The notes under the pieces are model-generated. The model was given only the letters and a program-made list of their open reading frames with translations. It was not told the DNA's origin and searched no databases. A DNA stretch of 64,000 bases, taken from the NCBI RefSeq assembly GCF_020215665.1, contig NZ_CP084061.1:3456501-3520500 (forward strand), written 5' to 3'. The stretch comes from Blautia parvula. Lineage in GTDB: Bacteria > Bacillota > Clostridia > Lachnospirales > Lachnospiraceae. Position numbers and translations under genes: made by a program. Positions 1-64,000 of the stretch are shown piece after piece. Position 1 is the stretch's first letter, and the number at the start of each line of letters is the position of its first letter.

Positions 1-130
1 TTCCTGATAAAACATAACGTTTTGGATAATCAGTTAGGTAGCAATATTCATTTTTCCCTCGTTTGAATGAGTCCATCATGAACTCACTACCAATTTCTCT
101 CATAATCAAACTCCGACTGTTATCTGACAT
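1..130 (-). CDS. 5' end of a DegT-type aminotransferase-like gene (partial)
   Basis: An ATG at 128-130 follows the TAA of the ATP-grasp gene with no spacer and opens a frame that stays open for 43 codons to the window edge. The visible residues include IGSEF near position 13 and YVLSG at the end. That pattern resembles the N-terminus of a subgroup of PLP-dependent DegT/DnrJ aminotransferases found in polysaccharide loci (IGSEF...YYLSGRTAL). Only the start is present, so the assignment is tentative. The tight junction with the preceding gene supports translational coupling in one operon. Confidence 0.5.
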   Translation of the reverse strand, partial: MSDNSRSLIMREIGSEFMMDSFKRGKNEYCYLTDYPKRYVLSG

Positions 131-1390
131 TTACCACCAAGATGATACGAGACTATCGTCGACCACATCATATATTAAATTATTCCCACTAGTATCTAGT
201 ACTTTGATATAGTCATACAACTTTTGGATATCTTTCGCTAATTCATCAGGACTTTCATTATCAAATTCAAACTGACCGACCTTTGACAAAATAGCTCCAT
301 CTCTACATTCATCACCCTCATTAGCTTTTATCAACGCAAGGGAACAGTCCGGCATTGTGCTTATTTCTTCAACACCATCTATACTTGCAATCTTACCTTC
401 TTTAGAAAATACATTGATAATCGCTAGTTTTAATTTTTCATTTCTCAAAGGATTATGAATAAGCTGTTTAAGATTTCCGTATATCGCATGGTTAATAAAC
501 ACATCTAAAAAATTGATGCCTATACTCTTATATGTATAGTTATACTGATGTGCTCCTTCCAAACGAAATCCGCATTCAAAGAATTTGTAGTTCTGCTTCT
601 TGTCTATGAATCCTGAGAAAAATATACAACCATACGTAATGCCCATCGATTTAATCATTTTTCTCAGCTTTTCATCAACTTTTATCTTAAAGTTTTCAAG
701 CTCTCGATGCGGGTAAAGCCAGCATGATTGAACAACCTTTTGAAAGCCATTATCTTTTGCCATAATTACATCATTTGTCGTTAATATAGAAATCTCCCCA
801 TCATTAACCAAATAATAAACATCAATTTTTCTATCTGTAATGTATTCCTCAATAATCACATTCTTGCTATACGATTTTTCAAGAGCCACATCATATGCCA
901 CCAGCAATTCGCTATAGTTCTGGGCAATTCCAACACCAATCGATCCTGCCCTATCTGTAGGTTTTACTATAACTGGATAAGAATCAACATCATTAACAGA
1001 ACTAAACTCTCTGACCGTAGGCACTCTACATTCTCTGCAAAGAGCTTTAAACTTTACTTTGTTCCTAGTCACTTCAAGTTGTTCATTTGTGCAATAACAT
1101 GGTAGGTTTAGTCTCTTACAAATTTTGATTAAGTATTCAATTTTAACTTCGCTATATCCGGCAGTAATTCCATCTACATGATTATCTGAGCAAAGTTGAG
1201 TCATCAAATCTACATCGGTCCAATTTACATTCCACGCTTCGTCTGCAAAAGCTTTTGCCGGACTAAGTTTCAAATCAGTATAATAATCTGCAACAATTAC
1301 ATAGAATCCAAGTTCTTGAGCTCTCTTGACAAGAGTCGTTTCATTAGGTGCTCCGCCTAATATTAGCAATTTTTTCTTTGAATCCTTCAT
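131..1390 (-). CDS. ATP-grasp enzyme of the polysaccharide locus
   Basis: A 419-residue soluble protein. The N-terminus (KKLLILGGAPNE) looks like the pre-ATP-grasp Rossmann-like domain seen in PurK/CarB-type enzymes. A central ATP-grasp core follows, with VIVKPTDRAGSIGVG around residues 140-155 as the phosphate-binding loop and an EEYITDRKID strand after it. Family members ligate a carboxylate to an amine or thiol using ATP. In surface-polysaccharide loci they usually decorate a sugar or make an amino-acid-linked building block, but the substrate cannot be read here. Its ATG overlaps the stop of the sugar transferase by one base (TAATG), so the two are translationally coupled. Confidence 0.85.
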   Translation of the reverse strand: MKDSKKKLLILGGAPNETTLVKRAQELGFYVIVADYYTDLKLSPAKAFADEAWNVNWTDVDLMTQLCSDNHVDGITAGYSEVKIEYLIKICKRLNLPCYCTNEQLEVTRNKVKFKALCRECRVPTVREFSSVNDVDSYPVIVKPTDRAGSIGVGIAQNYSELLVAYDVALEKSYSKNVIIEEYITDRKIDVYYLVNDGEISILTTNDVIMAKDNGFQKVVQSCWLYPHRELENFKIKVDEKLRKMIKSMGITYGCIFFSGFIDKKQNYKFFECGFRLEGAHQYNYTYKSIGINFLDVFINHAIYGNLKQLIHNPLRNEKLKLAIINVFSKEGKIASIDGVEEISTMPDCSLALIKANEGDECRDGAILSKVGQFEFDNESPDELAKDIQKLYDYIKVLDTSGNNLIYDVVDDSLVSSWW

Positions 1391-2073
1391 TAGGCATTCT
1401 CCTCATCATTCCTTTGAACAACGCCATCATCCCATTGTTTCTGTCTATAAGTTGAAAAATCTCCTTGCTGTCCAGCTTCAACCTGATCACTATGTTTAAG
1501 GACTTTTTTCACGGTCAAGAAGATTACTTTTACATCCATTAAAAAGGAAATATTGTTCACGTAATCGATATCATACTTCAAACGTTCATCCCAATTTGCT
1601 GCAGTTCGGCCATTAACCTGAGCCCATCCACTCAATCCGGGTCGAACCAAATGCCGTTTTCGTTCCTCTTTTGTAAAATAAGGTATATATGAAACTGCCC
1701 AAGGTCTAGGACCAACTACACTCATATCACCGATAAGAATGTTCCACGCTTCTGGCAACTCATCTAGGGAAGTAGCACGCAGAATACGACCAAATTTTGT
1801 CAGTCTCACAGAATCAGGAAGCAAGTTACCTTCATCGTCGCGTGCGTTGCTCATAGACCTAAATTTGTACAAAGTAAAGATTTTTTCTTTACCTGTTTCG
1901 GGATCAATCCTTCCCGGTCTCTTCTGTTTAAAAATAATGGGAGTTCCAATATTCAAAGCAACTAACACAGCAATTATTAGGTACAACCAACTAAAAACTA
2001 TAATTGCAAGTAATGCACATATAATATCCAGCATTCGTTTAATTACTCTAGCGTATACGCCATCTATTCTCAT
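1390..2073 (-). CDS. PglC-like undecaprenyl-phosphate phosphoglycosyl transferase
   Basis: A 227-residue monotopic bacterial sugar transferase. A single hydrophobic N-terminal segment (about residues 10-40) precedes the conserved catalytic block: KRPGR, FTLYKFRSM, LRATSLDELPE (with the Asp-Glu pair typical of this family), MSVVGPRP and RPGLSGWAQVNGR. Members transfer a phosphosugar from a UDP-sugar to undecaprenyl phosphate on the inner face of the membrane, the first committed step of repeat-unit assembly. The short length matches PglC/WcaJ-C-terminal-type enzymes rather than the long polytopic ones. With the dehydratase, aminotransferase and acetyltransferase in the same operon, a diacetylbacillosamine-like first sugar is the natural inference. 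It overlaps the GNAT gene by four bases (ATGA). Confidence 0.92.
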   Translation of the reverse strand: MRIDGVYARVIKRMLDIICALLAIIVFSWLYLIIAVLVALNIGTPIIFKQKRPGRIDPETGKEKIFTLYKFRSMSNARDDEGNLLPDSVRLTKFGRILRATSLDELPEAWNILIGDMSVVGPRPWAVSYIPYFTKEERKRHLVRPGLSGWAQVNGRTAANWDERLKYDIDYVNNISFLMDVKVIFLTVKKVLKHSDQVEAGQQGDFSTYRQKQWDDGVVQRNDEENA

Positions 2074-2666
2074 ATTCTTCTCTCCCCGCCCTTTTTGAAA
2101 TATATGACATGTGCGACCTTATCAATGAAATAACGAAGTGCAATGTAGGCATCACTATATGGACACTTCTTTTCCCATCGAGCATAATACACAGAATAAA
2201 AGTTGTTGGATTTTCCAGCCCCATAGGCAACTTTTTTGAATCCTTTTTTCATAAAAGTATTTTTTACTGCTGCGTTTTGTTCTGCTGAGACTGTAAAAAT
2301 CAAATCGACACCTTTACCATCTATGTATCTAAATTGTTCATCAAGAATACTTTGGAAAATATGATGACCTTTATAATTTGCATCTACTCCTGCAAGTTCT
2401 ATATATGCAGCAGAACCTTTATGGAACCATTTATTGCAATCAACAATACTAACAGTACTTGTTCCAACTAATTTGGATTCCAAAGTAGCGATAAATACCT
2501 CACGATTATCTTGATTTAATATCTTTTCAATATCTGTAACAGTAGTACTTCGTGTTCCATAAAGTAAATTCTTTTCAATATTTGCACTGTGTGCTCGACG
2601 AATAAGTTCTGCAACTTGCTCACATGTTATATTACTGTCTTGTAGTTTGCATATCTTTATCTCCAC
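2070..2666 (-). CDS. GNAT-family acetyltransferase
   Basis: A 198-residue protein with a GNAT fold. Features are VFIATLESKLVGTSTVS (beta strands), AYIELAGVDANYKGHHIFQSIL (the acetyl-CoA-binding strand and loop region) and a C-terminal AVKNTFMKKGFKKV segment typical of GNAT motif B. It starts with GTG at 2664-2666, ten bases after GGGAG. It lies between the aminotransferase and the phosphoglycosyl transferase, so it plausibly N-acetylates the new amino sugar. PglD, which does this in Campylobacter, belongs to a different (left-handed beta-helix) fold, so this would be a functional replacement. That role is inference. Confidence 0.75.
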   Translation of the reverse strand: MEIKICKLQDSNITCEQVAELIRRAHSANIEKNLLYGTRSTTVTDIEKILNQDNREVFIATLESKLVGTSTVSIVDCNKWFHKGSAAYIELAGVDANYKGHHIFQSILDEQFRYIDGKGVDLIFTVSAEQNAAVKNTFMKKGFKKVAYGAGKSNNFYSVYYARWEKKCPYSDAYIALRYFIDKVAHVIYFKKGGERRI

Positions 2667-2692
2667 AATGTCACATCTCCCACACTCGTCTC

Positions 2693-3976
2693 TTACTCAA
2701 AACATCCTCTAATAACTTCAATCACTAACTCCTGCTCCTCAGCAGTCATCTTGTTATCCGACGGTAAACAAACACCTCTCTGGAAGATATCAGCACCAAT
2801 GTCTTCAACTCCACCAGCGATATAAGCATTTGTGCGACATCTCAAACTACCATCCCTACCAACTACCTCATGCATTCTGTACATAGGCTGCATATGCATC
2901 GGCTTCCAGATCGGACGACCTTCAGCGTTGATGGAGCTTATAGATTCCAGAATTTCTGTTGGACAAGTCTTGCCGTGTTCCGGCATGTAACATACGTCCG
3001 TTTCCCCTCTAACCTGCTTGCACATAGCACTCTCATCAATAATCAAACTACTTAACCAATAGTTCGGCTCGGTGCCTTCCACAATCGGGTTCATCTTAAC
3101 CGGCAAGTCTGTCAGTCCAGCTTTATATCTCTCGTATACTGCCTTCTTCTGAGCGATGTGCTCCTCAAGATATTCATACTGTCCACGAACAACACCTGCG
3201 ATAACATTGCTCATTCTGTAGTTATAGCCGACTTCTTCATGCTGATACCAAGGAGCGTTCTCACGACTCTGAGTAGACCACTTTCTGGCTTTGTTTGCGT
3301 CTTCAAGGCTATTTGTTAATAAGCAACCACCGCTACTTCCTGTGATGATTTTATTTCCGTTGTAGCTGATTGCTGCATAATCACCAAAGCTACCACACTG
3401 TCTTCCATCAATTGTTGCACCCATGGCTTCGGCTGCATCCTCAATTAGAAGAGCTCCGTGCTTCTCACAGACTCTCTTAATTTCATCCATCCTTCCCGGG
3501 AAACCATAAAGCTCTGCACTGATAACTAGTTTTACTTCCGGATACATTTCAAATGCTTTTTCCAGCGCTACAGGATCCATATTCCAGGATTCTCTTTCTG
3601 TATCAATGAAAATTGGAATACCGCCTTCATAAACCACTGGATTCAGAGTAGCATCAAATGTCATGTCACTACAGAAGACTTTCTTTCCTTCTACTGCACC
3701 ATGACTAATTGCAGGTTTTCCATATAATCGTTCACCAGCTAATTTCACACAAAGATGTAAAGCTGCCGTACAGGCTGACAAACCAACTGCATATTTTACT
3801 TCTGCTTTTTCTGCAGCAATCTTCTCAACTTCATTTATGTTTTTTCCAACTGTACTCATCCAGTTTGTATCATAGGCCTCTTTCATATACTCGAATTCAG
3901 GGCCATGCATTGTCGGACTTGAAAGCCAAATACGTTCAGGATTTTTTTCGATCTTGTGGTTTTCCGGAATAAACAT
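2693..3976 (-). CDS. DegT/DnrJ/EryC1-type sugar aminotransferase (PglE-like)
   Basis: A 427-residue PLP enzyme of the sugar aminotransferase class. It begins with the characteristic IWLSSPTMHG and NWMSTVGKN blocks. It continues with GLSACTAALHL for cofactor phosphate binding, the LIEDAAEAMGA motif carrying the PLP-contacting Asp, and SYNGNKIITGSSGG containing the lysine that forms the internal aldimine. Such enzymes aminate 4-keto nucleotide sugars. The CapD/PglF-type dehydratase upstream would supply that substrate. The RBS AAGAGGAG sits just before the ATG. The 26-base gap to the GNAT gene indicates co-transcription, whereas the 2.7 kb upstream is gene-poor. Confidence 0.93.
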   Translation of the reverse strand: MFIPENHKIEKNPERIWLSSPTMHGPEFEYMKEAYDTNWMSTVGKNINEVEKIAAEKAEVKYAVGLSACTAALHLCVKLAGERLYGKPAISHGAVEGKKVFCSDMTFDATLNPVVYEGGIPIFIDTERESWNMDPVALEKAFEMYPEVKLVISAELYGFPGRMDEIKRVCEKHGALLIEDAAEAMGATIDGRQCGSFGDYAAISYNGNKIITGSSGGCLLTNSLEDANKARKWSTQSRENAPWYQHEEVGYNYRMSNVIAGVVRGQYEYLEEHIAQKKAVYERYKAGLTDLPVKMNPIVEGTEPNYWLSSLIIDESAMCKQVRGETDVCYMPEHGKTCPTEILESISSINAEGRPIWKPMHMQPMYRMHEVVGRDGSLRCRTNAYIAGGVEDIGADIFQRGVCLPSDNKMTAEEQELVIEVIRGCFE

Positions 3977-4143
3977 ACTATCTCCTCTTGTTTGTTAGAT
4001 ATTATTGTCTTTTTATAGTTTCTGTTGTATTGTTATTTTGGTGGAATTTCACCCTTTATCCATAATTTTCAAAATATATAAAAGGCATTTCAGCCTATTG
4101 TCGTCATATCAATTATCATTTAAAATATTCTTACATACACAAC

Positions 4144-4184
4144 AAGTAGCTCTCGACGATCCGTAGATCATCAGAAGGCTACCT
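4144..4184 (-). other. long RNA hairpin upstream of the aminotransferase
   Basis: Arms 4144-4161 and 4166-4184 pair over about 18 positions with a four-base loop, if a few G-U pairs are allowed on the minus-strand transcript. The 3' flank (TTGTTGTG) is not a clean U-tract, so this is not an obvious intrinsic terminator. It would lie in the 5' leader of the aminotransferase mRNA. A processive-antitermination or RNA-stability element is possible but unproven. Confidence 0.5.
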
Positions 4185-4316
4185 GCTCTAATATCTTGCC
4201 TTTTCAGTTTTGGGTTTAGTAAAGACAATCCAGCTTACCACCGTGATAAGCGTTTTCTTTACTTCCCTTCTTAGCAAAATCAAAATCTATTAAAACAGGA
4301 AAGCCTCAGGATCCAC

Positions 4317-4406
4317 TTATTTCCAGTATCCTTGCTGGTTGTCCCTATTATATAATCTTCCCCAGACTTTGCTGGGAAACGGTTTTATCTCAGTTTCTTT
4401 AAACAT
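4317..4406 (-). CDS. 29-residue open frame, possible truncated aminotransferase start
   Basis: An ATG at 4404-4406 is preceded by AGAAGGAG nine bases upstream, so it looks translatable. It encodes 29 residues beginning MFKETEIKPFPSKVW. The first half resembles the extreme N-terminus of polysaccharide aminotransferases (a PxSKVW/IW lead into the LSSPTMHG block). After VW the sequence changes to GRLYNRDNQQGYWK, exactly where the 20-base direct repeat lies. It may be a gene start cut by recombination, or a genuine short peptide. Confidence 0.35.
   Translation of the reverse strand: MFKETEIKPFPSKVWGRLYNRDNQQGYWK
4335..4354 (+). repeat. left copy of 20-bp direct repeat
   Basis: CTGGTTGTCCCTATTATATA here recurs at 6570-6589 in the same orientation with one change (A for G at position 7). 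The two copies bracket about 2.2 kb of poorly coding DNA, as an attachment-site or target-site duplication would. Confidence 0.7.
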
Positions 4407-4814
4407 GGTATTATTCTCCTTCTAAATTTCTATCTCTTCTATACTTCCTTAGTTCCTCACTTAATTACTGATTTTGGACGCAACCTACTACATCTTGCAT
4501 CTATGTTCTTCTTTCTTATAGAACATTTAGTGTGCTTTATTTCAGTCGTATTAACTCCTTCCTATCAGTCATTCATATATATTATTCCCAAGCTGTATTT
4601 AACAGCCTAAGAAGTAACTTTTTTAAAACAATTTCATATCAATATGGCTGTTAATCATGCTCTAATCTCTTGCACTGTGAAGGTCTACTTCATGTGCAGG
4701 AGATTATTTGTTATACTGGTTAAAAAACCACCCTTCTAAAAACTATTAATCTGAAGGTCTTTTATCTTGTTCCGTGAAAGACTCTTCAAAATCAAACCTT
4801 AAGGAGGTAATCAA

Positions 4815-5297
4815 ATGAAAAATGTAATCATCAACCAGCACAATGTTGTTGCGCTTATCGGCAGAACAAACAACAAGCCAACGGTTGCGCTTCCTTTTTT
4901 TCTAAAGGACATTTCACAGTTAGATGTAGATGTTTCTATCCTCTGCCCCATTGACCTTGCAGAATCACTGACCAGTTTACTCAGATTTGTTTTTGAGCCT
5001 GGCTACATTCTAAAACACAAGTCCGGAACCTATGAAGTCCACAAGGTGCATCGTCACTTCTTTAACAGCATTCCTTTACTTGTGGCTGTTACGATTTCTC
5101 AATATGGGGTATCCCGTAATGAAATCACAACGGCGTGTATCCAGCTTACAGATTTTGACACATGTTCTGTAAAAACAGCGCACAATATGTACCGTGGAAT
5201 TTCTCTTGGTCACATTATCTGTCCAGGAAAGAAACACTCTCCCATCATTCTGGCGAATGGATTAAAGGAGGTGAACTTTCATGAAAATCACGGATAA
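4815..5297 (+). CDS. hypothetical protein, opposite strand to the locus
   Basis: A 160-residue frame starting at an ATG seven bases after a near-perfect AAGGAGG, so it is probably real. I do not recognise the family. The protein is soluble by eye, with no signal peptide and no long hydrophobic stretch. It is rich in beta-prone segments such as VVALIGRTNN and VDVSILCPIDLAESLTSLLRFVF. It is the only credible gene within the direct-repeat-bounded segment and runs against the polysaccharide operon, which fits an acquired insertion. A very short frame (5281-5328, 15 codons) overlaps its end after its own GGAGG, suggesting a downstream gene that has decayed. Confidence 0.55.
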   Translation: MKNVIINQHNVVALIGRTNNKPTVALPFFLKDISQLDVDVSILCPIDLAESLTSLLRFVFEPGYILKHKSGTYEVHKVHRHFFNSIPLLVAVTISQYGVSRNEITTACIQLTDFDTCSVKTAHNMYRGISLGHIICPGKKHSPIILANGLKEVNFHENHG

Positions 5298-6569
5298 TCT
5301 CCATCCCTCAAAAGCTGCTCCCTTGTAACCATAACCACCGCAAAGCGTAGTCATCAAAAAAGATATGCCTAACAAAGGCACCTTCTATGCTGTTTTCCTC
5401 AAACGCACTCATTCCTACGGTATCCAGATTTTTATTCTGGAACCCACTCAGAACGATTTCAGAAATTCGCACTTCGTATTGAACGAGAAGAGGAAACAGA
5501 AGATTTGTATCGAAAATTGGATTTATGAATCCTCCCGCATTACATTTACACCAAAGCCATCATATCCTATTTTTTATACAACATTTTTGAATTGTGTGGT
5601 TTCGCCAAATCCCTATTCCATTAATTTTAATAATGTTCATATCAAATATCGGAAGAAGTCTGTTGCTAGAAGAACGGGATATAACATAAGCAACAGAATG
5701 TTTTACAACTCTCCGATTCTGCACCTTCAAAATAAGTCAAGCTATCTCGTGGGCAAAATCTACAATCCCAAAACCACTGGCAAAATCACATGAGATATTC
5801 CACTTCATATGAAGCAACTGGATTTCTACTCCTTCAAGCGAGAACTACGTCCACTTCGGTGGATTATAATCTAGAATCCAATTGCATCCTGGTAGGTATC
5901 CTTGGAACTTTTTCCAGGCACAGACTGCCCATTGAATGTGGATTTCACATATTTGACGAACCATACGAGTATGAAGTTCAAGATTACGGATACATAGGCT
6001 ATCCTTGATTCTCCATTCTGGTTTCTTCTCCAGTACTCAATGCTAATAATGTTATCTGATATTCTATTGTATTAAAGCTTCTTTCAAAGCTCTGATTGGT
6101 ACTCTGAAATTCAAAATACTCATCACAACCTTGAAATCTATGCCGACACCAAACCATATCAATTTACATAATTTTACGTGGTTTGGTGCTTTTGCATAGT
6201 ATAAACTCACGAGCTGCAGTGCGTGTTTCCTTTATTTAAACCATTAAACCTAGCTAGATTAGGCACTTAGACACTTATATTCATTTTTCTGTAATAACTG
6301 CCTCTAGCTTGTCATAATCCATTGTAATTTTATCTTTCTCACAATCTATGTGCTTTGGTAATTTATCACGCTTGCAGATGTAGTATATTTATTATGAAGA
6401 AACTATCACTTCATCCCCAGTATTATGCTCTGCAAATTTGGTCAATGAAACGGGTGCCAGAAGGTTAATGTATATTGATTGAAATTGATAATCCTCCCCA
6501 TATTGAACAAAAGATTATAAAGATGGGACTCGACTAAGCCCTTAAACACTTGTAAATACTGGTTTTTCT
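5298..6569. other. decayed, gene-poor DNA inside the direct-repeat segment
   Basis: About 1.3 kb with only weak frames. The plus-strand frames near 5365-5793 and 5790-6008 lack a ribosome binding site, and their composition does not look like protein. One alternative frame around 5440-5520 reads like a real helical segment (ERFQKFALRIEREEETEDL) but is broken. A minus-strand remnant ends in a stop at 6281-6283 and can be read back to about 6375, with residues such as MDYDKLEAVITEK at its C-terminus. An inverted repeat CACCAAACCA/TGGTTTGGTG (6147-6188) could be a terminator. I read the stretch as remnants of an old mobile or recombined segment. Confidence 0.5.
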
Positions 6570-6589
6570 CTGGTTATCCCTATTATATA
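6570..6589 (+). repeat. right copy of 20-bp direct repeat
   Basis: CTGGTTATCCCTATTATATA matches 4335-4354 at 19 of 20 positions in the same orientation. It lies about 80 bases beyond the 3' end of the dehydratase gene. Confidence 0.7.
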
Positions 6590-6670
6590 TTTATTGATAG
6601 ACTTTTTAATTAAATCATGCAAACGCGTTGCCGTCAGAATCAAATAAAACTACGCTAATTTAATCAAAAC

Positions 6671-8926
6671 TTATCGTGAAATAGCCCTATCCTGTTTGTA
6701 AGTTGGCACCACGTTTTGCACCAAATCACAAATATCCTCCCGGTTGGAATAACTGGCCTTCGCCAAATTCTCCAAATCCTCCAAAAACTTCTCCAAATCA
6801 AACGGAATCGGACTCCCAATATGTATCAACTTATTCGGCGTAGTCTTCATCCCTTCCTCCGCCATAAGTTTCTCTTCATAAAGCTTCTCCCCAGGCCTCA
6901 ACCCAGTATACACAACCGAAATATCCACATCCGGCTTATACCCCGACAGCTTTATCAAGTTCCTTGCCAACGTATCAATCTTCACCGGTGCACCCATATC
7001 CAGCACAAATATCTCTCCACCCTTCGCATACGTTCCCGCCTGCAACACAAGGCTCACCGCTTCAGGTATCGTCATAAAGTACCGAATGATATCCGGATGC
7101 GTAACCGTAACCGGCCCGCCAGCCTCAATCTGTTTCTTAAAAAGAGGAATCACAGACCCATTACTTCCTAAAACATTACCAAATCGAACCGCCACAAAAT
7201 CTGTAGCTTTCCTTTTACCTTCTTTATACTCCCCAAATTGTTCTCTGGTAGCAGCAACCATATCATAATCTGCACCTTCATCATGCCCATTCAAATCCGG
7301 CAAAACAATCGGCTTACCCTGTTTACTCAGCCTGTCCATAGTCTGAATCACCATTTCACACAGCCTCTTGCTCGCTCCCATAATATTCGTAGGATTAACC
7401 GCCTTATCTGTACTGATCAGCACAAACTTCTCACACCCACTCTGCAGTGCCGCGCTGGCAGTCTTATACGTTCCCAGAACATTATTCTTAATGGCCTCAC
7501 AAGGACTTGTCTCTATCAACGGCACGTGCTTATGCGCCGCCGCATGATAAACCACATCCGGCCTATACTCCGCGAACACACTGTTAATTCGTCTGCTATC
7601 CCTCACAGACCCAATCAAAACAACCAAATCAAGTTTCGGATATTTCCTCCTCAACTCCTGTTCAATGTCATAAGCATTATTCTCATAAATATCAAATATA
7701 ATTAGCCGTTTCGGACCATGCGCCGCAATCTGCCGACACAACTCGCTGCCAATAGAACCACCGCCACCGGTAACCAGAATCGTCTTATTCCTCAGCGCAT
7801 TGAAGATTTCCTCCATGTTTACCTTAATCGGATCTCTCCCCAGCAAATCCTCCACAGCCACACTCTTCATCTTACTAATTGACACTTCCCCATTCACCAA
7901 CTGATAAATCCCCGGAAGTATCTTCATTTCGCACCCAGTCTCCTTACAGATATTGAGAATATCTCTCTTCTCCTCAGCCGTAGCACTGGGAATCGCCAAT
8001 AAAATCTGATCAATCTTATATTTTTCCGCACTCAGCAGAATATCATCCCTGCCTCCAACAATCGGAATACCTTCTATGTAACGCCCCATCTTATTCGGGT
8101 TATCGTCAATAATACAGCAAACCTTTGCCTTCACTTCACTGGCCCGGTTCAAATCCCTGATTATAATCTGTCCTGCAGCTCCCGCACCAATCAGCATCAC
8201 CCGATGTAGCACGGCATCCTCTTCACTCTGTTTGTTCCTACTGCGTTCCAGCAAAATAAACCGATAAGAAAACCTAACCGCAACCGTAAACACAAACTGT
8301 AACATTATCCCAAACAGATAATAAGAAATCGGCATTCTCTTAAAAAACAAAGTTATCCCAACTATCTGCACCAGCCCGGTAATCACATTCGCCGCCCCAA
8401 CCCGGAACAGCTCACTGAAACTCGCAAACCGCCAAACGCTCTTATACAACCTAAGCGCCCAATACACTCCAATACAAACCACCGTATACCAAGGTGCAAA
8501 CTTCAAAAACGCCCCCAGATAAACATCCGGAATCATAGAGTATCTGCAGTCAAACCGAACCCACAGAGCCAGCATAAACGCCGCGTTCACAGCCACAACA
8601 TCATACAGCATCAGCCAAAGCGCAATCGCCTGCCAATGTTCCATGAATTTTCTTTTCTTACCGGCCTTCCGCATCAGCTCTTCCTGAATCTTATCCCTCT
8701 CATCATTGGCCTCTGCTACCTTCCATTTTCTCTCCTCGTCACCGGTCATGCCAGAACGGTTTCCCCTGCTCTCGTCATCTCCCGCATCCTTACCGCCTCG
8801 AATAAACGCTTCCTGCTCTTTATCCTCTCTCTTCCTGTCTCCGGAGTTAATCTTCGCCAAAGCAAACACCATCACAAACAGAAACAGTACCAGCAGAAGC
8901 AGCAGCACAATGATTATCTGCCACAT
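6671..8926 (-). CDS. CapD/PglF-like membrane nucleotide-sugar 4,6-dehydratase
   Basis: 751 residues, longer than the usual 600-650. Residues 1-24 are an extra hydrophobic segment, and residues 25-95 are a highly charged linker not normal for the family. Four to five membrane segments follow (about 97-225), then a CoA-binding-like Rossmann domain (GAGAAGQ, 247-253) and the catalytic SDR domain. That domain has GGGGSIGSE at 387-395, AHKHVPL at 464-470, and STDKAVNP followed by MGASK at 516-520. The MxxxK in place of YxxxK is the hallmark of the WbpM/PglF branch, which converts UDP-GlcNAc to a 4-keto-6-deoxy sugar. A GGGGAG RBS precedes the ATG directly after the structured RNA candidate. Confidence 0.95.
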   Translation of the reverse strand: MWQIIIVLLLLLVLFLFVMVFALAKINSGDRKREDKEQEAFIRGGKDAGDDESRGNRSGMTGDEERKWKVAEANDERDKIQEELMRKAGKKRKFMEHWQAIALWLMLYDVVAVNAAFMLALWVRFDCRYSMIPDVYLGAFLKFAPWYTVVCIGVYWALRLYKSVWRFASFSELFRVGAANVITGLVQIVGITLFFKRMPISYYLFGIMLQFVFTVAVRFSYRFILLERSRNKQSEEDAVLHRVMLIGAGAAGQIIIRDLNRASEVKAKVCCIIDDNPNKMGRYIEGIPIVGGRDDILLSAEKYKIDQILLAIPSATAEEKRDILNICKETGCEMKILPGIYQLVNGEVSISKMKSVAVEDLLGRDPIKVNMEEIFNALRNKTILVTGGGGSIGSELCRQIAAHGPKRLIIFDIYENNAYDIEQELRRKYPKLDLVVLIGSVRDSRRINSVFAEYRPDVVYHAAAHKHVPLIETSPCEAIKNNVLGTYKTASAALQSGCEKFVLISTDKAVNPTNIMGASKRLCEMVIQTMDRLSKQGKPIVLPDLNGHDEGADYDMVAATREQFGEYKEGKRKATDFVAVRFGNVLGSNGSVIPLFKKQIEAGGPVTVTHPDIIRYFMTIPEAVSLVLQAGTYAKGGEIFVLDMGAPVKIDTLARNLIKLSGYKPDVDISVVYTGLRPGEKLYEEKLMAEEGMKTTPNKLIHIGSPIPFDLEKFLEDLENLAKASYSNREDICDLVQNVVPTYKQDRAISR

Positions 8927-8984
8927 AATATCTCCCCTCGTATTTTCTATTTCTTTTATTTCTGTTATTCTTTTTATTATTACT

Positions 8985-9125
8985 TTGAATATTCTCTGCC
9001 CCCAAAGAGCAATTCTTCGCCGACACCAAAAGGAGCCGACCGGCGATATTCAACCGGAAACCATGCGTCACTGGCGCACAGCCTCTTGCCAGTTTCCCGG
9101 CATCTATATAAGAGTGAATATTCAC
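8985..9125 (-). ncRNA. candidate guide RNA scaffold beside the TnpB-like gene
   Basis: In the roughly 210 bases between the TnpB-like stop and the dehydratase start, the minus strand folds by eye into several strong stems. 9114-9125 is a perfect 12-base palindrome (GTGAATATTCAC). 9092-9100 pairs with 9054-9061 (CCGGGAAAC/GTTTCCGG, one bulge), enclosing 9088-9093 with 9070-9075 (ACTGGC/GCCAGT). 9046-9053 pairs perfectly with 8985-8992 (TTGAATAT/ATATTCAA), enclosing 9041-9046 with 9017-9022 (CGGCGA/TCGCCG read on the plus strand). TnpB and its nuclease-dead relatives use an RNA encoded at and just past the 3' end of the gene, with the guide at the RNA 3' end, so the position and strand fit. Any guide would begin near 8984, in an A-rich stretch. 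No protein frame here is convincing. Confidence 0.65.
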
Positions 9126-9138
9126 ACTTATTTCCGAA

Positions 9139-10341
9139 TTATTTTCGTTTTCGCTCGAAATCTTTCTGGCATTTCACTCCAAGATTTCTGGCGCTGTTCA
9201 GGAAACGGCTTCCCTGATGTCCATTTTCGCATTCAAACATGGCCCCGTTCTTCCTGATTTTCCCTCCGCAGACAAAACATCTGCTGCTTGTCCCTTCCGC
9301 GCTGAGCTCCAGAACCACAATCCCGGCAATCCATGCCTTGTATTTTAGAAACTCTCTTATCCGGCTTCCCAAATACAGCGGTGAATACATCCCGGAACGA
9401 TACTGCACCATCTTTGAAAATTCCTTGTCATAAGACGGAATCACAATGACCCTTGCCTCTTCCCTCACACAGAAATCCACGATTTCCCTGCTCACCTGGT
9501 GCGCATAGTGATCAGAAAGATTTTTTAACCGCAAATAATATTTGTGGTTGGGCTGCGTCACATTATCTTTGTCCGTATAAACCCTGGACTTCTCAATCTT
9601 CTCCAGAAGGACTTTGCATTTGCTCCTGTAAGCATCCCCGCCTCTGCAGGAATACACTGCCTTCTGTTTCCCATCTGCATCCAACACACAGCACATGGCA
9701 AAAATGTCTGTGTTCGTAAACTGAACACTGCATACATTCTCCCGGTCCTTCATCCGCTCTTTCGCGTTCCTGGCATCCTCTGTCTGCTGTTTGACGGGCA
9801 CGTGAAGCCAGAACTCCTTCTCCTTAAAAACAACCGTCGGAGAAAGCATCAGAGCTTCTTCCGGAATCGACTGCCCTTTTAACCTGCAGTCCATCCAATT
9901 CCACCTGTTTCCGTCCCATACCTTCAGGGAAATCCTGTTTTCCTTAAAATCCTTATACATCCCCTTAAAGTAGGTAACAGACGCATCAATGGTATCCGGT
10001 ATAGTGTAGACCAGATCATCGCCGGAATTTTTATACTTTTCTGTATAACTCTTCAAACTGGCAGAGGCTTTGTTAATCGCCGAGCGCCTGAAATAGACAG
10101 GAACCCTGCCAAAAGGCAGAGGCTGCTCGGGTATTCTTCCGTCTCTTCCCGCAATCGTCAGGCGCTCTAATGAGCCCTGCATCTGAAGAACGTTCAGTTC
10201 CCAGATTTCCTCATGCTCCAGTAGCAGGCGGAAATAAAAATCCAGGACCTGTCTGTAGTATTTCTCAGTCTCTGTCAGCCACTCCGGATGAGAACAGCGA
10301 AGTTTGTATTTTATTGTCTTAATGCTGTATCCTGTTTTCAT
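9139..10341 (-). CDS. TnpB-family protein with all RuvC catalytic acids replaced
   Basis: 400 residues with TnpB/OrfB layout. It has an N-terminal IKTIKYKLRC strand, an LPFGRVPVYFRRSAINKASASLKSY helix block (75-99), a RuvC-like core from about 203 and a late zinc finger (C355, C358, C371, H375). The alignment is recognisable: TSSRCFVCG matches the TSQTCSECG block and LNSARNL matches the DVNAARNI block. The catalytic residues are absent. The RuvC-I Asp is F208 (VQFTN), the RuvC-II Glu is P302 (VIVIPSY) and the RuvC-III Asp is F380. The fourth zinc ligand of the usual CxxC pair is also lost. No TnpA and no transposon ends are visible. It probably binds DNA with an RNA guide but cannot cut, like described TnpB-derived repressors. 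The RBS before the ATG is weak (TTGGAA). Confidence 0.85.
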   Translation of the reverse strand: MKTGYSIKTIKYKLRCSHPEWLTETEKYYRQVLDFYFRLLLEHEEIWELNVLQMQGSLERLTIAGRDGRIPEQPLPFGRVPVYFRRSAINKASASLKSYTEKYKNSGDDLVYTIPDTIDASVTYFKGMYKDFKENRISLKVWDGNRWNWMDCRLKGQSIPEEALMLSPTVVFKEKEFWLHVPVKQQTEDARNAKERMKDRENVCSVQFTNTDIFAMCCVLDADGKQKAVYSCRGGDAYRSKCKVLLEKIEKSRVYTDKDNVTQPNHKYYLRLKNLSDHYAHQVSREIVDFCVREEARVIVIPSYDKEFSKMVQYRSGMYSPLYLGSRIREFLKYKAWIAGIVVLELSAEGTSSRCFVCGGKIRKNGAMFECENGHQGSRFLNSARNLGVKCQKDFERKRK

Positions 10342-10370
10342 TCGTTTATTCCAATAAATGGGACATATTT

Positions 10371-10387
10371 TTTTAGAAATGCGACAT
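10371..10387 (+). repeat. left inverted repeat (recombination site)
   Basis: Perfect 17-bp inverse match to 11861-11877. A related sequence, AAATGGGACATA (10356-10367), repeats AAATGCGACATA (10377-10388) with 11 of 12 identities and a 21-bp shift. This would give recombinase-binding elements on the same helical face. Confidence 0.75.
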
Positions 10388-10402
10388 AAGAGGGAAAAGA
10401 CA

Positions 10403-10433
10403 GGTCAGAAGGCGCATTTCGCGGCTTCTGACC
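10403..10433 (-). terminator. terminator-like hairpin after the recombinase gene
   Basis: GGTCAGAAG (10403-10411) pairs with CTTCTGACC (10425-10433), and an inner CGC/GCG extends the stem beyond one mismatch. On the minus strand it is followed by TGTCTTTTCC, a short U-rich run. It would reduce read-through from the recombinase into the TnpB-like gene in the orientation shown. On inversion it would move to the other end of the segment. Confidence 0.6.
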
Positions 10434-10460
10434 ACTTTGATGACCATGAATGAGTTGGTT

Positions 10461-11597
10461 TCACAGATTTGTGAGCTGGTTCATATATCTGCGCTTGGTG
10501 TCGGGCTGAATGTGGACGTATAAGTCCAGCGTTGTCTTTACGGAAGTGTGGCCCAGGATTTCGGAGAGGGACTTTGTGTCAAAACCCTGTTCGATCCAGC
10601 GGCATGAGAACTGGTGGCGCAGCGCGTGGATCTTGATGTGGGGAATCTCACATTTTTTCAGCAGGGCTGCGTATCGTCGTTGTATGGTTCTTGGCTCCAT
10701 GCATTTTTCCGTGCCTGTCAGGATAAAAAATCTGCCGTCTTTTTTCAGAGGAGCTGCCAGTTCCAGAAGCCTGTCGGGAAGAGGGATTATGCGGATGGAG
10801 GTCGCTGTTTTTGGTGTGCCGATGTTTAAATGGGTGCGGGAACATTCTTTTTTCCCGTCGGTCATGAGCATGTTCAGGTTTTTGACGCGTGTCACTGTGC
10901 GGCGGATATGGAGCCTGCACCGGGTGAAATCAATGTCTTCCCATTTGAGCCCGCTCAGTTCTCCGACCCGGATGCCGGTATACATACACAGCAGGATGCC
11001 GAAGGAAAAGGAGTCCATATCACTCTGCAGGAAGGTATCCAGCTTTTTGTAATCCTCACTGCTCATGATCTGTATATCGCTGCTGCTTGAGGGAATACGG
11101 GGGAACTTAAGAGGTTCAGCCGGGAAAAAGCTGAACTCCTGGGCATACCGGAGGAGATTTTTGAGCACACTTATGATAACATGGATACTGCCGTATGCCA
11201 TGCCCTGCTCCAGTTCCCTCTGTACAAAGCCTGATATGGTGTGGTTTGTGATTTTTCTGACCTGCATATTGCCCAGAATGGGGAGAATATGGTTGTCCAG
11301 GATCTCTTCGTAGTTGGAATATGTGCTCTCCTTTACGGTATAGCGGATATGTGCTTTCCACTGTATACTCACTGTACGGATCCGGTCATCCTGGGGTGGG
11401 GCGGAGGACCGGCTGGTGTACATAGGCAAATTAGGAGTTTCAGATATGATTTTGGCTTTCTTGTCTTTTACTTCCATGTAAGATTTGCCGTACAGATATC
11501 CGTAATGGATCTTGCCGTCTATGTCACGCCCTTTTATATATCGGGCTTCCCAGCGGCCGTCTTTTCGTTTTCTGATATTTTCGCCTCTTCTTGGCAT
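10461..11597 (-). CDS. tyrosine recombinase (integrase/invertase)
   Basis: 378 residues with an N-terminal arm-binding domain like those of Tn916-type integrases (RGENIRKRKDGRWEARY, 4-20) and a core-binding SAM-like domain (about 75-160). The catalytic domain has the full set of residues: R210 (TGIRVGEL), K263, H324 and R327 (HALRH), H350 (LGHTS) and nucleophile Y360 (LDLYVH). It breaks and rejoins DNA through a 3'-phosphotyrosine. An AAGGAGG RBS lies just before the ATG. No excisionase, relaxase or other element genes accompany it. With inverted repeats on both sides, it most likely flips the segment that encodes it. Confidence 0.93.
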   Translation of the reverse strand: MPRRGENIRKRKDGRWEARYIKGRDIDGKIHYGYLYGKSYMEVKDKKAKIISETPNLPMYTSRSSAPPQDDRIRTVSIQWKAHIRYTVKESTYSNYEEILDNHILPILGNMQVRKITNHTISGFVQRELEQGMAYGSIHVIISVLKNLLRYAQEFSFFPAEPLKFPRIPSSSSDIQIMSSEDYKKLDTFLQSDMDSFSFGILLCMYTGIRVGELSGLKWEDIDFTRCRLHIRRTVTRVKNLNMLMTDGKKECSRTHLNIGTPKTATSIRIIPLPDRLLELAAPLKKDGRFFILTGTEKCMEPRTIQRRYAALLKKCEIPHIKIHALRHQFSCRWIEQGFDTKSLSEILGHTSVKTTLDLYVHIQPDTKRRYMNQLTNL

Positions 11598-11647
11598 ATT
11601 GACCTCCTTAAAATTAAGAATTTCTTAAATGAATTCAGACCATTTTT

Positions 11648-11676
11648 TTGACCACTAATGATTATCTATTAATAAT
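11648..11676 (+). promoter_or_regulatory. outward promoter inside the invertible segment
   Basis: TTGACC, 17 bases, AATAAT on the plus strand. In the present orientation it fires rightward toward the hairpin at 11944-11993 and has no sense gene. After inversion it would fire into the TnpB-like gene and the polysaccharide operon. Confidence 0.5.
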
Positions 11677-11745
11677 GAAAAAATACCGTGGTTTTCATTT
11701 TATATCCGGTAAAGTTTTCCAGAAGTCCAGAATATACTAAAAATA

Positions 11746-11772
11746 GCCAAAAAATTGCCATTATTTTTTGGC
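11746..11772. promoter_or_regulatory. 10-bp inverted repeat, possible operator
   Basis: GCCAAAAAAT (11746-11755) and ATTTTTTGGC (11763-11772) form a perfect inverted repeat with a 7-base centre. It lies between the two plus-strand promoter candidates and upstream of the recombinase gene. This suits binding by a dimeric protein that controls the switch. Confidence 0.45.
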
Positions 11773-11775
11773 ATA

Positions 11776-11804
11776 TTGACTTTAAAGACTTTTAGCGTTA
11801 AACT
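11776..11804 (+). promoter_or_regulatory. second outward promoter candidate
   Basis: TTGACT, 17 bases, TAAACT on the plus strand, about 60 bases inside the right inverted repeat. The -10 is weaker than that of the 11648 candidate. Confidence 0.35.
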
Positions 11805-11860
11805 TAGTTTTGACTAAAGACCGGAATATTATTTTTGTTAATACTTTTTCTTGTCTTTAG

Positions 11861-11877
11861 ATGTCGCATTTCTAAAA
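11861..11877 (-). repeat. right inverted repeat (recombination site)
   Basis: ATGTCGCATTTCTAAAA is the exact reverse complement of 10371-10387. Here CGCATT and AATGCG flank an 8-base centre (TCTAAAAT), the usual shape of a tyrosine-recombinase core site: two inverted arms and a 6-8 base crossover. Confidence 0.75.
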
Positions 11878-11943
11878 TAATGCGGTTCAAAAAAGGAGCC
11901 CGCCTCCGCGCGAACTCCTGCAAATACCAATTACAACGTTACC

Positions 11944-11993
11944 AAAGTGAAAGCCCTCGCCGACATCTCTGCCGGCAAGGGCTTCCACTTTTT
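11944..11993 (+). terminator. strong intrinsic terminator between the switch and murF
   Basis: A long stem (AAAGTG...AAGCCCT...GCCG with CGGC...AGGGCTT...CACTTT) ends in a run of five T on the plus strand. It would end any transcript from the outward promoters in the present orientation. It also separates murF from the switch. A second hairpin (AACTTCAG/CTGAAGTT, about 12013-12038) lies nearer the murF stop. Confidence 0.75.
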
Positions 11994-12063
11994 AAGACTA
12001 TTCTTATTATCAACTTCAGTATCTCACACACCTGAAGTTCTTGTCAATCATTTTTCCTGTATT

Positions 12064-13434
12064 TTAAAGCTTCTCCAGGCATTCCACCACTTTTTCAAAC
12101 TCCATGAAATGTGATGCTTTCACCAAAATGGTATCTCCATCCTGAATGATACCCGGCAGAGCCTCCAGCAGAGTTTCCTTTTCTGCAAAATGAACAATGT
12201 CTTTGGCAGGCGCCGCCAGCCTGGCTGCCTCAGCCATATCCCCTGCCAGTTCACCTACACAGATGATCTTATCAATGTCTCTCGCCGCGGCATATACCCC
12301 GACTTCCCGGTGCATCTCCACCTCGTCTTTTCCAAGTTCACCCATGTCTCCCAGTATGGCCACTTTTCTTCCCAGCGCATCCTGCAGCACATCCAGGGAA
12401 GCCTTCATGGATACCGGATTGGCATTATAGCAGTCATCTACAATGGTCTTTTTTCCGGTCTCTATAATATGGAAGCGGCCGCTCAAAGACTGCAGACTCT
12501 CAATCCCTTTTTTTATCCCCTCCAGGTTCATTCCATAGATAAGACCTACGGCAGTTCCGGCCAGTGCATTGTATACCATATGGCGTCCGGGAATAGGTAC
12601 CAAAACCTGGAAACTCTCATTTCCTGCGTGGATACGGCAGGAAATTCCTTTTAATCCCATGCTCCTGATCTCATCCGCCCAAATCCCCTGATGGTTCATC
12701 ACGCCGAAGAATACCGGCGCAATTCCGTTAACCTCTTTGACTGTGATCAGCTTATCGTCATCCCCATTCAGGACAACATGACCATCCGGCTCCAGGTAAT
12801 CGAAGATCTCTGTCTTGGCTTTCAGGATGCCGTCTCTGGATTTCAGAAACTCCAGATGGCACAGGCCGATATTGGTGATCACACAGGTATCCGGCCGCGC
12901 GATTTTAGCCAGGCGGTGCATTTCTCCGAAGTCGCTGATTCCCATTTCCAGGACCGCGATCTCATGCTCCGGGCGCAGGCCGAAAACGGTCAGAGGAACT
13001 CCCAGTTCATTGTTGAAATTTCCTTTTGTCTTTAACACCTTGTACTTCTGTTCCAGCACAGCGGCGATCATTTCTTTGGTGCTGGTCTTGCCCACACTCC
13101 CTGTGATCCCCACCACCGGAATGTCAAGCTGCTTCAGATAGAACTCCGCAATGTCCTTTACAGCCTGAAGAGAAGAATGCACCTTTATATAAGGAAAGCT
13201 TTTTTTTCCGATGTCCTTCTCCGTGAGGGTGCACAGGGCTCCATTTGCCATCACACTGTCAATAAAATCATGGGCATCCACACGTGCACCTTTAATAGGA
13301 ACAAACAGGAACCCCGGCTCTGCTTTTCTGCTGTCCGTTACGATTCCCTGTACTTCCCGGTCCTTCATCTCTTCGCTGCCCACATATATGCCGCCGCAGG
13401 CTTTGGCTATATTTTCTAATGTCAGATTTTTCAT
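12064..13434 (-). CDS. murF: UDP-MurNAc-tripeptide--D-Ala-D-Ala ligase
   Basis: 456 residues with the three-domain Mur ligase layout. An N-terminal UDP-binding domain is followed by GITGSVGKTSTKEM (about 110-123) as the ATP P-loop. A central domain with NIGLCHLEFLKSRDGILKAK follows, including the lysine that is carbamylated in the family, then a C-terminal domain with DDCYNANPVSM and AILGDMGELG. MurF adds D-Ala-D-Ala to the UDP-MurNAc-tripeptide in the cytoplasm, completing the pentapeptide precursor. It lies 13 bases downstream of ddl, whose product it uses, so the two are co-transcribed. Confidence 0.97.
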   Translation of the reverse strand: MKNLTLENIAKACGGIYVGSEEMKDREVQGIVTDSRKAEPGFLFVPIKGARVDAHDFIDSVMANGALCTLTEKDIGKKSFPYIKVHSSLQAVKDIAEFYLKQLDIPVVGITGSVGKTSTKEMIAAVLEQKYKVLKTKGNFNNELGVPLTVFGLRPEHEIAVLEMGISDFGEMHRLAKIARPDTCVITNIGLCHLEFLKSRDGILKAKTEIFDYLEPDGHVVLNGDDDKLITVKEVNGIAPVFFGVMNHQGIWADEIRSMGLKGISCRIHAGNESFQVLVPIPGRHMVYNALAGTAVGLIYGMNLEGIKKGIESLQSLSGRFHIIETGKKTIVDDCYNANPVSMKASLDVLQDALGRKVAILGDMGELGKDEVEMHREVGVYAAARDIDKIICVGELAGDMAEAARLAAPAKDIVHFAEKETLLEALPGIIQDGDTILVKASHFMEFEKVVECLEKL

Positions 13435-13447
13435 GGCACACCTCTGG

Positions 13448-14479
13448 TTATTTATATTTTTTCAGGGAAACCTCGATCAGTTTCTCGCACAGTTCCGGAT
13501 AATCCATTCCCAGTGCCTTTGCCTCCTGGGGAATCAGGCTTGTGGGCGTCATTCCCGGCAGGGTGTTTGCCTCCAGGCAGTACATGTTTCCGTCTTTGTC
13601 CATGATGAAATCCAGTCTGCCGTAGGCCTGCAGTCCCAGTGCCTTGTAGCCCTGCTCCGCGTATCTCTGCATTTCCCTGGTCAGTGACTCGGAAATCTCC
13701 GCCGGACAGGTCTCAATGGTGGATCCCGCCTCGTATTTGTTCTTATAATCATAAAATCCCTGCAGCGGAGCGATCTCAATAACCGGATAAGCTTTGCCGT
13801 CCACGACAGCCACAGAGAACTCACGCCCCTCGATAAACTGCTCCACAACCGCCTCATTTTCATAGGAAAAGGACTCCTCAAGGGCAGTCTCATATTCTTC
13901 CTGATTCTTGGCAATACAGACACCCACGCTGGAACCTCCGCAGCATGGCTTCACGATCACCGGGAAGTCCATGTCATAGTCTGCCAGCTCGCTGCTGCAT
14001 TTTCCCTTCTGCAGAGTTACGCCTTTTGGAGTGGGCACTCCCTTTGCCTCAAATACCATTTTCGTGATTCCCTTGTCCATGGCCATTCCGCTGCTCAGCG
14101 GACCGGAACCGGTGTAGGGGATTCCCATGAGGTCGAATACGGACTGTACCTTGCCGTCCTCCCCGTTGGAGCCGTGCAGAGCCAGGAACACCATGTCTGC
14201 CGCTTTGCAGATGTCAAGTACGCCGGGACCGAAGAATTCTTTCCTGCTTTTTACGGTCTCCTCCAGTTCCCTGCTCTTTTCCTGCATGTAAACAACTTCC
14301 GCATCTATATCATATGTCTGGGGGAACAATTCCTCTCCCCAGCTTTCTTTTCCAAAATAAGCGTCTACCAGTACCGCTTTGTGATTTCTTCTGCGCAGAG
14401 CTGTGCAGATGCCCTGTCCGGACACAATGGAGACTTCCCTCTCTGTACTGCTGCCGCCTGCTAAAACAACTATATTCAT
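13448..14479 (-). CDS. ddl: D-alanine--D-alanine ligase
   Basis: 343 residues of the ATP-grasp Ddl family. It opens with VVLAGGSSTEREVSIVSG and has ALHGSNGEDGKVQ (about 98-110), PVIVKPCCGGSSVGV (about 173-187), EFIEG-type residues after it, and ends with LEANTLPGMTPTSLIP, which carries the metal ligands. It joins two D-alanines for murein precursor synthesis. An AAGGGAG RBS precedes the ATG and a good sigma-A promoter lies about 45 bases upstream. The residues that would mark a D-Ala-D-Lac ligase cannot be judged by eye. Confidence 0.96.
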   Translation of the reverse strand: MNIVVLAGGSSTEREVSIVSGQGICTALRRRNHKAVLVDAYFGKESWGEELFPQTYDIDAEVVYMQEKSRELEETVKSRKEFFGPGVLDICKAADMVFLALHGSNGEDGKVQSVFDLMGIPYTGSGPLSSGMAMDKGITKMVFEAKGVPTPKGVTLQKGKCSSELADYDMDFPVIVKPCCGGSSVGVCIAKNQEEYETALEESFSYENEAVVEQFIEGREFSVAVVDGKAYPVIEIAPLQGFYDYKNKYEAGSTIETCPAEISESLTREMQRYAEQGYKALGLQAYGRLDFIMDKDGNMYCLEANTLPGMTPTSLIPQEAKALGMDYPELCEKLIEVSLKKYK

Positions 14480-14523
14480 ACTCTTTCTCCCTTATGCAGC
14501 CATTCGGTTTCTTTGCTCTTTTT

Positions 14524-14552
14524 ATACTAATCAATTTAAACTTTTTTGTCAA
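14524..14552 (-). promoter_or_regulatory. promoter of ddl-murF
   Basis: On the minus strand: TTGACA (14547-14552), 17 bases, TAGTAT (14524-14529). The -35 is a perfect consensus and the element sits about 45 bases from the ddl start. Confidence 0.7.
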
Positions 14553-14913
14553 TGATGATGCCGTCTAAGGACATGATCTGCAATAAATATGACACGGCAT
14601 GTGCGTTACTTTTTTACCTGCAGAAATACTTTTTCACATATTCTCCCCAACATTTCTCCATCATTTTATCTATTATATCTATATTTTCTCCACCACTTTT
14701 ATCCATATTTACCAACTTTATTACATATTTTTTCTGTCAAAAGTATATTTTGACATATAAACAGGATAAAAAGTCATATATTCTATGCACTTTTTACAGT
14801 AAACTATATGGTAGTCCAACAAGTCTGATACTGGTTGGGTCATATTCAGAATGGATACTGAAATGTATCGGGGAATATAAGGACATATGCACAAATGTGC
14901 TGTTTCCTTCCTG
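14553..14913. other. intergenic stretch without a gene
   Basis: About 360 AT-rich bases between the ddl promoter and the end of the AraC-type regulator. I see only short inverted repeats (for example GCACAAATGTGC near 14888) and no convincing frame, RNA or clear terminator. Confidence 0.6.
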
Positions 14914-15822
14914 TCATGCATTTTTGGTATGCGACAAAACAAGGGTAGCTGAGGAATCCCGGAATGCTCTGGGGCTGGTTCCTATTTTCTGCTTAAACGC
15001 TTTGGAAAATACCAGCGCGTCTTTATATCCCACCATTTCCGCGATCTGCTTGATCGGCAGCGCGGTGGTCTGCAGGAGCAGGGAGGCTTTATTCATCCTG
15101 ACACCCAGCAGGTAGTCATAGGGGGAAACGTGATGAACCTGTTTGAATATCTTTGTCAGGTAGCTGCGCGTAATGCCGATATAGCTGCACATGTCATTGA
15201 CGCTGATATCTTTATGGTAATTTTGCTCAATATAGGCAGCTGCATAGTCCGCATATTCCTGCCGGTGGTAATCATTGAACTGCTGTCTGGTATTATGTGA
15301 AGTCTGATATTCCCGGATCATACCTGCCAGAAAAAGGGCAAGCTGGCTCTGGCGCACCAGGTCATTGGCATAGGTAAGCTGATGGGCTGCCAGCATGGCA
15401 TCCACGCAGGCAGTCAGTGCTTCCTCCTGCTCAAAATGACCGACTCTCTGCTCAGCAGAAAAACCGGCATGTTCCAGGCATTCATACGCCCGGATGCCGT
15501 CAAATGCTGCCCAGACATAAGACCAGGGTTCTTTGGCATCCGCCCTGTATACAGTAGTCTCCTCCGGCATGATCAGAAACGCATCATGGGCTCCAAGCTC
15601 TGTTGTCTTTCCATCTGCCGTAAAAGTGCCCTTCCCGCTTATAACATAGTGCAGAAGATATTCCTGACGGACAGCCGGTCCGTACGTATGCCCGGCCTCG
15701 CAGATTTCCCTGCCGCAGTAAGCCAGATAGAGCTCCACGGAATTCTTTCTGAGAAATTCCAGGCATTGATATTTTGGAGACTCCGTATATTTTACCTCGG
15801 TATCCTTATGTCCGCTGTCCAT
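14914..15822 (-). CDS. AraC-family transcriptional regulator
   Basis: 302 residues from the ATG at 15820-15822, chosen because AAAGGAGG lies nine bases upstream. A frame-extending ATG 33 bases earlier lacks an RBS. The N-terminal half is a cupin-type sensing domain (LLHYVISGKGTFTADGKTTELGAHDAFLIMPEE). The C-terminal 100 residues hold two helix-turn-helix motifs (ISVNDMCSYIGITRSYLTKIFKQ and PIKQIAEMVGYKDALVFSKAFKQ). Regulators of this type usually sense a sugar and activate a neighbouring glycan-use gene. It is divergent from the GH16 gene, which is the likely target. Confidence 0.9.
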   Translation of the reverse strand: MDSGHKDTEVKYTESPKYQCLEFLRKNSVELYLAYCGREICEAGHTYGPAVRQEYLLHYVISGKGTFTADGKTTELGAHDAFLIMPEETTVYRADAKEPWSYVWAAFDGIRAYECLEHAGFSAEQRVGHFEQEEALTACVDAMLAAHQLTYANDLVRQSQLALFLAGMIREYQTSHNTRQQFNDYHRQEYADYAAAYIEQNYHKDISVNDMCSYIGITRSYLTKIFKQVHHVSPYDYLLGVRMNKASLLLQTTALPIKQIAEMVGYKDALVFSKAFKQKIGTSPRAFRDSSATLVLSHTKNA

Positions 15823-15872
15823 TCTGAATTTCCTCCTTTGCACCTCTGCATTCATAAAATCAGACTATATTT

Positions 15873-15901
15873 ATTATAGCATTATGCATGTCCGGTGAAA
15901 A
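15873..15901 (-). promoter_or_regulatory. promoter of the AraC-type regulator
   Basis: On the minus strand: TTTTCA (15896-15901), 17 bases, perfect TATAAT (15873-15878), about 50 bases before the regulator start. It occupies the short divergent spacer shared with the glucanase gene, so regulator binding could affect both. Confidence 0.6.
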
Positions 15902-15938
15902 GGGTAATGTAAAGCAGTATTAAGAAAGGAGCGCAAGT

Positions 15939-18900
15939 ATGAAAAGAAACAAGAAAGCCTCTAAAGCCCTGTCGTTCTTCATGGCACTGGCACTGACCGC
16001 CGGAAATCTATCACCTGCCGCAGTCAAAGCCGATACCATAACCGTGGATAAAAATATCCTGCAGGGTCTGATTCCCACCACAAATGCTGAGGGAGGCATC
16101 ACGAATCCCGAAGCTGCCACAGACGGCATCAACTACGACAGTGATGTGGATGCCAACAACACCCGGATCGATGCCGGGGCTGAAATCGGCGGTGATGACA
16201 ATGGCTATTCCCAGTGGAATCCGGTATACCTTCAGTATGATTTCGGTGATGTATACAGCGTAAAAGCTGTGGATCTGTACCGAAACACTTATCCGGCTGC
16301 AACTTCCACCTTCAAGGATGTAAAGGTAGAAGTATCAACCTCTGAGGATTTCTCAGACAGTACCATCCTCTATGGAGATCCTGACGGGGAAGACTTTTTG
16401 GAAACCGTTGATACCAAAGGCGAATCTCAGTATCTGGCGCCTGAAACAGAGATTGAAGCCCGCTATCTCCGTGTATGGGGAAAAGGCCACTACATAGAAA
16501 ACACAAACAGTGCATGGAAAGGCTACAGCAGCGGCGTCCTCTTTACAGAGATCGAAGTCATCGCTTCTGTGGAACAGGAACAGCCTGCCCCTGATCCGGA
16601 TCCCGGTGATGATGAGGAAATGGTAGACGCCAACATTATGACCGGCCTGATTCCTACCTCCAATACACCTCACCAGATCGTAACCGGAGGTTCTACGGTT
16701 CCCCAGGTACAGATCCTGAACCCGGAAGCAGCCACCGACGGTGTGAAATCAGGCAGTGAGGATGATTCCAACAATACCAAGATCATTGCAGGCCAGGAAA
16801 TCGGCGGTAATGACAACGGCTATTCCGGATGGGACCACGTCTATCTCCAGTATGATTTCGGTAAAGTCCGGGACGTAAAAGAGATCGACCTATACCATAA
16901 CACTTATCCCAATGCGGTTTCTACCTTCAAGGATGTAAAAGTAGAGCTCTCCTCCACAGAAGATTTTGCAGAGAGCACCATCGTATCCGATACGGCTGAT
17001 TATGAGGAAACCACCTCCAACAAGGGACAGCCTCAGGTTATCACACTCCCGGAAATCGTATCTGCACAGTATATCCGTATCTGGCAGAGAGGACATTATA
17101 TCCAGAATACCAACAGCTCATGGAAAGGCTACAGCAATGGCATTCTCTTTAATGAAATAGAAGTCATTGCCAGCATTCCGAAATCCGAAGTTCCCGCTCC
17201 GCCTCCCGAAGAAGAAGCGCAGAACATCGCCCTGGGCAAACTTCCATACGTCCGCGGTCTGACCCCTACTAAGATAGAGGCGATCACAGACGGCGCAGTG
17301 GATGACAACTATGCAGTTCACAACAGCACCGGTGAACGCTGGCTGCAGTTTGAATACAAAAACGCATATCAGATGAAAGAGATCTGCTTCAAGCTTGAAG
17401 AGGGCACCTACCAGTCCGTTAAGGTCTCCGTATCCTCTTCTCCGACAAGCGCAGGCCAGACTGTATTCCAGGAGTATAACTGGACACAGGGTCCTGACAT
17501 GCAGACCATCACCCTGGACACACCGGTCACGGGAAAATGCGTGCGCTTCACAGTAAACAAAGACAACAACAGCCCCACCAAATATTCCGAAGTGGAAATC
17601 TGGGCTACGGGAAAATCCTACGACGAATCCAAACCGGAATACACCGCACCGGATTCCAAATATGATACCCTTGTATGGGCAGATGAGTTTGACGGCGACA
17701 GCGTTGATGAATCCAAATGGAATATTATTGACGGCATGGCAAACCATGCAGCCATTTACAACAAAGGCGCAGTCAGCATCGTAAAGGATGGAGACGAAAG
17801 CTGCCTGGCTATCAACTCCAAAAACTATGAATCCACAGACGCGCTGATCGACGCTGTAGGCTGGGATCAGTACGGCTCACAGGAACTGGCAGAGAAAGTC
17901 ACATGGTCATCCGGCCGTCTGGAGTCCAAGAATAAGTTCTCCTTCCAGTTCGGACGCATGGCAGTCCGCGCGAAACCAAACGATTCCAAGGGTATCTGGC
18001 CTGCTATCTGGATGTTGTGCCAGGATGAGACAGGACATGACGAAATCGACGTGCTGGAATACCTGGGACAGGATGCATGGTCAGCCTGGACCACCAACCA
18101 TTTCGGTATTCTGAGCTACAACAAAGGCTCTCACGGTATTGCCACCAACAATTATGAAGCATGGTGCCAGGATTTCCATGTATTTGAAGTAGAATGGGAT
18201 CCGGAGGCTATCACCTTCTTTATCGACGGCAACCAGGTACACAAAACTACCCAGGCCAGAGATGACGGCAGAGACGGCATGCACACACGCCCCATGTTCC
18301 CGATTCTGGAAACACAGGTAGGCGACGGCTGGGTCGGCGATGTAGACTACAGCAAACAGGATACAAAACAGGACAGTGATTTCCTGGTTGACTGGGTACG
18401 TGTATACCAGACCGAAGGTCAGGCAGTTGCACGCTTTGACGATCTGACAGATATTTCGGGCGGAACAAATGACGACTACTTTATCAGTGCATCCTCCGCA
18501 ACAGACGGTCTTATGGCACTCACAAAAGGAGATGCTCCTTATGAGGACAAAGACAACTTCTATTACGGCGGACAGCCAAGATACGAAGACAGCAGAGTTG
18601 CCGTAAAAGAGAACGCAGAAGACCAGTCCCTTGTATATAAAATCCCGGGTGTAAAAGACGCGCATCTGACAGCTTACTATCAGACGCTCAGCGACTATGC
18701 CGTATGGGACGGAAGCGCATGGACAGACAAAGGCAAATGCATAAGGGAAACACTGCAGAATGGCGCCTCCCTTGATTTCCGGGTATACACTTCTCCGAAC
18801 GGAAAAGACTGGACTAAGTTTGAAAACGTAACAACTGTAAACAACTTCCCGGAAGCTTATCCGAGCTATGCCCGCATCACATTTGACGCTTACGGACTTC

Positions 18901-20450
18901 CGGAAGATACTAATTATGTAAAAGTTACCTTCCCGAATTATAAAGGTGTCACATACACTCTGAATTCAGGCGAAGTGAAAGAAGTACAGAACACAGATAT
19001 CCAGCTTGCAAAGGTAACCTTCCTTCAGGATCAGCAGGAAGCGACTGATAAATCTGCTCTGGAAGCAGTCATCGCAGAAGCTGAGGCATTAAATGCTGAA
19101 GATTATACCACAGAAAGCTGGAACAGCTTATCAGATGCCCTGACTGCGGGAAAAGCACTTATGGACGATGCTTCGGCTTTCGCTGAAGAAATAGAGGATG
19201 CTGCCGCAGCGATCCGCAGTGCCATCGACGGCCTGGAAGTTAAGCCGGAAGCAGACAAAACCGCACTGAAAACACTTCTGGACAAAGCGGCAAAATTAAA
19301 GAAAAGCGATTATACCGCTGCATCCTGGAAGACCCTTACAAACGCTGTCGAAAAAGGCAGACAGGTTCTGGATGATAAGAAAGCTTCTGATAAAGACATT
19401 GCTGATGCAGCAACTTCTATCCAGAAAACTATGGACAATCTCAAAAAAGTCACCAAGACAAATACTGCATCCTTAAAAGCCGCACTGGACAAGGCTGCAA
19501 AACTGAAACAGAGTGACTACACTGCATCTTCCTGGAAGAATCTCACCAAAGCAGTCGATGCAGGCAAAAAAGTATTAAATAACAAAAAAGCTTCTCAGAA
19601 AGATATTGACAAAGCTGCCAACAGCATTCAGAAAGCTATCTCTAATCTGAAAAAAGCCGCAAAAGGTGTTTGGAAACAAAATGCCAAAGGCTGGTGGTAT
19701 GACTACGGCAACGGAAAATGGCCTGCAGGCAAATGGGAATCCATTGACGGCAAATGGTATGCATTTGACGCAGACGGATACATGCGCACAGGCTGGTTCC
19801 GCGAAGGAAATACCTGGTACTATCTGACAAATTCAGGCGCTATGGCTACCGGTTGGGTCAAAGTAGGCTGCTGCTGGTATTATCTCCACAATAACGGCGC
19901 TATGGCTACCGGATGGGTCAGCGTAAACGGCACCTGGTATTATCTTACAAATTCAGGCGCTATGGCTACCGGATGGATCAAATCAGGCCAGACCTGGTAT
20001 TACCTCACATCCTCAGGCGCTATGGCTACCGGATGGATCAAACCGGGAAATGACTGGTATTATCTCACATCATCGGGCGCTATGGCTACCGGATGGGCGA
20101 AAGTAGACGGAAGCTGGTATTATCTCACAGGCTCAGGTTCTATGGCCACCGGATGGATCAGACTGGGAAATAACTGGTATTACCTCAACGCATCCGGCCG
20201 CATGGCTACCGGATGGGTCAAACTCGGCAGCAGCTGGTACTATCTCACATCCTCAGGTGCTATGGCTACCGGATGGATCAAAGACAGCGGAAAATGGTAC
20301 TACCTGACATTCTCAGGTGCTATGGCTACCGGATGGATCAAGGTAAACGGAACCTGGTATTACTTAAACGGCTCAGGCGCTATGGCTGAAAACACATGGA
20401 TTGGCAATTATTATGTCAACTCAAGCGGTGCCTGGACGAAAACCCGATAA
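15939..20450 (+). CDS. secreted modular GH16 beta-glucanase with choline-binding repeats
   Basis: 1503 residues, with a signal peptide at 1-31 ending in AAVKA. Two homologous F5/8-type carbohydrate-binding domains (about 40-210 and 225-410) and a third, diverged one (about 425-565) follow. The GH16 domain spans about 570-835, with the catalytic EIDVLE motif at E702, D704 and E707 in the GIWPAIWM context. Another jelly-roll-like domain lies at about 840-1030. Three FIVAR helical repeats (about 1035-1235) and some eleven choline-binding-type repeats of 20 residues (TWYYLTNSGAMATGW) complete it. GH16 enzymes cut beta-1,3/1,4-glucans or related galactans. The C-terminal repeats would hold it non-covalently on the cell surface. 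AAGGAG precedes the ATG. Confidence 0.93.
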   Translation: MKRNKKASKALSFFMALALTAGNLSPAAVKADTITVDKNILQGLIPTTNAEGGITNPEAATDGINYDSDVDANNTRIDAGAEIGGDDNGYSQWNPVYLQYDFGDVYSVKAVDLYRNTYPAATSTFKDVKVEVSTSEDFSDSTILYGDPDGEDFLETVDTKGESQYLAPETEIEARYLRVWGKGHYIENTNSAWKGYSSGVLFTEIEVIASVEQEQPAPDPDPGDDEEMVDANIMTGLIPTSNTPHQIVTGGSTVPQVQILNPEAATDGVKSGSEDDSNNTKIIAGQEIGGNDNGYSGWDHVYLQYDFGKVRDVKEIDLYHNTYPNAVSTFKDVKVELSSTEDFAESTIVSDTADYEETTSNKGQPQVITLPEIVSAQYIRIWQRGHYIQNTNSSWKGYSNGILFNEIEVIASIPKSEVPAPPPEEEAQNIALGKLPYVRGLTPTKIEAITDGAVDDNYAVHNSTGERWLQFEYKNAYQMKEICFKLEEGTYQSVKVSVSSSPTSAGQTVFQEYNWTQGPDMQTITLDTPVTGKCVRFTVNKDNNSPTKYSEVEIWATGKSYDESKPEYTAPDSKYDTLVWADEFDGDSVDESKWNIIDGMANHAAIYNKGAVSIVKDGDESCLAINSKNYESTDALIDAVGWDQYGSQELAEKVTWSSGRLESKNKFSFQFGRMAVRAKPNDSKGIWPAIWMLCQDETGHDEIDVLEYLGQDAWSAWTTNHFGILSYNKGSHGIATNNYEAWCQDFHVFEVEWDPEAITFFIDGNQVHKTTQARDDGRDGMHTRPMFPILETQVGDGWVGDVDYSKQDTKQDSDFLVDWVRVYQTEGQAVARFDDLTDISGGTNDDYFISASSATDGLMALTKGDAPYEDKDNFYYGGQPRYEDSRVAVKENAEDQSLVYKIPGVKDAHLTAYYQTLSDYAVWDGSAWTDKGKCIRETLQNGASLDFRVYTSPNGKDWTKFENVTTVNNFPEAYPSYARITFDAYGLPEDTNYVKVTFPNYKGVTYTLNSGEVKEVQNTDIQLAKVTFLQDQQEATDKSALEAVIAEAEALNAEDYTTESWNSLSDALTAGKALMDDASAFAEEIEDAAAAIRSAIDGLEVKPEADKTALKTLLDKAAKLKKSDYTAASWKTLTNAVEKGRQVLDDKKASDKDIADAATSIQKTMDNLKKVTKTNTASLKAALDKAAKLKQSDYTASSWKNLTKAVDAGKKVLNNKKASQKDIDKAANSIQKAISNLKKAAKGVWKQNAKGWWYDYGNGKWPAGKWESIDGKWYAFDADGYMRTGWFREGNTWYYLTNSGAMATGWVKVGCCWYYLHNNGAMATGWVSVNGTWYYLTNSGAMATGWIKSGQTWYYLTSSGAMATGWIKPGNDWYYLTSSGAMATGWAKVDGSWYYLTGSGSMATGWIRLGNNWYYLNASGRMATGWVKLGSSWYYLTSSGAMATGWIKDSGKWYYLTFSGAMATGWIKVNGTWYYLNGSGAMAENTWIGNYYVNSSGAWTKTR
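19791..20400 (+). repeat. tandem 60-bp repeats encoding the cell-wall-binding domain
   Basis: About ten consecutive 60-base units, each containing TGGTATTA and GCTATGGCTACCGGATGG with only scattered third-base changes. Conservation at DNA level, not only at protein level, indicates recent unit amplification or gene conversion and predicts copy-number variation between strains. Confidence 0.85.
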
Positions 20451-20530
20451 ATAAATTTTGGCAGCCCCACTCACTTTCCCGGGGGAAACGGAATCCACAA
20501 AGTTCCCTTCCTCTGGGGAACATGAAAGCA

Positions 20531-20563
20531 GGCAGGCAGGTGAAAATTCACCTGCCTGCCTTT
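20531..20563 (+). terminator. intrinsic terminator between convergent genes
   Basis: GGCAGGCAGGTGAA (20531-20544) is followed almost immediately by its complement, ending at 20560, then TTTCT. The stem is about 13 bp and GC-rich. It lies between the glucanase and the convergent L,D-transpeptidase stops and could serve both. Confidence 0.8.
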
Positions 20564-20566
20564 CTA

Positions 20567-21970
20567 TCAGTATACCACAACCGGCACACCTTTTTCTATG
20601 TTGTTATAAATCTTCTCCGCATTGGACGGCGGCGTATTGACGCAGCCGTGGGAGCCGTTGTTGATGTATTCAGAACCTCCGAAGCTGTCTCTCCAGTCCG
20701 CGTCATGGATTCCTGTATTGGCATAGAAGGGCATCCAATATTGAACCGGTGAGGAATAATTTTCGCCTACCAGTGTGGCATTTCTTTCTTTATACATAAT
20801 GCCGTAGATTCCCGTATGGGTATCCCATCCCTGGTTGTGGTTTCCTGTGACTACATCGGTGCTCACCAGAAGCTGTCCGTCCTTGTAGAACCACATGTGC
20901 TGTGCCTGAAGGCTGATCTCCACGTATGTATTTCCAATATCATTGGTATCCCTCACATAGCCTCTGTAGGTATACTCAGGCTCCATGGTCTGGGACTGGC
21001 CGCTCTTTATAGCCTCAACCAGTTTGGCAGTGGTGTCATTTCTTGCGATGAGCCAGCCGTAATCACCGCCGCTGACTGTGATGGTCTCCCCTGTGGAGGT
21101 CACAAACTGACGGGGATAGCCGAAGGTGTCATATTTCTTTGCCATTTCCACCACATACTCTTTTGCTTTCTCCTCATCCAGAACCACATCACCGTTCTCG
21201 TCCGTGGTAAGCCAGTTCTTAATCACATCCTTGTTCACCACTTCCTGCCTGTCAGAGAAATCAAAGGTCACGGTAACGCCCAGATATGCATTGCTCTGGT
21301 CCCGCTGTTTGATCAGATTCTCGTCCGTGCTGTATACTGTGGGCTTCAGATAACAGTCCTCAGCCTCCAGATCCAGCTCCGTCTTTCCTCCGTCAATGGC
21401 TTTCAGGATCTGTTCTTTTACCTTGTCCTTATCCAGGGCATTTCCCATCACCTCAGGGACGATCTCATATCCCGTATCCGTATCACCCAGGTAAGCATCT
21501 GCAGGCTGCGTGATATTCGCCTCTTGGAATGCCTCCAGGGCATCCACTGCCGCGTACAGCATATCTTTGTCATAGGTCGTGGTGGCTGACATATCATAAT
21601 CGTTCTGATGCGCAAATGACAGGAACCATAGAAACGGATTCTGCTTGTCCTTCAGCTCCTGGATCTTGCCGTCATCTACATACTGCATGTTCATCTGTGA
21701 CGCCACTATGGATTCTGTCCTGCCGTCCCGCTCCTTTAAATGCAGGGTATAGGATGCAATCTCATCCACAATGCTGTCCTCCACAGCCTCCACGCTCTTG
21801 CCGGAGGCATTCATTCCGTTTATCTGGGAACCCAGATAGAAATGTTTGGTAAAGTATACGACACCGGCTATGTATCCAAGCACCATAAGTGCAATATATC
21901 CAATCAGTATGCCCAGTACAATTTTCTTTGCCTTCGTGTACTTACCCTTTTTCCCTTTCTTTTTTTTCAT
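20567..21970 (-). CDS. membrane-anchored L,D-transpeptidase
   Basis: 467 residues. A basic N-terminus (KKKKGKKGKYTKAKK) and one membrane segment (about 17-40) anchor the protein. Two PG_binding_4-type regions follow, with repeated LGVTVTFDFSDRQEVV / LHLKERDG-like strands (about 60-330). The YkuD catalytic domain fills the C-terminus, with GIHDADWRDSFGG and SHGCVNTP, which contains the catalytic cysteine. Such enzymes form 3-3 crosslinks in peptidoglycan outside the membrane and tolerate most beta-lactams. RBS AAGGGGT lies a few bases upstream of the ATG. Confidence 0.93.
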   Translation of the reverse strand: MKKKKGKKGKYTKAKKIVLGILIGYIALMVLGYIAGVVYFTKHFYLGSQINGMNASGKSVEAVEDSIVDEIASYTLHLKERDGRTESIVASQMNMQYVDDGKIQELKDKQNPFLWFLSFAHQNDYDMSATTTYDKDMLYAAVDALEAFQEANITQPADAYLGDTDTGYEIVPEVMGNALDKDKVKEQILKAIDGGKTELDLEAEDCYLKPTVYSTDENLIKQRDQSNAYLGVTVTFDFSDRQEVVNKDVIKNWLTTDENGDVVLDEEKAKEYVVEMAKKYDTFGYPRQFVTSTGETITVSGGDYGWLIARNDTTAKLVEAIKSGQSQTMEPEYTYRGYVRDTNDIGNTYVEISLQAQHMWFYKDGQLLVSTDVVTGNHNQGWDTHTGIYGIMYKERNATLVGENYSSPVQYWMPFYANTGIHDADWRDSFGGSEYINNGSHGCVNTPPSNAEKIYNNIEKGVPVVVY

Positions 21971-22291
21971 AACCTCTACCCCTTATGTTATAACTTTTTC
22001 TATCCGTAACGGTTCAGACGTCTGTTCCGCCACGTGTATCCGCCCATTGTAAATTGCTCTGCAACGGGACAAATACCTGTCCTTCGTTTTCTATTCTATT
22101 TCATTTTGATTGTCGAAGTAAAGTGTTTTATGCAAAATTCATTAAAATATCACATTTCTGTAAATTATCCGAAATTTACAGATACTTCTGTAACGAAATA
22201 GAAATACTGCTTCACACAATAAGGCAGAACCTCTGCTGTTCTGCAAAAGTTCTGCCCTGTTTTATCATACGCTATGTCTGTTCTGCAGGAT
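21971..22291. other. intergenic region with a terminator-like hairpin
   Basis: About 320 bases between the L,D-transpeptidase start and the aminotransferase stop, both minus strand. GGCAGAAC (22224-22231) pairs with GTTCTGCC (22250-22257) and probably ends the aminotransferase transcript, although the U-tract (TTATTGTG) is poor. The rest should contain the transpeptidase promoter, which I could not place with confidence. Confidence 0.55.
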
Positions 22292-23572
22292 TTATTCTGC
22301 CAGAAGTTTGTCTATGCTGACCAGTTTTACACTGAGTACAAAAATCTCTGTAGCAAGCTGCAGTTCTTCCGGTGTGGGGAAGCTGGGTGCAATACGAATG
22401 TTGCTGTCATGAGGGTCAACGCCGTATGGGAAGGTTGCGCCTGCCTCTGTCATCTTCACGCCTGCCTCTGCTGCCTTGGCTACGATATCCTTTGCACAGC
22501 CCTCCATGGAGTCAAAGGAGATGAAGTATCCGCCTTTGGGTGTGGTCCATGTTCCGATTCCTGCCCCGCCGATCTCTTTCTCCAGTGTGTTCTCCACTGC
22601 CTCGAATTTCGGACGCAGAATCTCCGCGTGTTTTCTCATATGCTCGTGCATGCCCTCAATGTCCTTGAAGAAGCGCACATGTCTTAACTGGTTGATCTTG
22701 TCATGGCCGATGGTCTGGATCGCCATATGTTTTCTGAAATCAGCCAGGTTTCTCGGAGAAGACGCAACGGCTGCAATACCGGAGCCAGGGAAGCTGACTT
22801 TTGAAGTGGAAATGAATTTGTACGCCAGGTCCGGATTGCCTGCTTTCTCACATTCCTCCAGAATCTCCAAAAGGAAATCCTGCTCCTCATATAAATGATG
22901 GATGCAGTAAGCGTTATCCCAGAAAATACGGAAATCTTCCGCTGCCGGTTTCAGTCTGGCAAAGCGTTTTACAGTCTCCTCAGAGTAGGTGATACCCTGC
23001 GGATTGGAATATTTCGGCACACACCACACACCCTTGATGGCCGGGTCAGCGCTTACCAGTTCCTCTATCATATCCATGTCCGGGCCTGTGGGAGTCATGG
23101 GAACTGTGATCATCTCTATGCCGAAATATTCTGTGATCTTAAAGTGACGGTCATATCCCGGTGCAGGGCACAGGAATTTTACTTTATCTAACTTGCACCA
23201 CGGAGTGCTGCCGCATACACCGTGAGTCATGGAACGGGAAACGGTGTCGAACATAACGTTTAGACTGGAATTGCCGAAGATCACGATCTGGTCTGCGGAA
23301 ACCTCAGTCATGGCTCCCAGCAGTCTTCTTGCTTCCGGAATACCATCCAGCAGACCGTAGTTACGGCAGTCAATCCCTGTTTCACATTTCAGTTTATCAG
23401 TGCTCTTTAACTCCTCCAGCATATCCATTGCCAGCTCAAGCTGCTTCTTGGACGGTTTTCCTCTGGACATATCCAGATTCAGTCCTTTTGCTTTTACTTC
23501 CTCAAATTGTTTTTCCAAATCGGCTTTCATAGCCTGCAGCTGCTCTCTGCTCAGTTCTTTATACGGCGTCAT
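22292..23572 (-). CDS. class I aminotransferase (aspartate-type, MocR-like fold)
   Basis: 426 residues from the ATG at 23570-23572, chosen because AGGAGGAG lies six bases upstream. A longer frame from 23644 has no RBS. The sequence NLDMSRGKPSKKQLELA, GNSSLNVMFDT, GVWCVPKYSNPQGITYSEE, IFWDNAYCIHH and FISTSKVSFPGSGIA (with the PLP lysine) is typical of the aspartate aminotransferase 1c subgroup (Aminotran_MocR), which lacks a DNA-binding domain. Members transfer amino groups between aspartate or alanine and 2-oxoacids. It lies downstream of the P-type ATPase with a 212-base gap, so it may have its own promoter. Confidence 0.88.
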   Translation of the reverse strand: MTPYKELSREQLQAMKADLEKQFEEVKAKGLNLDMSRGKPSKKQLELAMDMLEELKSTDKLKCETGIDCRNYGLLDGIPEARRLLGAMTEVSADQIVIFGNSSLNVMFDTVSRSMTHGVCGSTPWCKLDKVKFLCPAPGYDRHFKITEYFGIEMITVPMTPTGPDMDMIEELVSADPAIKGVWCVPKYSNPQGITYSEETVKRFARLKPAAEDFRIFWDNAYCIHHLYEEQDFLLEILEECEKAGNPDLAYKFISTSKVSFPGSGIAAVASSPRNLADFRKHMAIQTIGHDKINQLRHVRFFKDIEGMHEHMRKHAEILRPKFEAVENTLEKEIGGAGIGTWTTPKGGYFISFDSMEGCAKDIVAKAAEAGVKMTEAGATFPYGVDPHDSNIRIAPSFPTPEELQLATEIFVLSVKLVSIDKLLAE

Positions 23573-23784
23573 GGCTCTCCTCCTGGTAATCTTCATAATT
23601 TTAATCACTGCCCCGGTAAAGTGTTCCGTGCAGCTCTCCTGCAATTATGCTTCGTTATGTGGTATTGTATGATAGAATATGACTTAATGTCAAGAACTTC
23701 TTGCATTTTTGGTAATTTTTTCCCCTTTTTATCGGGTTTATGGTTTTTTATATGCAATTTAACAAATGAAATCCTGCATTTTCC

Positions 23785-26370
23785 TCACTGTCGCTTTCTT
23801 CTGCCGCTGATAAGCCCGGGCAGGAGCAGTATCTCGTGCATAAGAAGCGGAATAGCGGAAATGCCCAGCAGCCACTGCCACTCCCCAAAGGAGAGCTGCA
23901 CCGTCTGAAATGCCTGCACAAAATACGGTACCTCCGTGACCATGACCTGAAGGGCAAGCCCCAGGAAAAACGCCAGTATCATGAATGGATTATCCAGATG
24001 GTTCATTCTGAGTACGGACTTATCCCTGTCACGCATTCCTATGGCGTGGAAGAGCTGGGATACCCCCAGTACGGTAAAGGCATAGGTCTGCCCGCCCCTG
24101 TGGAAGGCATAAAGAGTAATGGCGCTGATCAGCATACCGTAAAATACAGTGAACAGCCAGCCCCCATGGGCAAACAACCCTTCATTGGGGTCTCTGGGCT
24201 TCTTCCTCATGAGAGACGCCGGATCATTTTTATCAACTCCCAGGGCCAGCGCAGGCAGGGAGTCTGTGATCAGGTTCACCCAAAGGATATGACTTGCCTT
24301 CAAGGGCGTCTCCAGGGAAAGCAGGACTGCCACAAACATAGTGATGATCTCGCCAAAGTTGGAGGACAAAAGGAACAGAATGGATTTCTTGATGTTCACG
24401 TAAATGCCTCTGCCCTCTTCCATGGCCTTCTCAATGGTGGAAAAGTTGTCATCTGTCAGCACCATATCCGCCGCATTTTTCGCCACATCCGTGCCGTTTC
24501 TGCCCATGGCAATCCCGATGTCAGCGGCCTGCAGGGACGGCGCGTCGTTGACACCGTCTCCGGTCATGGCTACGATCTGTCCGTTTTTCCGGAAACGGCT
24601 GACGATCTTCACCTTATGGGCTGGGGTCACGCGGGCAAATACCCGCAGGTCTTTCATTTTTTTAGCAAAGCGCTCCTCGCTCATATTGTCCAGCTCCGCG
24701 CCGGTGACGCACTGGTCCATGGAGTCCGCGATACCGATTTTTTTGGCAACCGCCAGGGCTGTGTCTTTGTAATCCCCTGTGATCATCGCCACCTGTACCC
24801 CTGCCTTTTTCAGAGTGCGGATGGACTGGGTGACTTCTTTTCTGGGCGGGTCCATCATGCCGGCCATTCCTGCGAACACCAGGCTGCCTGTGAGGGCTGA
24901 CTCGCTCTTATCTTTTACATGTTCCTTATAAGCAAGGGCCAGCACGCGCAGTCCGTCCTGGGCCATTCCCTCCATTGCCATGCGGATCTTCATGCGCTGC
25001 ACTTCTGTCATGGGAACCGCTTTGCCCCGGACTGCCACAAACGCGCAGCGTTCCAAAAGATAATCACAGGCCCCCTTCACATAGACCGTCTCGTTGCTGC
25101 CGTCTCTGTGTACGGTTGCCATGTATTTTCGTTCAGAGTCAAAGGGAATTTCATAGGTACGTGGATATTGTTCCTTTAATTTCTCCCGGTTATACCCCAT
25201 TTCCTCACCCATATGGAGAAGGGCAAGCTCTGTGGAGTCACCGATCTCCTGTTTTCCCAGCATACTGTTGTTGCACAGAAGAAAGCCCTCCATCAGGCGG
25301 GGAAATTCCCTGCGGCGGACTTGTGACAGGGGAAGCTTGCGGTCATCGCCGTAGATTTCCACTACCTTCATCTTGTTTTCTGTGAGGGTACCTGTTTTGT
25401 CGGAACAGATGATGCCCACTGAGCCAAGAGTCTCCACTGCGGGAAGCTTCCTTATAATGGTGTTGACCTTTACCATGCGGGCAACGCCCAGGGCAAGGAC
25501 AATGGTAACCACAGCGGGAAGGCCCTCCGGTATGGCTGCAACAGCCAGGGAAATGGCTACCAGAAGCATCTGCAGAATGTTCCTGTGCTGGACAACGCCC
25601 AGAAGGAAAAGGGCTGCGCAGAGGACAACTGCCACAATGCTGAGGATTTTCCCCAGGTCACCCAGGCGTTTCTGCAGGGGTGTCAGCTCTGTCGGGGTGT
25701 CGTTGATCATGCCGGCTATCTTGCCAAGCTCTGTCTCCATGCCGGTGGCTACCACAATGCCCTCGGCACTTCCCTTCATAGCTTCGGTTGACATAAATGC
25801 GATGTTCTTCCACTCTGCCATGGGGATTCCCTGGGACAACACGGTATCTGTCTTTTGGACCGGCATAGATTCTCCGGTGAGTGCGGACTCGTTTGTGTGG
25901 AAACCTTGTACTTTTATGAGACGGATATCTGCCGGTACCTGGTCTCCTGCCTCTATCTTGACCAGGTCTCCGGGAACGACAAAGGATGCAGGAATCTTCT
26001 TGTAAATACCGTCACGTTTGACGACTGCGGATGGGGCTGTCATTTTCTTTAAGGCATCCATGGCTTTTTTTGCTCTGCCCTCCTGGATGACGCCTACGGT
26101 GGTGTTCAGGGCTATGACTACAAAAATAATAGCTGTATCGCTGAACTGGCGGAGGAGCATGGAGATTGCGGCGGCCATGAACAGGATAAATATCATGGGG
26201 TCGTTGAGCTGTTCCATGATCATGTCCAGAATTGTCTGGTCTTTGCCTTTTTTGAGTATGTTTTCTCCGGACTGGCGGAGTCTCTCGTCAGCCTCGGTGG
26301 AGGAGAGGCCGGTGGATGAGTGGGTGTGGAAGGTTTCTTCTAATTGGGGGGTTGTAAATGATTCGTACAT
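23785..26370 (-). CDS. P-type calcium-transporting ATPase
   Basis: 861 residues from the ATG at 26368-26370 (AAGGAGG seven bases before). The frame is open further upstream only because it runs into a palindrome. It carries the P2-type ATPase set: a cation-ATPase N-terminal domain, TGES in the actuator domain, [12 protein letters not shown] for the PEGL-type transmembrane segment 4, [11 protein letters not shown] with the phosphorylated Asp, [11 protein letters not shown] in the nucleotide-binding domain, and [17 protein letters not shown]. The C-terminal hydrophobic segments complete about ten helices. It resembles bacterial SERCA/PMCA-like pumps that export Ca2+ at the cost of ATP. Confidence 0.93.
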
Positions 26371-26829
26371 GGGTTCACCTCCTTGGATAATGTATGCTTG
26401 ACTTTTTTGGGTTAGACTAGGTATAGTTATATAGATAAGGGGGGACGGGAGCTTGCGCGCGGGAGGGAGGGGGATGTCGTTTGCTTTCGTATGAAGCCGA
26501 TTTCTACACTTTGCGGAGATTGTGCGTCTGTATCGGACTTGAAAGTCCGCTTCAGACGCACAATCTCCGCAAAGTGTAGCCTCGGAATACATACAGCAAT
26601 GCAAATGACATCCCCCTCCCTCCCGCGCGCAAGCTCCCTGGTTACGATAAACTGGAGGAAAAAGAAAAAGAGAAAAGATTTTTTAGATTCTGGTTTGGCA
26701 GAAGATAGGGCGTAGTGGTTGAGGAGCTTAAGGTTTTTGAAAGATGAAAAGGGAATGGAATACTTGTAGGGAAGAGGGCAGTTTGGAGCTGCGGAATAAA
26801 GAATAAAGGAAGATTGAGAGGATTATAGT
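26371..26829. other. intergenic region dominated by a long palindrome
   Basis: Between the divergent ATPase and methyltransferase genes. The 192-bp inverted repeat at 26447-26638 fills its centre. The outer parts are purine-rich and show no convincing gene. A weak GAGAGG lies before the methyltransferase ATG. Confidence 0.7.
26447..26638. repeat. 192-bp interrupted palindrome
   Basis: The outer arms (26447-26478 and 26607-26638) are perfectly complementary over 32 bases (GGGAGCTTGCGCGCGGGAGG and onward). Inner arms pair over about 26 bases (26505-26530 with 26552-26577 in outline; TACACTTTGCGGAGATTGTG and onward). A short CGGACTT/AAGTCCG closes the tip. Only about 20-25 bases between outer and inner arms are unpaired. 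As RNA it would be a rod-like hairpin, and as DNA a potential cruciform. It may be a MITE-like repeat copy, but one window cannot show that. Confidence 0.85.
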
Positions 26830-27696
26830 ATGTGGATTGCTGATGGATGGAAGGATTATGAGATTATTGATACTTCTGATGGGGAGAAGCTGGAGAGATG
26901 GGGGGATTATCTGCTGGTGAGGCCGGATCCGCAGGTGATCTGGGATACGCCTAGGAAGAACAGCGGGTGGAAGAAGATGAACGGACATTATCACCGGAGT
27001 AAGAAGGGCGGAGGCGAATGGGAGTTTTTTGATCTGCCGGAACAGTGGTGTATTCGGTATGGGAAGCTTACGTTTAACCTGAAACCTTTCAGTTTTAAGC
27101 ATACCGGGCTTTTTCCGGAGCAGGCGGTGAACTGGGACTGGTTTTCCAAAAAGATCCGGGAAGCCGGAAGGCCGGTTAAAGTGCTGAATCTCTTTGCCTA
27201 TACGGGAGGGGCAACTCTGGCTGCCGCTGCCGCCGGGGCTGCGGTCACGCATGTGGATGCCTCTAAGGGGATGGTTTCCTGGGCTAAGGAAAATGCTGTG
27301 TCCTCCGGGCTTGGAGATGCGCCGATCCGGTGGCTGGTGGATGACTGTGTGAAATTCGTGGAACGGGAGATACGCAGGGGAAATCATTATGATGCCATTA
27401 TCATGGACCCGCCGTCTTACGGAAGAGGACCTAAAGGCGAAATTTGGAAGATTGAAGAAGCGATTCATCCGCTGATCAAGCTGTGTGCACAGCTTCTCAG
27501 TGACAAACCGCTTTTCTTCCTGGTGAATTCTTATACCACCGGACTTGCGCCGGCAGTGTTGACTTATATGCTGGCTACAGAACTGAAAAAGTTCCATGGC
27601 AGGGTGGATTCCCAGGAGATCGGGCTGCCCGTCAGGGAAAGCGGACTGGTGCTGCCCTGCGGCGCTTCCGGTCGCTGGGAATGTGTTGATAAATAA
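26830..27696 (+). CDS. class I SAM-dependent methyltransferase, RlmI/RlmK-like
   Basis: 288 residues. An N-terminal segment with WIADGWKDYEIIDTSDGEKLERWG and WKKMNGHYHRSKKGGG leads to the Rossmann methyltransferase core. VLNLFAYTGGATLAAAAAGA (about 118-137) is motif I, HVDASKGMVSWAKEN follows, and IIMDPPSYGRG (about 194-204) is the catalytic DPPSYG motif. This motif order is typical of methyltransferases acting on 23S rRNA cytosine or guanine. The exact target base is not readable. It converges on the XRE-type regulator with only three bases between stop codons. Confidence 0.85.
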   Translation: MWIADGWKDYEIIDTSDGEKLERWGDYLLVRPDPQVIWDTPRKNSGWKKMNGHYHRSKKGGGEWEFFDLPEQWCIRYGKLTFNLKPFSFKHTGLFPEQAVNWDWFSKKIREAGRPVKVLNLFAYTGGATLAAAAAGAAVTHVDASKGMVSWAKENAVSSGLGDAPIRWLVDDCVKFVEREIRRGNHYDAIIMDPPSYGRGPKGEIWKIEEAIHPLIKLCAQLLSDKPLFFLVNSYTTGLAPAVLTYMLATELKKFHGRVDSQEIGLPVRESGLVLPCGASGRWECVDK

Positions 27697-27699
27697 GTG

Positions 27700-29127
27700 T
27701 TATGAGATGAATTTCAGGCCCTGCCTCAGAAAGTCTGTGACTTTTTGACCGCGGAGCAGATACTCATCACCGGCGTTTTCTATATGCCGGTAAAATTCGT
27801 TGAACTGATCTATGAGTTTCTTTGAGAAAAAACGGTAGTAGCCGGATATTCCATTCTGGACAGCCATGGCAAATACGGTGTCCCGGCAGAAGTAAATGGT
27901 ACTCTGCAGGTCATCGTATCCGATATATGGATTGTTGTTTTCCAGAAGGAAAATCCGGATGCTGCTGTTTTTTTCTAACTCTTCTATGAGGTGGGTGATG
28001 TGACGAACACGCCATTCCCGCTCCACTTCCGCCTCTTTCCCGAAAATGTTGATCTTGCCGTCAAAGATATAGTCCATGAGTGTGGACTTATATACCACCG
28101 CTGTGACCGGTGCCTGGAAGGAGTTCCTATTCATGTTGTACTGAAGAAGGGCACTTTCCTGATCCCCGGTGTATTTCCTGCAGAGCTCCCAGAGCATGTC
28201 ATCGGGCAGATGGATGATATGCATGGAGCGCAGAAGATAGCGGTATTCGTTCTGCATCATATAGTCAAAGATATATTTTTCCTGGTACATTTTATGTACG
28301 GAGTATTCTTCCACCAGAGGTTTCCTGGAGATGAGGCAGGCATATGCCGCTTCGTAGTAGGCATTGACCAGAGGGAGGCTTCTTATGACCGTGGTATATT
28401 TTTCCCTGGTGAACGGCTCCTGTATCTCAGTGACAAGAAGGCCGTTCTTTATGACCAGCACGGGAATGTCCGCGTGCTCGTGGGGCAGTTCGTAGAAATC
28501 ATACCGGACGGAATGGATGGCATTCAGGTACATGGCTATACAGCGGCAGTAGGCGTCTGTCTGTTTTTTGAATTTCTCCATGTCTATAAACTGGTGGATT
28601 CGGACTGTGATGCCTCTTTTCTCAAGCGCCTCCAGCTTTTTAAAAAAGTCATTTTCCTTTGTCACGTACTCCTGGAATGGGCAGGTCACTATAATGTCCA
28701 CGTCCCTCTCCGCACGGCTGCAGAGCTCATAGATCATTCCGCCCACGGCACCGGCCACAGTCTCCTGGTCCTGCCAGAGGGAGTCATAGGAAATCCGCTC
28801 CTGCACCTTTCTGTGCTCTTCCTTTTGTTCCTTCTGCTTCAGGAGCGACTGAAGAAGGCATTTTTCCAGGGCCTTTTCCAGTCCTGCTCCGTCATATTCC
28901 AGTCCCAGAACTTCTTTTATTTCTTTTTGCTGGGCTGCCTCTGTGTTGACGGCAAAGAAATGAGCCATTTTCCCAAACAGCTCCTCTGCATTTCTGGACG
29001 AGGGCAGTTTTGCACCGCTCTGCCATTTGCTGATATAGGAGACATCGTATCCCATTCTGTCTGCCAGGACCTGCGGTTTTACATTCGAGATACGAATCAA
29101 TTTCTGTAGTAGTGCACTGAATTCCAT
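27700..29127 (-). CDS. XRE-type helix-turn-helix regulator with a large C-terminal domain
   Basis: 475 residues. Residues 1-60 form an XRE/Cro-type DNA-binding domain (QVLADRMGYDVSYISKWQSGAKLP). The remaining 400 residues are soluble, helix-rich and not recognised. They include an RDVDIIVTCPFQEYV segment and a tyrosine-rich C-terminus. They probably hold a ligand-sensing or protein-interaction domain. The gene diverges from the SDR/MFS/OYE operon, which makes it that operon's likely regulator. A consensus promoter overlapped by a palindromic operator lies upstream and suggests autoregulation. Apart from the HTH, function is inference. Confidence 0.8.
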   Translation of the reverse strand: MEFSALLQKLIRISNVKPQVLADRMGYDVSYISKWQSGAKLPSSRNAEELFGKMAHFFAVNTEAAQQKEIKEVLGLEYDGAGLEKALEKCLLQSLLKQKEQKEEHRKVQERISYDSLWQDQETVAGAVGGMIYELCSRAERDVDIIVTCPFQEYVTKENDFFKKLEALEKRGITVRIHQFIDMEKFKKQTDAYCRCIAMYLNAIHSVRYDFYELPHEHADIPVLVIKNGLLVTEIQEPFTREKYTTVIRSLPLVNAYYEAAYACLISRKPLVEEYSVHKMYQEKYIFDYMMQNEYRYLLRSMHIIHLPDDMLWELCRKYTGDQESALLQYNMNRNSFQAPVTAVVYKSTLMDYIFDGKINIFGKEAEVEREWRVRHITHLIEELEKNSSIRIFLLENNNPYIGYDDLQSTIYFCRDTVFAMAVQNGISGYYRFFSKKLIDQFNEFYRHIENAGDEYLLRGQKVTDFLRQGLKFIS

Positions 29128-29169
29128 GGCGTTCCTCCTCCTGATACATCAACCGGCTCTTTAATTGGA

Positions 29170-29198
29170 ATTATATCAAATTCGTGTGATAAAAGCAA
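29170..29198 (-). promoter_or_regulatory. promoter of the XRE-type regulator
   Basis: On the minus strand: TTGCTT (29193-29198), 17 bases, perfect TATAAT (29170-29175), about 45 bases before the regulator start. Confidence 0.7.
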
Positions 29199-29214
29199 TT
29201 TCACCTGTGAAATT
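29197..29214. promoter_or_regulatory. palindromic operator in the divergent spacer
   Basis: AATTTCACCTGTGAAATT is a perfect inverted repeat with 8-base arms and a 2-base centre. It overlaps the -35 of the XRE promoter by two bases. A bound dimer would block the regulator's own promoter and could control the divergent operon. Just beyond it, ATTATTGAC is tandemly repeated (about 29212-29230). Confidence 0.65.
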
Positions 29215-29396
29215 ATTGACAATTATTGACTTAAATGAAACTTTGACAATTCATTTTCCTCTGCTTTCCTTCATCCTCAGTCCTTTGTATTTCCGCCGCG
29301 CCTGGGATATGCTTGGTACATAGGGAAAATAAAGCAAAATATCTTCCCTGACAATGCTGGACTTCAGCAAACATAAAAAATGAGGAGGTAACTATT

Positions 29397-30158
29397 ATGG
29401 GTCGTATGGAAAACAAGGTCGCTGTCATTACAGGTGCCGGCGGGGGACTGTGTGAAGGGATCGCCAGAAGCTTTGCCAGAGAAGGGGCAAAGGTCGTATT
29501 GGTGGACAAGAAACCCGTTGTTCTGGAAAAAGCTAAGGAAATCTGTGAAGATGGGGGCGAAGCTCTTGGACTGAACCTGGACATATCCGTGGAAGCGAAC
29601 TGGAAAATCATTCTGGAAGAGACGCTCAGGAAATTCCAGACCTGCAATGTGCTGGTGAACGGTGCCGCCGAATTCTCACTGACAGGTGATTGGAACAGCG
29701 GACATCCCGGATTCCTGGAAAACTGGGATATTGTCTATAAGGCAAATGTTATGGGGCTTGTGTACTCTGTTCAGACCTTTGTGCCGTATTTTATCGAACA
29801 GGGAGGCGGAACTGTCATGAACTTCACTTCCTCCACGGGTATCACTTATGTGGGAAGCGGCTGCCAGGCTTACCCGGCTTCCAAAGCTGCCATCAAGATC
29901 ATCACTCAGGATATGGCTGCACAGCATGCCAAAGACCATGTGCGCTTCAACTGTGTGGCTCCTAATTTCTGCTATACACCGGAAAATGATGAGATCTACA
30001 CAAAGTTCCACGACTGGTTCCTGAAAGATACCCCTCTGGGATTCCTTGGTTCTGTGGAAGACGTGGCAAACTGCGCCCTTTACCTGTGCTCAGATGAATC
30101 CAAATATATCACAGGCGTATGCATTCCCATCGACGGCGGATACACAGCCTGCCATTAG
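29397..30158 (+). CDS. short-chain dehydrogenase/reductase
   Basis: 253 residues, classical SDR. VAVITGAGGGLCEGIA (about 8-23) is the dinucleotide-binding motif and VNGAAE stands for NNAG. FTSSTGI with QAYPASKAAIK supplies the Ser-Tyr-Lys triad, and the tail GVCIPIDGGYTACH is typical of the family. It oxidises or reduces a hydroxyl/keto group with NAD(P). The RBS is TGAGGAGG. It is the first gene of a tight four-gene operon with spacings of 27, 8 and 13 bases. The companion families suggest a role like that of BaiA-type hydroxysteroid dehydrogenases, but the substrate is unknown. Confidence 0.9.
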   Translation: MGRMENKVAVITGAGGGLCEGIARSFAREGAKVVLVDKKPVVLEKAKEICEDGGEALGLNLDISVEANWKIILEETLRKFQTCNVLVNGAAEFSLTGDWNSGHPGFLENWDIVYKANVMGLVYSVQTFVPYFIEQGGGTVMNFTSSTGITYVGSGCQAYPASKAAIKIITQDMAAQHAKDHVRFNCVAPNFCYTPENDEIYTKFHDWFLKDTPLGFLGSVEDVANCALYLCSDESKYITGVCIPIDGGYTACH

Positions 30159-30185
30159 GCGTTCATCACGAGGGAGGATACTTTT

Positions 30186-31451
30186 ATGGCACAGACAAAA
30201 ACTAAGAATTTCTATGGGTGGAAGATCGTAGTCTGCTGTTTCTTGATTTCCATGTTCGCCATGGGTATCATCAGCAATACCATATCCTTTTATATGAAAC
30301 CCGTATGTGAGACACTGGGATGCTCTTATGTACAGTTTTCGTTCATCAATGTGGTGAGCTGCATCACCAGTATGCTGGCTGCCATCCTGCTGGCTCCTAA
30401 GATCGAAGGCGGAAATGTAAGAATGATCATGCTGGTATCCGCGGCAGCCGCCGGGCTGGGGTTCGGACTGCAGGGCATGGCTACACATATCTGGCACTTT
30501 TATGTATTATTCGGTATCACCAATCTGGGAATCGGGGGACTGACCTCCCTTCCTATCAACTACCTGATCACAAACTGGTTCAAGGACAAAAAGGGACTTG
30601 CCACTTCCCTGGCCTTCTCCGGAGCCGGCATCGGCGGAATCTTCTGGTCCCCTGCAGTGTCGGCTATGATTGGGAAACTGGGCTGGCGGAATTCCCTCTT
30701 CTTGTCAGGTGCGGCTGTTGTGATCGTCAGTGTCCTGGCATGTCTCTTTATCCGGAAGACGCCGGCTGAAATGGGACAGGAACCTTACACCAACCGTGAT
30801 TCACAGCCGAAGGAAACACAAAAAGCTGCCAGGGCACCCGCATGGGAAGGCGTCACAAGAAAAACAGCAGTGGCCTCCCCGGCATTCTGGGTCTTTGTCC
30901 TCTCCCTGATCTGCATGGGAATGCTGGCCGCAGGTGTCATGACCCAGGTTCCCACCTATTTTTCAGAGATTGGCCTCAGTTATGCGGGAATCATGGCCCT
31001 GTTCAGCGGAGTCTCTATTCTCGGCAACATACTGGGCGGTATGATCTTTGATAAACTCGGCCTCATGGGGGGCATGGCATTTACCTGTATCTGCAATGCG
31101 CTGGCACTTGTATGCCTGCTCATCTCTGGTAAGAACACATTCTTTGCATACCTGTTCGCCGCAGCGATCGGTATGGGCATGGTGATCTCCATGCTGGGGC
31201 CGCCGCTTATGACCTCAGGACTTTTCGGTACAAAAGAATACGCCAGGATCTACAGCATCAGCAACGCCTTTTTCCTGGCCGGCTGCATGATCGGCCCCAT
31301 GCTCTCCAGCGGACTGCGGACAGCTACCGGCTCTTACACTGCAGCATGGAGTGTTTACATAGCTATTTCTATTTGCTGCTTCGTATTTGCGTTCCTTGCG
31401 CATGGACTGAGCAGGTCATTTAAAAATAAGGGATATACAGACAACATATAA
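30186..31451 (+). CDS. MFS transporter (oxalate/formate or monocarboxylate-like)
   Basis: 421 residues with twelve predicted membrane segments and a hydrophilic central loop (about 198-218, with KETQKAARAP). It begins FYGWKIVVCCFLISMFAMGI, typical of the OFA/monocarboxylate branch, which moves organic anions. NWFKDKKGLATSLAFSGAGIGG matches the conserved loop 4-5 signature of that branch. Placed between an SDR and a SnoaL-like protein, it probably imports the substrate or exports the product of this operon. Confidence 0.88.
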   Translation: MAQTKTKNFYGWKIVVCCFLISMFAMGIISNTISFYMKPVCETLGCSYVQFSFINVVSCITSMLAAILLAPKIEGGNVRMIMLVSAAAAGLGFGLQGMATHIWHFYVLFGITNLGIGGLTSLPINYLITNWFKDKKGLATSLAFSGAGIGGIFWSPAVSAMIGKLGWRNSLFLSGAAVVIVSVLACLFIRKTPAEMGQEPYTNRDSQPKETQKAARAPAWEGVTRKTAVASPAFWVFVLSLICMGMLAAGVMTQVPTYFSEIGLSYAGIMALFSGVSILGNILGGMIFDKLGLMGGMAFTCICNALALVCLLISGKNTFFAYLFAAAIGMGMVISMLGPPLMTSGLFGTKEYARIYSISNAFFLAGCMIGPMLSSGLRTATGSYTAAWSVYIAISICCFVFAFLAHGLSRSFKNKGYTDNI

Positions 31452-31459
31452 AACAGTGA

Positions 31460-31984
31460 TTGATTAAGGAGGAAAATATTATGAATATACCGGCTGACGA
31501 ACAGATCATGAGTTTGGCAAAAGAGGTTCTGGCATTTGCAGGACACGACTACACCCCGGAACAATTAACAGAGATTCCCAAGATTCTGGCTACCAAGAAC
31601 AAATATTGGTGGTGCGTGGATATGCAGCTCTGGGATATGATGCCTGAGGTTTATGTGGAACCCTTTGAATTTTATTCCAACGGGCATAAGGTTCCCGTCA
31701 AAGATATCGCTGACCAGGTAAAACGCGCCAGCACCGTATGCGATGATTCCATGGTCCCCATACATATGGGCCACAATCCCATCGTGCAGTTCACCGGTGA
31801 AAAAACAGCCCGCGTACTCACCCGTCTCAATGACTACCACACCTATAAGGATGACGATTCCACTTATGAGGGATGGGCATTTTATGTAGATGATTTTGTA
31901 AAATGTGATGACGGCGTATGGCGCATACAGACCCTGCGCCTGACTTACAGAAAGATCCTCGGCGCGCTGAGGACACAGGGATAA
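31460..31984 (+). CDS. SnoaL/NTF2-like protein, BaiE-related family
   Basis: 174 residues of the cone-shaped NTF2/SnoaL fold. Its order of features recalls the bile-acid 7-alpha-dehydratase BaiE: KYWWCVDMQLWDMM (helix into first strand), YSNGHKV, HMGHNPIVQFTGEKTARVLTRLNDYHTY, and a closing WAFYVDDFVKCDDGVWRIQTLRLTYRK. Family members act as dehydratases, isomerases or cyclases on hydrophobic substrates, or as non-catalytic binders. I assign the fold with some confidence and the reaction not at all. RBS AAGGAGG. Confidence 0.75.
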   Translation: MIKEENIMNIPADEQIMSLAKEVLAFAGHDYTPEQLTEIPKILATKNKYWWCVDMQLWDMMPEVYVEPFEFYSNGHKVPVKDIADQVKRASTVCDDSMVPIHMGHNPIVQFTGEKTARVLTRLNDYHTYKDDDSTYEGWAFYVDDFVKCDDGVWRIQTLRLTYRKILGALRTQG

Positions 31985-31997
31985 AGGAGGAAATCTA

Positions 31998-33911
31998 ATG
32001 AAGCTCACACAGCCTGTTTCTATTGGAAACCTGACACTGAAGAACCGCATGGTCATGGCCCCCATGGGGGTTGACCTCGGGAATTATGACGAACGCACCA
32101 GGGCTTATTACCTGGCCCGGGCAAAAGGCGGTATCGGCATGATCCTCTGCAACACACTGGCCACACCGGAGATCGAGGGGATGTGCCCCTCTTCCCTTCT
32201 CGATGCGGACAGTTATGAAGATTTCCGGGACATGACAGAGAATGCCCATCGTTTTAACTGCCGGGTCTGCGTACAGATCCATCCCGGCAACGGAAGGATC
32301 ACCACACCGCCGCCGGGAAGAGACAAACCCCTCGGTGCCTCGGCTGTACCCTGGATGGACCCCAGGGTCATCTGCGAGGAGATCACAAGAGATGAGATCC
32401 GAATCATTGAAGACGGATTTCGCAGGACTGCCCGCTATGCCAAAAAGGCCGGCGCAGATGCCATTGAAATTCACGCTTACGGCGGATATCTCACTGACCA
32501 GTTCCTGACAAAACGCTGGAATGTCCGTACAGATGAGTACGGCGGTAACCTGACCGGAAGAATGCGCTTCCTTACGGATCTGATTGAAATTGTAAAGACC
32601 GATCTGGGAGAAGATTTCCCGTTGATCGTAAAATTTACGCCATGTCATTATCTGCCGGCGGAAGCAGGTTACAGGGATATGGACGAGGGTCTTGAGATTG
32701 CAAGACGGCTGGAAGCCCTTGGTGTACATGCACTCCATGTGGATGCCGGATGCCATGACAACTGGTTCATGGCTATGCCGCCTGTATACCAGCAGGAACA
32801 GGTACTGCAGCTTCGCAGTGCGCACGCTGTCCGAAATGCAGTGGGCATACCGGTCATCTCCCATGGCCGTCTGAACAATATCTCCAAGGCAGAATATGCT
32901 CTGGAACATGGAGATCTGGATATCGTAGCCATTGGCCGCGGACTGTTAGCTGACCCGGAACTCCCCAATAAACTGACAGCCCATGAAACGGATAAGATTC
33001 GTCCCTGCATCTCCTGCAATGAAGGATGTATTGCCAGAGTCTGCGCAGGACAGAGCGTCCAGTGCGCGGTCAATCCCAATGCCGGACTGGAAGGCGTTAA
33101 TGATCTGAAGCCTGCCGAGGCACCAAAGAAAGTCCTCGTTGTAGGTGCCGGCCCCGCAGGCTGTACGGCGGCAATCACGGCGGCTCGGGCCGGTCATCAG
33201 GTAGAACTCTGGGAAAAGAGGGAGCGTATCGGCGGAAATGTACTTGCCGCATCCCGTCCTTCTTTTAAAGCAGATATGGCAAACCTGCTCTCCTATTACC
33301 AGAACGAGCTGACAAGACTGCAGGTTCCGGTGAAATTCTGTATGGAAGCTGACAAGGCTGCTGTGGATACCTTGAAACCCGATGTGGTCATCTGGGCAGC
33401 CGGAGGCAGACCAATCGCTCCCGGCTCCATCGAAGGCATTCACGGAGACAATGTGTGCACAGCCATTGACGCCCTGCTCAATAATGCGCTTCTGGGCGAA
33501 AATATAGCCGTTATCGGCGGAGGCCTTGTAGGACTGGAGACAGCAGTTGACCTGACCCAGAGAGGCAAGAAGGTGACTGTAGTGGAAATGGCACCCAAAC
33601 TTTTGCCGGAACCGGTATTTATGCAGAACATGATGATGATCATGGGACTGGTGAAAAAATATCAGATACCTTCACAGGTCAATACAAGGCTGCTGAAAAT
33701 AGAACCTGACGGTATTGTTGTCCAAAAGGAAAACGGCGAGGAGAAAATCCCCTGTGATACCGTAGTCCTTGCCATGGGCTTCCGGCCGGATGACTCTGTA
33801 TATGAGGAAATTGCCGGAGACTACAAGACTGTGAAAGTGGGAGACTGCGTATCCGCAAGAAAGGTTTATAATGCGGTACATGAAGCTTATGACGCAGTGA
33901 GAGAACTGTAA
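31998..33911 (+). CDS. old-yellow-enzyme-type FMN/Fe-S/FAD reductase (BaiCD/BaiH, 2,4-dienoyl-CoA reductase family)
   Basis: 637 residues in the order usual for this family. An N-terminal TIM barrel binds FMN (1-335; QIHPGNGR, HAYGGYLTDQFL, RTDEYGGNLTGRMRF and IGRGLLADP). A cysteine cluster for a 4Fe-4S centre (CISCNEGC...C...C, about 336-360) follows. A flavoprotein part ends the chain, with KVLVVGAGPAGCTAA (about 377) for FAD and IAVIGGGLVGLETAVDL (about 496) for NAD(P)H. Such enzymes reduce an activated C=C bond of enoates, dienoyl-CoA or 3-oxo-delta-4 steroids. Last gene of the operon; a terminator follows. Confidence 0.93.
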   Translation: MKLTQPVSIGNLTLKNRMVMAPMGVDLGNYDERTRAYYLARAKGGIGMILCNTLATPEIEGMCPSSLLDADSYEDFRDMTENAHRFNCRVCVQIHPGNGRITTPPPGRDKPLGASAVPWMDPRVICEEITRDEIRIIEDGFRRTARYAKKAGADAIEIHAYGGYLTDQFLTKRWNVRTDEYGGNLTGRMRFLTDLIEIVKTDLGEDFPLIVKFTPCHYLPAEAGYRDMDEGLEIARRLEALGVHALHVDAGCHDNWFMAMPPVYQQEQVLQLRSAHAVRNAVGIPVISHGRLNNISKAEYALEHGDLDIVAIGRGLLADPELPNKLTAHETDKIRPCISCNEGCIARVCAGQSVQCAVNPNAGLEGVNDLKPAEAPKKVLVVGAGPAGCTAAITAARAGHQVELWEKRERIGGNVLAASRPSFKADMANLLSYYQNELTRLQVPVKFCMEADKAAVDTLKPDVVIWAAGGRPIAPGSIEGIHGDNVCTAIDALLNNALLGENIAVIGGGLVGLETAVDLTQRGKKVTVVEMAPKLLPEPVFMQNMMMIMGLVKKYQIPSQVNTRLLKIEPDGIVVQKENGEEKIPCDTVVLAMGFRPDDSVYEEIAGDYKTVKVGDCVSARKVYNAVHEAYDAVREL

Positions 33912-33931
33912 TAATTGACACTTTACATACG

Positions 33932-33975
33932 ACAGGAGAGGACTCCCGTATATGGAGATCCTCCCCTGTTTTTTG
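33932..33975 (+). terminator. terminator of the SDR-OYE operon
   Basis: ACAGG.GAGGA pairs with TCCTC.CCTGT across a short loop and is followed by six T on the plus strand. Confidence 0.8.
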
Positions 33976-33979
33976 CTGT

Positions 33980-34765
33980 TTAATTCCGCTCCTCGCTCCA
34001 TTCCAGGAAGTCACCGGTGGAGGCGTCAATCTCGAACTCATATTCCGTACCGTTGTAGTAGATATCACCTTCGTAAATCATCTTTCCGTCATCATCATCC
34101 AGCTTTATGCGCAGATCCTTCTCACTGGCTCCCTGCACCTTTGCAAGAGCTGCCGCGGATGCCTCCTCCTGGCTTACTGCCGGGTTCAGGTCTGATGCGC
34201 TGTCCTTGTTAAAATCATTTTCAATCTCAAAATCAGAGCTTAATATTTCGCCTGTAGAAGCGTCGATCTCATAATCATATTCCTTATTATCGGAATAAAA
34301 TTCCACATCGTAGACCTGACGTCCGTCATCATGGTCTTTTTTCACACGGATTCCCGTGATCTGTTCCTCCGTCACACCGGCATCGGAGAGAGCTGTCTTC
34401 CTGGCCTCATCCTCGGTGACTGCAGAGGCTGTGCCGCTCTGGGAACCGCTGCCGGCTGCCTGACCTGCTCCATTCTGGGAACCACTGTCGGCTGCCTGGC
34501 CTGCTCCATTCTGGGAATCACTGTCGGCTGCCTGGCCTGCTCCATTCTGGGAATCACTGCTGTTTCCTGACTCCTGGCCTGTTTTTTTCCGGGAACTGCT
34601 GCTGTTCCCAGACTCCTTGTCCGTTCCATTCTGGGAACCACTGCTTTCGGACGTCTGGCCTGTGCCCTGCGCGGCATTCTGGTTGGTTCCCGTACCGCCG
34701 CAGGCTGTCAAAAGCGCTGCGGAAATGACTGCTGCCATCATAAATGTAATATATTTTTTTCTCAT
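33980..34765 (-). CDS. lipoprotein with two PepSY domains
   Basis: 261 residues from the ATG at 34763-34765, since AAAGGAG lies eight bases before it. A lipoprotein signal ends in LLTAC (Cys about 21). A low-complexity Gly/Ser/Gln linker contains several near-identical copies of SQNGAGQAADS. Two PepSY domains follow (about 115-180 and 190-255), each with the pattern DDDGK/DDGRQVY...EFYSDNKEYDYEIDASTGEIL. PepSY domains inhibit proteases or act as sensor modules at the cell surface. The adjacent two-component system may control it. Confidence 0.88.
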   Translation of the reverse strand: MRKKYITFMMAAVISAALLTACGGTGTNQNAAQGTGQTSESSGSQNGTDKESGNSSSSRKKTGQESGNSSDSQNGAGQAADSDSQNGAGQAADSGSQNGAGQAAGSGSQSGTASAVTEDEARKTALSDAGVTEEQITGIRVKKDHDDGRQVYDVEFYSDNKEYDYEIDASTGEILSSDFEIENDFNKDSASDLNPAVSQEEASAAALAKVQGASEKDLRIKLDDDDGKMIYEGDIYYNGTEYEFEIDASTGDFLEWSEERN

Positions 34766-34866
34766 ACGATAAACTCCTTTCATACTTTGTATATCCAGCG
34801 GACACATCCGCTATTCTTTGTATATGGTAAGTTTATCAGAGAAAGATTAAAAACAGATTAAAATCC

Positions 34867-36270
34867 TTAACTTTTTTTCTCTTTCGGAATTCGGAAGGTA
34901 AATCTGCTTCCCCTGCCCGGCTCACTTACAGCCTGTATTGTCCCCTTATGCACACTTATGATCCACTGCACCATGGAGAGCCCCAGCCCTGAGCTGCTGA
35001 CATTGCCCTGCGAGCTGTCGTTATTGTTCTGTGAACTCCCGTTATTACTCCGCGAGCTGTCGGCCCGGTAAAAACGTTCCCAGATGTGTGGCAGATCCCG
35101 GGCACTGATCCCAATTCCGTCATCTTCCACATATCCGGTAACCGTATCCTCATCTTCCCAAAGCCCCATATGGATGCAGCCTCCCTCTTTCCCATATGTG
35201 ACCGCATTCTGAAGAAGGTTGAGCCAAAGGCGGATCAGCAGGGTTTCATCTCCACGCACCATGATATCGGGGCTGATTGCCGTTTCCAGCCGTATCCCTT
35301 TAGCCGCCGCAATACCTTCCATCTCCGCTGCTGCCATCTGGGAAAGCCCGGTAAAGTCCAGTATCTCCATTGTCACCTTCTCACGGCCCTGGTCTGCTCT
35401 GGACAGGAGAAGAAGCTGGGAGATCATCCGTGACAGGCTGTCTGCTTTTCTCTGGATAACCGTGATTTCCTCCCGCACCTCCCCGGAAAGCCCGTCACGG
35501 GCAAGAAGGGCATCACACTGCATCAGAATAACGGAAAGAGGGGTGCGCAGCTCATGGGAAACATCCGAAGTGAACTGTTTCTCACGTTTCATACTGTCTT
35601 CAATCTGCCCAAGCAGACTGTCAAAAGTGGAGGCAAGGCGGTATATTTCATCCCTTCCCTCCCCCAGTCCGATCCTTCTGGACAGATCCTCCTCCTCCCG
35701 GATGGCACGGACTGTCTCCGTTATATGGGCCACCGGACGAAGTGTTCTTCTTGTCATAAAGTACCCCAATACGGCAGTGAGCACCACCAGAAGCGGAAGA
35801 CAGATAAGCGCCAGGCGCAGGGTGATACGGAAACTCTCCTCCGCATCTGTTATGGAAATGATTCCTCTCACCATCAGGTTCACATTCTCTTCCGGCGCAT
35901 AGGACATATCAAGGACATAATATTCCACGCTCCCGGTCTTCTGTCTCCGCACCTGACCGTCCCGAAAATCCATGGACTGGTCAAATCCGTAAGGGATCTT
36001 GCCGTACAGCAGTGTTCCATCCATATCATACACAGAGAGATACACGCCGTTTTCCAGCTCCAGGATATCCGAGTCAAAATCCAGCCTTCCATCCTCCCAG
36101 TCAATGTCATCAAAAGCTCCGGTCACACTTTCCCGCAGCCGGTTCTGGACAGAACTTAGTATCTCCCTGTTGCTGAGAGAAAACAGGACCGCCAGTACTG
36201 CACAGATATTCACGGTCATCAGAACTGTATAGAGAATCGTCAGTTTTTGTTTCAAAGACAGATTTTTCAT
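34867..36270 (-). CDS. sensor histidine kinase of an OmpR-type two-component system
   Basis: 467 residues. A first membrane segment (about 10-30), an extracytoplasmic domain (to about 155) and a second membrane segment come first. A HAMP region follows, then the DHp helix with DVSHELRTPLSVIL (phospho-acceptor His). The HATPase domain has N, G1 (VEDDGIGIS) and G2 (SSGLGLSMV) boxes. A Ser/Asn-rich insert (NNGSSQNNNDSSQGN) sits in the ATP lid and is unusual. It overlaps the regulator gene by four bases. It resembles kinases paired with PepSY proteins, but the signal is unknown. Confidence 0.93.
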   Translation of the reverse strand: MKNLSLKQKLTILYTVLMTVNICAVLAVLFSLSNREILSSVQNRLRESVTGAFDDIDWEDGRLDFDSDILELENGVYLSVYDMDGTLLYGKIPYGFDQSMDFRDGQVRRQKTGSVEYYVLDMSYAPEENVNLMVRGIISITDAEESFRITLRLALICLPLLVVLTAVLGYFMTRRTLRPVAHITETVRAIREEEDLSRRIGLGEGRDEIYRLASTFDSLLGQIEDSMKREKQFTSDVSHELRTPLSVILMQCDALLARDGLSGEVREEITVIQRKADSLSRMISQLLLLSRADQGREKVTMEILDFTGLSQMAAAEMEGIAAAKGIRLETAISPDIMVRGDETLLIRLWLNLLQNAVTYGKEGGCIHMGLWEDEDTVTGYVEDDGIGISARDLPHIWERFYRADSSRSNNGSSQNNNDSSQGNVSSSGLGLSMVQWIISVHKGTIQAVSEPGRGSRFTFRIPKEKKS

Positions 36271-36941
36271 ATGGGTTCCCTCAGAACATACCCGGCACCC
36301 CGTACCGTATGGATGAGTTTTGGCTCAAATCCCTCGTCAATCTTCTTCCGCAGATACCGGATATAGACATCAATTACATTGGATCCCCCCGCGTAATCAT
36401 AATTCCAGATATGCTGTTCCAGCTTCTCCCTGGACAGAACAATGCCCGCGTTCTGTATCAGATATCTGAGCACGGCAAATTCTCTGGACGAAAGGGTAAT
36501 CTCCTTCTCTCCTCTGAAAACACGGCGGGTATCCAGATGCACATGCAGGTCCGCCACAGAGCACACGCTGCTCTTTTCCTTCTCAGGCTTCCGCAGCATG
36601 ACGCGTATCCTGGCGGAAAGCTCCTCAAAGGCAAAGGGTTTTACCAGATAATCATCCGCCCCCAGATCCAGCCCTCTCACCCGGTCCTCCACGCTGTCCC
36701 TTGCGGTGAGAAGCAGCACCGGCGTGGTGTCCTTTTTCCTCCGCATGGTTTTCAGAACCTCCAGCCCATCCATCTTCGGCATCATAATATCCAGTATCAC
36801 CGCATCATAACGGGCACAGGCCAGACAGTCCAGTGCCTCCTCCCCGTTGGTACAGGCGTCCACGCTGTAGCTCTCAGCGGTCAGCTTTTTCACCAGCAGG
36901 CGGTTCAGATCACGTTCATCCTCAGCGATCAATATACGCAT
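36267..36941 (-). CDS. OmpR-family response regulator
   Basis: 224 residues. The receiver domain has DE at 9-10, the phosphorylated Asp in YDAVILDIMMPKMDG (Asp51 region), T in LLLTARD and K in LVKPFAFEEL. A winged-helix domain follows, with TLSSREFAVLRYLIQN and VDVYIRYLRKKID. Translationally coupled to the kinase through an ATGA overlap. The PepSY lipoprotein gene lies 101 bases after the kinase and is a plausible target. Confidence 0.95.
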   Translation of the reverse strand: MRILIAEDERDLNRLLVKKLTAESYSVDACTNGEEALDCLACARYDAVILDIMMPKMDGLEVLKTMRRKKDTTPVLLLTARDSVEDRVRGLDLGADDYLVKPFAFEELSARIRVMLRKPEKEKSSVCSVADLHVHLDTRRVFRGEKEITLSSREFAVLRYLIQNAGIVLSREKLEQHIWNYDYAGGSNVIDVYIRYLRKKIDEGFEPKLIHTVRGAGYVLREPI

Positions 36942-37008
36942 CCTGTCACCTCTACTTTCCTATGATGTACCCTGCCGCTGCCCGGAGAACTTTCCTTTCA
37001 TCTCCGTG

Positions 37009-37281
37009 TCATCTGCTGTACCACATCCATCCCGCCGCAAGCAGGACCTGGACAGCCAGGATAAGGGGCAGTCCCAGCCTGAATTTTTTGTGCAGGGTCT
37101 TATGCCGGAAGAAATCCATGCCGCAGACAGCTCCCACAGAACCGCCAAGTACGGCCAAAAGCAGGAGCGTGGACTCGGGTATCCGGTACTTTTTATGTTT
37201 TGCCTTCCACTTGTCCATACCAAACATGGCAAAAGACACCACGTTTATGACAAGCAGCCAGGCGGCTATGAATTTTATCAT
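37009..37281 (-). CDS. DUF1294 small membrane protein
   Basis: 90 residues with three hydrophobic segments and the family pattern MFGMDKWKAKH, RIPESTLLLLAVLGGSVGA and FRHKTLHKKF. Function unknown. It overlaps the asparaginase gene by four bases, so the pair is co-translated. Confidence 0.85.
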   Translation of the reverse strand: MIKFIAAWLLVINVVSFAMFGMDKWKAKHKKYRIPESTLLLLAVLGGSVGAVCGMDFFRHKTLHKKFRLGLPLILAVQVLLAAGWMWYSR

Positions 37282-38291
37282 TCCATCTCTTTCTCAGGTA
37301 TTTTGATCTCACCTGCCAGATTTTTATAGAACATCTCCTCGATTTTCTTTCTTTCCCAGTGTTTGCCCAGTATCCACATAACCTTGGTGACAATGGCCTC
37401 TGTGCTCATATCATATCCCTGGAAAGCACCGGCCTTGAGAGCCGCTTTGCCGGTCTCATATACGGAAAGGTTGCTGCCCTCATAAGGACACTGGCTTTTC
37501 ACTACAACAATCATTCCCTTGTCGATCACCAGGCGCAGCTCGTCCAGCACCTCGGAGGACAGAGTGGGAATCCCTCCCATTCCAAATGCCTCTATGATCA
37601 GTCCCCGGTACCCCTGTTCATACAGAAACTGAAATATCTTACCGTCAAATCCCGGTACCAGCTTGATGAGAAAGACCTTCTTCTCCAGCCTCCGCTCCAG
37701 AACGCAGGGGCCTGACGGGGCCGGAATGATATTTTTATAGATTTCCAGTCCCCTGGAATCCACCTCACCCACATAGGGATAATTGATACTCTCAAAAGCG
37801 TGGAAACTTCTCGTGCGCATCTTGCTGGCCCTGGTCCCCAGCATGATTTTTCTGTCAAATGCCAAAAATACGCCGGGCATGCCGCTGCCTGCCATATGGA
37901 TAGCACATCTGCAGTTCTCCACCGCATCCGCCAGAGGATTTGTAATGGAGAGCTGGCTTCCGGTGATAACTACCGGAATAGGGATATTCAGCAGCATAAA
38001 GGACAGCACAGAGGAGGTGTAAGCCATGGTGTCCGTGCCGTGGAAGATGACGATCCCATCGTATTCCTTATATTTTTCATAGACAGCCTCTGCCATGGCC
38101 TGCCAGTTCTCCGGCTGGATGTTGGCGCTGTCAAGCTGGAACAGTTCGTAGAAATCCACCTCATAAAGGCTTGTGATATCAGAGATATAGGACAGGATAT
38201 CTTTGCTGTTCAATCCGGGCAGCAGGCCGTTTTCGCTGCTGACACAGGCCAGAGTTCCGCCTGTTGTTATTATCAGTATTTTCTTTTTCAT
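37278..38291 (-). CDS. ansA: type I L-asparaginase
   Basis: 337 residues from the ATG at 38289-38291 (AGAGGAAAAG upstream; the longer open frame has no RBS). IITTGGTLA (5-13) carries the first catalytic Thr, and VIFHGTDTMAYTSSVLSFML (about 80-99) carries the second catalytic Thr with its Asp. It lacks a signal peptide, so it is the cytoplasmic type that hydrolyses L-asparagine to aspartate and ammonia. A leader of about 240 bases precedes it. Confidence 0.93.
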   Translation of the reverse strand: MKKKILIITTGGTLACVSSENGLLPGLNSKDILSYISDITSLYEVDFYELFQLDSANIQPENWQAMAEAVYEKYKEYDGIVIFHGTDTMAYTSSVLSFMLLNIPIPVVITGSQLSITNPLADAVENCRCAIHMAGSGMPGVFLAFDRKIMLGTRASKMRTRSFHAFESINYPYVGEVDSRGLEIYKNIIPAPSGPCVLERRLEKKVFLIKLVPGFDGKIFQFLYEQGYRGLIIEAFGMGGIPTLSSEVLDELRLVIDKGMIVVVKSQCPYEGSNLSVYETGKAALKAGAFQGYDMSTEAIVTKVMWILGKHWERKKIEEMFYKNLAGEIKIPEKEME

Positions 38292-38590
38292 TCGTCTTTT
38301 CCTCTTATTTTTTACTGTCCCCCCAGCCACGGGGATATATACATCCCAAAGCAGGATGGAAACCCGGCGGCCAAGGGGAATACTGCCTCAGGAATTTCAT
38401 GTCTTCGGCCTGAAAACACCCCGCGGGGCAGTGATGTGGATAGCGGTCAATATATTTCAGTGTAACGTAACAACAAGCAGTTTTCAATGGATTTTATATA
38501 AAAACCATGCTAATATAGGAAAATAAAGATAAACTTATTACATTCACAACAGGAAATATCAGAAAGAATTCAGAAAACGAGGTGTATAGT
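38292..38590. other. divergent spacer between asparaginase and chorismate synthase
   Basis: About 300 bases. On the minus strand the asparaginase leader holds several short GC-rich inverted repeats (around 38325-38345 and 38415-38425). It also contains a short frame (MKFLRQYSPWPPGF...) that might be a leader peptide. I recognise no riboswitch class. The plus-strand part next to aroC is AT-rich and should contain its promoter. Confidence 0.4.
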
Positions 38591-39697
38591 ATGTATGGTT
38601 CCACATTCGGAAATATATTGAAAATATCGACCTGGGGAGAATCCCATGGTGCGGGGATCGGCGTTGTCATTGACGGCTGTCCCGCAGGACTTCTGCTCTC
38701 CGCGGAAGACATTCAGGCTTACCTGGACCGCAGAAAACCGGGCCAGTCACGTTTTACCACCCAGAGAAAGGAAGCGGACGAGGTAGAAATCCTCTCAGGC
38801 ATTTTTGAGGGGAAGACCACAGGCACCCCCATCTCTCTCATGGTCCGCAACACAGATCAGCGCTCCCACGATTACAGTGAGATCGCCAACTATTACCGCC
38901 CCGGACATGCGGACAGAAATTATGATATCAAATACGGATTCCGGGACTACCGGGGCGGCGGACGCTCCTCCGGGCGTGAGACCATCGGACGTGTGGCGGC
39001 AGGTGCCGTGGCCGCCAAAATACTTGCAGAGCTGGGCGTGGAGATCACCGCCTACACCCTCTCCATCGGCCCTGTCACCATTGACAAGAGCAGATTCGAC
39101 AAGGAGGAGATGGGACGCAATGCCCTCTATATGCCGGACGCAGAAGCCGCGAAGAAAGCCCAGGCATATCTGGAAGGCTGTATGAAGGAAAAAAATTCCT
39201 CCGGCGGTATGGTGGAATGTGTCATTAAAGGTGTCCCCGCAGGTATCGGAGAGCCTGCCTTTGAAAAGCTGGACGCCAATCTGGCGAAAGCCGTCTTTTC
39301 CATCGGTGCGGTAAAATCTTTTGAAGTGGGCGCCGGCATCGCTGCCGCCTCCTCAGATGGTTTACATAATAACGATGCATACCGCATGGACGAAGAGGGA
39401 AATGTAAAGAAAAAGACAAATCATTCCGGCGGTATCACCGGAGGGATCAGTGACGGCGCGCCAATCCTTATACGCGCTGCCTTCAAGCCCACCCCTTCCG
39501 TGGCTGCGGTCCAGGAGACTGTGAACCGCCAGGGGGAGAATATTGAAATATCCATCAAGGGCCGCCATGATCCCATTATTGTACCGAGGGCTGTTGTAGT
39601 GGTGGAATCCATGGCTGCCCTTGTGGTGCTGGATGCCATGCTGGGCAGTATGACCACACGCATGGATGCGGTCAAAGGTTTCTTTAAAAATCTTTAG
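38591..39697 (+). CDS. aroC: chorismate synthase
   Basis: 368 residues starting MYGSTFGNILKISTWGESHG. The ATG at 38591 is preceded by GAGGTG at a normal distance; an in-frame GTG lies nine bases earlier. Family signatures are visible: GESHGAGIGVVIDG, YRPGHADRNYDIKYGFRDYRGGGRSSGRET, GIAAASSDGLHNN and GGITGGISDGAPI. It converts 5-enolpyruvylshikimate-3-phosphate to chorismate using reduced FMN, the last common step to aromatic amino acids. No other aro gene is nearby. Confidence 0.97.
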   Translation: MYGSTFGNILKISTWGESHGAGIGVVIDGCPAGLLLSAEDIQAYLDRRKPGQSRFTTQRKEADEVEILSGIFEGKTTGTPISLMVRNTDQRSHDYSEIANYYRPGHADRNYDIKYGFRDYRGGGRSSGRETIGRVAAGAVAAKILAELGVEITAYTLSIGPVTIDKSRFDKEEMGRNALYMPDAEAAKKAQAYLEGCMKEKNSSGGMVECVIKGVPAGIGEPAFEKLDANLAKAVFSIGAVKSFEVGAGIAAASSDGLHNNDAYRMDEEGNVKKKTNHSGGITGGISDGAPILIRAAFKPTPSVAAVQETVNRQGENIEISIKGRHDPIIVPRAVVVVESMAALVVLDAMLGSMTTRMDAVKGFFKNL

Positions 39698-39811
39698 AAT
39701 TTTTTTCGATTTATACCACGTCACTTTTTAATTTTGATTCCTATACTCAGTATAGTAACAGCAGGAGGACCGCAGCGTAAGCGGCCTTCTGAACACAGGA
39801 GAAGAGATACC

Positions 39812-40525
39812 ATGGAAATGAATCACATTTTAATCGTAGAAGACGACAAGGACATCCGGGAGGCAGTTGCCATTTATCTGAAAAGCCAGGGATATGAAGT
39901 ATTTCAGGCAGGCGACGGCGTAGAAGGGCTGGAGATGCTGGAGCGGGAAGAGATCCATCTCGCAATTGTGGATATCATGATGCCCCGCATGGACGGTATC
40001 ACCATGACCATGAAACTCAGGGAAAAACACGATTTCCCGGTTATCATGCTCTCAGCCAAATCCGAGGAGGTGGATAAGGTTATGGGGCTGAACATCGGCG
40101 CCGATGACTATGTCACCAAACCATTTACCCCAATGGAGCTTATGGCAAGGGTGAACTCTCAAATGCGTCGGTACAAAAGATTCATGGAAAAACTGCAGCA
40201 GAAAGAACAGGAAAACACAGATACCATTTACACCATGGGCGGGCTCGAGCTGAACGAGAGTACCTTCGAGGTGCGGGTAGACGGAGCCCCTGTAAAAATG
40301 ACCCCCATGGAATTCAAAATTCTCCTTCTGTTAATCAAAAATCCTGGAAGGGTATTCTCCGCGGATGAAATTTATGAACGTGTGTGGAATGAACGTGCTG
40401 TGAACACAGAGACGGTCATGGTGCATGTCCGCAACATCCGTGAAAAGATTGAGATCAACCCTAAGGAGCCAAAATATTTAAAGGTGGTGTGGGGAGTTGG
40501 ATATAAAATTGAAAAATTCTCGTAA
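39812..40525 (+). CDS. OmpR-family response regulator
   Basis: 237 residues from the ATG at 39812 (AGGAGAAG upstream). The receiver has EDDKD, the phosphorylated Asp in LAIVDIMMPRMDG and K in YVTKPFTPMEL. A winged helix follows, with KMTPMEFKILLLLIKNPG and ETVMVHVRNIREKIEINPKEPKYLKVVWGVGYKIE. It overlaps the kinase gene by 29 bases. The regulon is not readable. Confidence 0.93.
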   Translation: MEMNHILIVEDDKDIREAVAIYLKSQGYEVFQAGDGVEGLEMLEREEIHLAIVDIMMPRMDGITMTMKLREKHDFPVIMLSAKSEEVDKVMGLNIGADDYVTKPFTPMELMARVNSQMRRYKRFMEKLQQKEQENTDTIYTMGGLELNESTFEVRVDGAPVKMTPMEFKILLLLIKNPGRVFSADEIYERVWNERAVNTETVMVHVRNIREKIEINPKEPKYLKVVWGVGYKIEKFS

Positions 40526-42815
40526 ACTTGCAGTCGTGCTGGTGATCCTCGTCATATTGCTGCCTTCACTGGCTATGATGATCATCCGCCCGCACTATAT
40601 CAAAGGCCAGGGTAATTCTGAGCCGAATTTCAACACTTCCAGCTTCATGAGCACACTTGTGCAATCCAATTATGTGCTCTATGCGGAAGAAAAACAGAGG
40701 GAAAACCAGGCGGCTATGATCCCGTTTGACATCTTTTTCCCTTCTGCAATAAACGACAAACAGACAAAAGAGAACGAAGAGGACAAAAATTCAGGTTCCA
40801 AGTCCAATACTTCCTCCCGGGAAATATCAAAGGAATCCCTGGACGAAGAGAATTTCCCCTCTTCCAAATACAAGAACAGCTACGGAGATGAATACGGAGG
40901 ATACTCTTCAGAGGAAGCCATCATCGCATCCGCCAATGAGATTTCCAACTACTTCTCCAGATGGGAGCATAACTTCTCCACCCTGCGCTCTTATCTTCAG
41001 TATGAAGTGAGGGATGAAAACGGAAAAGTGATAGACTCCAACGCAACAGAGGAACTGGATCCGCTTCTCTCCCAGACAAAGCCCGAGGCGCTGGATAAGA
41101 AATACGCTTTCGGCGCTATTGTCAAATATGATGAGAGCGGAAATGTATCGCAGGCAGAGTTTTTCTACGGAAAACCCGGCAATGCCACACAGCTTCTCAA
41201 CGAACAGGTCCGTCAGAACCCATGTTCCAGCTTTGACGACCAATACGGCATGGATGCGCCTTTCCAGAAACCACAGGGCCGCACCTATATCTATCTGATG
41301 ACAGCAGAAAATCTGGCATCCTTTATGGAAAGCTCAAACGGATATATGGAATACCTGGGCGTTGACACTTACCGCTCAACCGCCGATCTGTCCATTGTCT
41401 TCATTACTCTGCTGGGTCTGGTAGCCGCTGCAGCACTGCTTCTGCCGTTTATCAAACCGCTGCAGCTGGGAGACGAGAAAATATTCCAGGTACCTTTTGA
41501 ACTGGTCTTCATAACAGCCAGCTTTGTTCTGGGATTTTCCCTTTCCATGTCCGTGAACGGCAATACCATGAGCAATGAACCGATTTACAATGTACTGCAC
41601 AGCATCGGTGTACCCAAAGGGCTGGCCTCTGTGCTTCAGTATTTCTGGGGATTCATCGGATGGGCGTTTATCTTTGCAGTGTGCTACTGGGCGGCAGGAT
41701 GTATCAGAACCGTCTTTGTCATAGGACCGAAACGATACATCCAGGAACGGGTGATCATTTACCGCATCTGGCCCTGGGCAAAAGGCACGGTCAAAAACAT
41801 TTACAACAGTATGCTCCATATCAATCTGAAAGATGATACCACAAAAGTTCTGATCAAAGTGGTACTGATCAACTTTATCATACTGGGATTTATCAGTCTG
41901 ATGTGGGTCTGGGGCATCGGAGCACTGATCATTTACTCCCTTGCACTGTTCTTCCTTCTGAGGAAATACTGCAATGACCTGCAGAAACAGTATCACAGAC
42001 TGCTGGACGCAACCAACCAGCTTGCCGAGGGCAACTTGAACGGTACGATTCCTGAGGAACTGGGCGTATTTGAACCGTTCCGCGGCGAGATCACCAAGAT
42101 ACAGAGCGGCTTCAAGAAGGCTGTGGACGAAGAGGTCAAGAGCCAGAAAATGAAAACGGACCTGATCACCAACGTATCGCATGACCTGAAGACGCCTTTG
42201 ACAGCCATCATCACTTATGTGGACCTTCTGAAGGATGAGAATCTGCCGGCCGAGGAGAGACGTCATTATATTGACGTTCTGGAACAAAAATCCACACGGC
42301 TGAAGCTGCTGATCGAGGATCTCTTTGAGATCAGCAAAGCGACCAGCAGAAATGTAACACTGAACATTATGGATGTGGACATTGTAAGTCTGATGCAGCA
42401 GGCAAAACTGGAGCTTCATGATAAGATCGAGGCATCCAACCTGTACTTCCGCTGGCGTCTGCCCGAGGATAAAGTAGTCCTCCCTCTTGACAGCCAGAAG
42501 ACCTACCGTGTATTCGAGAACCTGCTGGTGAACATCACCAAGTACGCCATGCCGCGGACCCGGGTGTATGTGGATATGGAGAATGACGAGAAACGGGTAC
42601 GCATTTCTATGAAGAATATCTCAGCCTCAGAGCTGACCTTCAACCCGTCGGAGATCACCGAACGGTTCGTCCGGGGTGACGCCTCCAGAAATACGGAGGG
42701 AAGCGGGCTGGGCCTGGCGATCGCCAAGAGCTTTGTGGAACTTCAGGGCGGAAGCCTGCAGATTATGGTGGATGCGGATTTGTTTACTGTGGAGATCGTG
42801 TTCCCGAAACCTTGA
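40497..42815 (+). CDS. sensor histidine kinase with several membrane segments
   Basis: 772 residues if translation starts at TTG 40497, which has AAGGTGG eight bases before it; a TTG 12 bases later is an alternative. An N-terminal membrane segment is followed by an extracytoplasmic region of about 250 residues with an acidic Ser/Lys/Glu-rich part. Then come a cluster of four to six hydrophobic segments (about 295-500), a HAMP-like linker, the DHp helix NVSHDLKTPLTAII (phospho-acceptor His) and a HATPase domain ending ASRNTEGSGLGLAIAKSFVEL. Partner of the regulator before it. The large sensor suggests an envelope signal. Confidence 0.9.
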   Translation: MDIKLKNSRKLAVVLVILVILLPSLAMMIIRPHYIKGQGNSEPNFNTSSFMSTLVQSNYVLYAEEKQRENQAAMIPFDIFFPSAINDKQTKENEEDKNSGSKSNTSSREISKESLDEENFPSSKYKNSYGDEYGGYSSEEAIIASANEISNYFSRWEHNFSTLRSYLQYEVRDENGKVIDSNATEELDPLLSQTKPEALDKKYAFGAIVKYDESGNVSQAEFFYGKPGNATQLLNEQVRQNPCSSFDDQYGMDAPFQKPQGRTYIYLMTAENLASFMESSNGYMEYLGVDTYRSTADLSIVFITLLGLVAAAALLLPFIKPLQLGDEKIFQVPFELVFITASFVLGFSLSMSVNGNTMSNEPIYNVLHSIGVPKGLASVLQYFWGFIGWAFIFAVCYWAAGCIRTVFVIGPKRYIQERVIIYRIWPWAKGTVKNIYNSMLHINLKDDTTKVLIKVVLINFIILGFISLMWVWGIGALIIYSLALFFLLRKYCNDLQKQYHRLLDATNQLAEGNLNGTIPEELGVFEPFRGEITKIQSGFKKAVDEEVKSQKMKTDLITNVSHDLKTPLTAIITYVDLLKDENLPAEERRHYIDVLEQKSTRLKLLIEDLFEISKATSRNVTLNIMDVDIVSLMQQAKLELHDKIEASNLYFRWRLPEDKVVLPLDSQKTYRVFENLLVNITKYAMPRTRVYVDMENDEKRVRISMKNISASELTFNPSEITERFVRGDASRNTEGSGLGLAIAKSFVELQGGSLQIMVDADLFTVEIVFPKP

Positions 42816-42824
42816 TACAAATCA

Positions 42825-42866
42825 CCCCGGTACTGCTCATAGACTGCAGTACCGGGGTTTCTTTTT
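42825..42866 (+). terminator. terminator between convergent genes
   Basis: CCCCGGTACTGC (42825-42836) pairs with GCAGTACCGGGG (42846-42857), followed by TTTCTTTTTT. It ends the kinase transcript and probably also acts on the convergent GH2 operon. Confidence 0.88.
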
Positions 42867-42869
42867 TCC

Positions 42870-45038
42870 TTATGCCCAGTAGATTCTCATTCCTGTCTCA
42901 TGGCTCATGCGCTCCGGATGCCCTTTGACCCTGGAGGATAATGCAAAGATATCTCTGTAGGAATTCTGCGCAATACAGTTTCCTTCATGATCCGTCATGC
43001 TGACATACAGATTCCACCTCTGCCCTTCCCCATATCCTTCCGGAAAATGGATGATTTCTCTAACGGAATCCGGCTCCATATGGATTTTTCCGTTATTGTG
43101 CTCCACCACATTCCCGCTTTCCGTCTCTGTTATCACCCAGAAAACTTCACAGTCCTCGTATTTTTTATCTGTATCATTTACAGCATAGAGTCCATCCAGT
43201 ACATCTCTGTATTTAGCAAAAACCCCCACCGGGCTGTTGCTTTCCAGCATGGCCTGAAGTCCTTTTTTCGGAATCCCCCACCAGTCGTACAGGCCATAAA
43301 AGCTTTGGGGACACAAATCAATGAACATGAACTGCACATACCCGGAACACGGCGCATATTTCTGGATTCTGTAGTGCTCTGTATAGTATTTCAGCAGTTT
43401 ATACTGATAATCCTGGATGGCAGGGATCTCCTTTTCGATACCTGCGAGACGTCTGTATACAGCCGAGACTTTTTTCAGGCTTTCTGCACAGGCAGGCGCA
43501 TCAAATCCATACTCTGTATTCAGCTTCTCCGTTGTCCCATAGATTTCCCTGTACTCGCCCCCGCTGAGTGATCCCAGATAATTGTGGCTGTCCCCGCTGA
43601 AAATGTCCTCATCGCAGAAAGAACCCTTGATGATGGGACGGTCAGGGTCCATCTCCTGCAGTTCCCGGTAAAGCCTCGGCCCCGGATTTTCCTCCATGAA
43701 TCTTCTCCTGGTGTCCCCATCCGGGTCCACACAGCCGGGTTCATTCATGCCGATCCAGCAGATAATGGAGGGATGGCGCATCAGCATCCTGACATTTTCC
43801 TTGTAAATGCCGATGAATTTCTCTGCCCACTCATCTGTAGATGGGTGCGTCCAGTTATACTCTGAATCCTGGATGACCGCAATGCCCATTTTGTCGCACA
43901 GGTCATAAAACATATCCTGTTCCACATGGACATGAACCCTCACAAGATTAAAGCCTGCTGCCCTAATGTTAAGCAGGTCCCGGTAATACCGCTCCTCTGT
44001 CATGGCAGAAATATAGCAGTCAGGAAAATAAGAGGTTCCACGGATAAAAAAATCCCTGCCGTTCAGACGGAAACGTGTGATCTCTTTCGTTCGCACGATC
44101 ACTGTTTTCCGGAATGCAAAAACAGACTCTTTTCCGCATACCCTGCTGCCGTCTCTCTCAATCCAAACTTCCGCGGTATACATCCACGGCTGGCCGTGAT
44201 CCCAGGTGTTCCAGAGAAGAATATCCTCCATATTGACGGAACACGTCCTCTCCTCCTCACCGGCCTCTGCTGTAAAATCCAAAACCGCTTCACTCTTACA
44301 GATTCCGGATCTCTCATCCCTTATCTTCAGTACCATCCTGTACTTGGCACCGGGTGTAAGTCCTGCAAGTGCCGCCTTTGCCTTTACCCGTGCGCTGTCC
44401 ATGTCTTCGGAAAGCTCATAGTATATCTCCGGCCGATGCTCCATGAACTCCTGTTCGGTCATTATGAGTTCCACCCTGCCGTAAATCCCCACAGGGTTCA
44501 CATCGCGCTGTATGAATGTATCTGAATGCTCATAGGTTCCCTTCACCATTCTGCGCTTCACAAGAATGGTCCTGGAATCCTCTCTCTTCTTCTCCACTTC
44601 ATCGTCCCAGGGAGAACTCACCTTAACGATGAGAAGATTCTTCTCTCCCGGTTTTACAATGTCTGTGATATCAAAGGAAAACGGCGCGGAATATCCCTCA
44701 TGTTCCCCTGCAAACTGTCCGTTCACCCACACTTTGCAGTAGTAATCCACGTTGGTAAACCTCAGCCGAATCCTCTGCTGATCTCCTTTTGGTAAGTCAA
44801 ATTCATGCCGGTACCACCAGGGAGCCTGGTTAAAATATCTGAGTTCCCTTCCGAAATAAGGCTGGCCGGCAAACAAAAGCTGCAGATGTTTTAACCCGCT
44901 TAGTTTTTCCCATTCCGAGATCTGGGGGCCCATCTCCGTAAAAGCTTCTCTGTCTGTATACAGGCCCAGCTCTTCCCCCGTATCATGTACATCCTGGAGA
45001 ATATACCAGCCATCCTCCAGATTCTTTACTGTCTCCAT
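42870..45038 (-). CDS. glycoside hydrolase family 2 (beta-galactosidase/glucuronidase-like)
   Basis: 722 residues from the ATG at 45036-45038 (AAAGGAGG nine bases upstream; an ATG nine bases earlier touches the RBS). A jelly-roll sugar-binding domain (about 1-180; WWYRHEFDLP, NVDYYCKVWVNG) comes first, then an immunoglobulin-like domain, then the TIM barrel. The barrel has FIRGTSYFPDCY, VRVHVHVEQDMFYDLCDKMG, IGMNEPG with the acid/base Glu, and LNTEYGFDAPA with the nucleophile Glu. No signal peptide, so it acts on imported oligosaccharides. It is the last gene of the sugar-import operon. Exact sugar specificity cannot be read. Confidence 0.92.
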   Translation of the reverse strand: METVKNLEDGWYILQDVHDTGEELGLYTDREAFTEMGPQISEWEKLSGLKHLQLLFAGQPYFGRELRYFNQAPWWYRHEFDLPKGDQQRIRLRFTNVDYYCKVWVNGQFAGEHEGYSAPFSFDITDIVKPGEKNLLIVKVSSPWDDEVEKKREDSRTILVKRRMVKGTYEHSDTFIQRDVNPVGIYGRVELIMTEQEFMEHRPEIYYELSEDMDSARVKAKAALAGLTPGAKYRMVLKIRDERSGICKSEAVLDFTAEAGEEERTCSVNMEDILLWNTWDHGQPWMYTAEVWIERDGSRVCGKESVFAFRKTVIVRTKEITRFRLNGRDFFIRGTSYFPDCYISAMTEERYYRDLLNIRAAGFNLVRVHVHVEQDMFYDLCDKMGIAVIQDSEYNWTHPSTDEWAEKFIGIYKENVRMLMRHPSIICWIGMNEPGCVDPDGDTRRRFMEENPGPRLYRELQEMDPDRPIIKGSFCDEDIFSGDSHNYLGSLSGGEYREIYGTTEKLNTEYGFDAPACAESLKKVSAVYRRLAGIEKEIPAIQDYQYKLLKYYTEHYRIQKYAPCSGYVQFMFIDLCPQSFYGLYDWWGIPKKGLQAMLESNSPVGVFAKYRDVLDGLYAVNDTDKKYEDCEVFWVITETESGNVVEHNNGKIHMEPDSVREIIHFPEGYGEGQRWNLYVSMTDHEGNCIAQNSYRDIFALSSRVKGHPERMSHETGMRIYWA

Positions 45039-45058
45039 ATCCTGCATCCTCCTTTGTA

Positions 45059-45901
45059 TCAGCTCTTCACTGCGCCTGCAGCCATACCCTCTATGATATT
45101 TTTATTCAATATAAAATAAACAATCAGTGTCGGAAGAATAGAAATGACAATGGCGGCAAATGTGCTGCCCCAGTCCACTCGTCCGAACTGCCCCACAAAA
45201 TCGTTCAAACCGATGGGAAGTGTCTTCATCTCCGACGAAGATATGAATGTATTGGCATATGTAAATTCATTCCACACAAAAACAAAATTGTAAGTGAGCA
45301 CCGTCATGGTGGTATTCTTCGCCATGGGAACTACGATCTTCCAGAAAACAGTACCCATCCCTGCGCCGTCGATCACTGCTGCCTCCAGCAGGGAATCCGG
45401 CAGGAACTTAAAAAATCCCGTGTAGAGATAAATACACATAGGAAGCCCAAATCCCACCTGCGGCAGTACCAATGCCCAGTATGTATTCCTCAGCCCCAAC
45501 GCATTGTAGATCTGGAACATGGGGATCAGACAGGCGAATATGGGAATCATCATTCCAAAAAGGAAAAATCCCATCAGCGCATCCGCATGTTTTATTTTCA
45601 CCTTGCTGATCACAAAGGCCACAGGACAGCCCAGGACTACAATACCCAGCAGGGTCAGTACAGCAACGATGGTACTGTTTAAAAAGTATCTTGGGATTGC
45701 GGAGATTGTCAGAGCGCTTATATAGTTCCCCAGATAGAAGCTTGATGGGAGGGCGTATTGAGCGGTGTATGTCATCTCCTCCGATGTTTTCAGGCTGGAA
45801 CAGATCACCCAGAAAATAGGATATATCTGTATCATTACTATGATAAGCACTATAAAATAAAAAATACCTCTTACAGCCTTGCTTTTCCCTGCATGTGTCA
45901 T
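45059..45901 (-). CDS. sugar ABC transporter permease (MalG-type)
   Basis: 280 residues from the ATG at 45899-45901 (GGGGGAGG upstream), overlapping the other permease by four bases. Six membrane segments, with the EAAVIDGAGMGTVFWKIVVPMAKNT loop that contacts the ATPase. It forms the import channel with the neighbouring MalF-type subunit. No ATPase gene is present in this operon; such systems often share one MsmK-like ATPase encoded elsewhere. Confidence 0.93.
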   Translation of the reverse strand: MTHAGKSKAVRGIFYFIVLIIVMIQIYPIFWVICSSLKTSEEMTYTAQYALPSSFYLGNYISALTISAIPRYFLNSTIVAVLTLLGIVVLGCPVAFVISKVKIKHADALMGFFLFGMMIPIFACLIPMFQIYNALGLRNTYWALVLPQVGFGLPMCIYLYTGFFKFLPDSLLEAAVIDGAGMGTVFWKIVVPMAKNTTMTVLTYNFVFVWNEFTYANTFISSSEMKTLPIGLNDFVGQFGRVDWGSTFAAIVISILPTLIVYFILNKNIIEGMAAGAVKS

Positions 45902-46770
45902 TCTGATTCCTCCCCCTTCGCAGTCCCCAGCAGTCTCTGGATAACGAATACCGCCGCCAGACATTCCACCACAAGAAATACCGCCAGGGTACTGCCATAT
46001 CCAAAGTCAGCAGAGTTAAACGCTGTTTTGTACATATAGGTCGCTACCATTTCCGTCGATTTTGATTTATTATCCAGTATATAGAAGACATCAAAGGTCT
46101 TCAAACATCCATTGATCAGCATCACCACTACAATACTGAAAATATTCTTTATCAAAGGCAGTTTGATATATCTGTACTGCTGGATGAGACTGCACCCGTC
46201 CATAATGGATGCTTCCAGTACATCCTTGGAAATGGATACAAAGGCAGAATAAAATATGATCATATACAAACCGCAGTATTTGTACCCGTCAATCAGTGTT
46301 ATAGTGACAAGGGCAGTCTTTGAATTTGCCAGAAGGGCAATGGGGTCCATTCCCATTTTCTCCATCAGATAACAGACCAGGCCCTGTGGCTGTGCGGAAA
46401 GCATCTTGGAAAATATCTGACAGATTGCCATGGACGATATGATACAGGGTATAAAATAAATGACACGCAGCACATTGGACCCCTTGATGATATGGGATAA
46501 CAAAATTGCCAGGAACAGACCCGCAAGAAGCTGGAACGAACTTCCCAATAGTACAAATTTCAGGTTATTCACTACAGCCGATTTAAACGTCCCATCAGAA
46601 AACATCCTTACATAATTGGCAAGACCTACAAATTCCATATCTTTAATGCCGTTCCAGGAAAAAAAACTATAACCCACAGACCACAGAATAGGAATGATCA
46701 CCGTAAGAAAATATACGAAAAAAGCCGGAAGTACAAAAAGCGCAGGCTGTATTTTATTTCTGGGTTTCAT
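45898..46770 (-). CDS. sugar ABC transporter permease (MalF-type)
   Basis: 290 residues, six membrane segments starting with ALFVLPAFFVYFLTVIIPILWSVGYSF. The ATPase-contact loop reads EASIMDGCSLIQQYRYIKLPLIKN. Lies between the binding-protein gene and the second permease in the same operon. Confidence 0.93.
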   Translation of the reverse strand: MKPRNKIQPALFVLPAFFVYFLTVIIPILWSVGYSFFSWNGIKDMEFVGLANYVRMFSDGTFKSAVVNNLKFVLLGSSFQLLAGLFLAILLSHIIKGSNVLRVIYFIPCIISSMAICQIFSKMLSAQPQGLVCYLMEKMGMDPIALLANSKTALVTITLIDGYKYCGLYMIIFYSAFVSISKDVLEASIMDGCSLIQQYRYIKLPLIKNIFSIVVVMLINGCLKTFDVFYILDNKSKSTEMVATYMYKTAFNSADFGYGSTLAVFLVVECLAAVFVIQRLLGTAKGEESE

Positions 46771-46797
46771 CTATACTCCTCTCCTTCCTGAGTGATA

Positions 46798-46830
46798 AGG
46801 GTCCGGTCTCCCCTACAGGTTCCGGACCCT
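46798..46830 (-). other. intercistronic hairpin after the binding-protein gene
   Basis: AGGGTCCGG (46798-46806) pairs with CCGGACCCT (46822-46830) between the binding-protein and permease genes. Such hairpins commonly stabilise the upstream message or partly terminate transcription, giving more binding protein than permease. Confidence 0.65.
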
Positions 46831-46836
46831 CCCTTT

Positions 46837-48192
46837 TTATTCCACATCAAAATAGTCCGGCGCATACTGCGCTACCGCTTCATCCATTCTCTGACAAAAT
46901 TCTTCTGGAGTGGATTCGCCCATACCCAGATTAGCCAGTTCTTTTCTGTAAACTTCGTTTGTGGATGGGTCCAGACGGACATCCCAGCACTGAGCAAAGG
47001 TGCCGCAGTTTTCCAGATCCTTCAGAATCTGCTGTGTCAGTTCCGGAAGTTTATCCGGGTCACTAGGCATCATGGACGGCAGCATATCAAATTCATACAT
47101 AGCCATATCCGCGAAATTGTCCCATACAAATTTAATGAAATCCTTCATAGCCGGAGTCATGGAATCTTTCAATACCGCAGTTCCGATGCCGCAGTTGGCA
47201 TAATAGTCATTCTCTGTTGTCGCATCTTTATCACTGTCTATTGGAAGCTTGAATGTAGAAATATCATCTTTTAATTCTTTATTCTCATCCACAAGATCCG
47301 GAGTATCCCACGTCCCTGTGTATAACATGGCAGCACCTTTATTCAAAAACAGGTCCATCTGTGCTGTGGCATCCGAATTTGTCCAGCCTTCGCTGAAATA
47401 CTGCGAGATCTGCTGTGTATATTCTGCTGTGGCGATACCCACCTCTGAATCAAACTTTTCTTTACCCATTCTGGCATTATCAATAAATTCATTCCCTGCC
47501 ATACGGAATGCCTTAAATGCCGGATATCGCATGATCATATCATAGTTGCCGGCTGAGATTGGTGTGTACCCGGCTGCTTTCAGCTTTTCACATGCTTCAA
47601 GCAGTTCTGTCAGGGTCTTGGGCGTCTCTGTGATTCCGGCATCCTCGAACATTTCGGTATGATACCAGAAATACTCCACATTTCCCTGCCAGGTCATCAG
47701 ATAATTACTTCCGTCGCTCAGTTTCGGATAATCCAGTGCAATGTCAAAGAACTTATCCTTTAATCCCAGTTCGTCATATAGGTCATCTATGCTGTAGATA
47801 ATTCCCTTTTTGCAGATACCTTCAAAAAAGGCCTCCGGGTCCGCATCAAACCAATCCGGCAGTTCGTTGCTGGATGCCAGAATTTTTATTTTCTGGAGAT
47901 AGGTTGCCCTGTCCGCTATGGATTCTACATTAAATTCAAAACCGGGATGATCCTCCTTATACATCTCCGCAATCTTCTTCAGTGTCTTAAGAGCTGCATC
48001 TGTCTCACCTCTTGCACTGACGTAATTGATCACCAGATCTTCTGAGTCAGTATTATCACCGGATTCCTTTTCCTGCGTCTTCTGTGTATTTTCTTCCTTT
48101 TTATCACCGGTTCCCCCATTGCCTCCGCATCCGACTGCCGTTACACACATGACTGCAGCTAAACCTGCAGCTGCCAGCTTCTTCAGTTTCAT
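46837..48192 (-). CDS. extracellular sugar-binding lipoprotein
   Basis: 451 residues from the ATG at 48190-48192 (AAAGGAGG upstream; the open frame further upstream is not translated by any visible RBS). A lipoprotein signal ends in VTAVGC, followed by an acidic Gly/Asp/Glu-rich linker. The family-1 solute-binding fold has motifs such as WFDADPEAFFEGI, LMTWQGNVEYFWYHTEMFEDAGI and GAAMLYTGTWD. It captures an oligosaccharide outside the membrane for the two permeases that follow. Confidence 0.92.
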   Translation of the reverse strand: MKLKKLAAAGLAAVMCVTAVGCGGNGGTGDKKEENTQKTQEKESGDNTDSEDLVINYVSARGETDAALKTLKKIAEMYKEDHPGFEFNVESIADRATYLQKIKILASSNELPDWFDADPEAFFEGICKKGIIYSIDDLYDELGLKDKFFDIALDYPKLSDGSNYLMTWQGNVEYFWYHTEMFEDAGITETPKTLTELLEACEKLKAAGYTPISAGNYDMIMRYPAFKAFRMAGNEFIDNARMGKEKFDSEVGIATAEYTQQISQYFSEGWTNSDATAQMDLFLNKGAAMLYTGTWDTPDLVDENKELKDDISTFKLPIDSDKDATTENDYYANCGIGTAVLKDSMTPAMKDFIKFVWDNFADMAMYEFDMLPSMMPSDPDKLPELTQQILKDLENCGTFAQCWDVRLDPSTNEVYRKELANLGMGESTPEEFCQRMDEAVAQYAPDYFDVE

Positions 48193-48518
48193 CCTTTTTT
48201 CCTCCTTTAAATTTGCCTTATCATCATGACGTCCTGAGATTCGGTTTTTTCTGTTTTTTGTTTGTAGATTCATTATAGAAAATTTTTTCGACAAAATATA
48301 TGGAAAATTTTAAGTACACTTGGAATATTTTCCTATAGTTCTCAGATTGCTTGTGACATAAATCCGATTATTGTATAATAACTTTTAGCCATACAGCAAT
48401 TCTACGCATCTAATGTGCTGGCTGTAAGAAAAGATTCTGAAGCCAGGTAGAAATCCTATTGCCAAAGTGGCTGTGAAAATATTCATATGAAACCAATGGA
48501 GAAAAAAAGGAGCTTTCT

Positions 48519-50330
48519 ATGAACAGGATAAAACACTCTGTATTCTACATTTTTTCAACTTTTCCTATTAAACACCGGCTGCTGATCACCTACCTTTTTC
48601 TGAGTGGTTTTATATTAGTCATCACAGCAGTCGCATTTTATAACACTGCTAAAAATGCGCTGGTTGAACACGCTACCTTATCCAGCCAACAGCAGCTTAC
48701 GATCATCACCAACAATCTAAGTGAAAAAATAGGCCATATTTCCGACTATGCCATTACCCTGTCCATCAACAGTGATATTGGTGAAACCCTGAAGGAAAAC
48801 CCCACGGTACCTGAAAACGCACTGTCACGCTTTTTTGTAAATTCCACGCTCACCAAACAGGCACAAAGAATTATTGGTTTACATAAAAATATATCTAATT
48901 GGGATATTCTTGACACAGAAAACAATTGGTATCACAGCAGCACGGATATCACAGAAGAATTGACCCCTTGCCTGTCACCGGAATTTCTGCAGGTATTGCA
49001 GACGGATCCTTCCTTCCACTTTTTAGGTCCTTATACGATTGACGGCACACCAACATTCGCCGCCTTAAAACCAGTTACGGACATTGACACCACAAAGTAT
49101 CTGGGCACCGTCGCCCTTCTGATCCAGGAACCCAGCATATCCTCCGCCTTCCGGGACCTGCCGGACAGTGATCTGCGGAATTTTTACATAACGGACTCTG
49201 ATAACAGGATATTGTCCTCCTCAACATCCGAGGGAATCTATGAATCTTTTGCCTCCTATACGGGAATCAGCACCAAAGAGATGAAGAAACTGGAGGATAC
49301 GAATATGGCAACCGCCTATATCCACGGAACAGAGACACTGCTCATCAGAAAGGAATATCCCGGGCTGGACTGGTATGTGGTGAACCTGATACCTCTGCAG
49401 AATCTTACCATGGAGCACAGGACTGTGCTGCAGACCATTGTTCTCATATGCGTACTACTGTTCATCCTCTCCCTGTTCTTCTCCATGCTCTGCACAAGGA
49501 CTGTGACAGCCCCCATCCAGCGCCTGGCCTCCAAGATGGAGACAGCTTCCATGGGCAACCTGGATATATCCGCAAGCTATCACTCCAACGATGAACTGGC
49601 AGTTCTGTACAAGCAGTTCAACCTTATGATGCAGCGCATACAGACTCTGATCGATCATGTATATGAAGAACAGAGCGCAAAACAGGAGATGGAGATCCGG
49701 CTGCTCCAATCCCAGATAAATCCCCATTTCCTGTACAATACACTGAGTACTATCAAATCCCTGATTGAACTGGAGATGAATGAGACCGCCGTAAAAGCAG
49801 TGGCCGCAATGTCTGTCTTCTACCGGAATTCCCTTTCAAAAGGACGGTTCATCATTCCTCTGAAGCAGGAACTGGAATTGACAGAGCAATACCTGTACAT
49901 ACAGAGCCTCCGCTATATGGAATATGTAGATTATGAGTTCAACCTGACAGCCACATTTCCCATGGACCAGATCGACATACCTAAGCTTACGCTCCAGCCT
50001 ATTGTAGAAAATATATTTGTCCATGCCCTATCCACAGAAAAATGTCATATCTGCGTCAATATAACCGAGGATGACGCAAACGTAGCAATAACCATAACCG
50101 ACAACGGAACCGGTATTCCCCCAGAAAAGCTGAAAGAGCTGCAGACATCCATTTATTCCGGCAGTGTGGATGGCAGATCCTTTGGCCTTCCCAACATTCA
50201 CCACAGGATCATACTGTTGTACGGAATGAACTATGGCCTTACTATAACCAGCCGGGAGAAAGAATTTACCGCAGTCACAGTAACTCTGCCCAAAGGAGGA
50301 GCAAAAGATGAAGACCCTGATAATTGTTGA
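48519..50330 (+). CDS. YesM-type sensor histidine kinase
   Basis: 603 residues. A membrane segment (about 21-45), a Cache-like extracytoplasmic sensor (about 46-300), a second membrane segment and a HAMP domain (TAPIQRLASKMETASMGNLD) come first. The LytS/YesM-type kinase core has QSQINPHFLYNTL with acceptor His403. The HATPase domain has ITDNGTGIPPEKL and SFGLPNIHHRIILLYG. Divergent from the binding-protein operon and overlapping the regulator gene by 23 bases. It probably senses the same sugar. Confidence 0.93.
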   Translation: MNRIKHSVFYIFSTFPIKHRLLITYLFLSGFILVITAVAFYNTAKNALVEHATLSSQQQLTIITNNLSEKIGHISDYAITLSINSDIGETLKENPTVPENALSRFFVNSTLTKQAQRIIGLHKNISNWDILDTENNWYHSSTDITEELTPCLSPEFLQVLQTDPSFHFLGPYTIDGTPTFAALKPVTDIDTTKYLGTVALLIQEPSISSAFRDLPDSDLRNFYITDSDNRILSSSTSEGIYESFASYTGISTKEMKKLEDTNMATAYIHGTETLLIRKEYPGLDWYVVNLIPLQNLTMEHRTVLQTIVLICVLLFILSLFFSMLCTRTVTAPIQRLASKMETASMGNLDISASYHSNDELAVLYKQFNLMMQRIQTLIDHVYEEQSAKQEMEIRLLQSQINPHFLYNTLSTIKSLIELEMNETAVKAVAAMSVFYRNSLSKGRFIIPLKQELELTEQYLYIQSLRYMEYVDYEFNLTATFPMDQIDIPKLTLQPIVENIFVHALSTEKCHICVNITEDDANVAITITDNGTGIPPEKLKELQTSIYSGSVDGRSFGLPNIHHRIILLYGMNYGLTITSREKEFTAVTVTLPKGGAKDEDPDNC

Positions 50331-51903
50331 TGATGAGCTGTTTTTCCGCAAATCCATCTGCAGCCTCATCAAAAAACAGGAAAACTATGAGATTATCGGC
50401 GAAGCCAACAACGGAGCTTCCGGTGCTGAAATCATCCGGGAACTGAAGCCTGATATTGCCCTGGTGGACATTTCCATGCCTGTCATGGACGGCCTGGAGA
50501 TGATCCGTTCCCTTGTTCCGGACTGCCGGACAAAATTCATCCTCTCCACAGGTTACAGCGACTTCGCCTATGCGAAGCAGGCCATCACTCTGGGGGTAAA
50601 GGAGTATCTTCTGAAGCCGGTGGACAACCGGGAACTTCTCGACTGTCTTGATAAACTGAGTCTGGAAATTGACAGCGAACGCCACAGACAGGATGTAATA
50701 TCCGACTACTATCAGTCACGGAGCATCTACCAAAAACACATGGCTCTTAACTTCTTTAGCAAAGCCATATCAGGCGACTGCCAACCGGAGGAATTCGCCG
50801 TGCTGAAAAAGCAGGCAGAGCTGGAAGGCACAGACTGGTTCCTGGTACTCTCCCTGAAACTGAACAGCACCAATACCTCTGTGTGGAACTGGGAAACCGA
50901 CCTGGCACTCTGTCATTCCATTATGGAAAATATCTGTACGGAAGTCCTTCACGGAACATATGAGCATCTTCTTTATGTGGATTACTCCCTTTCCCACCAG
51001 TATATTATCCTGGGGCTGAAGGATGGCTCCTGCCAGGTTCCCCGTCTGGAAGAACTGTGCGAACACCTGATAAAGCTGCTGAAGGATACGGTCCATATAC
51101 CTGTGAGCATTTTCAGCGGAACACCGCAGCATGGTGCCCAGGGAATCAAAGCTTCCTATGAGGAGGCGCTTTCTGTCCAGCATAACAGCAGCTATAAGAA
51201 TCTCACGGTATTTAAGTATTACAGCCGGGAAGTCCTTTCCCAGAATATGGATATCACATCCGATATCTGCCGTGAACTTCTGCTTCTGCTGCGCAGAAAA
51301 CAGGGGGAACAGGTGATCCAATACATCTGCAGCACCTTTGACAGAATGCAGGAGACGAACTGCCATATCCGCAAGACCCGGCTTACGGCTGCCTTATTTA
51401 TCACAGTGCTGGATGATTTCATTACGGAATGCGGCTGTTCGGACATGGAATTTACAGAACTGCAGAATGCCCTGGATTCCTACCGTAACTGCGAAAATAT
51501 TGACCAGCTCAAAAAGCTGATCACAGACACCTACATCTCCGCTTTAGAACGTTTCGGAAAAAATACGGAGTCCGGCAAGACTCACCTGATATCGGATATC
51601 CAGGATTATATTGGTCAGCACTACATGGACCCTGAATTAAGACTGGAAACCATTGCCGCCCATTTTTTCGTCAGTCCCCAGTACCTGAGCACACTGTTCA
51701 GCCAGGAAAGCCACAGTACACTGAGCAGCTACATCAATACTTTCCGAATGCACAGGGCCAAGGAATTTCTGCTGCAGCAGTCTCCTTCCATACAGAATAC
51801 AGCGGCACTGTGTGGTTTTACGGATGCAGGGTATTTCAGCAAGTGTTTTAAAAAATTTTACGGGATATCACCTAAGAACTTTTTGGCACTCCGGTCCTCC
51901 TGA
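50308..51903 (+). CDS. YesN-type response regulator with AraC DNA-binding domain
   Basis: 531 residues. An N-terminal receiver (IALVDISMPVMDG with the phosphorylated Asp, EYLLKPVDNREL with Lys) is followed by a long linker. The C-terminal AraC/XylS domain (about 430-525) has two helix-turn-helix motifs (LETIAAHFFVSPQYLSTLFSQE and IQNTAALCGFTDAGYFSKCFKKFYGISP). Partner of the YesM-type kinase. The adjacent sugar-import operon is the expected target. Confidence 0.95.
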   Translation: MKTLIIVDDELFFRKSICSLIKKQENYEIIGEANNGASGAEIIRELKPDIALVDISMPVMDGLEMIRSLVPDCRTKFILSTGYSDFAYAKQAITLGVKEYLLKPVDNRELLDCLDKLSLEIDSERHRQDVISDYYQSRSIYQKHMALNFFSKAISGDCQPEEFAVLKKQAELEGTDWFLVLSLKLNSTNTSVWNWETDLALCHSIMENICTEVLHGTYEHLLYVDYSLSHQYIILGLKDGSCQVPRLEELCEHLIKLLKDTVHIPVSIFSGTPQHGAQGIKASYEEALSVQHNSSYKNLTVFKYYSREVLSQNMDITSDICRELLLLLRRKQGEQVIQYICSTFDRMQETNCHIRKTRLTAALFITVLDDFITECGCSDMEFTELQNALDSYRNCENIDQLKKLITDTYISALERFGKNTESGKTHLISDIQDYIGQHYMDPELRLETIAAHFFVSPQYLSTLFSQESHSTLSSYINTFRMHRAKEFLLQQSPSIQNTAALCGFTDAGYFSKCFKKFYGISPKNFLALRSS

Positions 51904-52100
51904 ACATGCAGGGGAACTTCCGGCTGCCGGGCGCGGAGCAAACAGCGGCTATTTCTGTGTGAAAAACGGTTGGATATTGCCAAACCCTTTCTTTTGTGCT
52001 AATTTAAGTAGTATTGAAAAAGAAAAAGCAGCTTTTTTATGTACGGCCAGCGCAGCAAATGTGCAGGCCTGACCAAATAGCTGCGGGAAAGGACCCAAAA

Positions 52101-53009
52101 ATGGCAGACATACTAACCAGGGCCGCTGCACTTATCTGCATGATTGCCCTGGCGTTTACATTGAAAAAGATACATATTTTGAAAAAAGAGGACTTCCGTG
52201 TGGTGTCCGCACTGGTGGTTAAGATCACACTGCCTTGTGCCATCATCAATAATTTCAGCCAGATGGATTTTGACACCTCTCTCTTTTTTCTGGTTCCCAT
52301 TGGATTTTGCGGAACCCTCTTTCTGATCGGAACGGGATATTTTATGGCGAGAAAGAAAAGCCCGGATGAGAAGGCTTTTCAGATGATCAACCACTCAGGG
52401 TTCAACATCGGCACCTTTGCCATTCCCTATCTGCACAGCTTTGTAGGTCCCTCCGGGGTGATCGCCGCTTCCATGTTTGACATCGGCAATTCCCTGCTGT
52501 GCACAGGCGGAACCTATGCCTTGGCCTCCAGTGTGCAGAACCCGGATAACAGAACCACCATAGGCTCCCTGTTAAAAAAGACCTTTTCCTCCGTACCCAC
52601 CCTGACCTACCTGCTCATGACACTTTTAAGCCTGCTGCATCTCAGGCTGCCGGGGGGCATACTCACCTTTGCGGGAATCGGGGCGGAGGCAAACGCATTC
52701 ATGGCTATGACAATGCTGGGAATCGGCATGGAACTCACCTTAAACCGCAGACATTTTTCATCCATAACCCGTATCTTAAGTGTCCGCTACCTGGTGGCCC
52801 TCATATTCTCCCTTGCCGCCTGGTTTCTGCTTCCCTTTGACAGAGCCCTGAAAAAAACACTGGTCATCCTGCTCTTCTCACCGCTGGCATCCTTTGATCC
52901 GATCTTTACGGAAAAATGCGGGGGTGATGTGGGACTTTCCAGTGAGATCAATTCCATCAGTATTATTATCAGCATTGTGTGTATGACACTGCTTTTGATC
53001 ATTTTGTAA
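52101..53009 (+). CDS. AEC-family (auxin efflux carrier-like) transporter
   Basis: 302 residues from the ATG at 52101 (GGGAAAGGA upstream). About ten hydrophobic segments in two similar halves. IKITLPCAIINNFSQMDFD and SGFNIGTFAIPYLHSF match the AEC pattern of unwound helices. Bacterial relatives transport malate and other organic acids. The substrate is unknown here. It lies 197 bases after the YesN gene and ends at a terminator. Confidence 0.88.
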   Translation: MADILTRAAALICMIALAFTLKKIHILKKEDFRVVSALVVKITLPCAIINNFSQMDFDTSLFFLVPIGFCGTLFLIGTGYFMARKKSPDEKAFQMINHSGFNIGTFAIPYLHSFVGPSGVIAASMFDIGNSLLCTGGTYALASSVQNPDNRTTIGSLLKKTFSSVPTLTYLLMTLLSLLHLRLPGGILTFAGIGAEANAFMAMTMLGIGMELTLNRRHFSSITRILSVRYLVALIFSLAAWFLLPFDRALKKTLVILLFSPLASFDPIFTEKCGGDVGLSSEINSISIIISIVCMTLLLIIL

Positions 53010-53014
53010 AAAAT

Positions 53015-53062
53015 AACGGTGAACATAGCTGCCTTCCGGGTACGCTGTGTTCACCGTTTTCA
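53015..53062 (+). terminator. terminator after the AEC gene
   Basis: AACGGTGAACA (53015-53025) pairs with TGTTCACCGTT (53048-53058), followed by TTCATTTT. It lies between convergent genes. Confidence 0.85.
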
Positions 53063-53068
53063 TTTTCT

Positions 53069-53587
53069 CTATCCAACCTGAATCTGGCAGACCTTCATGG
53101 CCTCCAGTGCATTCTCATGGCTCTCTTTTGTAACTCCCGCGCAGCAGGACGCATCCACAGAGATCACTGCCTCGGGGAGCGCGGCTTTCAATATCATGGC
53201 ATTTGAGATAATGCAGATATCTGTGCACAGACCCACAAGTTCAATCTCATCATACCCTTCCTTTCCTGCCAGATGCGCAAGAACCGTACTTCCAAATGTA
53301 GGCTTCTCCACCAGTCTGCATCCGGCTGCAAGCCTTCTCAGCTCCGGTATCAGCTCCCACCCTTCTGTATCCCTGATGCAGTGCGGAACGGGCAGATTCT
53401 TTCCCTCCTGGGTGTCCATGTAATTCTTCTCATGTGTATCAAGGGTGAACACCACTGTTTTCCCCATCGCCTTAGCTTCTTTGACCTTTTTAACCACATT
53501 TTCCACAATGGCTTTGGCTTCCGTTGTGCCCAGAGCACCGGTCACGAAATCAACCTGCATGTCAACCACCACTAATAACTGCTTCAT
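53069..53587 (-). CDS. isochorismatase-family cysteine hydrolase (nicotinamidase-like)
   Basis: 172 residues from the ATG at 53585-53587 (GGAGGATGAG upstream). LLVVVDMQVDFVTGALG carries the catalytic Asp, TVVFTLDTHEKNYMDTQEG the metal-site region, and ELVGLCTDICIISNAMIL the nucleophilic Cys with its cis-peptide. This architecture fits PncA-type nicotinamidases, which hydrolyse nicotinamide to nicotinate in NAD salvage. A different amide substrate cannot be excluded. It starts 47 bases after the butyrate kinase gene. Confidence 0.88.
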   Translation of the reverse strand: MKQLLVVVDMQVDFVTGALGTTEAKAIVENVVKKVKEAKAMGKTVVFTLDTHEKNYMDTQEGKNLPVPHCIRDTEGWELIPELRRLAAGCRLVEKPTFGSTVLAHLAGKEGYDEIELVGLCTDICIISNAMILKAALPEAVISVDASCCAGVTKESHENALEAMKVCQIQVG

Positions 53588-53633
53588 TGTCCTCATCCTC
53601 CATTTCTCATATGATACCACAGAATATCCGGCT

Positions 53634-54713
53634 TTACCCATAAAGGGCATCCCTGTAAATATTGGCTTTCTCCTGTCCCTGCAGGATCCGAAGGGCGCCG
53701 TAGGCCAATGCCTCCAGTTCCATCTCACCGGGCATGATCCTGACCGGTCCCAGGAAATCAATATAATCGGTGATCCAGTCTGTCAGCATTTTGGAGTGTG
53801 CCATACCGCCTGTGAGAATTATGGCATCCACATTCCCCTTCAGTGCAGGGGCAAGCTGTCCGATCCCTTTTGCCACCTGATAGGCCTGCGCCTCATACAG
53901 AAGCTCAGCCTTTTCATTTCCCTGACGTATCATTTTCTCGATTTCCCGGCAGTCATAGGTTCCCAGATACGCTTTCAGTCCCCCGTCTCCGCGGATTTTC
54001 CGCATCAGCTCTGCCTTGGTATATTTCCCGCTGTAACACATGTCTACAATATAAATAATGGGCACACTCCCGGAACGCTGCGGGGAAAAGGCTCCGCCGT
54101 CGTCACTGAGGGCATCCACTATTTTCCCGTGTCTGTGTGCTGAGAAAGAGATCCCGCCGCCCATATGCGCCACCAAAAAATTCATCTCCTCATAGGACTT
54201 CCCCGCTTCCTCCGCTGCCTTTCGTGCCATTGCCTTACTGTTTAACACATGGCAGAAGCTCTGCCGCACCACCTCCGGAATGCCGGTGATACGCGAAATT
54301 TCCATAAATTCATCCGAAGACACCGCATCATAAATGTAGGCGGGAATCCCAAGCGGTGTAGCCACCGCATCTGCGATCAGTGCGCCCATATTTGATGCAT
54401 GGGGACTGATGGGGCCTTTTAAGATTCTGTCTTTCATTGCCTGATTCACGGTATATCCGCCTGCTTTTACAGGAGGAAGAAGTCCGCCCCGGCCAACAAC
54501 AGCGCTTAACTGTTCCACCTGATAGGAATGTACCTCCAGACAGGCCAGAACCATATCTCTTCTAAAAGGGAACTGTTCTTCTATATCCGGATGGCTGTCC
54601 AGAAACACAGAATCATGCTCAATGTCTTCCCGGAACATTTCCTGCCGGTTTCTGAATACAGCTATTTTCGTAGATGTGGAGCCCGGATTTACTGCAAGTA
54701 TATCGTATACCAT
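53634..54713 (-). CDS. buk: butyrate kinase
   Basis: 359 residues of the acetokinase/Hsp70-like ATPase fold. It has ILAVNPGSTSTKIAVF at the N-terminus, VVGRGGLLPPVKAGGYTVN, NFLVAHMGGGISFSAHRHGKIVDALSDDGGAFSPQRSGSVP, and IILTGGMAHSKMLTDWI near the C-terminus. These are the butyrate/branched-chain-acid kinase signatures. It interconverts butyryl phosphate and butyrate with ADP/ATP. A phosphotransbutyrylase gene, its usual neighbour, is absent here. RBS AAGGAAGG. Confidence 0.94.
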   Translation of the reverse strand: MVYDILAVNPGSTSTKIAVFRNRQEMFREDIEHDSVFLDSHPDIEEQFPFRRDMVLACLEVHSYQVEQLSAVVGRGGLLPPVKAGGYTVNQAMKDRILKGPISPHASNMGALIADAVATPLGIPAYIYDAVSSDEFMEISRITGIPEVVRQSFCHVLNSKAMARKAAEEAGKSYEEMNFLVAHMGGGISFSAHRHGKIVDALSDDGGAFSPQRSGSVPIIYIVDMCYSGKYTKAELMRKIRGDGGLKAYLGTYDCREIEKMIRQGNEKAELLYEAQAYQVAKGIGQLAPALKGNVDAIILTGGMAHSKMLTDWITDYIDFLGPVRIMPGEMELEALAYGALRILQGQEKANIYRDALYG

Positions 54714-54727
54714 TTCCTTACCTTCCT

Positions 54728-55393
54728 TTACAAATGCGTCTTTTTCCTCAGCTCCTCGCCCAGGGCCCTGCCCTTAAATATAGCCAGCGCGGACAACATG
54801 AGCACCGCCCCTGCCACACACAGCACCGACGGAAGCCTCACGCCGACTGCGCCGCACAGAAGAAGAATCAGGGGAATCAGACTTCCCACGGACACTATGA
54901 CCATGTAAATCATATAATGTGAGACCGGCGCCCTGGTCACGAACACCACCACCCACAAGATCACATAGACAGCCAGCAGCACAATAGGTATCCCGAAATC
55001 CACAGACCATCCTCTCCACCCTGTAATAAAATCCCAGAACAAAAAGACTGCCCACAAAAGCACTGCCTCCCAGACTGCATTCTTGAACAGATTCCTGCGC
55101 TTTACGATAGCGACCGCTGACAGGATCCACATGCAGCCCACACCGGCCAGCACATAGCCTGACCAGAAACTGTGAAAACCCATGGTCCAGTTCACAGAAA
55201 CCGCAGCAACACATACCGCAATGCAAACAAAAGAAAATATGCGGAATCCCATGGCCATGCGGGAGTTTTCCCTGGTGAAATCCGGGAACATCTGATTCTC
55301 TTCCTCCGGGATTCCCTCCAGATTCCCCTGGCAGAGAGGGCATTTTCTGTGGGGATTCCTGACTGTAATTTTGCAACGTTTACAATACTGCAT
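54728..55393 (-). CDS. DUF6320 zinc-ribbon membrane protein
   Basis: 221 residues from the ATG at 55391-55393 (AGGAGGGG seven bases before). The N-terminal CKRCKITVRNPHRKCPLCQG is a zinc-ribbon-like CxxC...CxxC pair. About six hydrophobic segments follow. Proteins of this description (DUF6320) accompany alcohol-acetyltransferase-like genes in related genomes, as here. Function unknown. Confidence 0.75.
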   Translation of the reverse strand: MQYCKRCKITVRNPHRKCPLCQGNLEGIPEEENQMFPDFTRENSRMAMGFRIFSFVCIAVCVAAVSVNWTMGFHSFWSGYVLAGVGCMWILSAVAIVKRRNLFKNAVWEAVLLWAVFLFWDFITGWRGWSVDFGIPIVLLAVYVILWVVVFVTRAPVSHYMIYMVIVSVGSLIPLILLLCGAVGVRLPSVLCVAGAVLMLSALAIFKGRALGEELRKKTHL

Positions 55394-55395
55394 CC

Positions 55396-56673
55396 TCAAT
55401 CCCCTCCTTTTTCCCCGCCCAGTGCTATGATCTCCACCGGGATACCCTGTCCGGTCAGCATCCGGAAGAAATTCCGTTCAATCCTTGTATTGGCATAACC
55501 GGATGTGAAGCTGACAGTCAGCCTGTCTTTCCAGGAACACATACACAGCTCCATTTTAGGTGTGCTGGTGTAAAAGTCAAACCAGTCGATATAGGGTTCA
55601 CACTCCCGGGGCATCTGTATTTTTCCGATATTGGAGAAAACGGCTGTGTCCGCGGAGGTGGAAAAGGCAGCTCCGGCCTGCATGCCCCACAGTTTGAGGG
55701 GAAGGGGCAGAATGCGCATAAAAGGATTTTTCTCCATCCGCATAAACCCGTTCATCCGGGCTGCGATGCGCTCCGGCGTCAGCTCCCTTTTGAAAAAATC
55801 CGAGGTGAACGCAATGACATCCTCCAGCTTTTCACTCTGTTCGGAAAAATTATATCCGATATCGATCCATCCAAAGAAATTCCGCACAGAGGAGGAGGGA
55901 AAGTAACTCCTGAGATTCACAGGTATCATGAGCGCCACCGGGCGTTTTTTCTGTCTAGGACTCATATCCATGGCAACCGCGCAGAGAAAAACAGCGGTAA
56001 GGTATACGGTTATGGTAGTCTGAAAACTGCGCGCAGCCCGGATCAGGGCATCTGTGGGCACAATTCCCTCCACAAGTCTCATCTGGCCGTATTCCAGGCG
56101 GTGATATTTAAGCTGATGGGATTTGTATTTCGGAATGTCCTTCACCAGCGCCTTGTCGGAATAGTATTTGTCAAAGCTGTCCTCTGCCATCTCCTCATCC
56201 GTGGCATCTGCCTGTACCTGGGAGACAGGGCCTGTGACCATATCCGGATATGCCTCCATCAGATAATAGTACACAAGGGTTCTGAGAAACTGAAGGGCCC
56301 CGGTGCCGTCCGTGAGGGCATGGTATGTCTCGAAATTTATGCGTTTTTTATAATACGTGACCTCAAACAAAAGATTTTTCTGGTCCCTCACATAGATCTG
56401 GCTGCAGGGCGGGCGGTATTCCTCCCTGACAACAGGCTTAAGCTCCGACTCCTCCAGATAATTCCAGAAAATGCCGCAGCGAAGGACACAGAGAAAAAGG
56501 CTGTAGTCCTCCATACACAGATCAAGGGCTTTCTGCAGCTTTACCTGGTCGATCTCTTCGGTGAGCTGACAGGAAAGCCGGAAGACGCGCTCATCCTTCT
56601 TCCCGCTGGTAGCAGGAAATATCTTTGCTGTATTCTCCAGGGTTCTCCACTTTTTTCTGCTGAAATGGGCCAT
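55396..56673 (-). CDS. AATase/condensation-type acyltransferase
   Basis: 425 residues. TYHALTDGTGALQFLRTLVYYYL contains the HxxxDG active-site motif of the CoA-dependent acyltransferase (condensation/AATase) superfamily. FSTSADTAVFSNIGKIQMP and FTSGYANTRIERNFFRML are the matching bridge and C-terminal motifs. No signal peptide. Forms an operon with DUF6320 and an alpha/beta hydrolase, suggesting synthesis or turnover of an ester or acylated lipid. The substrate is not readable. Confidence 0.8.
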   Translation of the reverse strand: MAHFSRKKWRTLENTAKIFPATSGKKDERVFRLSCQLTEEIDQVKLQKALDLCMEDYSLFLCVLRCGIFWNYLEESELKPVVREEYRPPCSQIYVRDQKNLLFEVTYYKKRINFETYHALTDGTGALQFLRTLVYYYLMEAYPDMVTGPVSQVQADATDEEMAEDSFDKYYSDKALVKDIPKYKSHQLKYHRLEYGQMRLVEGIVPTDALIRAARSFQTTITVYLTAVFLCAVAMDMSPRQKKRPVALMIPVNLRSYFPSSSVRNFFGWIDIGYNFSEQSEKLEDVIAFTSDFFKRELTPERIAARMNGFMRMEKNPFMRILPLPLKLWGMQAGAAFSTSADTAVFSNIGKIQMPRECEPYIDWFDFYTSTPKMELCMCSWKDRLTVSFTSGYANTRIERNFFRMLTGQGIPVEIIALGGEKGGD

Positions 56674-56696
56674 TCTCTCACTTCACTTTCCATAAC

Positions 56697-57677
56697 CTAA
56701 CTTTTTAAAAATGCATTGATGTAATCATACGTCTCCCGCACAGCGGAATACACGGGTTCCAACAGGAAAAATCCATGGATACCGTCCGCGATCCGGTGCA
56801 GTGTCACATCCACGCCTGCTGCCTTCATCCGCCGTGCATAATCCTCCCCCTCATCCCGCAGCGGGTCCAGTTCCCCTGTGATCACCAGGGCTCTTGGAAG
56901 GTTTGAAAAATCCTCAGCCAGAAGAGGCGCAAAATAAGGGTTCTGCCTGTCCGCCTCACAGCTCTGGTAAAAATCCAGATAATCTGCCATGTTCTGTCTG
57001 GTCAGAAGATAATCCCTGCCGTTTTCCAGAACGGACGGATACGCATTTTCCTCACTATAATCATTATTGACACAGGGATAGATCAATATTTGTCTTTTCG
57101 GAATAAATTCTCCTCTGTCCCTGGCCATCTGGCAGACAGCCGCAACAATATTTCCTCCGGCGCTGTCCCCCATCAGGGTGATCTGGTCAGGTTCCGCATT
57201 TAAAATCGTCCTGTCTCCAAACACAGCCTTTGCCGCAGCATAACAGTCCTCTATCTGGGTGGGAAATCTATGCTCAGGTGCCAGAGGATAGTCTATGGAC
57301 ACTACCACATGGGCCGTGTTTTTCGCCAGGTTCCAACACACCCGGTTATAAGATTCCACGCTCTCTGTCACAAATCCGCCTCCGTGTATGTAGAGGATGA
57401 CCGGATAGATATTGTCTGACATTTTGCCTGTATCAAGGGATTTATTCTTTTCCTGGAAGGCTTCGATATCCACGGTGTCGTAGGATTCCTCATTGGGAAA
57501 ATAGATGCGCACAGGCACTTCCCTTCCTTCATTGTAGATCTTCGTGTCCAGTGTCCGGTAAAAGGGCTTGAAGGGATCCAGGATCTTCAGATTCATGATC
57601 CGTCTGGATTTCTGCAGGTCCAGTTTCGTCTCAGGGTCAGACAGCGCTTTCAATACCAGGTGCATTGCTTTATTCAT
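56697..57677 (-). CDS. alpha/beta hydrolase, HSL/acetyl-esterase type
   Basis: 326 residues. ILYIHGGGFVTES (about 110-122) forms the HGGG oxyanion hole and LMGDSAGGNIVAAV carries the nucleophilic Ser. ITGELDPLRDEGEDYA carries the Asp and ADGIHGFFLLEP the His, so the triad is complete. Cytoplasmic carboxylesterase of the hormone-sensitive-lipase family. First gene of the operon with the acyltransferase; together they could make and remove the same ester group. Confidence 0.92.
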   Translation of the reverse strand: MNKAMHLVLKALSDPETKLDLQKSRRIMNLKILDPFKPFYRTLDTKIYNEGREVPVRIYFPNEESYDTVDIEAFQEKNKSLDTGKMSDNIYPVILYIHGGGFVTESVESYNRVCWNLAKNTAHVVVSIDYPLAPEHRFPTQIEDCYAAAKAVFGDRTILNAEPDQITLMGDSAGGNIVAAVCQMARDRGEFIPKRQILIYPCVNNDYSEENAYPSVLENGRDYLLTRQNMADYLDFYQSCEADRQNPYFAPLLAEDFSNLPRALVITGELDPLRDEGEDYARRMKAAGVDVTLHRIADGIHGFFLLEPVYSAVRETYDYINAFLKS

Positions 57678-57687
57678 AAATTTTCCT

Positions 57688-58230
57688 CTATTCTACTAAT
57701 ATACATCCAACCAGTGTCAGTGTCCCCGGACCGTAATAATAAAGAATATCATTTTTCTGGCACACCTCACTGACAAGCATGCCGTAGGCCTCCATTGCGG
57801 ATGACTGGCGCTCCGGAAACCGGCACGGCGCATCGGGGTAAGTGCACTCCTTACAGTTTTCACAGGCCCCGTCTCCCAGAACAAGAGCACCGGGATATTC
57901 CTCACGGACCATCGCAGCAAACTTGTGAAATGCCTCCTTGTGGCGCTCTCCAAGCTCCTGCATTCCCTCTATATCAAAGCTGTCCTCCAGTTCCCCTGTT
58001 GTCTGTACGATCAGTCCTCCCGCATATTTGTGGATCTGCTCGCTGCACTCTTCCAGTGTACCGCATCCGGGAGGACAGACCCAGTTCTTATTGTAATGCT
58101 GACATTTGTTCTCCGCACATGCGCTGCGGACCTCACTTCTCACCTGGATTGTGGATGCATCCAGATCTCCTACGTGTGAAAAACCGCAGGAAAGCGCTTT
58201 TTGTTTTAATTCCTCATACTTTTCCGGCAT
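57688..58230 (-). CDS. DUF2284 cysteine-rich metal-binding protein
   Basis: 180 residues from the ATG at 58228-58230 (AAAGGAGG upstream). Eleven or so cysteines occur in the family pattern: ACAENKCQHYNKNWVCPPGCGTLEEC and DGACENCKECTYPDAPCRFPERQSSAMEAYG. A metal or Fe-S role is probable. It ends with YYYGPGTLTLVGCILVE. Ten bases separate it from the esterase gene. Confidence 0.85.
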   Translation of the reverse strand: MPEKYEELKQKALSCGFSHVGDLDASTIQVRSEVRSACAENKCQHYNKNWVCPPGCGTLEECSEQIHKYAGGLIVQTTGELEDSFDIEGMQELGERHKEAFHKFAAMVREEYPGALVLGDGACENCKECTYPDAPCRFPERQSSAMEAYGMLVSEVCQKNDILYYYGPGTLTLVGCILVE

Positions 58231-58349
58231 TGTTTGCCCTCCTTTATCTGTGGTAATTTCAGACAACTGTAATGAGCAGGTTTGACCTGTATTCTTATAT
58301 TGATTGTTGCAGATAATCGGGCTGGTGTCAATGTGAAATACAAAGGAAA

Positions 58350-58384
58350 GGGACTGCTGTGTTTTTATAACACACAACAGCCCC
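58350..58384 (-). terminator. terminator of the 58.4-64 kb operon
   Basis: GGGACTGCTGTGT (58350-58362) pairs with ACACAACAGCCCC (58372-58384) over 13 positions with two G-U pairs on the minus-strand RNA, followed by CCTTTCCTTTG. Confidence 0.7.
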
Positions 58385-58456
58385 TCTCCGGAAACTCATA
58401 TTTAACTCATTGAGAACATATTACCACTTCTAAGGGAGGATATTTCTAAGTAAAGT

Positions 58457-59020
58457 CTATTTTTTAACTACTTCATAGCCCTGAAAATCTGCTGCCTTCT
58501 GCAGGTATTCCGGATCCAATCTCGGCATAAGTTTACCAATCTCCCATGGAAATACGGTATAGAACCATCTGTTAATACGGTCCACATAGTTGAACCAGCT
58601 CCACAGCAGGCTCTTCAGCTCTTCTTTTGTCTGGATCGTATCATAGGAATCCTCGATATCCAGCGTAAACTGCCACATCAGTTTCAGGTTCAGCCATGGT
58701 GCGGGGCATCCCTCGCCAAACTGTCCGCCCATAAGATTTGCCATCTCGTGGTTCAGATATACAAACATCTGCTTGCAGTGTTCCAGTGAAAATCTTTCAT
58801 CTCCTAAGATGCAATACATTGCCGGTTCAATCGTCCACCATCCCATAGCCTGTGTATCACCTGTCAGGAAAAAGAGATTACCTAATGTCTGCCCCTGTGT
58901 ACCTGCACCACTGGGGTAAACTCCCATCTTTGACATAGTTATATATTCCGGCTCATCAAACCAAATTCGGTCATTTTCGGCTTCGATTTCTGCCTTAACG
59001 TCTTTCCAATGTTTTCCCAT
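58457..59020 (-). CDS. helical protein, possibly the helical-bundle half of a cucumopine-synthase-like enzyme
   Basis: 187 residues with a good RBS (GGAGGG). The sequence is helix-rich and tryptophan-rich, with GGQFGEGCPAPWLNLKLMWQFTLDIEDSYDTI and SWFNYVDRINRWFYTVFPWEIGKL. I do not recognise it with confidence. It starts four bases after a smaller protein that looks cyclophilin-like. The combination recalls cucumopine/mikimopine synthase, in which a cyclophilin-like domain is followed by a helical bundle. That enzyme condenses histidine with a 2-oxoacid. The link is a guess from domain order, not from matched motifs. Confidence 0.3.
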   Translation of the reverse strand: MGKHWKDVKAEIEAENDRIWFDEPEYITMSKMGVYPSGAGTQGQTLGNLFFLTGDTQAMGWWTIEPAMYCILGDERFSLEHCKQMFVYLNHEMANLMGGQFGEGCPAPWLNLKLMWQFTLDIEDSYDTIQTKEELKSLLWSWFNYVDRINRWFYTVFPWEIGKLMPRLDPEYLQKAADFQGYEVVKK

Positions 59021-59023
59021 TTT

Positions 59024-59503
59024 TTAACCCTCCATTCTACTGATTGTGATAGTTCCCAGTTTATGATACAGGAAGCTGTGATTCCACAGGTCCTCCCGTG
59101 CTTTTTCCAGGTCATCCATGCATTCTTTATCAACCTGGAGCACATATGCCCCGCCTGATCTAAGCGGCTCTGTACAACTCGGACCATAACAAAACAGGAT
59201 ATTCCATCCGCACCAGATCAGTTCACCTGCCTGAACTTCAAGTTTTCCCGGTCCTGATACCAGATAGGGGCTGTCCTCAACAAGAGGGCTTGTCTGGTCA
59301 CCGATATATTTCGGCGGATCAATTGGGGGTCTTGGGAATAATACGGTCAAATCCCCCGTAGACAAAGTTGGATGTGAAAAGAATTTCACCGGTTTTTCGA
59401 GGAATTCCCAGAAATTCTCAGCCATCACAGGTTCTTCCTTGTCCCTAAGTGTTCCCGTGAACTTGATTCCACAGCTGGGAACCTCAAACAATACTTTTCT
59501 CAT
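59024..59503 (-). CDS. cyclophilin-like (DUF3830-like) small protein
   Basis: 159 residues from the ATG at 59501-59503 (TGGAGG eight bases before; an earlier in-frame ATG lacks an RBS). The strand-rich sequence has VLFEVPSCGIKFTGTLRDKEEPVMAENFWEFLEKPVKFFSHPTLSTGDLTVLFPRPP and, later, LIWCGWNILFCYGPSCTEPL. This pattern of an early strand, an ENFWEFL helix and a late YGP strand is what I expect of cyclophilin-like DUF3830/TM1367-type proteins. No catalytic residue can be named. Coupled to the helical protein after it. Confidence 0.4.
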   Translation of the reverse strand: MRKVLFEVPSCGIKFTGTLRDKEEPVMAENFWEFLEKPVKFFSHPTLSTGDLTVLFPRPPIDPPKYIGDQTSPLVEDSPYLVSGPGKLEVQAGELIWCGWNILFCYGPSCTEPLRSGGAYVLQVDKECMDDLEKAREDLWNHSFLYHKLGTITISRMEG

Positions 59504-59553
59504 AGTTTTTACCTCCATTTTTTTGTATATGTAAATCCTTTGCAGACCTACAT

Positions 59554-60330
59554 TCAGATTAAATTTTTTCCGGCGTCCACAGGTATAACCGCGCCGTTTA
59601 TATAATTACTGCAGGCTGACAGAAATAGTATCAGTTCCGCCACCTCTTCCTTACTTCCCCTGTGCAGCGGTATGCCTCCTATTGTTATGACACGTTTCTC
59701 TTCATCAACGATTTCTCCTCTGGATGAAAGAATATCATTACCCTCAGCAGAATCCAAAAAGGATGCCGGGCACACTGCATTGCACTGAATGCGTGGAGAA
59801 TATGTAACTGCTAACATCTGCATAAGTTTTGCAAGTCCGATCTTTGCTATGGAATGGGGAATAAAATCCGGCCAGTTCTCATAATATGAGTTCCCTATGA
59901 TAGCCAGCATCCTGCCCCCGCCGTTTTTCAGCATTAAGGGCGCTGCTGCCTGGCTGAGAAAAAAGGCCCCTTTCAAAATGATTTCCATAGAACTGTCCCA
60001 CACAGCTTCTGTCACCTGATCTATTGGCTGTTCATTAAAATTACTGGCATTGTGCAGAAGGATATCCAAACGTCCATAATATTCTTCCACCCTTTTGACT
60101 GCCCTTCTAAGCTGCGGTATATTTCTGTTGTCCGCATCCACAGCCAGGCACCTGCGTCCCAGCTTTTCAATTTCTTTCTCTGTCTCTTCCGCTTCTTTCG
60201 GCATATGGCAGTGCGTTATCACGATATCTGCACCTGCCTCTGCATAACTGCGCGCAAAATATCTACCCGCCTTCTCTGCCCCGCCGGTGACCAGCGCTAC
60301 TTTTCCTTCTAATTGAAAATCCATCTGCAC
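59554..60330 (-). CDS. SDR-fold protein with catalytic Tyr replaced by His
   Basis: 258 residues of SDR fold. LVTGGAEKAGRYFARS (about 13-28) binds the dinucleotide and LLHNASN corresponds to NNAG. GNSYYENW supplies the Ser (S148). HSIAKIGLAKL stands where YxxxK belongs, so Lys163 is present but the catalytic Tyr is His159. The C-terminal GAVIPVDAGKNLI is typical. With the general acid changed, it may be a structural partner of the next SDR or use an unusual mechanism. It lies three bases after that gene. Confidence 0.85.
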   Translation of the reverse strand: MQMDFQLEGKVALVTGGAEKAGRYFARSYAEAGADIVITHCHMPKEAEETEKEIEKLGRRCLAVDADNRNIPQLRRAVKRVEEYYGRLDILLHNASNFNEQPIDQVTEAVWDSSMEIILKGAFFLSQAAAPLMLKNGGGRMLAIIGNSYYENWPDFIPHSIAKIGLAKLMQMLAVTYSPRIQCNAVCPASFLDSAEGNDILSSRGEIVDEEKRVITIGGIPLHRGSKEEVAELILFLSACSNYINGAVIPVDAGKNLI

Positions 60331-60333
60331 CTC

Positions 60334-61110
60334 CTATGGCATGGGCATGATTTCTCCTCCTGCCGCGAATATAGTCTGTCCTGTCAGATATCCATTTTCG
60401 GGAATAAGGAATACCATAATGGCATATGCAATATCCTCCGGGGATGCAAATCTTCCGAGAGGATTGGCTTCCATCTGCTTTTTTTCAATTCCGTCCCAAT
60501 CCCCGCCCCGGTTCTGACCGGACGCGGCAATCTTTCCCGGAGCCACTGTATTCACAGTTATATTATATTTTCCTTCTTCCAAAGCCACCGTTTTACTAAA
60601 TGCATTCATTCCCGCTTTTACTGCCGAGAATGGTGCGCACCCTTCAAAGAAGCGGCATGACAGACCGCCCGATAAGTATACAATCCTTCCATACTGCTGT
60701 TTTCTCATATACGGGATCACTGCCTTACAGACATGAAAATGTGCCTGCATTGCTTCCACATGGGGTTCCCAGTTCTTCCAGCTCATGTCTGCTGCCCTGC
60801 ATGGTTCAAATTCTTTATCTCTGTGGATAAGATTCACGACCCCATCCACACGTCCCAGAAAACCGCATGCCTCCCCCACACATCTGTGCATATCCGCTTC
60901 GGCTGCCGCATTCCCCTGGATCACAACAGCTCTGCCTCCCAGCGCCCTTACACACTCCGCTGCATTCTCTGCCTTTTCTCTTCCGCGGTTACAGTGGACC
61001 GCAATATCTGCCCCCTGCTCCGCCAATATCCGGCAGACCGTTATACCCACTCTTCCTGTGGCACCAAACACTATGATTTTTCTGCCGTCCAGAGCACTTT
61101 TCATCTCCAT
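60334..61110 (-). CDS. SDR-fold protein with catalytic Tyr replaced by Phe
   Basis: 258 residues of SDR fold. VFGATGRVGITVCRIL (about 14-29) is the cofactor motif and VNLIHRD replaces NNAG. YLSGGLS carries Ser147. FSAVKAGMNAFSKTVALE retains Lys165 but has Phe161 in place of the Tyr. Apart from that residue the block is canonical, so the change is probably real divergence. Equal in length and adjacent to another Tyr-less SDR. The two may form a hetero-oligomer. Confidence 0.87.
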   Translation of the reverse strand: MEMKSALDGRKIIVFGATGRVGITVCRILAEQGADIAVHCNRGREKAENAAECVRALGGRAVVIQGNAAAEADMHRCVGEACGFLGRVDGVVNLIHRDKEFEPCRAADMSWKNWEPHVEAMQAHFHVCKAVIPYMRKQQYGRIVYLSGGLSCRFFEGCAPFSAVKAGMNAFSKTVALEEGKYNITVNTVAPGKIAASGQNRGGDWDGIEKKQMEANPLGRFASPEDIAYAIMVFLIPENGYLTGQTIFAAGGEIMPMP

Positions 61111-61119
61111 CCCTCCAGT

Positions 61120-61905
61120 TTACTGATACATATTGCTCAAACCAAAGATTCGCTCAATAACATAGATAACAACAAACGATATCAGTATAAAAACTGCTGA
61201 AAACGCGGATACCATGGGTGAAAACTGTTCCGTTATATGTGTATACAGCCTGAGCGGATATGTTACAGTCGAAGCATTTCTTAAAAACATGATAATGACA
61301 GCTTCATCAAAGGAAACAACAAAAGCGAATATGATTCCCGATATGATTCCTCTTTTTATACATGGAAGTGTAACCTTATACAGCGTCTTCATGGGCCTCG
61401 CCCCCAGCACCAGGGATGCCTCCTCAAAACTGACATCCAGCCCGTAAAGTGCCGCTGTCACACTTCTGATCACATACGGAATCTGTATAGCACAGTAGGA
61501 TAAGACAAGTTTCCAATACGGCACCACGAACTTCCAGGAGGAAAATGCCAGCAGAAAGGCCACTGCGTATACTACAGTCGGCACCACCATAGGGGCCATA
61601 AAAACCAGTTCAAATATCTCCTTTAACCTTCCCTTTGTCTTCCAAAAATAAAGGCTGACCATTGTTCCCAGAACAGCAGAGATCAATGTGCTGACTACAG
61701 CTATCTTTAAGCTGATGAATACGGATTCAAAAAAATCCACATTATGCAGTGCTTCTGAATACCATTTTAGTGTAAACCCATGGGTGGGAAATACTGCCCG
61801 GTTTCCCTCTCCAAAGGATGTAATGATCACTACGATCAGGGGCAGGAGGAGAAACAGATAAACAACGGAGTTGAAGATCGTCCCTGCCACTTTATATTTA
61901 CGCAT
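61120..61905 (-). CDS. PotC-type ABC transporter permease
   Basis: 261 residues, six membrane segments. The ATPase-contact loop FEEASLVLGARPMKTLYKVTLPCIKRG and the opening VVYLFLLLPLIVVIITSF are typical of the spermidine/putrescine (PotC/YdcV) permease branch. Works with the PotB-type subunit encoded just before it. Confidence 0.92.
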   Translation of the reverse strand: MRKYKVAGTIFNSVVYLFLLLPLIVVIITSFGEGNRAVFPTHGFTLKWYSEALHNVDFFESVFISLKIAVVSTLISAVLGTMVSLYFWKTKGRLKEIFELVFMAPMVVPTVVYAVAFLLAFSSWKFVVPYWKLVLSYCAIQIPYVIRSVTAALYGLDVSFEEASLVLGARPMKTLYKVTLPCIKRGIISGIIFAFVVSFDEAVIIMFLRNASTVTYPLRLYTHITEQFSPMVSAFSAVFILISFVVIYVIERIFGLSNMYQ

Positions 61906-61925
61906 AATTCCACCTCTCCCTCCGG

Positions 61926-62780
61926 CTATTCCTGTATCCTCATCTTATTTGAGAGGAAACTGGATAATGTAACAATAAACATTGAGACAAACAATAATAC
62001 CACTGACAGTGCCGCTGCAAAATTCCAGTCAAAGATAAACATAGTCTGTTGATAAATCATATTTGTCATGACCATTACCTTTCCGCCGCCAAGCATCACC
62101 GGCACCATAAAAGCTGCTGTATTCAGTGCAAACACTAAGAGTGCGCCGGATACAATACCCGGGGATGTAAGAGGGAGTGTCACCTTGAAAAAGGTCTTTA
62201 CAAAGCCTGCACCAAATACATAAGATGCCTCCTCCACATACGGGTCCACATTTTCAATCGGGCTTATCATGATCATAGCAAAGTATGGAAGTCCACAATG
62301 GATCAATCCCATGATCACACCAACATTACTTCCCAGAAAGTTCTGTGGTTCGGAAATAATATGCAGTGCCTGCAGGATGATGCTGAACACACCGCTCTTC
62401 GGCAGAATCGCCATCCATCCAAACATACGAATGGTTATGGATACCCAAAGAGGAAGCACCAGAAATGTTGTTGCAATACTCCTCTTCCAGCCTTTCATAT
62501 GGGCAACCTTATAGGCAACCGGATATCCCATAATAATACAAAACACGACTGACCACAGGCTCAGTATAAGTGTCCTTGACAAAACCCCTATATAATACCC
62601 ATCCTTAAAAAAGGCCATAAAATACTCTGCTGTATACTCTCCTGTCTCTTTGTCACAGATACTCAGCCACAGCATCCTGCCAAGCGGTATCAGATAAATC
62701 ACCATCAAAAAGGCCAGGGGAAGAATAATGTACCACTTATTTACATAGGTCCACTTTTTTTCTTTTTGTTTCATACACAC
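61926..62780 (-). CDS. PotB-type ABC transporter permease
   Basis: 284 residues, six membrane segments. VEEASYVFGAGFVKTFFKVTLPLTSPG is the ATPase-contact loop and MRLRMLWLS-type residues (PLGRMLWLSICD) follow the first membrane helix. Belongs to the PotB/YdcU branch. 65 bases downstream of the binding-protein gene. Confidence 0.92.
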   Translation of the reverse strand: MCMKQKEKKWTYVNKWYIILPLAFLMVIYLIPLGRMLWLSICDKETGEYTAEYFMAFFKDGYYIGVLSRTLILSLWSVVFCIIMGYPVAYKVAHMKGWKRSIATTFLVLPLWVSITIRMFGWMAILPKSGVFSIILQALHIISEPQNFLGSNVGVIMGLIHCGLPYFAMIMISPIENVDPYVEEASYVFGAGFVKTFFKVTLPLTSPGIVSGALLVFALNTAAFMVPVMLGGGKVMVMTNMIYQQTMFIFDWNFAAALSVVLLFVSMFIVTLSSFLSNKMRIQE

Positions 62781-62803
62781 CCTCCTGTTCTGGTTTCCAC
62801 CCG

Positions 62804-62824
62804 CCCGTCTGATATACAGACGGG
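62804..62824 (-). other. intercistronic hairpin after the PotD-like gene
   Basis: CCCGTCTG (62804-62811) pairs with CAGACGGG (62817-62824), with further G/C pairing outside. Same placement as the hairpin after the sugar-binding gene at 46.8 kb, so it probably tunes the binding-protein to permease ratio. Confidence 0.6.
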
Positions 62825-62845
62825 AATCGGGCGGAGGGCTGAGTC

Positions 62846-63994
62846 TTAATTCTTAAACACCTTATTCCAGCGGTCAACAAACTCTGCTCTGTCTTCTTCT
62901 GTTATCATCTCCTGGTCAAAGAATATCAGTTTCTGTATCGCCTCTTCACCATATGGCATGAATGGCTGCAGTTCCTCGGGAACTTCGCATTTCCTGTTGG
63001 ATGGTGCATAGAAGTTATTTGTGGCATAAGCGTATTCTGCTTCCACTCCAATCAATTCATTGACCAGTTCATTGGCCAGTTCAGGCACCTTTGTGTTTTT
63101 GGCTACCGCCACATATGTTGGCATTCCCGGAAGACCTTCTTCCAGATCTGCATAAGAGATCTCGTCATGTCCGTCATTGGACAGCATAGCTGTTCGTCCG
63201 TTGGTATGAATAGCGATCACTGCGTCTCCATTGATAAGAGCCGTATCCGTGTCACTATGCTGGGTGGATACCATATATACATTGGGTGCCAGCTCTTCCA
63301 GCTTTTCAAAAACACCGTCCCAGCACGATTTGTCTGTAAGGCTGGTATCAAAAAATGCATGTGCTGCCATTTCCGCCAGTTCGTAGCCGCCGCCAAAAGT
63401 CACGTCGCTGACAATTACTTTACCGGCATACTCCGGATTCCAGAGATCCTTCCAGCTTGTGGGCGCATCGATCAGGTCATTGCGGTAAGCAAAACCCCTT
63501 GTTCCCCAGTTTGTGATAACGCCATATTCATTTTCCTTTGCCTCATCATATAAATCCGGTGCATTAGACATGGCATCATAATCCAGCTCTTTCGTCACAC
63601 CCAGTAATTTTCCGTTCATCATCTCATAATAGTTCACATGCAGGACATCCACAGAAGGGTCATCGCCTTCCGCTTTCAGTTGGGCAAGGGGCGCTGAGCC
63701 AAGCACGATTTCCATGGTGGCTCCGGTCCTCTCCTCAAACGCAGGTTTCACAATATTCCTCAATGTCTCTTCATATGTGCCGCCCCAGGATGTGACTCTT
63801 ACCGTCTGACCTGCAAAAGGTTTTTCGGATGTGGTGTCATCTGCATTGCCGTCTGTTTTTTCACTGCTTTCTGTCGGTTCCTTCGTCTCTGTCTCTGCCG
63901 GTTTCTGTTCATCTTTCCCGGAATTGCCGCCGCACCCTATACATCCCAGGGCCACAGCCGCACTAAGAGCCAGCATTGCCATTTCTCTTTTCAT
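62846..63994 (-). CDS. PotD-like solute-binding lipoprotein
   Basis: 382 residues. The lipoprotein signal ends at LGCIGC, followed by an acidic Thr/Glu/Lys-rich linker. The SBP_bac_8-type fold opens with TVRVTSWGGTYEETLRNIVKPAFEERTGATMEIVLG and contains NWGTRGFAYRNDLIDAPTSWKDLWNPEYAGKV. Relatives bind polyamines, 2-aminoethylphosphonate or organic acids. The ATG at 63992-63994 is only six bases from the window edge, so its RBS is not visible. The ATPase gene is presumably upstream, beyond the edge. Confidence 0.9.
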   Translation of the reverse strand: MKREMAMLALSAAVALGCIGCGGNSGKDEQKPAETETKEPTESSEKTDGNADDTTSEKPFAGQTVRVTSWGGTYEETLRNIVKPAFEERTGATMEIVLGSAPLAQLKAEGDDPSVDVLHVNYYEMMNGKLLGVTKELDYDAMSNAPDLYDEAKENEYGVITNWGTRGFAYRNDLIDAPTSWKDLWNPEYAGKVIVSDVTFGGGYELAEMAAHAFFDTSLTDKSCWDGVFEKLEELAPNVYMVSTQHSDTDTALINGDAVIAIHTNGRTAMLSNDGHDEISYADLEEGLPGMPTYVAVAKNTKVPELANELVNELIGVEAEYAYATNNFYAPSNRKCEVPEELQPFMPYGEEAIQKLIFFDQEMITEEDRAEFVDRWNKVFKN

Positions 63995-64000
63995 TTGTGT

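Follow-up and report, generated by a model that had tools for sequence, protein, structure and literature searches.

Why should a gene for a TnpB homologue that has lost its catalytic residues stand at the head of an operon for surface polysaccharide? The question is raised by a 64,000-nt stretch of the Blautia parvula genome (contig NZ_CP084061.1, positions 3,456,501 to 3,520,500), referred to here as the window, in which a sequence-only reading had described such a gene. We consider it probable that the gene belongs to a phase-variable polysaccharide operon that makes a TldR-like RNA-guided repressor, which blocks other polysaccharide operons. The invertible segment, the guide-like RNA and the candidate target on which this answer draws had gone unnoticed in that reading.

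A TnpB homologue without catalytic acids

The protein matches the Pfam family Cas12f1-like_TNB (E 6.8e-11, above the cut-off) and scores 66 bits against the NCBIfam model guided_TnpB, which is under that model's cut-off of 100. A structure prediction, proposed in the sequence-only reading as a check, was run using four aligned relatives (mean pLDDT 66, pTM 0.53). The resulting model finds AsCas12f (E 4.6e-11) and ISDra2 TnpB (9e-6) in the PDB and thus resembles Cas12f and TnpB structures; the order of its elements is TnpB-like, and the protein has a zinc finger, as does active TnpB. Together, the family and structural matches bear out the identification of a TnpB homologue.

For the catalytic residues, the members of the family were compared in an alignment to five annotated TnpBs plus a phage homologue that carries no annotation. 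The RuvC acids had been said to be replaced by F208, P302 and F380. The catalytic Glu of the TnpBs does align with P302 and the second Asp with F380, whereas the first Asp falls on Q207, the neighbour of F208, so that the earlier assignment was one residue off at this position. The same reading had asked whether orthologues also lack the acids, and they do: none of 25 family members has an acid at position 207 or at 302, nor does any of the 24 that extend to position 380. Among 23 further gene matches, two of which are contigs of L002 and L004, position 302 is P in 21 and A in two altered copies.

Next to the window gene, Pfam identifies the recombinase and capsule genes, and inspection by eye adds genes resembling MurF, Ddl and AraC, in agreement with the claim that no TnpA lies beside it. 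Neither the catalytic acids nor a TnpA within an IS200/IS605 element was found for the window gene by Pfam and alignment. At the level of sequence, these results support the view that it encodes a nuclease-dead TnpB homologue outside a transposon and linked to surface polysaccharide. In one relative, an IS200/IS605 TnpA-like gene and a separate TnpB-like gene, both named by eye, adjoin the dead copy as a pair (L056:3859-5391).

Operon setting and distribution

Table 1. Features of the window discussed in the text, in order of position.
Feature	Position	Strand	Basis
ATP-grasp enzyme	131..1390	-	Pfam
Initiating sugar transferase (Bac_transf)	1390..2073	-	E 2.9e-58
Weak GNAT acetyltransferase match	2070..2666	-	E 7.4e-5, below cut-off
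LegC-like DegT/DnrJ aminotransferase	2693..3976	-	Pfam and NCBIfam
CapD/PseB-like nucleotide-sugar dehydratase (next gene after dead TnpB)	6671..8926	-	Polysacc_synt_2, E 5.3e-117
Putative guide start AGTAATAATAAA, directly behind the helix	8973..8984	-	Matches site G000:C1:492146-492160, outside the window
OmegaRNA-like guide-RNA scaffold (putative)	8985..9131	-	Fold z -3.6; helix and covariation
Terminal helix strands of scaffold	9046-9052 and 8986-8992	-	Helix pairing, covariation
Nuclease-dead TnpB-like gene (tldR-like), 400 aa	9139..10341	-	Open ORF; Pfam, NCBIfam, model, alignment
Inverted-repeat arm adjoining dead TnpB gene	10367..10387	.	Repeat comparison
Tyrosine recombinase within inverted-repeat segment	10461..11597	-	Pfam Phage_integrase, E 4.3e-22
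Promoter-like site TTGACT-17-TAAACT (9 of 12), directed away from dead TnpB gene	11776..11804	+	Consensus scan
Distal inverted-repeat arm	11861..11881	.	20 of 21 bases complementary

Read along the minus strand, the genes follow one another in the order recombinase, dead TnpB, dehydratase, aminotransferase, weak acetyltransferase match, sugar transferase and ATP-grasp enzyme (Table 1). The placement at the head of a polysaccharide operon was therefore correctly described for the window, and most of the relatives examined share it: in 23 of 28 loci, Pfam or BLAST identifies an enzyme of polysaccharide type downstream. These include L048, where the enzyme is about 8 kb on, and L053, where the TnpB gene and its polysaccharide operon diverge. 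Whether orthologues always lie at such loci had also been asked; this holds for the 23. The other five comprise a locus with DUF4422 and glycosyltransferase-like genes recognised by eye (L059), one with phosphoglucomutase (L050), one with a truncated gene like that of L052 (L055), and two that could not be judged (L046 and L049).

Two further features of these operons were observed. The operon in the window contains 2.7 kb without a long minus-strand ORF (3977-6670), and there is a similar gap in L013 and none in L015. At L053:10831-12190, similar palindromes flank the divergent TnpB-like gene, as if the gene itself lay within an invertible segment.

The gene has a patchy distribution: it was found in 4 of 116 relatives, 9 of 397 genomes in the family and 6 of 392 in the order, the window's own genome being included each time, and in 15 of 64 genomes of another genus. 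With 4 of 116 relatives as carriers the distribution is not wide, and a family-wide rule can therefore not be claimed. There are up to four matches per genome and one in the genome of the window. Decay is evident in some copies: those of G754 and G764 are altered, and the G707 gene has been cut down to a 115-aa fragment right behind the sugar transferase of a capsule locus (L060:4573-4920). No relative could be confirmed among viral contigs scanned with the alignment of the family. Phage records yielded one distant match and plasmid records 29 matches, most of those viewed being annotated as TnpB.

A putatively invertible segment upstream of the gene

Inverted repeats of 21 bp enclose a 1.5-kb segment that contains the recombinase and a promoter-like site. 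Because the consensus scan finds 7 such sites as compared to 3.3 in shuffles, the promoter call for the window rests mainly on homology to L016, in which the corresponding end of the segment faces the gene (73% over 124 nt). With its putative promoter facing away from the gene, the window copy would be in the OFF orientation. A repeat pair matching at at least 17 of 20 positions, with one arm at most 150 bp from the gene, is present at 26 of the 46 loci with enough upstream sequence, compared to 4 of 276 shuffles; this count omits the duplicate contigs L256 and L257, as well as three loci whose upstream sequence is short.

The comparison of two closely related genomes, G661 and G737, is more direct. 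Both flanks align on the same strand (96.6% and 97.2%), whereas over the 1,446 bp enclosed by the repeats the alignment is to the opposite strand (91.5%), and a TTGACA-17-TATCAT site faces the gene in G661 and away from it in G737. Judged from these alignments, the equivalent segment is inverted between the two genomes, which is direct evidence of flipping; the two orientations were seen between these relatives and not in the species of the window. GTGGTCA words are repeated inside the invertible segments upstream of L043, L044, L045, L057 and L058 and at 11640-11660 of the window, and are possibly arm sites of the recombinase.

A guide-RNA-like element behind the gene

The stretch past the stop codon of the dead TnpB gene has a predicted minimum free energy of -57.1 kcal/mol (z -3.6); an Rfam search of the window returned nothing at gathering scores. 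A terminal helix with 6-7 of 7 pairs could be drawn in all 28 related loci, in which the strand before C[G/A]CC pairs with a strand ending one base short of AG[U/G/A][U/A]AU. The script that located the helix required the motifs AGNNAT and CRCC and kept the best pairing, which inflates the pairing, and strand-exchange, shuffle and slide controls and a looser motif were therefore used.

Among 20 distinct sequences, 89.3% of cells were paired and all seven pairs had changed on both sides, with 37 double changes as compared to 12.4 in shuffles. Sliding the partner strand gave at most 45.7% paired, and swapping strands between loci lowered the mean from 6.43 to 5.12 pairs, with none of 2000 exchanges reaching the observed value. 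The outermost pair was unpaired in 14 of the 20 sequences, and two of the five helix measures were not above shuffles (25 of 500 and 236 of 500 shuffles as high). With the looser end motif, AGTTAT or AGTAAT was found behind the helix in 17 of the 23 further gene matches; of the rest, inspection by eye adds CTTGAAGTTAT in four, one could not be located in the stretch inspected, and the last is altered.

Behind the helix, the putative guide start is near-constant (AGUWAU), and the next start codon follows some 20-40 nt after it in several loci. The element appears guide-RNA-like, occupying the position of an omegaRNA with the guide after the helix. Variable guides of 16-20 nt, considered as a candidate, were dropped, because conservation among orthologues past the helix spans only some 6-12 nt. 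Variant guide ends, AGGTAT or AGATAT, occur in some of the copies of G035, G236 and G304.

A structured RNA inside the operon, behind a gene that heads long polysaccharide operons and with a near-constant 3' end running into the leader of the next gene, would also be expected if the dead TnpB were a cis-acting RNA-binding antiterminator or processing factor. As an antiterminator, the protein would bind the scaffold in the nascent operon RNA and let polymerase pass into the long operon in the manner of the UpxY-type proteins of Bacteroides, which head capsule operons with invertible promoters (PMC12118408). We regard this as unlikely, since it leaves unexplained both the presence of AGTWAT behind a TAGATA-type flank in separate capsule loci and the excess of such sites in carriers, and since the predicted fold is that of RNA-guided DNA-binding proteins. 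The occurrence of these sites bears on whether the RNA could instead direct a repressor to DNA.

Candidate target sites in the first genome set

In the genome of the window (G000), a match to the guide start is located at C1:492146, right behind the initiating sugar transferase of a separate main capsule locus. That the guide start matches a site in another sugar-coat cluster suggests that switching one coat on shuts another off. The sequence TAGATAAGTAATAA is kept behind 96%-identical genes in G000, G008 and G009, while the surrounding intergenic DNA has diverged.

The pattern TTDGATAAGTWATW has 19 matches in 13 genomes with the gene or a fragment of it and 4 in 14 genomes without; read backwards, it has 5 and 6, respectively. 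The carrier matches are located at polysaccharide or tldR-like loci in 14 of 19 cases, compared to 0 of 4 non-carrier matches (p 0.014). For TAGATAAGTWATAA, 8 of the 9 matches in carriers are at such loci, and the one match in non-carriers (G013) is likewise at a capsule locus. A site near the sugar transferase of the capsule locus is present in all 6 carriers, as compared to 1 of 7 non-carriers (p 0.004), a comparison that covers the 13 of 27 genomes with a readable close sugar-transferase ortholog and omits G707 (decayed copy) and G005 (contig end). In G160, the site is about 0.9 kb and one gene behind the sugar transferase.

Beyond the putative TAM, guide and site match over 6-10 nt only, and the sequence behind is often just the leader of the next gene. 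A 6-nt guide sufficed for repression by a flagellin TldR (PMC13418256). Guide and site agree by genus, with AGTAAT facing AGTAAT in G000, G008 and G009 and AGTTAT facing AGTTAT in G325, G661 and G160. At the sites read at polysaccharide or tldR-like loci, the guide start has the sequence of the sense strand, and it could therefore pair only with the template DNA strand and not with the transcript. DGATAAGTTAT sites are also found in the leaders of tldR-like operons, which implies self-repression.

Other features were seen around the capsule loci. A second site, AAGATAAGTTATAA, is located at the downstream end of the locus in G325 (L190:6806) and G661 (L191:7075). A short way before the site, the capsule loci L086, L087, L088 and L194 have hairpins that differ in sequence. 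IS110-type transposase genes or fragments, recognised by eye, are close to the capsule site of the window genome (L084:9112-10323) and to the G736 site in the second genus (L244:4277-5728).

Sites in a second genus and variant seeds

In the second genus, TAGATAAGTWATA occurs in 6 of 12 previously unused carriers as compared to 5 of 49 non-carriers (p 0.005); read backwards, it has no match in the carriers and 10 in the non-carriers. The exact 13-mer was absent from 6 of the 12 newly examined carriers. Two of the 12, G746 and G763, hold contigs already known for the gene (L004 and L002, respectively), and neither has the site.

Seven of the nine carrier sites are at polysaccharide or tldR-like loci, including the G734 site, which lies 0.8 kb before a UDP-glucose-dehydrogenase-like gene. 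The remaining two are a G736 site of ambiguous context, with no capsule gene found beside it, and a G739 site inside another, unrelated gene. Two of the five non-carrier sites are at polysaccharide-type loci (G741 and G755). Counted by genome, a polysaccharide-located site is present in 4 of 12 carriers and 2 of 49 non-carriers (p 0.011).

The variant-seed pattern TTDGATAAGRTATW was considered as a test of specificity and rejected, since genomes that lack the gene have it about as often. Of its five matches in G035, one (TTAGATAAGGTATA) is located directly behind the end of a further TnpB-like gene; read from the sequence, it is one supporting case and no proof of covariation between guide and site.

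These counts also bear on a second alternative, in which capsule operons have the TAGATAAGTWATA site as a leader or regulatory element of no relation to the RNA, its likeness to the RNA end having some other cause, and the dead TnpB has a different role. Such an element would account for the sites at capsule-type loci in three non-carriers from the two genome sets (G013, G741 and G755), and leader elements would run sense, as do the sites read at polysaccharide or tldR-like loci. It accounts less well for the excess of sites in carriers and for the agreement of guide and site at the genus level (AGTAAT; AGTTAT), and gene loss or incomplete assemblies may explain the non-carriers. We consider this explanation quite improbable. 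A decaying transposon remnant that sits by chance at capsule loci is disfavoured and scarcely credible, since the long open frames and the dead site kept across genera, RNA covariation and a recurrent operon-head position outweigh the decaying copies noted above.

Proposed mechanism

For the RNA-guided repressor, we propose the following sequence of events. The tyrosine recombinase would flip a promoter-bearing segment between the inverted repeats. In the ON state, the operon transcript would yield the dead TnpB, the enzymes for one surface polysaccharide and, from the gap that follows the TnpB gene, an omegaRNA-like guide RNA. The complex of protein and RNA would recognise TAGATA, as a TAM, followed by AGTWAT, corresponding to the first 6-10 nt of the guide. 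Its sites in the main capsule locus would be behind or near the initiating sugar transferase and before further polysaccharide genes, and other operons of this kind would have additional sites in their leaders or gaps. At the TAGATAAGTWAT sites of the main capsule locus, binding by the complex would be expected to depend on RNA. By blocking transcription at its sites, the complex would lower one coat when another is ON, and where an operon has such sites in its own leader, cross-silencing or self-limitation would be added.

The basis of this scheme is comparative: a dead active site, covariation in the helix, the position in the operon, the repeats, the apparent inversion between relatives and the conserved candidate sites. 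Weighing against it are the short match of guide and site, the carriers that lack the exact 13-mer, the three non-carriers with the site at capsule-type loci, the mostly negative variant-seed result, the leader sites that imply self-repression, and the outermost helix pair and two helix measures noted above. From these we infer the expression and processing of the RNA, the binding to DNA, the blocking of transcription and the mutual exclusion of coats.

With somewhat less assurance, we lean towards a more general reading in which these operons constitute a family of RNA-guided capsule-exclusion switches in Lachnospiraceae-type bacteria. Each invertible operon would bring a dead TnpB of its own whose seed, hard-wired and some 6 nt long, would silence the main capsule locus and the sister switch operons via shared TAGATA-AGTWAT sites. 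If so, the switches would be an RNA-guided counterpart of UpxZ-type exclusion in which the guide has become fixed. If the scheme is true, a common gut family uses natural CRISPRi-like control together with DNA inversion to choose its surface polysaccharide. How such cells keep a single coat on at any time would then have an answer open to direct test, and the protein would be an unusual RNA-guided one, with a guide that is fixed and no longer programmable.

Relation to known systems

Known TldR clades include those of fliC, oppF and csrA, with which the window system may have a common or a separate origin. No description of the system proposed here was among the papers listed on TnpB in relation to polysaccharide, capsule, transcription or loss of nuclease activity, or on invertons in Blautia or Lachnospiraceae, a body of literature that did not include the 2024 TldR paper and the 2023 TnpB survey.

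Active TnpBs of IS200/IS605 elements share the fold, the zinc finger and an RNA element behind the gene, whereas the window gene has lost the three acids, has no TnpA beside it and belongs to a family with a fixed place at polysaccharide operons. The closer likeness is to TldR, especially the csrA-associated systems of Oscillibacter and Flavonifractor. The likeness (PMC13418256) lies in a dead TnpB with a guide RNA, here putative, behind the gene, and would extend to a short seed against a genomic target at the cell surface, which in our case is a candidate; with the csrA-linked systems it would further include several cross-targeting copies per genome and an upstream recombinase with DNA inversion. 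The window system differs in its link to a polysaccharide operon instead of flagellin or csrA, in a near-constant guide start of 6-10 nt, in a tyrosine recombinase and not Hin, and in candidate sites located in the intergenic gaps and leaders of polysaccharide operons.

The other point of comparison is UpxY/UpxZ of Bacteroides. The window protein has Pfam and NCBIfam matches of TnpB type and none of the type of the NusG-like UpxY or of UpxZ. The common elements are invertible promoters, a regulator at the head of the operon and the expected exclusion between capsule loci (PMC12118408). UpxZ is a protein inhibitor of antitermination by UpxY, whereas the agent proposed here is RNA-guided. By analogy, the window system would work like UpxY/UpxZ and is no member of it.
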